36,523 bases of DNA from Pseudomonadota bacterium (lineage in GTDB: Bacteria > Pseudomonadota > Gammaproteobacteria > Burkholderiales > Rhodocyclaceae). The DNA is taken from positions 1 to 36,523 of the forward strand of contig JAKJFA010000019.1 in assembly GCA_022705135.1 (NCBI GenBank). Reading direction: 5' to 3'. Below, one piece after another: positions 1 to 36,523 of this stretch (position 1 is the first letter of the stretch; each line of letters starts with the position of its first letter). The position numbers and the translations under genes were made by a program. Below the pieces are notes generated by a model. The model made no database searches, was not told the DNA's origin, and saw nothing but the letters and a program-made list of their open reading frames with translations.

Positions 1-1
1 C

Positions 2-727
2 CACTATGCCGGCGTGCGCGAATTTGACGGTCAATTCCAGTTGCTGAAGGCCGAGGATGGCAGCAAGGACCAGAGCTATTTCCTCTACCGGCTCAATCAG
101 GCGCAGTTGTCGAAAGCCATTTTTCCGCTGGCCAACCGCTACAAGCGCGAGGTGCGCAAGCTTGCCGAAGCCGAAGGGCTGCATGTGGCGGCCAAAAAGG
201 ATTCGACTGGCATCTGCTTTATTGGTGAGCGGCCCTTCAAGGAATTTCTGATGCGCTATCTGCCGCCGAAAAAAGGTGAAATCCGCCGCATCGACGATGG
301 CAAGGTGCTGGGCGAACACGATGGTCTGATGTACCACACCATCGGCCAGCGCAAGGGCCTGCACATTGGCGGCTTGAAGGAAAAAGGCCAGCCCGGTGGC
401 GGCGATCACGATGCCTGGTTTGTTGCCGGCAAGGACATGGCCAACAACGTGCTGTATGTGGTGCAGGGGCACGATCATCCGGCACTGCTGTGTGGTGCGT
501 TAAAGGCCGAGCAACTCACCTGGGTCAGTGGGCAAGCGCCACAAACGCATTGGGTGTACACCGCCAAACCGCGCTACCGTACCGCTGACCAGGCTTGCGA
601 AATCGAACGCGTCGACGACCAATCCTGCGAAATCCGCTTTGCTGAACCGCAGTGGGCGCTCACGCCGGGGCAGTCGGTGGTGGTCTATGAAAGTCGGGTT
701 TGTTTGGGGGGTGGGATCATCGCCTAG
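2..727 (+). CDS. mnmA: tRNA-specific 2-thiouridylase MnmA (3' part, 5' end outside window)
   Basis: Makes the 2-thio group of the wobble uridine (s2U34) in tRNA Lys/Glu/Gln, using ATP and persulfide sulfur relayed from IscS. The reading frame is open from base 2 ([10 protein letters not shown]...), so the real start and the N-terminal PP-loop lie upstream of the window; the GTG at base 14 is internal. Visible are the family segment around [10 protein letters not shown], the TGICFIGE motif with the second catalytic cysteine that carries the persulfide, and the C-terminal beta-barrel (GQSVVVYE). It ends 66 bp before recA. Family identity is secure; only the truncation by the window edge is unusual. 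Confidence 0.95.
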
Positions 728-793
728 TCTTTTTCTGGCAGCGCACTCTGAATCAAAGGCATAATCTGCCAACAACGTATGAGGTAACAAACA

Positions 794-1834
794 ATGGACG
801 AAAACAAGACAAAGGCTCTGGCCGCTGCTTTGGCGCAGATTGAAAAGCAGTTCGGCAAGGGTTCCATCATGAAAATGGGCGACGCCGAAATCGGTGAGGC
901 GGTACCGGTGGTGTCTACCGGCTCGCTCGGCCTTGATCTGGCCCTCGGGGTGGGCGGTTTGCCGCGCGGGCGGGTGGTCGAGGTTTATGGCCCGGAGTCT
1001 TCGGGCAAGACGACGCTCTGTCTGCAGGTCGTGGCTGAAATGCAGAAGCTGGGGGGCACGGCGGCCTTTATCGATGCCGAACATGCGCTCGATCCGGGTT
1101 ATGCGCAGAAACTGGGCGTCAATGTTGGCGATCTGCTGATTTCGCAGCCGGACAACGGCGAACAGGCGCTGGAAATCGCCGACATGCTGGTACGCTCGGG
1201 CTCGGTCGACATTATCGTCATCGACTCGGTGGCGGCGCTGACGCCGAAGGCCGAAATCGAAGGCGAGATGGGCGATTCGATGATGGGGCTGCACGCCCGC
1301 CTGATGAGCCAGGCACTGCGCAAATTGACGGCCAATATCAAGAAGACCAACACCTTGGTCATTTTCATCAACCAGATCCGCATGAAGATTGGCGTCATGT
1401 TCGGCAACCCAGAGACGACGACGGGCGGAAATGCGCTCAAATTCTATGCTTCGGTTCGCCTCGATATCCGCCGTATCGGCGGCATCAAGAAGGGCGATGA
1501 GGTGATCGGCAACGAAACCCGAGTCAAGGTCGTCAAGAACAAGGTGTCGCCACCCTTCCGCGAAGCGGTGTTCGATATCCTGTACGGCGAGGGTATTTCA
1601 CGCGAGGGCGAGATCATCGAGCTCGGCGTCAATCACAAAATCGTGGACAAATCCGGCGCCTGGTATGCCTACAAGGGCGACAAGATCGGCCAGGGCAAAG
1701 ACAATGCGCGCGAATTCCTCAAGACGCATCCGGACATCGCCAAGGAAATCGAAGCGCGCATCCGGGAGGCGGTGGCCAAGCTCAAATTGCCTCTGTTGCC
1801 GGCTTCTCCCCCGGCAGCCGTCGCCGATGCCTGA
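794..1834 (+). CDS. recA: Recombinase RecA
   Basis: Strand-exchange ATPase of homologous recombination and co-protease for LexA in the SOS response. It has 346 residues, the usual length. Walker A GPESSGKT is at residues 66-73, Walker B around VIDS 142-145, and the [16 protein letters not shown] and [20 protein letters not shown] segments cover DNA-binding loops L1 and L2. The ATG at 794 follows an AGGT-type ribosome site at 782-785. The gene overlaps recX by 8 bp, the common recA-recX arrangement. The 66 bp between mnmA and recA show a CATAAT -10-like hexamer (760-765) but no recognisable CTGT-N8-ACAG LexA box. Confidence 0.99.
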
Positions 1835-2252
1835 TGACCTGAGGGCGCGCGCCCTCAGGCTCTTGGGCCGGCGCGACTATGGGCGGCGTGAACTCGGGCA
1901 GAAACTTGCTGCCTATGCCGCCGAACCGGCCGAGGTCGAAGTGCTTCTGGACGATCTGGAAGCGCGCCACTTGTTGTCTGATCTGCGCTTTGCCAGCCAG
2001 CGCGTCGCCGCCAAGGCGGCGCGTTTCGGCAACCAAAGACTGGCCGAGGACCTGCGCCAGCGGGGCGTGGACGAAGACTGCGTGCGTCTTGCCTTGGCCC
2101 AGAACACGGACGAGGAAGAACGCTGCCGCAAGGTGTGGCAAAAAAAATTCGGTGTCCTGCCCGAAGGTGCCGAGGACTATGCCCGGCAAGTCCGCTTTCT
2201 GCGCTATCGCGGTTTTTCGCCGGAAGTGGTGCGCCGCGTGTTGCGCGCTTGA
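1827..2252 (+). CDS. recX: Recombination regulator RecX
   Basis: RecX binds RecA filaments and limits their extension and activity. The start is taken as the ATG at 1827 inside the last codons of recA. It gives a 141-residue protein beginning [20 protein letters not shown], which matches the family start (repeated R-x-L-x-R-R-x-Y/H-S/G pattern); the longer in-frame extension upstream is only recA read in another frame. The three helical repeats are visible from [25 protein letters not shown] and the C-terminal [16 protein letters not shown]. The overlap suggests translational coupling with recA. Confidence 0.95.
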
Positions 2253-2328
2253 AAATGCTGGGACAGGCCGCCATGCTTCCTGTTAACCTTACTGCTCTCT
2301 TTTTCTTCTGCATTTCTTCCGGACGAAC

Positions 2329-3063
2329 ATGACCCAGACGATCGCCAGCCTGACCGCACACAACCTCAAAAAACGCTATAAATCGAGGACCGTGGTCAAG
2401 GACGTCTCCTTCGAAGTCAAGAGCGGGGAGGTCGTCGGCCTGTTGGGACCGAATGGCGCCGGCAAGACGACCTGCTTTTACATGGTCGTCGGGTTGACGC
2501 CGGCGGACGGTGGCGATGTCTATATTGACAACCACAAGCTCACCCATCTTCCCATCCATCAGCGCGCCCAGTTGGGCTTGTCCTATTTGCCGCAGGAAGC
2601 TTCGATCTTCCGCAAGATGAATGTGAGCGAAAACATTCAGGCTGTGCTGGAATTGCAGGGCCTTTCCGAAGCCGAGGTTGATGCGCGCCTGGAGGAACTG
2701 CTGAATGAATTGGCGATTGCGCACGTCCGGCACATTAATGCGGCGGCGCTTTCCGGCGGTGAGCGGCGGCGGGTGGAGATTGCCCGGGCGCTGGCGACCC
2801 GTCCGCGATTTATTCTGCTCGACGAGCCTTTTGCCGGGGTTGACCCGATTGCCGTGCTGGAAATCCAGAAAATCATCCGTTTTCTCAAGGAGCGCCAGAT
2901 TGGCGTGCTGATGACTGACCACAACGTGCGCGAAACCCTGGGAATTTGCGACCACGCCTATATCATTAATGAGGGGAGCGTGCTCGCTGCCGGCCGGCCC
3001 GATGAAATTATCCTGGACGATGACGTTCGCCGGGTTTACCTGGGCGAGCATTTCCGCCTGTAA
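2329..3063 (+). CDS. lptB: LPS export ABC transporter ATP-binding protein LptB
   Basis: Cytoplasmic ATPase of LptB2FG, which pulls lipopolysaccharide from the inner membrane into the Lpt bridge. It has 244 residues, normal for LptB. Walker A GPNGAGKT is at 40-47, the Q-loop near LPQE 87-90, signature LSGGE at 141-145, Walker B FILLDEP at 161-167 and switch histidine H198. The [14 protein letters not shown] segment is characteristic of LptB rather than LivF. It is followed after 20 bp by rpoN, the usual partner. Here recX, not lptA, lies upstream, so lptA, lptC and kdsC must be encoded elsewhere. Confidence 0.95.
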
Positions 3064-3083
3064 TCCGGAGATTCCTGCCCCTT

Positions 3084-4538
3084 ATGAAACCAGCGCTTCA
3101 GCTCAAGCTCTCGCAGCAACTGGCCATGACGCCGCAGTTGCAGCAGGCCATCAAGCTGTTGCAACTGTCCACAGTCGAGATGCAGCAGGAGCTTGAACGC
3201 TACCTGCTCGAAAATCCCATGCTGGAAAGGGAGGACGACGAAGATGCGGAGCGCGGGCGCTTGTCGGCAGCGCCAAGGGATGATGAAGAATATAGCGCCG
3301 CCAGCGAGGGCGCGCCGGGAGGCGACGAGGGCGTTGCCGAAGCGCCGGAATTGCCTGCCTTTGACGAAGATGATCGCTGGAGCGCCGACGCTGGCACCTA
3401 TTCGGGTGGTGGGCGCGACGAGGAGGGCGATGAGATGGACGCCCAGGATTTGCACGCCGCCCATCATTCCCTGCGCGACCACCTTGAGTGGCAATTGGGG
3501 ATGACGACGCTCTCTGAGCGCGACCGTACCTTGGTGCATTACCTGATCGATGCTCTGGATGAAAACGGCTACCTTGCGATGCCGTTAGAGGAATTGCTGG
3601 AAGCCCTGCCCGACGAGCTGGGGGTAGAACCAGAAGATCTGGACATTGCACTCAGGCATTTGCAGCATTTCGATCCGGCCGGGGTCGGGGCGCGCTCGCC
3701 GCGCGAATGCCTCGATCTGCAGTTGCAAACGATGCCGAAGGACCCGCGTTGCGCCTTGGCGAGGCAAATCGTTAGCAGCCATCTGGAATTGCTGGCGGCG
3801 CGTGATTACAGCAAAATCATGCGCCTGACCGCTTGCGGCGAAGATGATCTGCGGGCAGCACAGGCGCTGATCACGAGCCTCGACCCCCATCCTGGTGCAC
3901 GCTTTGCCGTGGTTGAGACGCGCTACATCATCCCGGACGTCATCGTCAAGAAGCTGCGCGGCAAATGGACGGCCTACATCAACCCGGATGCCTTTCCCCG
4001 TTTGCGCGTCAATCGCCTGTACGCCGAAATCCTCTCGCGTCAGCGCCGCGGCAACGGCAACTTGTCAGGGCAGTTGCAGGAAGCGCGCTGGCTGATCAAA
4101 AACGTCCAGCAGCGGTTCGAGACCATTTTGCGCGTGGCTGAGGTCATCGTTGAACGGCAGCGACAGTTTTTCGAGCATGGCGCGGTGGCGATGCGCCCGA
4201 TGGTGCTGCGCGAAGTCGCTGAAGTCTTGGGTTTGCACGAGTCGACTATTTCGCGTGTCACCAGCCAGAAGTACATGGCGACGCCGCGCGGCATCTTTGA
4301 ACTCAAATACTTCTTTTGCAGCCATGTGGCGACGGACAGCGGCGGAGCCTGCGCGGCAACGGCCATTCGTTGTCTCATCAAACAACTGATTGCGGCCGAA
4401 GATCACAAGAACCCCTTGTCGGACAGCCAAATATCCGAAATACTAGGGCAGCAGGGAATTGTCGTTGCCCGGCGCACGGTTGCCAAATACCGGGAAATGC
4501 AAGGCATACCGCCCGTCAAGCTACGAAAATCCCTATGA
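3084..4538 (+). CDS. rpoN: RNA polymerase sigma-54 factor RpoN
   Basis: Sigma factor for -24/-12 promoters that need enhancer-binding AAA+ activators; typically controls nitrogen use, motility and other accessory functions. The protein has 484 residues. The N-terminal glutamine/leucine-rich activator-contact region is at about 1-48 (SQQLAMTPQLQQAIKLLQLS). It is followed by an acidic linker at about 50-120, the core-binding domain, a helix-turn-helix at about 375-395 (VAEVLGLHESTISRVT) and the RpoN box ARRTVAKYRE at 462-471. It sits in the conserved lptB-rpoN-hpf-ptsN order. Confidence 0.98.
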   Translation: MKPALQLKLSQQLAMTPQLQQAIKLLQLSTVEMQQELERYLLENPMLEREDDEDAERGRLSAAPRDDEEYSAASEGAPGGDEGVAEAPELPAFDEDDRWSADAGTYSGGGRDEEGDEMDAQDLHAAHHSLRDHLEWQLGMTTLSERDRTLVHYLIDALDENGYLAMPLEELLEALPDELGVEPEDLDIALRHLQHFDPAGVGARSPRECLDLQLQTMPKDPRCALARQIVSSHLELLAARDYSKIMRLTACGEDDLRAAQALITSLDPHPGARFAVVETRYIIPDVIVKKLRGKWTAYINPDAFPRLRVNRLYAEILSRQRRGNGNLSGQLQEARWLIKNVQQRFETILRVAEVIVERQRQFFEHGAVAMRPMVLREVAEVLGLHESTISRVTSQKYMATPRGIFELKYFFCSHVATDSGGACAATAIRCLIKQLIAAEDHKNPLSDSQISEILGQQGIVVARRTVAKYREMQGIPPVKLRKSL

Positions 4539-4554
4539 AATCAAAGGAGAATAT

Positions 4555-4878
4555 ATGAATATCCAAATCAGCGGTCACCATGTCGAAGTGACGCCAGCGT
4601 TGCGACAGTATGTAGAAAACAAACTGGAGCCTGTGGTTCGTCACTTTGAACGGGTTACGGGCGTGACCGTGATTCTGTCGGTGGAAAAGTTGAAGCAGAA
4701 AGCAGAAGTGACGCTGCACGTTCCAGGCAAGGATGTCTTCGCCGAGGAAGTGAGTGATGATCTCTATGCCGGCATTGATCTGTTGTTCGACAAACTCGAT
4801 CGTCAAGTCCAGAAATACAAGCAGAAAATGCAGGATCACCACCGGGGCCAGAAAGCCAGTCAGCATGTAGCGGAATAG
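4555..4878 (+). CDS. hpf: Ribosome hibernation promoting factor HPF (sigma-54 modulation protein)
   Basis: Binds the 30S decoding region and promotes inactive 100S ribosome dimers in stationary or starved cells; the 'sigma-54 modulation protein' name reflects its position behind rpoN. The start is the ATG at 4555, preceded by a strong AAAGGAG at 4543-4549. It gives 107 residues beginning MNIQISGHHVEVTPALRQYV, the standard family start. The beta-alpha fold positions are visible (VTVILSVEKLKQKAEVTLHV, then DLYAGIDLLFDKLDRQVQKYK). It is a short HPF without the long C-terminal dimerisation domain. Confidence 0.95.
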   Translation: MNIQISGHHVEVTPALRQYVENKLEPVVRHFERVTGVTVILSVEKLKQKAEVTLHVPGKDVFAEEVSDDLYAGIDLLFDKLDRQVQKYKQKMQDHHRGQKASQHVAE

Positions 4879-4909
4879 TTTGTTCACCAGTTTGGGGTGA
4901 CGTTTGCCA

Positions 4910-5356
4910 ATGAATCTGATCGTGAAACTGCTGCCGGAAGCGCACATCCTGCTCGATGTTCAGGCAGGCAGCAAAAAGCGTGTGTTTGAGCAGGTAGGCA
5001 TCCTTTTTGAAAACAGCCTCGGGATTGCCCAGTCCTCGGTTTTCGAGAGCCTTTTTGCCCGAGAGCGCTTGGGGTCGACCGGACTGGGCCAGGGAATCGC
5101 CATTCCGCATGGCCGCATCAAGGGATTCAAGCAGGTTGCCGGAGCCTTTTTGCGGCTTCAGCAGCCGATTCCCTTCGACGCCCCGGACGGGCGTCCGGTC
5201 AATCTCATGTTCGTTCTTCTGGTGCCCGAACAGGCGACCGAGGAGCATTTGCAAATTTTATCGGAGGTGGCAGAGCGCTTTTCCGACCCGGCTTTTCGTG
5301 AAGCCTTGCTTACCGCTCCGGATGCGGCGACGGTGATCGCCCTGTTTGACCGGTGA
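4910..5356 (+). CDS. ptsN: PTS IIA-like nitrogen regulatory protein PtsN (EIIA-Ntr)
   Basis: Phosphoacceptor at the end of the nitrogen-related PTS (PtsP-PtsO-PtsN), regulating potassium and nitrogen physiology by protein contacts. It has 148 residues from the ATG at 4910. This start is preferred to the TTG at 4904 because GGGGTG (4894-4899) lies 10 nt upstream of the ATG but only 4 nt from the TTG. The phosphorylatable histidine is H67 in GIAIPHGRI, and EEHLQILSEVAERFSD is a typical C-terminal helix. Follows hpf and is immediately followed by hprK. Confidence 0.95.
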   Translation: MNLIVKLLPEAHILLDVQAGSKKRVFEQVGILFENSLGIAQSSVFESLFARERLGSTGLGQGIAIPHGRIKGFKQVAGAFLRLQQPIPFDAPDGRPVNLMFVLLVPEQATEEHLQILSEVAERFSDPAFREALLTAPDAATVIALFDR

Positions 5357-5363
5357 CCTAACC

Positions 5364-6299
5364 GTGCGTGAAATTACCCTCCTGCAGTTGTATGAAGAGC
5401 AGCGCGAAAAACTGCTGCTCAGCTGGCTGGTGGCGCAAGAGGCCGACCGCCGCATCGGGCTGGGCGAGAGCCATAGCTACGGCGCCGACGTGGTGGGGCA
5501 CATGAATGTGATCCATCCGGTGCGGATTCAGTTGATGGGCAAGGAAGAGTGCGCATGGGCGGCTGGAATGAACGATCGGCGCTTCAGCCAAGTGTTCGAG
5601 GATCTCATTGCCGCGCGTCCCCCGGCCATCATCGTCGCCGACGAACAGGAAGTTCCCGAACGGCTGATCGAAATCTGTGAGAAATCGGGAACGCCGTTGT
5701 TTTCCTCGCCCAAGCCCTGCTCGGCGGTCATCGATCTGTTGCGCATCTATTTGTCGCGCCGTCTGGCCGACACGATCACCATGCATGGGGTCTTCATGGA
5801 CGTGTTCGGCATCGGCGTGCTGATTACCGGCGACTCCGGAGTGGGCAAATCGGAACTGGCGCTTGAACTGATTTCGCGCGGTCATGGGTTGGTTGCCGAT
5901 GATGTGGTCGAAATGGCGCGGATGGCACCGAACACCATCGAGGGACGCTGTCCCGGCATGCTGCGGGATTTCCTTGAGGTGCGGGGTCTTGGCCTGCTCA
6001 ACATCCGGACCATCTTCGGCGAAACGGCCTCGCGGCTGAAACTCAAGCTGACGCTCATCGCTCACCTGCAGCGCCCGGCGGCCGGCATGGAAGCGCCCCG
6101 CCTGCAACTGGACGCGCAGACTCAGGAAATTCTGGGCGTTCCCATCCGGAAAGTCAGCATTCCGGTGGCGGCGGGCCGCAACTTGGCGGTGCTGCTGGAA
6201 GCGGCTGTGCGCAACACCATTTTGCAGATGCGCGGGATTGACAGCATGCTGGACTTCCTCGAACGGCACCAGCGCAGCCTGATGACCGACCAATCCTGA
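5364..6299 (+). CDS. hprK: HPr kinase/phosphorylase HprK
   Basis: Bifunctional enzyme that phosphorylates or dephosphorylates a serine of HPr/PtsO-type proteins; in proteobacteria it accompanies the regulatory PTS. I take GTG 5364 (VREITLLQLYEEQREK) as start because it matches the family N-terminus, giving 311 residues. A TTG at 5346 in the same frame would overlap ptsN by 11 bp and add six residues, so the start is uncertain. Walker A GDSGVGKS is at 156-163, a conserved histidine H141 just before it, the DD pair at 179-180, and the HprK signature LEVRGLGLLNIRTIFG at 204-219. No rapZ or ptsH/ptsO gene follows here. Confidence 0.93.
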   Translation: MREITLLQLYEEQREKLLLSWLVAQEADRRIGLGESHSYGADVVGHMNVIHPVRIQLMGKEECAWAAGMNDRRFSQVFEDLIAARPPAIIVADEQEVPERLIEICEKSGTPLFSSPKPCSAVIDLLRIYLSRRLADTITMHGVFMDVFGIGVLITGDSGVGKSELALELISRGHGLVADDVVEMARMAPNTIEGRCPGMLRDFLEVRGLGLLNIRTIFGETASRLKLKLTLIAHLQRPAAGMEAPRLQLDAQTQEILGVPIRKVSIPVAAGRNLAVLLEAAVRNTILQMRGIDSMLDFLERHQRSLMTDQS

Positions 6300-6343
6300 G
6301 AAGCCAAAACGCCGAACGAAGCCGTCGAAAAAGCCGAAAGCGA

Positions 6344-6372
6344 TTGACACGCGGGTGCTGTTCTAATAGAAT
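6344..6372 (+). promoter_or_regulatory. Sigma-70 promoter of rplM-rpsI
   Basis: A perfect -35 TTGACA (6344-6349) is followed after exactly 17 bp by TAGAAT (6367-6372), a one-mismatch -10. Transcription would begin about 30 nt before the rplM start codon at 6413. This is the clearest vegetative promoter in the window and fits a highly expressed ribosomal protein operon. Confidence 0.85.
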
Positions 6373-6412
6373 CCGCGCCTTTCCTTGATTCAGGCTCCAA
6401 CAGGACGGCGCA

Positions 6413-6841
6413 ATGAAAACTTTTTCCGCCAAGCCCCAAGAGGTGACGCACGATTGGTTTGTGGTCAATGCCACGGACCTGGTGCTCGGCCGCCTCGCCA
6501 CCGAAATTGCCAAGCGCCTGCGCGGCAAGCACAAGCCCGAATATACGCCGCATGTGGATACGGGCGATTTTATCGTGGTCACCAACGTGGACAAAATTCG
6601 TGTCACCGGCAACAAGGCCGAGGACAAGAAGTATTACCGCCATTCCGGTTATCCGGGCGGTATTTATGAGACCAATTTCAAGAAAATGCAGCAACGTTTC
6701 CCGGGGCGTGCTCTTGAGAAGGCGGTCAAGGGCATGTTGCCCAAGGGGCCGCTCGGCTACGCCATGCTCAAGAAGCTGAAGTGCTACGCTGGCGACGCCC
6801 ATCCGCATTCTGCCCAGCAGCCCAAGCTGCTGGAACTCTGA
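6413..6841 (+). CDS. rplM: 50S ribosomal protein L13
   Basis: Early-assembling protein of the large ribosomal subunit. It has 142 residues, identical to the usual bacterial length. Family landmarks: KTFSAKP at the start, [22 protein letters not shown] at about 19-40, [12 protein letters not shown] in the middle, and [12 protein letters not shown] towards the C-terminus. Start ATG 6413 with an AGGA element shortly upstream. It is co-transcribed with rpsI, 10 bp downstream, from the promoter at 6344-6372. Confidence 0.98.
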
Positions 6842-6851
6842 GGGGTTACAC

Positions 6852-7244
6852 ATGGCTGAAAGCTATTACTACGGTACGGGTCGTCGCAAGAGCGCCATTG
6901 CGCGCGTCTTTATGAAGCGCGGTTCCGGCAATATCATCGTCAACGGCAAGCCGATTGACATTTTCTTTTCGCGTGAAACCGGTCGTATGGTGGCACGTCA
7001 GCCCCTGGTGCTGGTCGATCAACTGCAGGGCTTCGATATTAAGGTCAACGTCACTGGCGGTGGCGAATCCGGTCAGGCTGGCGCGGTGCGCCACGGCATC
7101 ACGCGCGCCCTGATGGAATACGATGCGGCCCTGAAGCCGGCGCTTTCCAAGGCAGGGTTTGTCACCCGTGATGCCCGCGAAGTCGAGCGCAAGAAAGTCG
7201 GTCTGCACAAAGCGCGTCGCCGCAAGCAGTTCTCCAAGCGCTAA
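6852..7244 (+). CDS. rpsI: 30S ribosomal protein S9
   Basis: Small-subunit protein whose basic C-terminal tail reaches the P-site tRNA. It has 130 residues beginning [20 protein letters not shown] and ending in the invariant [11 protein letters not shown] tail. The internal [19 protein letters not shown] motif is intact. It lies 10 bp after rplM and is followed by a strong intrinsic terminator at 7265-7293, closing the two-gene operon. Confidence 0.98.
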
Positions 7245-7264
7245 TCTCTGGTGCTCTTTGCCGC

Positions 7265-7293
7265 AAAGCCGCCTTTTGGCGGCTTTTGTCTTT
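7265..7293 (+). terminator. Rho-independent terminator after rpsI
   Basis: A perfect 9-bp inverted repeat, AAAGCCGCC (7265-7273) with a TTTT loop (7274-7277) and GGCGGCTTT (7278-7286), runs into a T-rich tract (TTTTGTCTTTC). It sits 20 bp after the rpsI stop codon on the correct strand. Confidence 0.9.
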
Positions 7294-7337
7294 CTGGGTT
7301 TGAGGTTTATCATTGATCCCCTTTTCCGGAGCACAAC

Positions 7338-8366
7338 ATGATCAAGGTGGGTATTGTCGGCGGCACGGGGTACGCCGGTGTCGAGTTATTGCGGCTACTG
7401 GCGCAGCACCCAGGCGCTGAAATCGTTGCGATTACTTCGCTGACGGATATCGGTACGCCAGTCTGGAAGATGTTCCCCAATCTACGCGGCTACCTCGATC
7501 TTGAGGTCTTGGATGCCGCCACAACCCGACTGGATCATTGCGATGTGGTCTTTTTTGCCACCCCGAACGGAGTGGCCATGCAGCAGGCGCCTGCCTTGTT
7601 GGAAGCCGGGGTGCGCGTCATCGACTTGGCGGCGGATTTCCGTTTGCAGGACATCGCGGAGTGGGAACGTTGGTATGGCATGAAGCACGCCTGTCCGGAG
7701 TGGGTGGCGAAGGCCGTCTATGGTTTGCCGGAAGTTAACCGGACGGCGATCCGCGAAGCCCGCCTGATTGCCAATCCCGGGTGCTATCCGACGGCGGTGC
7801 AGTTGGGGTTTTTGCCTCTGGTCGAGGCGGGCGTGGTCGATTTGGCTTTTTTGGTGGCGGATGCCAAGTCCGGTGTTTCCGGCGCGGGCAGAAGGGCCGA
7901 GATGCACAATCTGTTGCCGGAGGCCGCGGACAATTTCAAAGCCTACGGCGTGGCCGGTCATCGCCATCTACCGGAAATCCGGCAAGGGCTGGCGAATCGG
8001 GCGGGGGTGCCGGTGGGATTGACCTTCGTTCCGCATCTGGTTCCGATGATCCGCGGCATTCACGCCACGCTGTACGCCCGTCTGACCAAGGAAGTCAATC
8101 TGCAGGCGTTGTTTGAGCAAAGGTACGCTGGCGAGCCCTTTGTGGACGTCCTGCCGGCCGGCATGTGTCCGGAAACCCGCAGCGTCCGTGCCGCCAATCT
8201 TTGCCGGATCGCGGTACAACGGCCGCAGGAAAGCGACGTGGTCGTGGTATTGTCCGTCATTGATAATTTGGTCAAGGGGGCCGCCGGCCAGGCGGTACAA
8301 AACATGAATATCATGTTCGGATTGGAAGAAACGGCCGGCTTATGCCAAATCCCGCTGTTACCCTGA
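7338..8366 (+). CDS. argC: N-acetyl-gamma-glutamyl-phosphate reductase ArgC
   Basis: Third step of arginine biosynthesis: NADPH-dependent reduction of N-acetylglutamyl phosphate to the semialdehyde. It has 342 residues. The N-terminal Rossmann motif is [16 protein letters not shown] at 6-21, and catalytic Cys149 lies in the NPGCYPTA signature. HRHLPEI and [10 protein letters not shown] are further conserved blocks. Start ATG 7338 with CGGAG at 7327-7331. The DUF6776 gene starts 25 bp inside its 3' end, so the two are probably translationally coupled. argA lies 6.6 kb away on the other strand; other arg genes are outside the window. Confidence 0.97.
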
Positions 8367-9079
8367 GAATCAAGCGTTTTCGCCAGCGTTTTGGCATCGC
8401 CGCGCCGCGAGTTTCGGTGCGTACACATTTTGCCTGGTACTGGTATGTGCTGGGCGCGGTCATCCTGGTTTTGATGGTGCTTCTTGGCGCTTGGTGGTTG
8501 GCGCAGCGCGACGAAGTGGTGCAGATGAAAGGTGCGTTGGCACGCTTGCAGCAAAGTCTTGGTGAGGCGGAGGCCGAGCTGTCCCAGTTACGCGCTCTGG
8601 CGGGAACCGAACAGAGCGCCTTGCGTATGGAACGCTCGACGCAGCAGCAGTTGGCGGCGCGGCTTAAAGCCATGGAAGAGGAAAATGCCGCGCTCAGGGA
8701 GGATGTAGCCCTGTTCGAAAAGCTGGTGCCGGCGACCAGCGCCGAATCGGCTCTGCGGATCGAACGCCTGAACGTGGTTTCCGAAGCCCAGCCCGGGCAT
8801 TTCCGCTACCGCCTGCTGCTGGCCTTTCAGCCCAGCAAACAGGAACGTGAGTTTCGCGGTCGCCTGCAGTTGACGGTGACGGCGCAGCAGGCCGGCAAGG
8901 ACATCAGTCTGCATCTGCCTTCCGCCAAGGATGCAGCAGCAGACTTTCTGGTGGAGGCCCGCCACTTTTTGCGCAAGGAAGGGAGAATCGTGCTTCCTGC
9001 CGGCGCCAAGATCAAAAGCATCGAAGCCCAGGTTCTGCAGGGTGGAACGGTTAAAGCAAAACAACGCGTCGATTACTGA
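8342..9079 (+). CDS. DUF6776-type inner-membrane coiled-coil protein
   Basis: A 245-residue single-pass membrane protein of unknown function. It has a short basic cytoplasmic N-terminus, one transmembrane helix at about 33-54 ([19 protein letters not shown]), a coiled coil at about 56-128 rich in heptad leucines, and a soluble C-terminal domain ending at the stop. The arrangement, with coiled coil and C-terminal domain on the periplasmic side, resembles what is annotated DUF6776 in betaproteobacteria. It overlaps argC by 25 bp, and the bactofilin start is 12 bp downstream. Conserved adjacency to a bactofilin suggests a joint envelope or cell-shape role; that is inference. Confidence 0.8.
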
Positions 9080-9091
9080 GGAGGAGTGGAT

Positions 9092-9496
9092 ATGTTTGGA
9101 AAGCGAGGCGAAGGCAAGCCACAGTTCAAAACGGACAGCCTGATAGCGACGGGAACGCGCATTGAGGGCAACATCCGCTTTTCTGGCGGCTTGCGCATTG
9201 AGGGTGAAGTCAAAGGCAATGTCGAGGCGACCGGGGATTCATCCTCGTTACTCTACCTGAGCGAAAAGGCAACGATTGAAGGCGAGGTCACGGTGGCCCA
9301 TTTTGTCGCCAATGGCACGGTTGCCGGCAAGGTGACGGTGAGTGATACCCTCGAATTGCAAGCCGGGGCGCGCATCCTGGGTGATGTCGAGTATGCGCTG
9401 ATCGAAATGCAGCAGGGCGCGGTGATCGAGGGCCGTCTGGTACACCGGGACAAGAGTGGCAAGGCGGTGGAACTTAAACTGGCCTCGGCGAACTAA
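9092..9496 (+). CDS. Bactofilin family polymer-forming cytoskeletal protein
   Basis: Bactofilins self-assemble without nucleotide into filaments built from a right-handed beta-helix and act as scaffolds at the membrane. The ATG at 9092 is preceded by GAGGAG (9080-9085) with 6-nt spacing, giving 134 residues; the in-frame GTG at 9086 overlaps that ribosome site. The core from about 18 to 118 shows the repeating short hydrophobic/glycine pattern ([23 protein letters not shown]). The N-terminal tail is short and polar. Gene order DUF6776-bactofilin-erpA is tight. Confidence 0.9.
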
Positions 9497-9554
9497 ACAG
9501 ACATTTCCGGGGAACTTGGAAGTCCTCGGAACACCGATCAAACAGGAGCACATT

Positions 9555-9902
9555 ATGGATGCAGCAAGCGAGACGCCCATCATCAATTTTACCGACAGCG
9601 CTGCCAACAAGGTGAAATCGCTGATCGAGGAAGAAGGCAATCCTGATCTCAAATTGCGCGTTTTTGTCACGGGCGGGGGTTGCGCCGGCTTCCAGTACGG
9701 TTTTACTTTTGACGAGGACGTGGCCGAGGACGACACGGCCATGGAAAAGAACGGCGTGACGCTTCTGATCGATCCGATGAGCTACCAGTACCTGGTCGGA
9801 GCAGAAATCGACTACACCGAAGGACTGAGTGGTGCGCAATTCGTCATCCGCAACCCGAACGCCGTGACGACCTGCGGCTGCGGGTCTTCCTTTTCCGCCT
9901 GA
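9555..9902 (+). CDS. erpA: Iron-sulfur cluster insertion protein ErpA
   Basis: A-type carrier that delivers [4Fe-4S] or [2Fe-2S] clusters to apo-proteins. It has 115 residues from ATG 9555, with an AGGAG site at 9543-9547. All three cluster-ligating cysteines of the HesB/IscA/ErpA family are present: C43 in [11 protein letters not shown], and C107 and C109 in TTCGCGSSF. The sequence is closest to ErpA as I recall it ([20 protein letters not shown] start). Its stop is 8 bp from the stop of the convergent M23 peptidase gene. Confidence 0.95.
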
Positions 9903-9910
9903 TGGGTTGA

Positions 9911-11221
9911 TTAATTCGAAGCGGCCAGCCTGGTCTGGCGCACCAGCTCGATCTGGGGCATCAGATGGTGCACCAAGGTGCGGAAGTGCGGCATCTGGGC
10001 TGTGCTGAGTGGGGGTGCGGTTGGCAGGGTGACCGAAAGCGGGTTGACCTGTTGATGATTCACCCGGAATTCGTAGTGCAAGTGCGGGCCGGTAGCCCAG
10101 CCGGTGGCGCCGACGAAACCGATCGTGTCTCCCTGGCTGACGCGGCTTCCCTTTTTGAGGCCGCTGGCAAAGCCGTTAAGGTGGCCATAGGCGGTGGAAT
10201 AGGGGCCGTGGTGACGCAAAATGACTAGATTGCCGTAGCCGCCGCGTTTGCCGACGAATTCGACGACACCATCGCCGACGGCACGAACCTTGGTGCCCGT
10301 GGGAGCAGCGTAGTCGATGCCCTTGTGCGGCCGGCGGTCAAGCAAGATGGGGTGGGTGCGCATGCCGAAACCGGAGGAAATACGGGTAAACTCCAAAGGT
10401 GCGCGCAGGAAGGCCTTTTTCAGGCTCTTGCCGTCGGCGCCGTAATAGCCCCCCCGGCCCTCATGCTCGAAATAAAAGGCTTGCAAGATCTTGCCATTGT
10501 TGATGAACTCGGCGGCCAGGATGCGGCCGGTTCGGGTGGCTTGGCCGCGCAGGTAATTCATCTCGTAGACCACCGAAAAACGGTCGCCCTTTCTGAGATC
10601 GCGGTGGAAGTCGATATCGCCGGCAAAAATGTCGGCCAATTGGGTGGCGACGCTGTCCGGGATGTCGCTGGCGTCGGTGGCGCCAAAAAGCGAGTGACGG
10701 ATCTCGGCTGATTTGACCAGAATGCGCTTCTCAAAGCGCAGTGCCTGCTCACTGGCGGCGAAGGTTTCGCCACGACGCTCGACGATCAGGGCGGTATCGC
10801 CGCCATTTAACGGGAAGACCAAGCGTCGGAGTTCGCCCTGGACTGAAGTCTCGGCGACGACGGTTTTGTTTGGGGCCAACTGGCGGTGGATGGTGCGGGC
10901 GCTAGGGTTGGTGCGCAGAAACTGGGTGGCGCGATGATCCTGGATTCCGAGACGCACCAACAGGGTTCCCAAGGTGTCACCGCGTTGGATACGCTCCTCG
11001 CGCAGGAAGGAAGCGCCTTCCATGCTGACAATTTGTGCCTGATCCAGCGCCAGATCCTGGACGATGGTTTCCAGTACGGGCGTAGTATTTTTTCCTGGTG
11101 TGGCAATGGCGATGGCTGCGGCCATGCCAAGGGTGGCAAGCACACCGATGCTGCCGACCATCCACTGTTGGCGTTTGCGGCGTTCGTGATGGGCTTGCGT
11201 TAGAATGCCGTTCTCTTGCAT
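9911..11221 (-). CDS. M23 family metallopeptidase (peptidoglycan DD-endopeptidase type)
   Basis: A 436-residue envelope protein predicted to cleave peptidoglycan cross-links. It has a membrane-anchoring hydrophobic helix at about 22-41. A region at about 75-130 resembles the LysM/opacity-like domain of MepM-type enzymes (RIQRGDTLGTLLVRLG). The C-terminal LytM/M23 domain spans about 283-385. Zinc-site residues are intact: H299 and D303 in HKGIDYA, and H380/H382 in HLHYEF, so it should be an active enzyme rather than an EnvC-like activator. It is transcribed divergently from tyrS across a 75-bp gap. Confidence 0.93.
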   Translation of the reverse strand: MQENGILTQAHHERRKRQQWMVGSIGVLATLGMAAAIAIATPGKNTTPVLETIVQDLALDQAQIVSMEGASFLREERIQRGDTLGTLLVRLGIQDHRATQFLRTNPSARTIHRQLAPNKTVVAETSVQGELRRLVFPLNGGDTALIVERRGETFAASEQALRFEKRILVKSAEIRHSLFGATDASDIPDSVATQLADIFAGDIDFHRDLRKGDRFSVVYEMNYLRGQATRTGRILAAEFINNGKILQAFYFEHEGRGGYYGADGKSLKKAFLRAPLEFTRISSGFGMRTHPILLDRRPHKGIDYAAPTGTKVRAVGDGVVEFVGKRGGYGNLVILRHHGPYSTAYGHLNGFASGLKKGSRVSQGDTIGFVGATGWATGPHLHYEFRVNHQQVNPLSVTLPTAPPLSTAQMPHFRTLVHHLMPQIELVRQTRLAASN

Positions 11222-11296
11222 AAGGTCGTTGCGCTTGAAACAATCGGCGCAGTTTATCAGGTTTTTCAGGGCTATTGGAACGGCAGGGTGGATTGA

Positions 11297-12517
11297 ATGG
11301 CAGACATTGTCGATATTGGACAGAGCTTGGAATGGATTAAACGCGGTTCGGAAGAACTGCTGACTGAACCGGAGTTGATTGAAAAACTCAAAAGCGGGCG
11401 GCCATTACGCGTCAAAGCCGGTTTTGACCCGACGGCGCCGGATCTGCACCTTGGCCATACCGTGCTGATCAACAAGCTGCGCCACTTTCAGGAACTCGGC
11501 CACCATATCCTGTTTCTGATCGGCGACTTTACCGGCATGATCGGCGATCCGACCGGCAAGAACGTTACGCGGCCGCCGCTTTCGCGCGAACAGATACTGG
11601 AAAACGCCAAGACCTATCAGGAACAGGTATTCAAGATTCTCGACCCGGCCAAGACCGAAATCTGCTTCAACTCGGCCTGGTTCGAGACCATGGGCGCGGC
11701 TGGCATGATCAAGCTGGCGGCGCAGCACACGGTGGCGCGCATGCTGGAGCGCGATGACTTTTCCAATCGTTATAAAAACGGCCAGCCCATTGCCATTCAC
11801 GAATTCCTCTACCCGCTCTGCCAGGGTTACGACTCGGTGGCGATGCGCGCCGACGTCGAATTGGGCGGCACTGACCAAAAATTCAACCTGCTGGTCGGGC
11901 GCGAGTTGCAGAAGCACTACGGGCAGGCGCCGCAGGTTATCCTGACCATGCCGCTGCTGGAAGGGTTGGACGGCGTCAACAAGATGTCCAAGTCGCTCGG
12001 CAACTATATTGGCATCAATGAATCGCCGCAGGAAATTTTCGGCAAGACCATGTCCGTTTCCGATGAACTGATGTGGCGCTATTACGAATTGCTGTCCTTC
12101 CGGCCGACCGCCGAAATCGCCGCGTTCAAACGCGAAGTGGGCGAAGGCCGCAATCCGCGCGACGTCAAGGTGCTGCTGGCGCAGGAACTGGTGGCGCGCT
12201 TCCACTCGCAAACGGCAGCCGAAGAAGCGCTGGCCGACTTTGAGGCCCGCTTCAAACAAGGGATGCTGCCGGAGGATATGCCTGAGTATGTGCTCACATC
12301 AGAAAACGGCGTGCCGATGAATGTGGTGCAAGCGCTCAAGCAATCCGGCCTGACGACCAGTACGTCGGAAGCGATGCGCATGATCGAGCAAGGCGCCGTC
12401 AGGGCCGACAACGAAAAGGTTTCCGACAAGGCGCTGTTGCTGCCGTTCGATCAGCCGGTGGTGTTGCAGGTGGGCAAGCGCAAGTTCGCAAGGGTGACCA
12501 TCTCCAGACTGCATTGA
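11297..12517 (+). CDS. tyrS: Tyrosyl-tRNA synthetase
   Basis: Class Ic aminoacyl-tRNA synthetase charging tRNA-Tyr. It has 406 residues. The ATP-binding HIGH-type motif HLGH is at 51-54 and KMSKS at 229-233. [16 protein letters not shown] and the dimer helix are recognisable, and an S4 RNA-binding domain occupies the C-terminus from about 340 ([20 protein letters not shown]). It starts at ATG 11297 with a GGGTGG element upstream. The 81 bp after it, before the convergent DUF817 gene, show no clear terminator hairpin. Confidence 0.97.
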
Positions 12518-12598
12518 ACCGATACTTTGTCGACATTGCCTCGCCGTACTATTCGTACTGCTTTTAACTCGTCTGCGCGACGCTGCCCAACCTTGCGA

Positions 12599-13444
12599 TT
12601 ACTTTGGAACGTGAATGCGCTGCCGGATGTGTTTCAGATTGGCAACGATGGTGAAAGTCATAATCACCAGCAGCGACCAGGAACTCCATTTTCCGATATG
12701 TACGGTCGACCAAGCGCCTAATTGGTTCGGGTATTTCCAGATGCCGAAGAAGGTGCTGATGTTTTCGGCCAGCCAGATGAAAAAGCCGATCAAGACGAAA
12801 GAAAGCAGCAACGGCATGTTGCGTTCGCGGTCGTAGGATCGGAAAACGACATGGGCGCGGGCGTACAGTCCTAGCGCGCAAGCGGCGATATACCAGCGAT
12901 AGTCGCCGATAAAGTGATGGGTGAAGAAATTGGCGTAGATCAGCAGCGCGATCAAGATGGCCATCCAATACGGCGGATGATGGCGGATTCTCAGATCGAA
13001 AAGTCGCCAGGCCTGGATGATGTAGCTGCCGACCGCGGCGTACATGAAGCCGGAAAAGAGCGGAACGCCAAAGAGTTTGGTGTAGGCGAAATCGGGATAG
13101 GCCCACGATTTGATGCCGCTGGAGGTTTTGAAAACTTCCAGCGCAAAACCGATCGCATGGAAGAGACAAATGGCCTTTAGCTCGTCGAGAGTTTCCAGCT
13201 TGCTCCGAACCATCCAGAACTGGATCACTAAGGCAATGGCCAGCAGGACGTCGTAGCGCGGAATGCCGAAAAGGCCGGCGCGTGGCACCATGAAGACCGC
13301 AGAGAAAAACAATGCGACGAACAGGCAGGAACGCGCTTCCTTGATGCCGAAATAAAGAAACTCAAGCAAAAAGCGCGTTATTCCGCGCAATTCCGGTTTG
13401 CTTCCTGGATTGATGAGATGGTTGTCGAGGGCTTTTAACGGCAT
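12599..13444 (-). CDS. DUF817 family polytopic membrane protein
   Basis: A 281-residue integral membrane protein with roughly eight hydrophobic segments and conserved polar positions (FHAIGFALEVFKTSSG, FSGFMYAAVGSYI, NFFTHHFIGDYRWYI, WLAENISTFFGIWKYP). This is the pattern I recall for DUF817 (YoaT-like) proteins; no biochemical function is known. The ATG at 13444 has no obvious Shine-Dalgarno element. It lies 48 bp after yggX on the same strand and could be the last gene of the leftward rsmE-argA-yggX group. Confidence 0.8.
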   Translation of the reverse strand: MPLKALDNHLINPGSKPELRGITRFLLEFLYFGIKEARSCLFVALFFSAVFMVPRAGLFGIPRYDVLLAIALVIQFWMVRSKLETLDELKAICLFHAIGFALEVFKTSSGIKSWAYPDFAYTKLFGVPLFSGFMYAAVGSYIIQAWRLFDLRIRHHPPYWMAILIALLIYANFFTHHFIGDYRWYIAACALGLYARAHVVFRSYDRERNMPLLLSFVLIGFFIWLAENISTFFGIWKYPNQLGAWSTVHIGKWSSWSLLVIMTFTIVANLKHIRQRIHVPK

Positions 13445-13492
13445 GAAATGGAGCGCTGCAGGGTTTTATAATTCTTGCCGCTTTCCCGCAAA

Positions 13493-13765
13493 TCAGCTTT
13501 TCGGTGCAACGTAACCCTGTACCTGATCAGCGCCGGCGCCAAAAAAGTGCTTTTCCAGTTGTTCGGCCAGATATTTGCGGTGGTTGGGGTCGGCCAGATT
13601 GAGGCGGTTTTCGTTGATGATCATGGTCTGCATACGAATCCACTGCTGCCAGGCTTCTTTCGAGACATTGTCGAAAATGCGTTTGCCGAGCGGGCCGGGG
13701 TAGGGCGGCAGGTCGAGACCTTCGGCCTCGCGGCCGAGTTTGACGCAATGAACGGTACGTGCCAT
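13493..13765 (-). CDS. yggX: Fe(2+)-trafficking protein YggX
   Basis: Small protein that protects iron-sulfur clusters from oxidative damage and may traffic labile iron. The start is the ATG at 13765 ([11 protein letters not shown]), preceded by a GGAGA ribosome site on this strand. The longer reading frame upstream adds an atypical extension and was rejected. It has 90 residues with the conserved Cys7 and the blocks [13 protein letters not shown] and [17 protein letters not shown]. It is 35 bp downstream of argA, a pairing I recall as common in betaproteobacteria. Confidence 0.95.
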
Positions 13766-13800
13766 GGGATTCTCCGTAGAAGGTTTTGGATGGGCCAAAT

Positions 13801-15159
13801 TCAGAGCGGCTTGAACAGCACCTTCGAGCGGCGCTGATAGTTGTACATCTGGCGTTTTTCTTCAGGCAGTTCGTCTACTCCGGCGAGCCGGAAGCCGCGT
13901 TCGACGAACCAGTGCTCGGTGCGGGTGGTCAGAACGAACAAACGTTTGATGCCAGCCGCCTTGGCGCGTTTTTCGATGCGTTTGAGCAATTGTTCGCCAT
14001 AACCCCATTCGCGGTGATCCGGGTGTACGGCCAGGCAGGCGAGTTCGCCGTCGGTTTCCGAATGGCAATAGAGGGCAGCGCAGCCCACCATGATGCCGTC
14101 GTGTTCCATGACCGAAAAATGGTCGATTTCGCGCTCCAGCAGTTCGCGCGGACGATGCACCAGAATCCCTTCTTCTTCCATCGGTTCGATCAACGCGATG
14201 AGCGAGCCGATGTCGTCCGGCCGGGCCTCACGGATGTTTTCCAGCGATTCGCGGGTGATGACGGTGCCGACGCCGTCGTGCGTGAAGAGTTCTTGCAACA
14301 GGGCGCCGTCGGTTTCGTAGCCGATCAAATGCACACGGCCGACGCCGTGCCGGCTGGCGCGGATGGCGCAGGGCAGGTAACGCTTGAGGTCAGGGGAGAG
14401 CCAGTCGCCCATCCAGGCGATGTCGGCGACTTCGTCGGCGGTCAGGGCGTCGAGCAGTTCTCCATTTTTTCGGGTGACGCCGTGACTGTCAGTCAGGTAG
14501 ACCAGTTTGTCGGCCTTGAGCGCGATGGCGACGGCTTCGGCCACTTCTTCCATCTGCAGGTTGAAAATTTCTCCGGTCGGCGAGCTGCCTTCGCAATTGA
14601 GCAGGACGATGTTGCCCAGCCCAAGCTGGGCGCGCAGACCCTCGGCGTCGACCTTGCGCACCTTTCCGGCGTATTGCAGATCGACGCCGTCGAGCACGCC
14701 GATCGGTTGGCCGGTGACGAAATTGCCGCCGATGACGCGAATGCGGGCATTGGCCATGGGTGTGTTGGGCAGGCCTTGCGACAGCAGGGCGGCGATTTCC
14801 AGATAGACGCTGCCGACGGCATCCAGGACGCAATCGAGGGTCTGTGCATCGGTAATGCGATAACCCTTGTGGTAGCGGGGCTTCAGACCCTTTTCCTCCA
14901 GCTCCTCGTCGATCTGCGGGCGGGCGCCATGCACCAGCACCAGGCGGATGCCGAGCGAGGCGAGCAGGTTGATGTCGTAGGCCAGGGTCTTGGCAAAGCC
15001 GCTGGCAATCGCCTTGCCGCCAAAGGCGACGATGAAGGTCTTGCCGCGGAAGGCGTTGATGTAGGGCGTGACGGCACGGAACCAGGTGACGAATTGTTCG
15101 TCGTATTGCTGCGGGTCGCTTACGCTGGACTGTTTCTCGGGGCAAGATGAGGAAGGCAT
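13801..15159 (-). CDS. argA: Amino-acid N-acetyltransferase ArgA (N-acetylglutamate synthase)
   Basis: First committed step of arginine synthesis: acetyl-CoA plus glutamate gives N-acetylglutamate. The 452-residue protein has the classical two-domain form. An amino-acid-kinase-like domain spans about 40-290 ([22 protein letters not shown]), which usually binds the feedback inhibitor arginine. A C-terminal GNAT domain spans about 305-450 with the acetyl-CoA loop [18 protein letters not shown]. The start codon ATG 15159 lacks a visible ribosome site, so the start is less certain than the identity. It is followed closely by yggX. Confidence 0.95.
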
Positions 15160-15245
15160 GGTTTTGCGGGCGTTCGAAAAAGTCTATTAATCAATGCCGT
15201 GAGTTTATCCGCAAATGGGCGCTCTCTGCGGACGACGTTTTGGTT

Positions 15246-15977
15246 TCATTGAAAATCTCCCCACAGCGCTTGCATGGCCGCCAACGCGGCCGGGCCTGCG
15301 GTTTCCGTGCGCAGGATGCGCGCGCCGAGGCGAATGGGAATAAAACCGGCGCTTTGCGCGGCGGCGATTTCAACCGGATCGAGTCCGCCTTCGGCGCCGA
15401 CCAGCAGTTGTACGGCGCGCGATGGCGGGCTGGCCGGCAGGTTTTCGCGGGCATCGGGCGAGAGCATGAAGCGCAAAGCGCCCTGCGCCGGCCGCGCCAG
15501 CCATTGCTCGACCGATTCCAGCATGCCGACGGTCGGAATGTGGTTGCGGCCGCATTGTTCGCAGGCTGCGGCGGCGACGCCTTGCCAGTGGGCGACACGC
15601 TTGGCGGCCCGGTCGCCGGAGAGGCGGACAACGCTGCGCCGACTGGTCACCGGGTAAAAGGCGGCGACGCCCAGTTCCACGGCTTTTTGCAGGGTGAAAT
15701 CCATTTTGTCGCCTGCCTGCACAGCTTGCACCAGGGTGATTTCCAGCGGCGACTCGCATTCGCGCAGCAGCCAGTTGCCGAGGTGCACGCTGACCCGTTC
15801 CTTCTCGATATGCTCGATGGTGGCCGGATACTCGCCGCCGCGCCCATCAAAGAGGGTGATTTCGGCGCCTGTGCCCAGGCGCAGGACGCGCACGGCGTGC
15901 CGGGCCACCGGCTCGGGCAGGTCCAGGCGCGCTCCGGGCGAAAGGGCGATGCGGGTATAAAATCGTGCGGTGCTCAT
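15246..15977 (-). CDS. rsmE: 16S rRNA (uracil(1498)-N3)-methyltransferase RsmE
   Basis: SPOUT-class enzyme that methylates U1498 in the 16S rRNA decoding centre using S-adenosylmethionine. I take ATG 15977 (MSTARFYTRIALSPG), giving 243 residues, the length known for E. coli RsmE; in-frame ATGs further upstream (16010, 16040) would add family-atypical residues. The N-terminal PUA-like domain covers about 1-72. The C-terminal trefoil-knot domain has LVQAVQAGDKMDFTLQKAVELGV, QCGRNHIPTV, LLVGAEGGLDPVE and GARILRTETAGPAAL. It is 86 bp upstream of argA on the same strand. Confidence 0.94.
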   Translation of the reverse strand: MSTARFYTRIALSPGARLDLPEPVARHAVRVLRLGTGAEITLFDGRGGEYPATIEHIEKERVSVHLGNWLLRECESPLEITLVQAVQAGDKMDFTLQKAVELGVAAFYPVTSRRSVVRLSGDRAAKRVAHWQGVAAAACEQCGRNHIPTVGMLESVEQWLARPAQGALRFMLSPDARENLPASPPSRAVQLLVGAEGGLDPVEIAAAQSAGFIPIRLGARILRTETAGPAALAAMQALWGDFQ

Positions 15978-16133
15978 AAGGGCATATGGTAACAGGCCAT
16001 GGGGCGGCATGAGGGAACGCCGATGAATCGGGCTGGTCAATGGGGGGGATGGTAGGATTGTCCTGATTGACTCTGGGAGAAATAGAAAACCATCCCCAGA
16101 TACCGGAGGTGTTGCGAATAGACGGAGGTAGGA

Positions 16134-17009
16134 ATGAAACGCATTGTGCTTTTTGTGCTGACCAATCTGGCCATTCTTTTGGTGCTTGGCTTCGTCGTGC
16201 AGGTGCTTGGCCTGGAGCCGGCGCTGGCCGAAGGCGGTGTCAATCTGACCGGCTTGCTGATCTTTGCCGCCATTTTTGGCATGGGCGGCGCATTCATTTC
16301 ACTGGCGATGTCGAAATGGAGCGCCAAACGCATGGTGGGCGCGCAGGTGATTGAACAGCCTGCCAGCGCCGTCGAGCACTGGCTGCTCGAAACTGTGCGG
16401 CGGCAGGCCCAGGCAGCCGGGATTGGCATGCCGGAAGTCGCCATTTACCAGGCGCCCGAGAGCAATGCCTTCGCCACCGGGATGAACCGGGATAACGCAT
16501 TGGTGGCGGTATCTACTGGACTCTTGCAGTCGATGGGCCAGGACGAGGCGGAAGCGGTGCTGGCGCATGAGGTTTCGCACGTGGCCAACGGCGACATGGT
16601 GACGCTGGCGCTGATCCAGGGCGTGGTCAATACCTTCGTGATCTTCCTGTCGCGCCTGGTGGGCTTCGTGGTTGACCGCGTTCTGTTGCGGAACGAACGC
16701 GGTTATGGCCCGGGGTATTATCTCAGTATCATGGTGGCGCAAGTGGTGCTGGGCATCCTGGCCTCGATCATCGTCATGTGGTTCTCGCGCCAGCGCGAGT
16801 TCCGGGCTGATGCGGGTGGGGCATCCCTGGCTGGGCGCGGCAAGATGATCGCGGCACTGAAACGCTTGCAAGCCGAGCATGAACCTTCGACGCTGCCGGA
16901 CCAAATGGCGGCTTTTGGCATTGCCAGCGGAGGCGGCCTGATGGGCTTGTTCCGGAGCCATCCGCCGCTGGAGGAGCGCATTGCCGCGCTGGAAAGGGGC
17001 GATCATTGA
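16134..17009 (+). CDS. htpX: Membrane protease HtpX
   Basis: Inner-membrane zinc metalloprotease that helps FtsH degrade misfolded membrane proteins. It has 291 residues. Two N-terminal transmembrane helices lie at about 4-24 and 37-58, the zinc motif HEVSH at 145-149, two further helices at about 158-180 and 194-216, and the third ligand E222 in REFRAD. Start ATG 16134 with GGAGG at 16123-16127. HtpX genes are often heat-shock or Cpx controlled, but I could not find a convincing sigma-32 promoter in the 156-bp gap to rsmE. Confidence 0.97.
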
Positions 17010-17042
17010 TGGATTGCGGCGATTTCTTGCGGAACTGATGCC

Positions 17043-18791
17043 ATGGAACACCTGACCCGGATCCTGCTGTTGCTGGGTGTGGCGGTGGCGATCATCGTCG
17101 CTTTCCAGCGCCTGCATGTGCCGACTGGTCTGGGTTATCTCCTGGTTGGACTTATCCTTGGGCCGCACACGGCTGGGCCGGTGGTTTCAGTGCCGGAGTT
17201 CAAGATTTTGGCTGAATTCGGTGTGGTCTTCCTGCTTTTTACCATTGGACTGAACTATTCCCTGCCGCAGCTGCATGCGCTGCGGCATCAGGTGCTCGGG
17301 CTCGGAACGGCGCAGGTGGTGCTGACGGCGGCCGTCGTCGCCTTGCTTCTCTGGGCGTTTGGAATGTCGCCCACGGCCGCTTTCGTCATTGGTGCAGTCT
17401 TTGCCCAGTCCTCGTCGACGCTGATCGGCAGCCAGCTGGCCGAGCAGGGCGAACTGAACGCGCCGCATGGCCGGCTGGGGCTCGCCATGTCGGTGTTTCA
17501 GGATGTGACGGCGGTGCCTTTCCTGGTTGTGATTCCGGTGCTGGCGATGGCGACCGGTGTCGATGTTCTTGCCGGTGCGCTGGGTTGGGCCATGGCCAAG
17601 GCGGCGCTGGCCTTTGCGCTGGTGTTTTTTGCCGGGCGCTGGCTGTTGCGGCCGCTCTTTCACCTCGTCGCCGAACGTCGGTCGGCTGAAGTCTTTACTC
17701 TGGCGGTGTTGCTGGTCGCCCTGTTGGCTGGCTGGACAACCCACCACCTGGGATTGTCCTTGGCTTTTGGCGCCTTTCTGGCCGGCATGATGCTGGGCGA
17801 GACGGAATTCCGCCATCAGGTCGAATCGAGCATGCGCCCCTTCCGCGATGTGCTGCTCGGCCTCTTCTTTGTCGGCATTGGCATGCGTATCGACCCTTTA
17901 GTCCTTCCGTCGATTGGCCATTGGGCCTTGCTTGGAGCGCTGCTCATCCTGTTGAGCAAAATCCTTATCGTCGCCTTTGTTGTGCGCAGAAGCGGAATCG
18001 ATGCCCTGATGGCGTGGCGTACCGGTTTGCTTCTTGCGGTCGGAGGAGAGTTCGGCTTCGCGCTGCTGGCGATTGGCCTTGATGCGAGCGTGGTTGATCC
18101 GTATCTCGGGCAAATTGCCATGACTTCGGTCCTTATTTCGCTTGTCGCCGGCTCGCTGCTGATCCGCTTTAACCATTCGATAGCTCAATGGCTGGTCACC
18201 ACGCCACCTTCCGAACAGACCGATGCCCTCTCGGTGCTGATGGAAGCGCCGGAGCGTCAGGTTTTGATTGGTGGCTATGGCCGGGTCGGGCATACCGTGG
18301 CGGTGCTGCTGCAAAACAGCGGAATCCGGTGCTTGGCGGTGGATCACGATGCCCGGCGCGTGGCGCGTGGCCACTCCGACGGGCATCAGATCGTCTACGG
18401 CGATGTTTCCGACCCGGAGCTGTTGTTGGCGCTGCATGTCGAGCGGGCTGCGCTGGTGGTACTCACCATCGACGAGAGTGATTCGGCCCTGCGCGCCGTG
18501 GCCTTCCTGCGCAAACACTGTCCGCAGGTTCCGGTCATTGCCCGTGCCTGGGACTTGCAGGGCAGTTCACAACTGCTTGAGGCGGGCGCCACGCACGCTT
18601 ATCCGGAAGCCATTGAGGCCAGCTTGCGGCTGGGGGCGACGGCATTGCAGATGTTGTCGGTCTCTGAGGATGATGTGGATGAGATCATTCAGGGCGTCCG
18701 GGATTGGGATTACCGGCCGGTACTGGAAGAGGGACCGGAAGCGCCGACCGGCAAGGATGGCGAAAGTCAGGATCGGCATGGGGCTGCGTAA
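17043..18791 (+). CDS. CPA2-type cation:proton antiporter with RCK domain (KefB/YbaL-like)
   Basis: A 582-residue monovalent-cation/proton antiporter. About twelve transmembrane helices fill residues 1-380. The CPA2 core includes FLLFTIGLNYSLPQL, AQSSSTLIGSQLAEQGELNA and the QD pair at 153-154 in SVFQDVTAVPF. From about 405 there is a TrkA-N/RCK nucleotide-binding domain with GGYGRVG at 410-416 and an acidic D in LAVDHDARRV. The ion (K+ or Na+) cannot be decided from sequence. The start is 33 bp after htpX, and its 3' end overlaps the GGDEF gene by 14 bp. Confidence 0.92.
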   Translation: MEHLTRILLLLGVAVAIIVAFQRLHVPTGLGYLLVGLILGPHTAGPVVSVPEFKILAEFGVVFLLFTIGLNYSLPQLHALRHQVLGLGTAQVVLTAAVVALLLWAFGMSPTAAFVIGAVFAQSSSTLIGSQLAEQGELNAPHGRLGLAMSVFQDVTAVPFLVVIPVLAMATGVDVLAGALGWAMAKAALAFALVFFAGRWLLRPLFHLVAERRSAEVFTLAVLLVALLAGWTTHHLGLSLAFGAFLAGMMLGETEFRHQVESSMRPFRDVLLGLFFVGIGMRIDPLVLPSIGHWALLGALLILLSKILIVAFVVRRSGIDALMAWRTGLLLAVGGEFGFALLAIGLDASVVDPYLGQIAMTSVLISLVAGSLLIRFNHSIAQWLVTTPPSEQTDALSVLMEAPERQVLIGGYGRVGHTVAVLLQNSGIRCLAVDHDARRVARGHSDGHQIVYGDVSDPELLLALHVERAALVVLTIDESDSALRAVAFLRKHCPQVPVIARAWDLQGSSQLLEAGATHAYPEAIEASLRLGATALQMLSVSEDDVDEIIQGVRDWDYRPVLEEGPEAPTGKDGESQDRHGAA

Positions 18792-19698
18792 CATCGTTCT
18801 GTGGACCCCGGAACGGGTTGCCCGGTGGGGCTTTTTTGCGGCCGGCGCCGTGCTGGCAGGGCTGGTTGCCTGGCTGCACTTCATCAGTGGACTGGCCTAC
18901 GATTTTCACTTGCTGTTTATCCTGCCCGTCCTGTTCGTGGCCTGGTTTGCTGGTGCCGTTGCCGGTTGCGTCGTGGCTGTCTTGAGCGTGCTCCTCTGGT
19001 ATTGGGCTGACCGGCTGTTGCTTGGCGCCCAGGTCGAATTTTTCCCCCTTTTGTTTAACAAGGCGATGCGCCTCGCCATCTTTTTGACGGGCGTTTGGTT
19101 GCTGCACCAATTGCGCAAAGTGCTTGAGCGCGAATCCCAACTGGCGCGCGAGGATGCGCTGACCGGACTGCACAGCCGGCGCGAGTTTTACAGTCAGGGC
19201 CGGCGGGCCCTGGCCTTGGCCCACCGTCAGAACGCCCCCTTTACTGCGGTGTTTATCGATCTAGACCGCTTCAAGGAAGTCAATGACACGCTCGGCCATG
19301 AAACGGGCGACCAACTGCTCAAAGCGGTTTCCGCCGCTTTGAGCGCCCATTTGCGCGCCAGCGATATTGCGGGACGTCTGGGTGGCGACGAGTTCGCCCT
19401 GATCCTGACAGGCATGGGTTACGGCCCGGCCGCGCATTACGTCGAGGAACTGCGCCAGCGCCTCTTGCACGCCATGCAGCAGGAGGACTGGCCGGTCACC
19501 TTCAGCATCGGAGTGGCCAGCTATCGGCGGGCGCCGGACGATTTCGAGCGTTTGCTGGCGAGGGCCGATGCGTTGATGTATGAGGTCAAAAACAGCGGCC
19601 GCGACGATATCCTGATCCGCGAATGCAGCCTGTTAGAGCGGCCAGACCCACAACAGCATGGGCAAGCTGACGGCGATGACCAGGATCTCGAGGAGTAG
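18778..19698 (+). CDS. Diguanylate cyclase with N-terminal membrane domain
   Basis: Predicted to make cyclic di-GMP. From ATG 18778 (AGG at 18769-18771) it has 306 residues; an in-frame ATG at 18757 is possible but has no spaced ribosome site. Four hydrophobic helices occupy about 15-110, then a short coiled linker leads to the GGDEF domain (about 122-284). The active site LGGDEF is at 201-206. The RxxD inhibitory site (RASD, 193-196) sits exactly five residues before GGDEF, so product inhibition is expected. The last 21 residues are encoded antisense to the 3' end of the SLC13-type gene. Confidence 0.92.
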   Translation: MGLRNIVLWTPERVARWGFFAAGAVLAGLVAWLHFISGLAYDFHLLFILPVLFVAWFAGAVAGCVVAVLSVLLWYWADRLLLGAQVEFFPLLFNKAMRLAIFLTGVWLLHQLRKVLERESQLAREDALTGLHSRREFYSQGRRALALAHRQNAPFTAVFIDLDRFKEVNDTLGHETGDQLLKAVSAALSAHLRASDIAGRLGGDEFALILTGMGYGPAAHYVEELRQRLLHAMQQEDWPVTFSIGVASYRRAPDDFERLLARADALMYEVKNSGRDDILIRECSLLERPDPQQHGQADGDDQDLEE

Positions 19699-21435
19699 TC
19701 CCAAGCGCCAGTAGTCCCCGAAACGGAAGCCCCCGGGGCCGAGGATGAGGGTATTGTTCTGGTGGCCGATGGGCGTGAGAAAGGCGCAGGAGGCGCCGAT
19801 GGCGACCGCCATCAGGAAGGCGTCTGGATAGACGCCGAGCTGCCGGGCCATGCTGATCGCCAGCGGGCACATGACAGCAGCGGTGGCGGCGTTGTTCATA
19901 AAGTCAGACAGGGTCATGGTGACGATCAGGATCAAGGCGAGGGCAATGACAGGATTGCCTTGGGCCAGGGTTTGCAACATTGCTCCGGCCAGTAGGTCGG
20001 CGGTACCGGTCGTGGCCATCGCGCCCGCGACCGGAATCAATGCGGCCAGCAAGACGACGACGGGCCAATCGACCGCTGTGTAGATTTTGCCCAAGGGCAG
20101 GACGCGCAGCGCCATGAAAGCGAGGACGCCAGCCGAAAACGAAATGGCGGCTGGCAGCAATCCGAAGGCGGCGCCGGCCACGGCAAGCAGCATGATGGCG
20201 GAAGCCATGAATGCCCGGCGTTGGTCGGGCAGCCGGATGGCACGCGCGGCAAGCGGTAAGCAGCCGGACTCGGCGGCGAAATCGGCGATGGCTTCCGCGC
20301 TTCCCTGCACCAGCAGGACATCCCCGGCTTGAAATGTGGTTGAGCGCAAACGTTTGATCGAACGGGCGCCCTGGCGTGACAGAGCCAGCAAGTTGATGCC
20401 ATAGCGGCTGCGCAGTTTCAGGTTGGTGGCGGAACGATTTTGCGTATTTGAACCGGTCATCACCACCAGTTCTTGAAGGACGTGCTCTTCCTGCTCCGGC
20501 TTGTCTTGTTCCGGATCGCGCACTTTCTCGGCGGCACCAGAAGCGTTTGAAGCCTCCTCAAGCTCGAGTCCCAGCGGAGACAGAAGTTCGTTGAGGGATT
20601 TGGGGTCGGCTTCAATGACCAGAATGTCGCCGGAACGCAATTTGAGGCGCGGGCCAGGGGCATTGATGCGGACGCCTTTGCGGACAAAGCCGACGATCTG
20701 TGCGTCGGCTTGTTCCAGCATGGGTTCGACTTCACGCAGGGGGGTCCCGTCCAAAACGCTTTTTTCGGTCAGTCGGACTTCGGTGAAATAGGTGCCGGCG
20801 TCGAAATTGCTGCTGTCGGGACGTTTGCGTTCCGGCACCAGGCGCCAGCCGATGAGCACAAGAAAGAGAATTCCAGCCGAGGCGACCACCAAACCGACCG
20901 GAGTGAAGTCGAACATGGCGAACCCGTCGGAAGCGAGGCGTTGGCGAAAACCCGAGACGATCAGGTTGGGTGGTGTGCCGATCAGGGTGGTCATGCCGCC
21001 CAGGATGGTGCCGAAGGAAAGGGGCATGAGGATTTTGCCGGGAGATAGCCCATATTTTGCCGCAATCTGGATGGCGACGGGCATGAGCAAGGCGAGGGCG
21101 CCAACATTATTCATAAAGGCCGAGAGCAGCGCGCCCAGGCTGGTCAGCGCGGCCAGTGTCACAAGCGGCCCAGCCTGGGCGGGCAAAATACGGCGCGTAA
21201 TGGCGTCGATAGCGCCGGTGCTTTCCAGGCCGGAACTCAGGATGAGAACGCTGGCTACCGTAATAACGGCCGGGTGACCAAAGCCAAGGAAGGCGTTGGA
21301 TGCGGGGAGGAGGCCGCTCAAGACACAAGCGAGCAAAGCGCCGATGGCGACCAGATCATGGCGCCATCGACCCCACAAGAAGAGGGCGATAGTGGCCAGC
21401 AAAATGACGATGATGACGATTTGATCCTGATTCAT
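19633..21435 (-). CDS. SLC13/DASS-type transporter with two central RCK_C (TrkA-C) domains
   Basis: A 600-residue transporter of the divalent-anion:sodium symporter superfamily. Each half has the paired hairpin signature: FMNNVGALALLMP at about 107-119 and SDFMNNAATAAVMCP in the second half, plus GTPPNLIV near 153-160 and SCAFLTPIGHQNNTLI near the end. Two TrkA-C domains (about 215-290 and 318-395) split the membrane halves, a layout seen in the YfbS/SAC1 type of sulfate- or sodium-linked carriers. The substrate is not decidable. The 3' end overlaps the convergent GGDEF gene by 66 bp. Confidence 0.9.
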   Translation of the reverse strand: MNQDQIVIIVILLATIALFLWGRWRHDLVAIGALLACVLSGLLPASNAFLGFGHPAVITVASVLILSSGLESTGAIDAITRRILPAQAGPLVTLAALTSLGALLSAFMNNVGALALLMPVAIQIAAKYGLSPGKILMPLSFGTILGGMTTLIGTPPNLIVSGFRQRLASDGFAMFDFTPVGLVVASAGILFLVLIGWRLVPERKRPDSSNFDAGTYFTEVRLTEKSVLDGTPLREVEPMLEQADAQIVGFVRKGVRINAPGPRLKLRSGDILVIEADPKSLNELLSPLGLELEEASNASGAAEKVRDPEQDKPEQEEHVLQELVVMTGSNTQNRSATNLKLRSRYGINLLALSRQGARSIKRLRSTTFQAGDVLLVQGSAEAIADFAAESGCLPLAARAIRLPDQRRAFMASAIMLLAVAGAAFGLLPAAISFSAGVLAFMALRVLPLGKIYTAVDWPVVVLLAALIPVAGAMATTGTADLLAGAMLQTLAQGNPVIALALILIVTMTLSDFMNNAATAAVMCPLAISMARQLGVYPDAFLMAVAIGASCAFLTPIGHQNNTLILGPGGFRFGDYWRLGLLLEILVIAVSLPMLLWVWPL

Positions 21436-21525
21436 CGGCGTATGGGCCTGGCTTATGATGTAACGCTGCCGGCGGAATGATACGGCTAGGATACAATACC
21501 AGCAGTTAAATTCCAGGTAAGGATC

Positions 21526-22398
21526 ATGCCACAGGGACTTTGGTTAGAGCGGCTGAAGAACGTCCTTGAAGCGCCTTTGCTCAAAATGGGGGGAACCCCT
21601 TTGACGCTGTGGACGCTGCTCTACATTGGCGCGCTGGTCATTCTGCTCTTTTATTTTGCGGCCAAGTTGCGGAGCTGGGTGGCGGATCGTGCTCTGGCAC
21701 GTACGCGCTTCGACATCGGCGCCCGCCAGGCGGCCGGTTCGATGGTGCGTTACTTGATTTTGTTTTTGGGTCTGCTCGTCATTATCCAAACGGCCGGAAT
21801 CGACCTGACCTCGCTCAATGTCCTGGCCGGAGCAGTGGGGATCGGCGTCGGTTTTGGCTTGCAGAACATTGTCGGCAATTTCATCAGCGGGCTCATCATC
21901 ATGTTTGAGCGGCCGATCAAGGTCGGCGACCGTATCGTGGTTGATGACGTCGAGGGTGACGTCGTCGACATCGGGGCGCGCAGCACCGTGGTTCTGACCA
22001 ACGACAATATCAATATCATCGTCCCCAACTCGAAATTCATTACCGAAAACGTCGTGAACTGGAAATATAACGATACCAAGGTGCGTTTCCGCATTCCGGT
22101 CGGTGTGGCCTACGGTAGCGATGTCCGTTTTGTCGAGCGCCTGCTGCTTGAGGTTGCGCAGGCCGAACCGGACGTGCTGGCCGATCCGCCGCCGGTTGTG
22201 CGTTTTCTGGCCTTTGGCGACAGCGCACTGGAACTGGAATTGCGCGTCTGGTCGACCAATGCCGTGAATCGCAAGGGCAAGCTGATCAGTGCCCTGAACT
22301 TCGCCATCTACGACACCTTCCGCGAACATGGAGTGGTGATCCCCTTCCCGCAACGGGAGGTGCATATCCGGTCGCGTCCGGAACAATCGGGTACGTGA
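21526..22398 (+). CDS. MscS family mechanosensitive ion channel
   Basis: A 290-residue small-conductance mechanosensitive channel, opened by membrane tension during osmotic downshock. Three membrane helices lie at about 26-45, 73-90 and 94-124. The last is the glycine/alanine-rich pore helix (LAGAVGIGVGFGLQNIVGNFISG) with the typical FERPIKVGDRI continuation into the cytoplasmic beta domain, and an alpha/beta vestibule follows to the C-terminus. Start ATG 21526 with AAGGA just upstream. It is divergent from the SLC13-type gene across 90 bp. Confidence 0.95.
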   Translation: MPQGLWLERLKNVLEAPLLKMGGTPLTLWTLLYIGALVILLFYFAAKLRSWVADRALARTRFDIGARQAAGSMVRYLILFLGLLVIIQTAGIDLTSLNVLAGAVGIGVGFGLQNIVGNFISGLIIMFERPIKVGDRIVVDDVEGDVVDIGARSTVVLTNDNINIIVPNSKFITENVVNWKYNDTKVRFRIPVGVAYGSDVRFVERLLLEVAQAEPDVLADPPPVVRFLAFGDSALELELRVWSTNAVNRKGKLISALNFAIYDTFREHGVVIPFPQREVHIRSRPEQSGT

Positions 22399-22407
22399 TG
22401 AGCAGCT

Positions 22408-22431
22408 TGCCGCATTTTTTACGGCATTTTT
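22408..22431 (+). terminator. Possible weak terminator after the mscS-type gene
   Basis: A short inverted repeat TGCCG (22408-22412) / CGGCA (22422-22426) with a 9-nt T-rich loop is followed by TTTTT (22427-22431), just after the channel gene stop. The stem is only 5 bp, so the call is tentative. Confidence 0.4.
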
Positions 22432-22487
22432 GACGGTGGGCGTGACTTCTGGAGCGTTTTTCAATAATCTGACGGTATTGCATTCCA

Positions 22488-22512
22488 TGCCGGCGCGAGT
22501 AGCGTGCCGGCA
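22488..22512. promoter_or_regulatory. Strong dyad/hairpin in the leader of the BTAD regulator gene
   Basis: A 10-bp inverted repeat with one G-T wobble: left arm TGCCGGCGCG (22488-22497), loop AGTAG, right arm CGTGCCGGCA (22503-22512). It ends 23-32 bp before the possible start codons. No T-run follows on either strand, so it is not a normal terminator. It could be an operator for the regulator or a 5' leader hairpin; nothing in the sequence decides between them. Confidence 0.55.
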
Positions 22513-22544
22513 GCAAAAGAAATGCATCTGAGGGGATGACTGTT

Positions 22545-25500
22545 GTGAAGTATTCTTTTGCCAGCTCAGCCAAAACGAGCCGGCCGGTGGCGCATGTTGT
22601 CCGCCGTCCAGCCGTGGTTGAGGCCATGAAGCAGAGCCAGGGCGCTTTATTCTGGCTGGTGGCCCCGGCGGGAAGCGGCAAGACCAGTCTTTGTCTTGAC
22701 TATCTGCAAGACAGGGGCTGTCCCTCCGCCTGGGTGCGGCTGGATGAGGCCGATCGTGATCCGGCCAGCTTTTTTTATTACCTGGAACAGGCCATTCTGT
22801 CCGGTGGAATTGCCAGCGACTGGCGGGCACCCACCTTTTTGCCCGAGCATTTGCAGGCTCCGGGCGCGTATACCCGTCTCTTCTTGCGTTCATTGGCACC
22901 GGCAATCGCGCCGGATGCCTGTCTGGTTCTCGACGATGCCTACAACTGTCAGGATGCGCCGTTTTTTGGCGAATTTCTCCGTATCGTGCAAGACGAGCTG
23001 CCCCCAGGCGTGCACATTCTCATCTGCAGCCGGGCCGCTCCGCCCGCTGTCTGCGCCAAGGCCCTGGCCTACGGTGCCATGGTCGAGATCGACAGCGCCC
23101 GCCTGTCCTTCTCCCAAGAGGAAACCGAACGTCTTCTGGCGGTGCTGGGGGTCGAAGATGCGGCCGGGAAGAGTGAAGCGGTATTCGAGGCCTCGCAAGG
23201 CTGGGCGGTGGCCATTGTCCTGATGGCGACCTGGTTGCAGCGCCGGCCCGAGGCTGCCCGCAATTTCGAGGAACACCTGCCCAATCTGGTGGGCAGTTTT
23301 CTGGCTACTGAGGTTTTTGAGGCATACAGCTCACCGGAGCGTGAACTCCTTCTGGCGATCTGCTGGCTGCCCTATTTTCGCGAGGATTGGGCGGCCAGTC
23401 TGTCGGGTGTTGAGACTGCCGGTGAAATCATTGCCAGGCTGGTGGCCAGCGGCCTGGTGTACGAGTATTCCGGCCGACAGTATTCATTACACCGGCTGTT
23501 CCGCACCTTTTTGCGTGAATGGGCCTGCATCAATGTAGCTGAGGAAAAACGGCTGCAATGGGTTGACCAAAGCGTTCTGCTCATGCTCTCGGACGATGAT
23601 GCCGACGTCGCGGTTGAATTGGCGCTCAAATATGGCCTGTTTGAGCGGGCGGCGGCGTTGATCGAGAACCAGTCGGCCGACCTCTTTGAGGAAGGCCGGC
23701 ACCAGACCCTGGAACGCTGGATCGAGTCCTTGCCGCAGCACTTGCATACCCCCTGGCATGATTACTGGCTGGGTTTGTCTCTTTTCACCAGGGATGCTGC
23801 GCGTTCGCGCGAGGCCTTGCTGCGGGCCTACGTCGCTTTTTCGGATTCGGACAGCCGGCAAAACCGTTATATGGCTTTGAGCTGGATCGTCTCGACCTAT
23901 GCGCTGAATAACCTCAAGAGCGATGTGCCTCTGGTGGAAGTTCTGTCTGAGTATATCGGGTCGGACGATTATGAGCGCCTAACGGATGACAACCTGCGGG
24001 CGCATCTGGCGCAGGCCGTTTTTTCAGGGCTGGCCTTGACTGATCCCGGGCATCCCGATTTCTGCCTGTGGCAGCAAAGAAGCGAGGATGCGCTCGCTCT
24101 CCCGGCCAGCCAGACGATCAAGATCCGGATTCTGGCCTGGCTTGCGATATTAAGCTTCTTGTCCGGGCGTTACCGGCGCATGGACGAACTGTGTGCCCTC
24201 CTCGACGGCCTTCCGGACTTGCAGGAGCTGTCGCCGCACGCCCAGGTTTTGGCGCAGTGTATCCGCGCTCTTGCGATGCTTGTTCATGCCGATCATGCGG
24301 CGCTTCCCCTGGCCTTGAAACAGGCACGCCGCCTTTCGACGGAAACAGGGATTATCAATCTGGACGGAATCAATGCCATGGCCTATGCGGTCAGCCGGGT
24401 GTTGGCGGGAGATGTTGAAGGAGGCGGTGCCATTCTGCAGGAGGCTCTGGCGGCCAATCACACGAAGCACTACTTCATGGGGGTGACGCTCGAACTCGCC
24501 CAGTCCTGGATTACTGCCTGGAAGGGAAGCGGGAGCAGCCTGCAGTTTGCCCACATCATTCGCCAGACCGGGCGCGATTCGGGTCTTATGATGCACGAAA
24601 TTTTGGGGCTGACCAGCGAATGCATTGCTGCGGCCTTACTTGATCTGCCCGACCTTGCAGCGCGCGTGGCCGAGTTGCGCCGGCTTGGCAATTCAGGTTC
24701 CATCCCTTACGCCGCCATCCATGCCGAGCTGCTTGATGCCTGGCGGCTGGCGCGCGCCGGTGACGAAGAGGCCGCCGTGCCCTTTCTTGAGACCGGTTTG
24801 AAGCTGTTGCGCCAACAAAGCGAGGGATTCCTTACCTCGGCAGTTCCACAAATCCTGCAACCGCTTTGTGCGCTGGCCTTGCGACGCAACATCGAACCCG
24901 ATACGGCGCGCGCGCTGATTCGGGTCTTCGGTTTACCGCCGCCGCCGGATTTCCCGGCGTATTGGACTTACCCTGTTCAGATCCGCTGCTTCGGTGGTTT
25001 TGAGCTCCTTATCGGTGGGCGCTCGGTGCCTTCACAGGGCAAATCGAAGCATCGCCAGATGGAATTGATCCGGATGATCGCGGCGCACGCGCCCACGCCC
25101 CTGGCCATGGGGCTGATTTCTGAAATTCTGTGGCCGGATTCTGAGGGCGACGCGGCGCACCACGCCCTCGAAACGACGCTTTCCCGCTTGCGTACGACCC
25201 TAGGCTACAACATCTTCATCGTTGAGCACGGTGCGGTCAGCCTCGATAGGCAGTTCTGCTGGCTGGACACCGTTGTGGCGCACGAAGCGATGCTGTTGTT
25301 GGAGAAACAAGTCAAGCAAAAGGACCGGGGAATGGCTGCCACGGCGCAGACGCTGCTTGACCTCTGCCGCGGCGAACTCCTGTTTGGCGAAGGCGCTGCC
25401 TGGATCGTGGCGCGTCGGGAGTACTGGAACAGCCGGATGACCCGGGCGTTTAGCGCAGTTGCCGCTGCCTTGGTGGCTTCCGGCGCCGCCATCGCCGCAG

Positions 25501-25712
25501 CGCGCCTGCTTGCGCGCGCGCTGGAGATCAACCCGCACAGCGAACTTGTGGTCCATGACTTGATGGACACCTGCCTGAAGGCGGATCTTCATGCTGAGGG
25601 GCTTGCGGCCTACCAGCGGTTTTGCCGGTTTTCCCTGCCCGTTCTGGGCATCGCCGTTCCGGAAAAAATCGAATTGCTGGCGCAGCGCTTGCGCAAGGGG
25701 GGCAATGAGTGA
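22545..25712 (+). CDS. Large STAND-ATPase transcriptional regulator with SARP/BTAD C-terminus
   Basis: A very large regulator of about 1055 residues. Near the N-terminus is a MalT-like STAND NTPase: Walker A APAGSGKT at 40-47 and Walker B VLDD at 128-131. A long helical TPR-like region fills about 350-800. The C-terminus is not a LuxR helix-turn-helix but a SARP-type winged helix (about 809-902: IRCFGGFELLIGG, ILWPD, LSRLRTTLGY) followed by a BTAD domain to the end. GTG 22545 lies 9 nt after AGGGG and is preferred; ATG 22536 abuts that site and would add three residues. The inducer and target genes are unknown, and no operon partner adjoins it. Confidence 0.9.
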   Translation: MKYSFASSAKTSRPVAHVVRRPAVVEAMKQSQGALFWLVAPAGSGKTSLCLDYLQDRGCPSAWVRLDEADRDPASFFYYLEQAILSGGIASDWRAPTFLPEHLQAPGAYTRLFLRSLAPAIAPDACLVLDDAYNCQDAPFFGEFLRIVQDELPPGVHILICSRAAPPAVCAKALAYGAMVEIDSARLSFSQEETERLLAVLGVEDAAGKSEAVFEASQGWAVAIVLMATWLQRRPEAARNFEEHLPNLVGSFLATEVFEAYSSPERELLLAICWLPYFREDWAASLSGVETAGEIIARLVASGLVYEYSGRQYSLHRLFRTFLREWACINVAEEKRLQWVDQSVLLMLSDDDADVAVELALKYGLFERAAALIENQSADLFEEGRHQTLERWIESLPQHLHTPWHDYWLGLSLFTRDAARSREALLRAYVAFSDSDSRQNRYMALSWIVSTYALNNLKSDVPLVEVLSEYIGSDDYERLTDDNLRAHLAQAVFSGLALTDPGHPDFCLWQQRSEDALALPASQTIKIRILAWLAILSFLSGRYRRMDELCALLDGLPDLQELSPHAQVLAQCIRALAMLVHADHAALPLALKQARRLSTETGIINLDGINAMAYAVSRVLAGDVEGGGAILQEALAANHTKHYFMGVTLELAQSWITAWKGSGSSLQFAHIIRQTGRDSGLMMHEILGLTSECIAAALLDLPDLAARVAELRRLGNSGSIPYAAIHAELLDAWRLARAGDEEAAVPFLETGLKLLRQQSEGFLTSAVPQILQPLCALALRRNIEPDTARALIRVFGLPPPPDFPAYWTYPVQIRCFGGFELLIGGRSVPSQGKSKHRQMELIRMIAAHAPTPLAMGLISEILWPDSEGDAAHHALETTLSRLRTTLGYNIFIVEHGAVSLDRQFCWLDTVVAHEAMLLLEKQVKQKDRGMAATAQTLLDLCRGELLFGEGAAWIVARREYWNSRMTRAFSAVAAALVASGAAIAAARLLARALEINPHSELVVHDLMDTCLKADLHAEGLAAYQRFCRFSLPVLGIAVPEKIELLAQRLRKGGNE

Positions 25713-25718
25713 AGGCGC

Positions 25719-25748
25719 AAAAAAAATCCCCCGCCTGTGGGCGGGGGA
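25719..25748 (-). terminator. Rho-independent terminator of the leftward lipid operon (or of a minus-strand small RNA)
   Basis: A perfect 9-bp GC-rich stem, TCCCCCGCC (25727-25735) and GGCGGGGGA (25740-25748) with a 4-nt loop, is flanked on its left by eight A residues (25719-25726). On the minus strand these read as eight U residues directly after the hairpin, a textbook intrinsic terminator. No T-run follows it on the plus strand. Confidence 0.85.
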
Positions 25749-25755
25749 GAAGGAG

Positions 25756-25778
25756 ATCTCGAGCAAAAAAATCGAGAT
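25756..25778. repeat. Hairpin, 7-bp stem with A-rich/U-rich loop
   Basis: ATCTCGA (25756-25762) pairs perfectly with TCGAGAT (25772-25778) around a 9-nt loop containing seven A residues on the plus strand (U residues on the minus strand). Confidence 0.7.
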
Positions 25779-25798
25779 ATGAGGGGACCGGAAAGTCA

Positions 25799-25816
25799 CG
25801 CTGCACTCCTGCAGCG
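25799..25816. repeat. Hairpin, perfect 7-bp stem
   Basis: CGCTGCA (25799-25805), loop CTCC, TGCAGCG (25810-25816). It is the third of the serial stem-loops between the regulator and dgkA. Confidence 0.7.
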
Positions 25817-25851
25817 CGCACAACATTCTTTGCGTTGATTTCAGGGGAGAG

Positions 25852-25876
25852 ATCGGAACCCAAACCTGGGTTCGAT
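25852..25876. repeat. Hairpin, perfect 7-bp stem extended by 3 bp past a bulge
   Basis: GAACCCA (25856-25862), loop AACC, TGGGTTC (25867-25873). After one bulged G, ATC (25852-25854) and GAT (25874-25876) extend the helix. Confidence 0.7.
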
Positions 25877-25981
25877 GACCACCAGCACATCAACAACGGA
25901 CAGGATTTTGGGGCAATTACCCGCACAAATCCCTCACGCGATTAGGTTTTTTTGAGTTTGTGCAAAAATAGCCGCGTTGTC

Positions 25982-26350
25982 TTAAAAAAAGAGGACGCTG
26001 CTCCAGACGGTCGTTACGTTGATGAGTGCGATGAGCACACCGGCGCTGCCGATATCCTTGGCGCGTTTCGACAGGCGGTGGTTTTCCAGCCCAATGCGGT
26101 CGATGGCGGCTTCCACGGCTGAATTGAGCAACTCGACGATGAGCACCAGCAGCACACTGCCGATCATCAGGGCGCGGCCGATGCCGGAGACCGGCCACAG
26201 GATCGCGGCCGGAATGAGTACGATGGCCAACCAGACTTCCTGGCGGAATGCGTCTTCGCAGGCATAGGCGGCCTTGAGGCCGGCGAAGGAGTAAAACAGG
26301 GCATTTTTCAGCCGGGTCAGGCCGGTTTTACCTTTGTATGGGCTTTCCAT
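25982..26350 (-). CDS. dgkA: Diacylglycerol kinase DgkA
   Basis: Small inner-membrane enzyme that phosphorylates diacylglycerol to phosphatidic acid with ATP, returning it to phospholipid synthesis. From ATG 26350 (MESPYKGKTGLTRLKNALFYS) it has 122 residues, matching the E. coli enzyme length. It has three membrane helices, the catalytic signature VELLNSAVEAAIDR at 72-85, and KRAKDIGSAGV at 95-105. It overlaps the end of the upstream glycosyltransferase gene by 34 bp, so the two are likely translationally coupled. In this context it would dispose of or recycle the diacylglycerol made by the PlcP-type enzyme. Confidence 0.95.
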   Translation of the reverse strand: MESPYKGKTGLTRLKNALFYSFAGLKAAYACEDAFRQEVWLAIVLIPAAILWPVSGIGRALMIGSVLLVLIVELLNSAVEAAIDRIGLENHRLSKRAKDIGSAGVLIALINVTTVWSSVLFF

Positions 26351-27507
26351 TCGCGCTGTTCCGATTGAACCAGGTTGCGGTAGAGCCGCGCCAGACGGGA
26401 TGCCATGGCGGCATCCGGCCACTCGGCGGCGTAGTGGCGTGCTTCGTCCGACAGGGCGGGCCAGCGTTCTGGATGCGCGAAAAAATCCGCTAGCGCCTGC
26501 CCGAATTCATCTGCATCATCCGGAGAAATGATGGCGCCACGGCGCGGTGCCAGGATGTCGACGGTGCCCATGGCGGCCAGTGCCATGACCGGCAGGCCAG
26601 AAGCCATCGCTTCCAGCAGGACCAATCCTTGCGTTTCGGTACGCGAAGCAAAGACGAAAAGATTGGCAGCGGCGTAGCAACCGGGCAGTTCTTGTTTGCG
26701 GTCGAGGTAGCCGAGAAATCGGACATTCTCGCCCAGACCCATTTGCTGGGCTTGTTTCTGTAAGTCACTGACGACCGGGCCATCGCCCGCGATGAGCAGC
26801 AGGGCTTGCGGATGTTGTGGGCGCGCCTTCTGCATGGCCCGCAGCAGCAGACCGATGTTTTTCTCATGCGCGATCCTGCCGACATAGAGTGCGATCGGGC
26901 GATTGGCGGCGATGTCGTGGCGGGCGCGGAACACGGCGCCATCGCCGGAGGAGAACTGTTGCAGCGGAATGCCGGTGGGCAGGATGTGCAACGGTGCTGT
27001 GACGCCATAATCTTCCAGGCGGTGTTTCATCGCTTGCGAGGGGACGACGATGGCGTCGAGCGCATTGCACTGGCGGCGCGACCAGGCGCGCGTCTGCCAG
27101 CGCAGCAGGCTGGCTGGAATGAAGGGCGCGTAATGTTGCAGATATTCCTCAAACAGCGTGTGGTAGGTGGTGACGATGGGGATGCCGAGCTGGCGCGCCG
27201 CCTTGAGGCCAGCGTAATGGGCGACGAATGGGGTGTGGGTGTGGATCAGGTCGCAGCCTTTGGCCGCCTTTAGCACCGCCCTGTGCATGGCGCGCCAGTG
27301 CAGAAGGCGGTCTTCCGGATCGAGCGGGATGACCCGGCCGGGAACGCGCGTGATCCAGTCTTCCGTGCCGTGTAGTTTGTCGTAAGCCGGGGCGATCAGG
27401 CGGACATCGACGCCCTCCTCCGGCAGGGTTTGGCGAAAAGTCTGGATTGAGGTCGATACCCCGTTGATGCGGGGAAAATAGACATCCGAAACCATCAGGA
27501 CACGCAT
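26317..27507 (-). CDS. GT4 family glycosyltransferase, probable Agt-like diacylglycerol glycosyltransferase
   Basis: A 396-residue GT-B fold retaining glycosyltransferase. ATG 27507 is preceded by a strong AAGGAGA site. The acceptor-side N-terminus is MRVLMVSDVYFPRINGVSTS, a motif shared by GT4 lipid glycosyltransferases (SqdX/PimB/MgdA-like). The nucleotide-sugar side includes LYVGRIAHEKNIGLLLRA and the EX7E motif at E291/E299. It overlaps the plcP-type gene by 13 bp and dgkA by 34 bp. That position points to diacylglycerol as acceptor, giving a mono- or glucuronosyl-diacylglycerol. This is inference; other lipid acceptors remain possible, and the sugar cannot be read. Confidence 0.82.
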   Translation of the reverse strand: MRVLMVSDVYFPRINGVSTSIQTFRQTLPEEGVDVRLIAPAYDKLHGTEDWITRVPGRVIPLDPEDRLLHWRAMHRAVLKAAKGCDLIHTHTPFVAHYAGLKAARQLGIPIVTTYHTLFEEYLQHYAPFIPASLLRWQTRAWSRRQCNALDAIVVPSQAMKHRLEDYGVTAPLHILPTGIPLQQFSSGDGAVFRARHDIAANRPIALYVGRIAHEKNIGLLLRAMQKARPQHPQALLLIAGDGPVVSDLQKQAQQMGLGENVRFLGYLDRKQELPGCYAAANLFVFASRTETQGLVLLEAMASGLPVMALAAMGTVDILAPRRGAIISPDDADEFGQALADFFAHPERWPALSDEARHYAAEWPDAAMASRLARLYRNLVQSEQREWKAHTKVKPA

Positions 27508-28286
27508 TTGGTTTCTCCTTGCCCGGGCAGGGCGGGAATGTTGCAGTTTGACATTGCTTCCCACTCGATGATTTCAAGGAGGCCGTCGAAGTGCTCAACG
27601 ATGGCGGTGCAGCTGTCGACCCAGTCGCCGCAGTTGACGTAGGTCAGGCCATCAATTTGCCGCTTGCTGGCGAAATGGATGTGACCGCAGATAACGCCGT
27701 CGAGTCCGCGCTGGCGAACGGCGCGAATGACCGCATTTTCAAAGCCATTGATGAACTCCAGGGCCTTTTTGACCTTACGCTTGGCAAACCCGGCCAGAGA
27801 CCAGTAGCCGGTGCGGCCGAGGCGGCGGCGTATCCAGGAAAGAAGGATATTGATACGGACGAGCCATGCGTAGGAAGCGTCGCCGAGCAGGGCGACCCAG
27901 CGGTGGTGCATCGTGACTTGATCGAATTCATCGCCGTGGATGAGCAGGTAGCGGCGGCCGTCGGCGGCGTCGTGCACCCACTCCGGATGGATTTCGATAT
28001 TGCCGAAGACGGTGCCGGAATAATCACGCAGGGCTTCGTCGTGGTTGCCGGGGATGAAAATGACGCGCTCGCCGTGACGGGCGCGACGGAGCACTTTCTG
28101 GACAACGGTGTTCTGGGCTTGTGTCCAGTGGATGCCGCGCTTCATCGCCCAGAAATCGACGATGTCACCGATCAGATAAAGGTGTTCCGCCGAATGCGCG
28201 CGCAGGAAGTCGAGAAGGGCGCTGGCTTGGCACGCGCGCGTACCGAGATGGATGTCTGAGAGAAAAATGCTGCGAACCCGAGGCAT
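27495..28286 (-). CDS. plcP: PlcP-type metallophosphoesterase (phospholipase C for lipid remodelling)
   Basis: A 263-residue calcineurin-like phosphoesterase. Metal ligands are visible: D11 and H13 in SDIHLG, GDIVD at 40-44, GNHD at 80-83, H118 in IHGDEFD, and GHIHF at 201-205. Automatic pipelines often call this group LpxH. True LpxH carries GNRDFL-type and GHTH motifs, whereas this protein has GNHDE, WTQAQNTVVQKVLRRAR and NCGDWVDSCTA, as I recall for Sinorhizobium PlcP. PlcP hydrolyses phosphatidylcholine/ethanolamine to diacylglycerol under phosphate starvation. It is the first gene of plcP-GT4-dgkA, behind a Pho-box-like repeat. There is no clear ribosome site before ATG 28286. Confidence 0.82.
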   Translation of the reverse strand: MPRVRSIFLSDIHLGTRACQASALLDFLRAHSAEHLYLIGDIVDFWAMKRGIHWTQAQNTVVQKVLRRARHGERVIFIPGNHDEALRDYSGTVFGNIEIHPEWVHDAADGRRYLLIHGDEFDQVTMHHRWVALLGDASYAWLVRINILLSWIRRRLGRTGYWSLAGFAKRKVKKALEFINGFENAVIRAVRQRGLDGVICGHIHFASKRQIDGLTYVNCGDWVDSCTAIVEHFDGLLEIIEWEAMSNCNIPALPGQGETKCVS

Positions 28287-28292
28287 GGCGCC

Positions 28293-28347
28293 ACATTAGC
28301 GGCCAACTATGAACGCAATGTGACCGGCAAATGACGATTTGGTGAAA
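28293..28347 (-). promoter_or_regulatory. Pho-box-like tandem repeats and -10 of the plcP operon
   Basis: On the plus strand TGAAC, TGACC, TGACG and TGAAA start at 28310, 28321, 28332 and 28343, exactly 11 bp apart. Read on the minus strand these are four PhoB half-site-like units sharing TCA (TTTCA, CGTCA, GGTCA, GTTCA). The last unit CGTTCAT is followed by 10 nt and TAATGT (28298-28293), the spacing seen in E. coli phoA and pstS promoters. The predicted start of transcription falls near 28286, the start codon itself. Confidence 0.68.
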
Positions 28348-28425
28348 GGGAAAGGGAGATGGCGGGTTTATTGCAAGCACAGGAAGCTATCTCCGTGTTG
28401 CACGGCAGGGGGTGCCCGCAAGAAG

Positions 28426-29232
28426 TCAGGCAGCGACGAGTTCTTGGCTGATTTCAGGAGTACGGTTCGTCAGTCCCAGGGGCGCTTCGCCGGGTGAGAG
28501 GATGACCTCAGCAATCGCTGCATGGGCAGCTTGGGCTACGGTTCGACGGTCTTCGCTGTGCAGACCAAGGGCGGGCAGGCTTTGCAAGCGTGCTTTTAGG
28601 TGGGGGCGCGCAGCGATGCTTTTCAGGCATTCGCCAAAAGAGATCTGACCATCGTAGCGCGGCGCCAAGCTGCGCTTTCCACCCGGTTCCCAGTAAGAAA
28701 TCGCCAAGGGAACGACGGGTCTGCCGGCGGCAAGCGCCGGCTGAATGAGCGCGGCATGAAAGGACAAGAGGCGCAGACCGTCGGTGGTGGTGCCTTCGGG
28801 GAAAACCACGACATGTTTGCCCTGATTCAGTTTTTGGGCGATTTCCCTATTGATCAGGCTGGCATGGCCGTGGCTGCCGCGGCGCAGAAATACGGTTTCA
28901 TTGACGGCCGCCAGCCAGCCGATCAGTGGCCAGTGGCGGACCTCAGCCTTGGAAACAAACGCGCAGGGCAACACGGCGTTGATGACGAAAATATCGAGCC
29001 AGGAAATATGGTTGGCGACGATGAGCGAACCCGGACGGACATGACCGAGGTTGGCATCGGCTTGTATTCCCAGAATAAGGAGCAGGGTTTTTGACCAGCG
29101 TTGTTTCTGGCGGGCACGTTGCAGGTCGTTGAGGAAGTGGAAAAGAAAGACGACCGTGGCGGTCCCGCTCAGAATGAGGAGGCCGACACGGATCAACCGC
29201 AAGGTGCGGACAAGGGGATTATTGTTTTTCAT
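28426..29232 (-). CDS. Lysophospholipid/lyso-ornithine-lipid acyltransferase (PlsC/OlsA family)
   Basis: A 268-residue membrane-bound O-acyltransferase. It has an N-terminal hydrophobic helix at about 13-33, the catalytic NHISWLD (NHx4D) at 74-80, the acceptor-binding FPEGTTTDG at 144-152 and PVVPLAISY at 173-181. The family includes PlsC (1-acylglycerol-3-phosphate to phosphatidate) and OlsA (lyso-ornithine lipid to ornithine lipid). Position 33 bp after an OlsB-like gene favours OlsA, but sequence alone does not separate them. The 139 bp after its stop carry the Pho-like repeats of the next unit. Confidence 0.88.
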   Translation of the reverse strand: MKNNNPLVRTLRLIRVGLLILSGTATVVFLFHFLNDLQRARQKQRWSKTLLLILGIQADANLGHVRPGSLIVANHISWLDIFVINAVLPCAFVSKAEVRHWPLIGWLAAVNETVFLRRGSHGHASLINREIAQKLNQGKHVVVFPEGTTTDGLRLLSFHAALIQPALAAGRPVVPLAISYWEPGGKRSLAPRYDGQISFGECLKSIAARPHLKARLQSLPALGLHSEDRRTVAQAAHAAIAEVILSPGEAPLGLTNRTPEISQELVAA

Positions 29233-29265
29233 TCGGAGTGTGGTTACTCCTTGTTTTTCTTGGAA

Positions 29266-30021
29266 TTAGCCCAGGAAGTGCCTGGCGTAACGGCCTTCGA
29301 GTCGCGCCATGTGCATCAGGATGGGCAGGTCGGCGGTGTTGAAATCGGGGTCCCAGGCGGGTTCGCCGCAGACATAGGCGCCGGCGCGCAGGTAGCCCTT
29401 GATTAGTGGTGGCGTTTCGGCGGGCTCGTTCTGGCGCAGGCTGGCCATGGGCAGTGGGCAGCGCGGGAAAACGCGGTATTCGATGGGTCCGAGATATTCC
29501 TGCGTCAGCCGGTGATAAAGGCTGGCGGCATGATGGCCGCCGTCTGCCATGCTGACGGAAGCGCAACCGGTCAAATATTCGTAGCCGCCGGCGCGCATGT
29601 AATGCGCCAGTCCTGCCCACAGGAGGGCGATGGTGGCCCCGTTGCGATAGTCCGGATGCACGCAGGAACGGCCGATTTCAACCAGGCGCGGGCGCAGGTG
29701 TTGCAGCCGCGTGAGGTCGAATTCGTTCTCGGAGTAATAGCCGATATTACGGGCTTTTTCGGGCGAGAGAATGCGGTAGGTTCCGACCACTTCGCTGTTG
29801 TCAGCATCGCGCACGATCAGGTGTTCGCAGAAGGGGTCGTAGATGTCCTGATCGATGCCAGGAATGCGGCTGGGTAACTTTGCGCCCAGTTCGCCCGCGA
29901 AAATCTGGTAGCGCAGGCGCTGGGCTTCGACGATCTCATCGGCGTGCCGGGCGAGGCAGACGGAAAGTTTGGGGCGGGCCTTGCGCGGGGCGGCATGTTG
30001 GCAAATATGGGTTTGTTCCAT
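29266..30021 (-). CDS. olsB: L-ornithine N(alpha)-acyltransferase OlsB-like (GNAT)
   Basis: Catalyses the first step of ornithine lipid synthesis: transfer of a 3-hydroxyacyl group from acyl carrier protein to ornithine. It has 251 residues. The family signature LVEIGRSCVHPDYRNGATI is at 113-131, followed by LLWAGLAHYM and YLTGCASVSM; the early RYQIFAGELGA is also typical of OlsB and related hemolysin-like acyltransferases. ATG 30021 is preceded by GAGGAG on the minus strand, which lies in the 3' arm of a leader hairpin. It is the first gene of the leftward cluster, behind a Pho-box-like promoter. Confidence in OlsB rather than another acyl-ACP GNAT comes partly from the adjacent PlsC/OlsA gene. 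Confidence 0.87.
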   Translation of the reverse strand: MEQTHICQHAAPRKARPKLSVCLARHADEIVEAQRLRYQIFAGELGAKLPSRIPGIDQDIYDPFCEHLIVRDADNSEVVGTYRILSPEKARNIGYYSENEFDLTRLQHLRPRLVEIGRSCVHPDYRNGATIALLWAGLAHYMRAGGYEYLTGCASVSMADGGHHAASLYHRLTQEYLGPIEYRVFPRCPLPMASLRQNEPAETPPLIKGYLRAGAYVCGEPAWDPDFNTADLPILMHMARLEGRYARHFLG

Positions 30022-30029
30022 TCTTTACT

Positions 30030-30048
30030 CCTCAGGGTGATCCTGAGG
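30030..30048 (-). promoter_or_regulatory. Hairpin covering the olsB ribosome-binding site
   Basis: A perfect 7-bp inverted repeat, CCTCAGG (30030-30036) and CCTGAGG (30042-30048), with a 5-nt loop. On the minus strand the 3' arm contains part of the GAGGAG ribosome site nine bases before the olsB ATG, so the folded leader would mask it. Confidence 0.6.
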
Positions 30049-30052
30049 CGCC

Positions 30053-30096
30053 AATGTAGTCAGGAAAGGTGACCGTTTTGTTACGGCTGTTTGGCG
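30053..30096 (-). promoter_or_regulatory. Pho-box-like repeats and -10 of olsB-plsC
   Basis: Plus-strand TGACC (30070), TTACG (30081) and TGGCG (30092) are 11 bp apart. On the minus strand the proximal unit CGGTCAC (30075-30069) is followed by exactly 10 nt and then TACATT (30058-30053), the PhoB promoter geometry. The predicted transcript starts about 25 nt before the olsB ATG. Confidence 0.65.
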
Positions 30097-30148
30097 CAAT
30101 GGTTTCATTCACAGCCGTTCCGGCCGAGTCGTGGTGAATGGGGGAATG

Positions 30149-30166
30149 TTACGTTTTGATGACCGC
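30149..30166 (-). promoter_or_regulatory. Second, weaker Pho-like repeat pair upstream of olsB
   Basis: TTACG (30149) and TGACC (30160) are 11 bp apart; on the minus strand they read CGGTCAT-N4-ACGTAAC. No good -10 hexamer lies 10 nt downstream, so this may be an auxiliary PhoB site or chance. Confidence 0.35.
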
Positions 30167-30220
30167 GCGTTACTGTGTGCCGATTTGCCGCATACTCCTG
30201 CTTGCATCGGAGGCTGATCT

Positions 30221-31696
30221 GTGGCTATCGAGACGGAACTCAAACTTTCCCTGCCGACGCGGTGGGCGCCGCAGGTAAGCAAGCACCCGTTGTTGGCGGG
30301 TTTGCCGGCGCAGGCTTGCCGCCTGAGCAGCACCTATTACGATACGCCGGATCAGTTTTTGCTGGCGCATGGCGTGGCTGTCCGTTTCCGCAGAAAGCGC
30401 GGCCGCTGGCTGATGACAGTCAAACGTGACGATCCTGCCGGTGGCGCGCTGACCCAACGCCAGGAGTGGGAATATCCGGCCTGCCCCGGCCGGTTTGATT
30501 TCTCCCTGGTCGGATGCGCGAAACTGCGGCGGCTGTTGCAGGGGTGCAGCGCGCGGCTGATGGCGATTTTCAGCACCCATTTCCTGCGGCGGAGCTGGTT
30601 GGTCGAGCGCCATGGTGCGCGGATCGAACTGGCGCTCGATCGTGGCCATGTCGACGCAAACGGGCGGCGCCTGCCCCTTTGCGAAGTTGAGCTGGAGCTG
30701 CTTTCCGGGGAACCGGCCGCCCTGTTTGCGCTGGCGCTGGAACTGCAGGCAGAGCTTCCCTTGAGGCCGGCGCTGGCCAGCAAGGCGGAACGCGGTTATC
30801 GCCTCTCCCATGGTGTACCGGCGCAGCCCTGCAAGGCCAGGTCCTCCGGTCTGCAGGCGGACATGACGCCGCTTGCCGCCTTTCGTCATCTGGCGCTCGA
30901 TTGCCTGTGGCAGTTGCAGCGCAATGAAAATGCCGGGCGCTGGCGGGAAGACCCGGAATTCACGCATCAGGCGCGGGTGGCGCTCAGGCGTTTGCGTTCC
31001 CTGCTCAGGTTGTTTGCGCCTGTTCTGCCGCAAGGGTTCGCAGAGGAATATGGCAAGGCCTGGAAAGTGTATTCAGATGTGCTCGGTGCGGCGCGTAACT
31101 GGGATGTGTTGCTGGCGGAAACCCTGCCCCCGGTCAGTGAATCTCTTCCTGGAGACAGGGGGCTGGTGCACTGCGGCAGAAATGCGCTGGCCCAGGCCGG
31201 CAAGGCGCACCGGCAGGTCGAGAACGTGTTTGCCAGCGAGGGCTATGCCCGGCTTGTCCTGGTGTTTGTCGCGCGGCTGTTCGCGCTGGAAGAGCAGGAG
31301 TCAGCGCCGTCGCTGGGCGACTTTTTCATCGGGCGCGTCGGCAAGCTGGAGCGCAGGGCGCGTCTGCAGGCGCGTTTTGCCGAAGCGCCGTCCGCTGCGG
31401 ACTGGCATCGCCTGCGCATTGCGCTCAAGAAGCTGCGATACGCTCTTGAATTCATGGCGCCGCTGCTGGCGCGCAAGCGTTTCAAAGGCTATCAGGCCGC
31501 ATTGCTGCCCCTGCTCGAAGGATTGGGACGGCTCAACGATCTGGATACGGCCGCCCGTCTGGTGCATGATCACATGGGGGAGCGGCATGGCCGGTTCCTG
31601 CTGGGCTGGCTGGCGGGGCAGTCGGCGATGTTGCAGCTGAGCCGGTTGCCGCCAGACCTGGAAAACTGGCTGGCCCGGAAGCCGCCCTGGAAATAG
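30221..31696 (+). CDS. CYTH-CHAD domain protein (inorganic triphosphatase / polyphosphate-associated)
   Basis: A 491-residue fusion. The N-terminal CYTH domain starts with the ETELKL (ExExK) signature at 4-9 and has basic strands such as AVRFRRKRGRWLMTVKR, as in triphosphate-tunnel enzymes like YgiF. A C-terminal CHAD domain from about 215 is helical and rich in conserved histidine/arginine (FTHQARVALRRLRSLLR, WHRLRIALKKLRYALEF). CHAD domains are known to bind polyphosphate. The start is GTG 30221 with GGAGG at 30209-30213. Its place next to pst genes supports a role in phosphate or polyphosphate metabolism. Confidence 0.9.
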   Translation: MAIETELKLSLPTRWAPQVSKHPLLAGLPAQACRLSSTYYDTPDQFLLAHGVAVRFRRKRGRWLMTVKRDDPAGGALTQRQEWEYPACPGRFDFSLVGCAKLRRLLQGCSARLMAIFSTHFLRRSWLVERHGARIELALDRGHVDANGRRLPLCEVELELLSGEPAALFALALELQAELPLRPALASKAERGYRLSHGVPAQPCKARSSGLQADMTPLAAFRHLALDCLWQLQRNENAGRWREDPEFTHQARVALRRLRSLLRLFAPVLPQGFAEEYGKAWKVYSDVLGAARNWDVLLAETLPPVSESLPGDRGLVHCGRNALAQAGKAHRQVENVFASEGYARLVLVFVARLFALEEQESAPSLGDFFIGRVGKLERRARLQARFAEAPSAADWHRLRIALKKLRYALEFMAPLLARKRFKGYQAALLPLLEGLGRLNDLDTAARLVHDHMGERHGRFLLGWLAGQSAMLQLSRLPPDLENWLARKPPWK

Positions 31697-31754
31697 TCCT
31701 GCAATCATGTCCGGGCAGAATCCGCGGTTTGGTCATGTCGTAGTGGGGAGAACC

Positions 31755-32207
31755 ATGGAATTGTTGTTGTGGCGCCATGCAGAGGCGGAAGAGGGCAAGG
31801 ACGATCTAGCGCGGCCATTGACCGCCAGAGGGGTCAAACAGGCGTTGCGAATGGCGGACTGGTTGCGTCCCCGGCTACCCAAGCACCTCAAGACTTATGC
31901 CAGTCCGGCCAAACGCGCTCAGCAGACGGCCGAGGCTCTGGGGATTTCTTTCAAGACTGATCGCCGTTTGGGGCCGTTCGCCGATGTCGCCGATCTCATT
32001 GCCCTGGCGGACTGGCCGTCCGACGGAGGCGCCGTGTTGCTGGTGGGGCACCAGCCAGTGTTGGGCCGTCTGGCCTCCTTGCTTTTGGCGGGCCAGGAGG
32101 CGGACTGGGCCGTCAAAAAGGGGGCTTTATGGTGGTTTTCCAGCCGCGAGCGCCTGAATGAGCCACAGGTGGTGTTAAGGGGGGTTATTGCTCCAGGCCT
32201 GTTGTAA
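31755..32207 (+). CDS. sixA: Phosphohistidine phosphatase SixA
   Basis: Histidine-phosphatase superfamily member; SixA removes phosphate from histidine residues, for example of ArcB or PTS proteins. From ATG 31755 (MELLLWRHAEAEEG), with GGGGAG at 31745-31750, it has 150 residues. The RHA motif at 7-9 carries the catalytic histidine, and the second histidine lies in LLVGHQPVLG. The upstream in-frame ATG at 31707 would add family-atypical residues. It lies 58 bp after the CYTH-CHAD gene, a neighbour pairing I recall in betaproteobacteria. Its true substrate here is unknown. Confidence 0.9.
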   Translation: MELLLWRHAEAEEGKDDLARPLTARGVKQALRMADWLRPRLPKHLKTYASPAKRAQQTAEALGISFKTDRRLGPFADVADLIALADWPSDGGAVLLVGHQPVLGRLASLLLAGQEADWAVKKGALWWFSSRERLNEPQVVLRGVIAPGLL

Positions 32208-32218
32208 GTCCCCGGGTT

Positions 32219-32252
32219 CTGTCATGCTAATGTAACAATCGCGTTTTAAGCT
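32219..32252 (+). promoter_or_regulatory. Pho box and -10 of the pst operon
   Basis: CTGTCAT (32219-32225, a perfect consensus half-site) is followed after 4 nt by ATGTAAC (32230-32236), an 11-bp repeat. After 10 more nt comes TAAGCT (32247-32252) in the -10 position. pstS starts 36 bp later. Confidence 0.75.
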
Positions 32253-32288
32253 GCGCTGGTCTCAACCACAAAACGCAGGAGTTTTAGC

Positions 32289-33275
32289 ATGAACAGATTC
32301 AGCAAATGGACTGCCTTGGCCGGGGTTGGCCTTCTTTCCGTTAATATCGCCCATGCCCAGATCGTCAAGATTGATGGTTCTTCCACCGTGTATCCGATTA
32401 CCGAGGCGGTGGCCGAGGAGTTCCAGAAGGCTAAGAAGAATGCCATCAAGGTTACCGTGGGGATTTCCGGTACGGGCGGCGGTTTCAAGAAGTTCTGCCG
32501 CGGCGAGACCGATATTTCCGATGCCTCACGCCCGATTTCCAAGAAGGAAATGGAGGCCTGCAAGGAAGCCGGCATCCAGTATTATGAAATGCCGGTGGCG
32601 TTCGATGCGCTGACCGTTGTCATCAACCCTAAGAACGATTTCGTCAAGTCCATGACCCCGGCCGAGTTGAAAAAGATGTGGGAGCCGGCCGCTACCGGCA
32701 AGGTGATGAGCTGGAAGGACGTCAATCCCGCCTTCCCGGATGTGCCGCTGAAGCTGTTTGCACCGGGCGCCGATTCGGGCACTTTCGATTATTTCACCGA
32801 AGCCATCAATGGCAAGTCCAAGGCTTCGCGCACCGACTTTACAGCCTCCGAGGACGATAACGTGCTGGTGCAGGGCGTCTCGCGCGACAAGGGCGGTTTG
32901 GCTTATTTCGGCTTTGCCTACTATGTCGAAAACCAGAAAAAGCTGAAGGCCGTTCCCATCTTCAACGGCAAGGAAGCCGTGCTGCCGTCGCCGCAAACGG
33001 TGGAAAATGGCACCTATGCGCCGCTCTCCCGCCCCATCTTCATCTATGTCAATGCCAAGTCGCTTGAGAAGCCGGAAGTCAAGGCGTTCGTCGAGTACTA
33101 CATGAAGCACAGTCCTGAGCTGGTCAGGGAAGTGAAGTACGTACCGCTGCCGGCCAAGGCCTATACGCTGAACATGGAGCATGTGGCCAAGAAGAAGATC
33201 GGCACGGTGTATGGCGGCGAAGAGGCCATCGGCGTCAAAATTGACGAGTTGATGGCGCGTGAAGCCAAGTACTGA
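32289..33275 (+). CDS. pstS: Periplasmic phosphate-binding protein PstS
   Basis: High-affinity phosphate receptor of the Pst ABC importer. It has 328 residues with a clear signal peptide ([20 protein letters not shown], likely cleaved after Ala23, AHA|Q). Phosphate-contact segments are visible: GSSTVYP at 30-36, SRPISKKE and [15 protein letters not shown] at 32276-32280 precedes the ATG. It is the first gene of pstS-C-A-B-phoU, behind a Pho box, and is separated from pstC by a 71-bp gap with a stem-loop. Confidence 0.97.
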
Positions 33276-33297
33276 TCTGTTTTGATTGCTGTGCCAG

Positions 33298-33331
33298 ACT
33301 CCGGTTCCGCTCGCGCGGGCCGGAGTTCTTC
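33298..33331 (+). terminator. Stem-loop between pstS and pstC (attenuator or mRNA stabiliser)
   Basis: ACTCCGG (33298-33304) pairs with CCGGAGT (33320-33326). An inner CCGC/GCGG helix (33307-33310 with 33315-33318) continues the stem past a small bulge, and TTCTT follows. Such structures commonly let pstS accumulate above the membrane subunits. Confidence 0.65.
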
Positions 33332-33346
33332 GGATAGAGTCTGGGA

Positions 33347-34300
33347 ATGACTGAAAACAGTGTGACCGATAATTCATGGGGCGGGCCCGCCGGGCGGGTG
33401 AGCCCGCGTCTGGCCAAAAACGCCCTGCGCAACTGGCGCGAGCGTCTGATCGAGGGCCTGCTGTTCTGCATGGCAGCGGTTTCCGTGTTGACGACGCTGG
33501 GGATTGTCTATGTGCTGGTCAAGGAGTCGATCATTTTCTTCCAGCATGTCCGGATCGTCGATTTTCTGACCGACACGCGCTGGACGCCATTGTTTGACGA
33601 TGCCCACTACGGCATCCTGGTGCTGATTTCCGGCACCCTGGTGTCTTCGGCGGTAGCGCTGGCGGTCGCCATCCCGGTCGGTACCATCATCGCCATTTAT
33701 CTTTCTGAATTTGCCACGGCGCGGGTGCGCGAAGTGGCCAAACCCATTCTGGAAGTGTTGGGGGGCATTCCCACCATCGTCTTCGGTTATTTCGCCTTGA
33801 TGGTGGTGACGCCCCTGTTGCAGAGGGTATTGCCGGAGTTGCCGGGGTTTTCCTTGTTGTCTGCCGGTCTGGTCATGGGGGTGATGATCGTGCCCTATGT
33901 GTCGTCGCTGTCCGAGGATGCCATGCGCGCCGTGCCGATGAGTCTGCGCGAAGGCGCTTATGCCATGGGCTCGACCCGCTTGCAGGTAGCATTGAAGGTG
34001 GTCGTGCCGGCCGCGACTTCCGGGCTGGCGGCTTCCTATATCCTGGGCATTTCGCGGGCGGTAGGGGAGACCATGATCGTGGCCGTGGCGGCAGGCATGC
34101 AGCCCAATCTGACCTTCAATCCGATGGAGCCGGCAGCGACCATCACTTCCTTCATTGTTCAGGTGGCGCTGGGCGATTTGCCGCATGGTTCCATCGGCTA
34201 CCTCACCATTTTTGCCGCTGGCCTCACCCTGTTGCTGATCACGCTGACCCTCAACGTCATTGGCTTGTGGATGCGCAAAAAGTATCGGGAGCATTACTGA
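33347..34300 (+). CDS. pstC: Phosphate ABC transporter permease PstC
   Basis: Membrane subunit of the phosphate importer. It has 317 residues and six transmembrane helices, the first at about 36-58. The EAA-type cytoplasmic loop that contacts PstB is EGAYAMGSTRLQVALKVVVP at about 206-225, followed by GISRAVGETMIV. The hydrophilic N-terminal 30 residues are typical of PstC. One base separates its TGA from the pstA start, so pstC and pstA are coupled. Confidence 0.97.
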   Translation: MTENSVTDNSWGGPAGRVSPRLAKNALRNWRERLIEGLLFCMAAVSVLTTLGIVYVLVKESIIFFQHVRIVDFLTDTRWTPLFDDAHYGILVLISGTLVSSAVALAVAIPVGTIIAIYLSEFATARVREVAKPILEVLGGIPTIVFGYFALMVVTPLLQRVLPELPGFSLLSAGLVMGVMIVPYVSSLSEDAMRAVPMSLREGAYAMGSTRLQVALKVVVPAATSGLAASYILGISRAVGETMIVAVAAGMQPNLTFNPMEPAATITSFIVQVALGDLPHGSIGYLTIFAAGLTLLLITLTLNVIGLWMRKKYREHY

Positions 34301-34301
34301 G

Positions 34302-35222
34302 ATGGTGCAACAGGATAAAACCGCGGACATTCATGCCGTCATCCGGCGCGGCAAGCGCTGGGATTATCTTTTCGCGGCGATCGGCTTGATCTGTCTGGCC
34401 TTCGGCTTGCTGACTGTGCTGGTTCTGGTTGGCAAGATGGGGCTTGAGGGGCTGGATCGGCTGAGCCTCGATTTTTTCACCAGCTACCCGTCACGACGCG
34501 CCGCCAATGCCGGCATCCTTTCGGCCTGGGTCGGTTCAGTGCTGGTGATGCTGGTCACGGCCTTTGCCGCGGTGCCGCTCGGTGTTGGCGCCGGCGTCTA
34601 TCTGGAAGAGTACGCCAAGAAGAACTGGGTGACCGACATCATCGAAATCAACATCACCAATCTGGCGGCCGTGCCTTCCATCGTCTATGGCTTGCTGGCG
34701 CTGGGCATCTTCGTCTACCAGTTCGGCTTCGGCGGCAGCATCTTATCGGCCGGGCTGACGCTGGCGCTGCTGATCCTGCCCATTGTGATTGTCGCCACGC
34801 GCGAAGCGATCCGGGCTATTCCCGGCGCCATGCGCGAAGGCTCGATGGCGCTGGGGGCAACTAAATGGCAGACCGTGCGTTATCACATCCTGCCCTATTC
34901 CATGCCCGGCATCCTGACCGGCATCATCATCGGGCTGGCGCGCGCCATCGGCGAGACGGCGCCGATCATCACCATCGGTGCGCTGACCTTCATCGCCTTC
35001 CTGCCGCCGCTGCCACTGGTCGAGGGCGCTGGTCTGTTCGACTGGGTGATGTCCCCTTTTACCGTGATGCCGATCCAGATGTTCAACTGGACTTCGCGGC
35101 CCGAGGAGGCCTTTCAGATCAATGCCGGCGCGGCCGGTTTTGTGCTGGTGGTGATGACGCTGGGCATGAATGCCCTGGCCATCTGGCTGCGTTATCGCCT
35201 GCGCAAGAATATCAAGTGGTAA
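34302..35222 (+). CDS. pstA: Phosphate ABC transporter permease PstA
   Basis: Second membrane subunit of the Pst importer. The ATG at 34302, one base after the pstC stop, gives 306 residues (MVQQDKTADIHAVIRRGKRW); an earlier in-frame start lies inside pstC and was rejected. It has six membrane helices, the EAA-type loop EGSMALGATKWQTVRYHILP and GLARAIGETAPIITIGAL, a strongly conserved PstA block. It ends 15 bp before the pstB ATG. Confidence 0.97.
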   Translation: MVQQDKTADIHAVIRRGKRWDYLFAAIGLICLAFGLLTVLVLVGKMGLEGLDRLSLDFFTSYPSRRAANAGILSAWVGSVLVMLVTAFAAVPLGVGAGVYLEEYAKKNWVTDIIEINITNLAAVPSIVYGLLALGIFVYQFGFGGSILSAGLTLALLILPIVIVATREAIRAIPGAMREGSMALGATKWQTVRYHILPYSMPGILTGIIIGLARAIGETAPIITIGALTFIAFLPPLPLVEGAGLFDWVMSPFTVMPIQMFNWTSRPEEAFQINAGAAGFVLVVMTLGMNALAIWLRYRLRKNIKW

Positions 35223-35237
35223 AAAGGACCCTTGCCA

Positions 35238-36020
<783 letters not shown>

Positions 36021-36033
36021 GTCTGGAGAAACC

Positions 36034-36523
36034 ATGAACGAACAAGTACACCTTTCCCGGCAATTTGATGCGGAACTTGAAAAACTGCGCTCCCAATTGC
36101 TGCAAATGGGCGGTCTGGTCGAAGCGCAGATCGCCACTGCCGCAGCGGCATATGACCAGAACGACCTGTCGCTGGCAACACGGGTGATCGACGGCGACAG
36201 GCAGGTTAACGCCCTGCAGAAAAATATCGATAACGACTGCATCCATGTCATTGCCAAACGGCAGCCGACGGCTTCTGATTTGCGCTTGGTCATGAGCGTC
36301 AGCAAAATTGCCACCGATCTGGAACGCATTGGTGACGAGGCCAAGAAGGTGGCCAAGGGGGTGCGCCGCATACAAGAGCGCGGCCAACGACTGATCGAGT
36401 CCGAGACGGCCAATATCCGGCATCTGGCGAGTGTTGCCAGCGCTTTGCTGCGCCGGGCGCTGGATGCCTTTGCCCGGCTCGATACCGAGCAGGCGACCGC
36501 AGTGATTCGCGAAGATAAGGAAC
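36034..36523 (+). CDS. phoU: Phosphate signalling protein PhoU (N-terminal part, runs off window)
   Basis: Negative regulator linking the Pst transporter to PhoR, needed to switch off the PHO response when phosphate is ample. The frame is open from ATG 36034 (GGAGA upstream) to the window end, 163 codons. It starts MNEQVHLSRQFDAELEKLRS and includes the first metal-binding helical repeat with DLRLVMSVSKIATDLERIGDEAKKVA (key residues E/D x3 D pattern). It is 13 bp after pstB. The second half of the protein is outside the window. Confidence 0.97.
   Translation, partial: MNEQVHLSRQFDAELEKLRSQLLQMGGLVEAQIATAAAAYDQNDLSLATRVIDGDRQVNALQKNIDNDCIHVIAKRQPTASDLRLVMSVSKIATDLERIGDEAKKVAKGVRRIQERGQRLIESETANIRHLASVASALLRRALDAFARLDTEQATAVIREDKE

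What the first reader, a model, noticed from the sequence alone, without database searches (positions are those of the whole stretch)
25982..30021. Compact phosphorus-free-lipid locus: olsB, plsC/olsA, plcP, GT4, dgkA in one direction
Seen: five leftward genes, with ordered overlaps of 13 and 34 bp in the last three. Known: OlsB plus OlsA make ornithine lipids; PlcP plus Agt turn phospholipid into diacylglycerol and glycolipid under phosphate starvation; DgkA returns diacylglycerol to phosphatidate. Inference: the locus unites both phosphate-saving lipid routes and a recycling valve in one island beside pstSCAB-phoU. I do not recall this exact five-gene combination being described.
Basis: partly seen in the sequence, partly recalled or inferred. 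Interest (0 to 1): 0.85.

Follow-up and report, generated by a model that had tools for sequence, protein, structure and literature searches.

The report
Phosphate-sparing membrane lipid gene island
A bacterium keeps side by side, apparently behind two phosphate-starvation switches, genes to make phosphorus-free ornithine lipids and to turn phospholipids into sugar lipids, but the sugar-adding enzyme is not the usual one and looks like an unstudied relative.

Summary
They look like two units, not one: olsBA, and plcP-GT4-dgkA behind a 139-bp gap with its own run of four Pho-box half-sites. The phosphate-saving reading is well supported by Pho-box-like sites before olsB, plcP and pstS, by neighbouring pstSCAB-phoU, by a second dgkA elsewhere in the genome, and by recurrent clustering in relatives. 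One identification fails: the GT4 is not Agt. In other families an Agt-type GT4 follows plcP in 23 of 40 loci sampled; the window protein lies in a separate clade (GT-A, about 30% identical) and differs at three sites where published Agt mutants lose activity. In 199 family genomes GT-A is in 125 and Agt type in 6; GT-A adjoins plcP on one strand in 50. GT-A is probably a diacylglycerol glycosyltransferase that took Agt's place; its chemistry is untested. The exact five-gene order was not seen elsewhere among the genomes examined, but the same genes cluster in other orders, several beside pstS. Phosphate-responsive PlcP, DagK and OlsAB are already published for a pseudomonad. Verdict: new variant of a known kind, moderately interesting.

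The parts
29266..30021 (-). olsB-like N-acyltransferase (GNAT, Acetyltransf_5), probably ornithine N-acyltransferase
   Evidence: Pfam PF13444 E 8e-36; NCBIfam OlsB models are the best hits, 168 and 157 bits, below their cut-offs of 350 and 320; one match in the genome
28426..29232 (-). olsA-like lysolipid O-acyltransferase, 33 bp after olsB
   Evidence: Pfam PF01553; NCBIfam OlsA models best, 128 and 124 bits, cut-offs 300; NHISWLD motif visible; the olsBA pair is kept in two same-genus genomes (L192, L193)
27495..28286 (-). plcP-like intracellular phospholipase C (metallophosphoesterase)
   Evidence: 46-74% identical to eight plcP-position proteins of relatives, 24% to the genome's own LpxH-like protein (L002:284-1003); metal motifs invariant in 9 of 9 rows; family in 104 of 249 phylum genomes at E<=1e-35
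26317..27507 (-). GT-A glycosyltransferase (GT4); overlaps plcP by 13 bp; not Agt
25982..26350 (-). dgkA, one of two in the genome; overlaps GT4 by 34 bp
   Evidence: Pfam PF01219 E 5e-31; other copy on contig C22, 50% identical; 69-82% to DgkA of seven island loci
30069..30086 (-). putative Pho box upstream of olsB (CCGTAAC-AAAA-CGGTCAC)
   Evidence: a similar site at a similar place in same-genus L192
28309..28348 (-). putative Pho box upstream of plcP: four half-sites at 11-bp spacing
   Evidence: same arrangement at the same distance from the start in L033
32219..32236 (+). putative Pho box upstream of pstS
   Evidence: highest-scoring 18-mer of the window
32289..36522 (+). pstS, pstC, pstA, pstB, phoU (phoU cut by the window end): neighbouring phosphate transport genes

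Best explanation
A Pho-regulated membrane-lipid remodelling island. In phosphate starvation PhoB (inferred) would bind the tandem boxes before olsB and plcP. OlsB and OlsA make ornithine lipid. PlcP cleaves phospholipids to diacylglycerol and a phosphoalcohol. GT-A, whose gene overlaps plcP, puts a sugar on the diacylglycerol (most likely glucose, giving a monoglucosyl-diacylglycerol), in place of the usual Agt. The dedicated DgkA returns surplus diacylglycerol to phosphatidate, so that PlcP does not flood the membrane with diacylglycerol. Shown here: genes, families, overlaps, promoter-like sites, clade of the GT, frequent association with plcP. Inferred: every enzymatic step, the sugar, the regulation in the cell.
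For: Families and order. An LpxH-like gene elsewhere, so plcP is not the lipid A enzyme. Of 9 sites scoring 11 or more in both strands of the window, 5 lie just upstream of pstS, olsB and plcP on the right strand; three of the five are registers of the one plcP run. Upstream of plcP, 62 of 125 loci beat their own shuffles at P<=0.05, against 14 of 128 upstream of GT-A. Of 199 family genomes, 136 have PlcP, 124 a full-strength GT-A, 116 both; within 6 kb in 77, adjacent on one strand in 50. In same-genus L034 the string is pstCAB-phoU-phoB-phoR-plcP-GTA-dgkA-GTB on one strand. Two DgkA copies, the island one forming its own set. GT-A covers NCBIfam's monoglucosyl-DAG synthase model nearly end to end, 140 bits.
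Against: GT-A is far below that model's cut-off (400 bits) and as near to GlcNAc-phosphatidylglycerol synthase (145 bits, cut-off 480), so sugar and acceptor are open. GT-A occurs without PlcP in 8 of the 124 genomes (one is a contig-end fragment) and with none of six lipid partners within 6 kb in 18 of 80 named loci, some cut by contig ends; 39 of 116 genomes with both do not have them within 6 kb, by contig breaks or truly. DgkA makes a phosphorus lipid in a phosphate-saving state. By the plain half-site count the window's olsB stretch reached only 9, against a shuffle mean of 8.0 for its set. OlsB and OlsA fall below the equivalog cut-offs. The closest relative G003 has olsBA on another contig and other genes upstream of plcP, so the window's junction is recent or, in a draft assembly, could be an error.
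Confidence: 0.72

Rival explanations
1. The GT4 is an ordinary Agt and the locus is an ordinary plcP-agt operon with olsBA beside it.
For: Same slot directly after plcP; GT4 domains; overlapping genes.
Against: Agt-type GT-C genes fill that slot in 23 of 40 other loci and in 8 of 27 order-level loci and are about 30% identical to the window GT4; GT-A and GT-C are separate clades, each at 100% SH-aLRT in a quick tree that warns of long branches; GT-A has TETQG in 13 of 13 rows where GT-C has T-Asp-T in 15 of 15; in the studied Agt, D256E lost more than 90% of activity, F258A nearly all, R163A all (PMC8231724, passages).
Confidence: 0.08
2. GT-A sugars a phospholipid (as GpgS makes GlcNAc-phosphatidylglycerol) or another acceptor, and DgkA recycles diacylglycerol from PlcP alone.
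For: The GpgS model is the top NCBIfam hit (145 bits); a DgkA beside the GT would fit diacylglycerol not being its acceptor.
Against: Below the cut-off of 480; no deacetylase or flippase gene among the neighbours scanned, unlike gpgSDF (PMC12713373, abstract and passages); frequent link with plcP, whose product is diacylglycerol (77 of 116).
Confidence: 0.15
3. Chance or assembly neighbourhood: olsBA and plcP-GT4-dgkA lie together only by accident in this draft genome.
For: The exact order was not found in another genome examined; G003 has them on separate contigs.
Against: olsB lies within 8 kb of plcP or GT-A in at least 32 of 199 family genomes, the window's included, in several arrangements; full sets beside pstS in L041, L046, L194, L196, of two genera.
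Confidence: 0.07

Closest known systems
plcP-agt operons (type 2 of Sebastian et al.; SAR11, Erythrobacter; also Pseudomonas, methanotrophs)
   Same: plcP followed at once by a GT4 gene, with Pho boxes reported (PMC4796936 section 13; PMC8528852 section 15; PMC9239053 passages)
   Different: The GT4 belongs to another clade; a dgkA overlaps it; olsBA is adjacent
Phosphate-responsive lipid set of Pseudomonas putida BIRD-1 (PlcP, DagK, OlsA, OlsB)
   Same: The same kinds of enzyme rise together at low phosphate (PMC5082522 passages)
   Different: Locus tags there (olsA/olsB 0974/0975, plcP 1390) show that olsAB and plcP lie apart; here they are adjacent, with a GT
Pseudomonas aeruginosa Agt2 (PA0842)
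   Same: A second Pho-regulated GT4 (PMC8528852 section 15). GT-B of the relatives' islands groups with a second GT4 of the f25 genomes, probably pseudomonads. That this GT is PA0842 is my recollection of gene order, not a test
   Different: The window genome has no GT-B; GT-A is another clade
Alpha-monoglucosyldiacylglycerol synthases (NF049988)
   Same: Nearly end-to-end profile match of GT-A, 140 bits
   Different: Far below the cut-off of 400 bits

Membership tests
Agt (GTcp group of GT4) | Motifs GRVAXEKN and FPSXTDTFG with catalytic Asp256 | tested here: not met
   Window has GRIAHEKN and FASRTETQG; Glu in 13 of 13 GT-A rows, Asp in 15 of 15 GT-C rows; motifs from PMC8231724 section 5
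Agt (GTcp group of GT4) | Phe258 and Arg163, needed for activity in GTcp | tested here: not met
   Gln at the Phe place; Thr (TGIP) at the place of the Arg in RGVD. The Arg place was matched by my alignment, since the GTcp sequence was not at hand; one GT-C row (L172) has Lys there and Tyr at the Phe place
Agt (GTcp group of GT4) | Falls in the Agt clade | tested here: not met
   Separate clade of 10 rows at 100% SH-aLRT. Named Agt sequences were not at hand; GT-C is taken as Agt type by motif and by place after plcP
Alpha-monoglucosyldiacylglycerol synthase | NF049988 cut-off 400 bits | tested here: not met
   140.5 bits, positions 1-393 of 398
GlcNAc-phosphatidylglycerol synthase GpgS | NF053787 cut-off 480 bits | tested here: not met
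   145.1 bits
PlcP | Metallophosphoesterase of the plcP-position family, distinct from LpxH | tested here: met
   E 2e-138 to the A3 profile, of which it is a row; own LpxH-like protein separate at 24%
PlcP | Phospholipase C activity | not testable with these tools
   needs enzyme assay
OlsB/OlsA ornithine lipid pathway | NCBIfam equivalog cut-offs | tested here: inconclusive
   Best-matching named families but below cut-offs
OlsB/OlsA ornithine lipid pathway | Ornithine rather than another amino acid as substrate | not testable with these tools
   GlsB (glycine) model scores 24 bits against 168 for OlsB, which favours ornithine
DgkA | DAGK_prokar above Pfam cut-off | tested here: met
   107 bits, cut-off 22.3
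Pho regulon | Tandem Pho-box half-sites at 11-bp spacing upstream | tested here: met
   plcP strongly, pstS clearly, olsB more weakly
Pho regulon | PhoB-dependent expression | not testable with these tools
   needs expression data

The most novel reading that the evidence does not exclude
GT-A is an unrecognised clade of lipid glycosyltransferase that displaced Agt in Rhodocyclales and some other lineages, makes a glycolipid set different from the MGDG/GADG pair, and works as a unit with a dedicated DgkA that splits the PlcP-made diacylglycerol between glycolipid and phosphatidate, while ornithine lipid genes were drawn into the same pst/pho neighbourhood several times independently.
Probability: 0.3. 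Interest if true: 0.65.

Novelty: new variant of a known kind. Interest (0 to 1): 0.5.

Why it matters
Phosphorus-free lipids let bacteria grow where phosphate is scarce. Surveys that use agt or the plcP-agt pair as the marker would miss GT-A: in this family only 6 of 199 genomes have an Agt-type GT at the threshold used, while 125 have GT-A. The named relatives include Dechloromonas, Azonexus, Zoogloea and Thauera, some in culture, so their lipids at low phosphate are a direct, testable question.

Tried and rejected
LpxH reading of plcP: rejected, the genome has an LpxH-like gene of its own. DgkA as the lone housekeeping copy: rejected, a second copy exists. Agt reading of the GT4: rejected. 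One five-gene operon: disfavoured by the promoter-like gap. GT-B elsewhere in the genome: not found (the genome is 90% complete). The GT-A to dgkA/GT-B spacer of six Azonexaceae-type loci: no sense-strand gene recognised, left. Rfam and tRNA scans of the window: nothing. Fold of PlcP: 9 rows gave a mediocre model (pLDDT 74.7), nearest LpxH structures, which adds little. Fold of GT-A: good model (88.8), nearest MshA, GlgM, BshA and PimB', which tells fold but not sugar.
Full report
What is there. The ORF list gives five leftward genes between 25982 and 30021. Pfam places all five in the expected families above cut-off. NCBIfam's best names are OlsB (168 bits, cut-off 350), OlsA (128, cut-off 300), LpxH for the phosphoesterase (53, cut-off 190) and, for the GT4, GlcNAc-phosphatidylglycerol synthase and monoglucosyl-diacylglycerol synthase, all below cut-off. 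To the right lie a CYTH-CHAD gene, a sixA-like gene, pstS, two permease genes, pstB and the start of phoU.

PlcP, not LpxH. The genome is a 2.2 Mb draft in 146 contigs, 90% complete. It has a separate LpxH-like gene on contig C105 (L002:284-1003), 24% identical, while eight plcP-position proteins of relatives are 46-74% identical and share invariant metal motifs. The family is in 104 of 249 phylum genomes at E<=1e-35.

Regulation. Counting matches to CTGTCAT pairs at 11-bp spacing, with C allowed as seventh letter, 9 sites in both strands of 36.5 kb score 11 or more. Five lie just upstream of pstS, olsB and plcP on the right strand (three of them are registers of the one plcP run); the other four are at 4591, 5725, 19935 and 28745. 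The plcP site is a run of four half-sites, kept in same-genus L033 at the same distance from the start; the olsB site is kept in L192. By the plain count, stretches upstream of plcP beat their shuffles at P<=0.05 in 13 of 28, 30 of 57 and 19 of 40 loci; upstream of GT-A, as control, in 2 of 23, 11 of 80 and 1 of 25; of olsB in 2 of 8 and 7 of 13; of dgkA in 0 of 9 and 13 of 31. Some genomes are in two sets (L033 and L070, for one). In that plain count the window's olsB stretch reached only 9, against a shuffle mean of 8.0, so its box rests mainly on conservation. olsBA and plcP-GT4-dgkA therefore look like two units.

The glycosyltransferase. Relatives hold three GT4 kinds near plcP: GT-A (the window's), GT-B and GT-C. 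In 40 plcP loci of other families, chosen by hand from 107 places, GT-C stands directly after plcP in 23, GT-A is near plcP in 3 (L154, L157, L188), and 14 have neither. Among 27 family and order loci, GT-C follows plcP in 8 of the order-level ones. GT-C carries the GRVAxEKN and FPSxTDTFG pattern of the biochemically studied Agt group (PMC8231724 section 5) and is about 30% identical to GT-A. A quick tree of 42 rows separates GT-A (10 rows, 100% SH-aLRT), GT-C (16 rows, 100%) and GT-B with a second GT4 of the f25 genomes (86%); it warns of three long rows, one of which meets the GT-A branch. GT-A has Glu where Agt has Asp256, Gln where it has Phe258, and Thr where my alignment puts Arg163; in that paper D256E lost over 90% of activity, F258A nearly all and R163A all. 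Glu is normal in other GT4 enzymes, so this marks another group, not a dead enzyme. The nearest profile with a diacylglycerol product is monoglucosyl-DAG synthase, 140 bits over positions 1-393 of 398. The genome shows no GT-B and no GT-C at E<=1e-70, so GT-A is its only close candidate. The fold model is nearest MshA and other GT4 structures.

Distribution. In 199 family genomes: GT-A 125, GT-C 6 (4 strong), PlcP 136, OlsB 158. Leaving out one weak GT-A genome, 116 have both PlcP and GT-A, 20 PlcP alone, 8 GT-A alone; the two lie within 6 kb in 77 and adjacent on one strand in 50. Of the 4 strong GT-C genomes, all have PlcP and 2 also have GT-A, so replacement is not absolute. In the 80 best named GT-A loci, PlcP is within 6 kb in 58, GT-B in 45, DgkA in 31, OlsB in 12, and 18 have none of the six lipid partners, some because contigs end. 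G155, listed only as same phylum, has plcP-GTA-dgkA (L154) and its GT-A (L199) sits inside the family's clade, which suggests transfer or misassignment.

How special is the order. I saw olsB-olsA-plcP-GTA-dgkA in that order in no other genome, among the 27, 80 and 40 loci mapped and the family survey, where OlsB rows were picked by eye from a capped list. The nearest is L131, olsB-plcP-GTA-GTB on one strand, without olsA or dgkA seen. The set olsA-olsB-GTA-dgkA-GTB-plcP lies beside pstS in L041, L046, L194 and L196, of two genera, and olsB, plcP, GTB, dgkA and GTA in another order beside pstS in L197. In same-genus L034, plcP-GTA-dgkA-GTB follows pstCAB-phoU-phoB-phoR on the same strand. In the closest relative G003 the olsBA pair is on another contig (L192) and plcP has other genes upstream. 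The gene set is a recurring neighbourhood and the exact string looks local.

DgkA. The genome has a second DgkA, 50% identical, on contig C22; the island DgkA is 69-82% identical to DgkA of seven other island loci. That points to a dedicated copy. Its role as a drain for diacylglycerol is inference.

What is known. Sebastian et al. describe six plcP contexts, the commonest neighbour being agt, some with other GTs or btaAB (PMC4796936 section 13). P. aeruginosa has Agt1 and Agt2 (PMC8528852 section 15). Methanotrophs have plcP-agt, with OlsBA in some (PMC9239053 passages and section 9). In A. tumefaciens agt is atu2297 and plcP atu1649, so they lie apart (PMC3972451 passages). PlcP, DagK, OlsA and OlsB rise at low phosphate in P. 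putida BIRD-1; the text calls their expression PHO-dependent, and its list of proteins lost in the mutant names PlcP and OlsAB (PMC5082522 passages). I found no description of GT-A, of this gene order or of low-phosphate lipids in these genera in the open-access searches, of which I read listings and passages only; most subscription papers were not searchable.

Noticed in passing
window 30221-31696 (+): A CYTH-CHAD gene (recalled: CHAD proteins bind polyphosphate) stands between the lipid genes and pstS, and a CHAD gene also lies beside plcP islands in L041, L046, L195, L196 and near GT-A in 5 of 80 named loci.
   Followed up: partly
L154 / L199 (genome G155): A genome listed only as 'same phylum' carries plcP-GTA-dgkA with GT-A nested in the family's clade: transfer between classes or a misplaced draft genome.
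   Followed up: partly
L034 (genome G002): pstCAB-phoU-phoB-phoR-plcP-GTA-dgkA-GTB in one direction; its PstC is only 30% identical to the window's, so this is another kind of pst operon.
   Followed up: yes
L100, L117, L127, L129, L138, L139, L146, L148, L149: GT-A genes with none of the lipid partners within 6 kb, in Thauera, Aromatoleum and Steroidobacter-type records; their role there is open.
   Followed up: no
L189: An Agt-type GT (GT-C) after plcP is also followed by a dgkA, so the dgkA link is not tied to GT-A.
   Followed up: no
window 22536-25712 (+): A 1058-aa MalT-like protein with a BTAD domain ends 270 bp from dgkA, convergent with it; a 63% identical gene lies beside the island of L033.
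   Followed up: no
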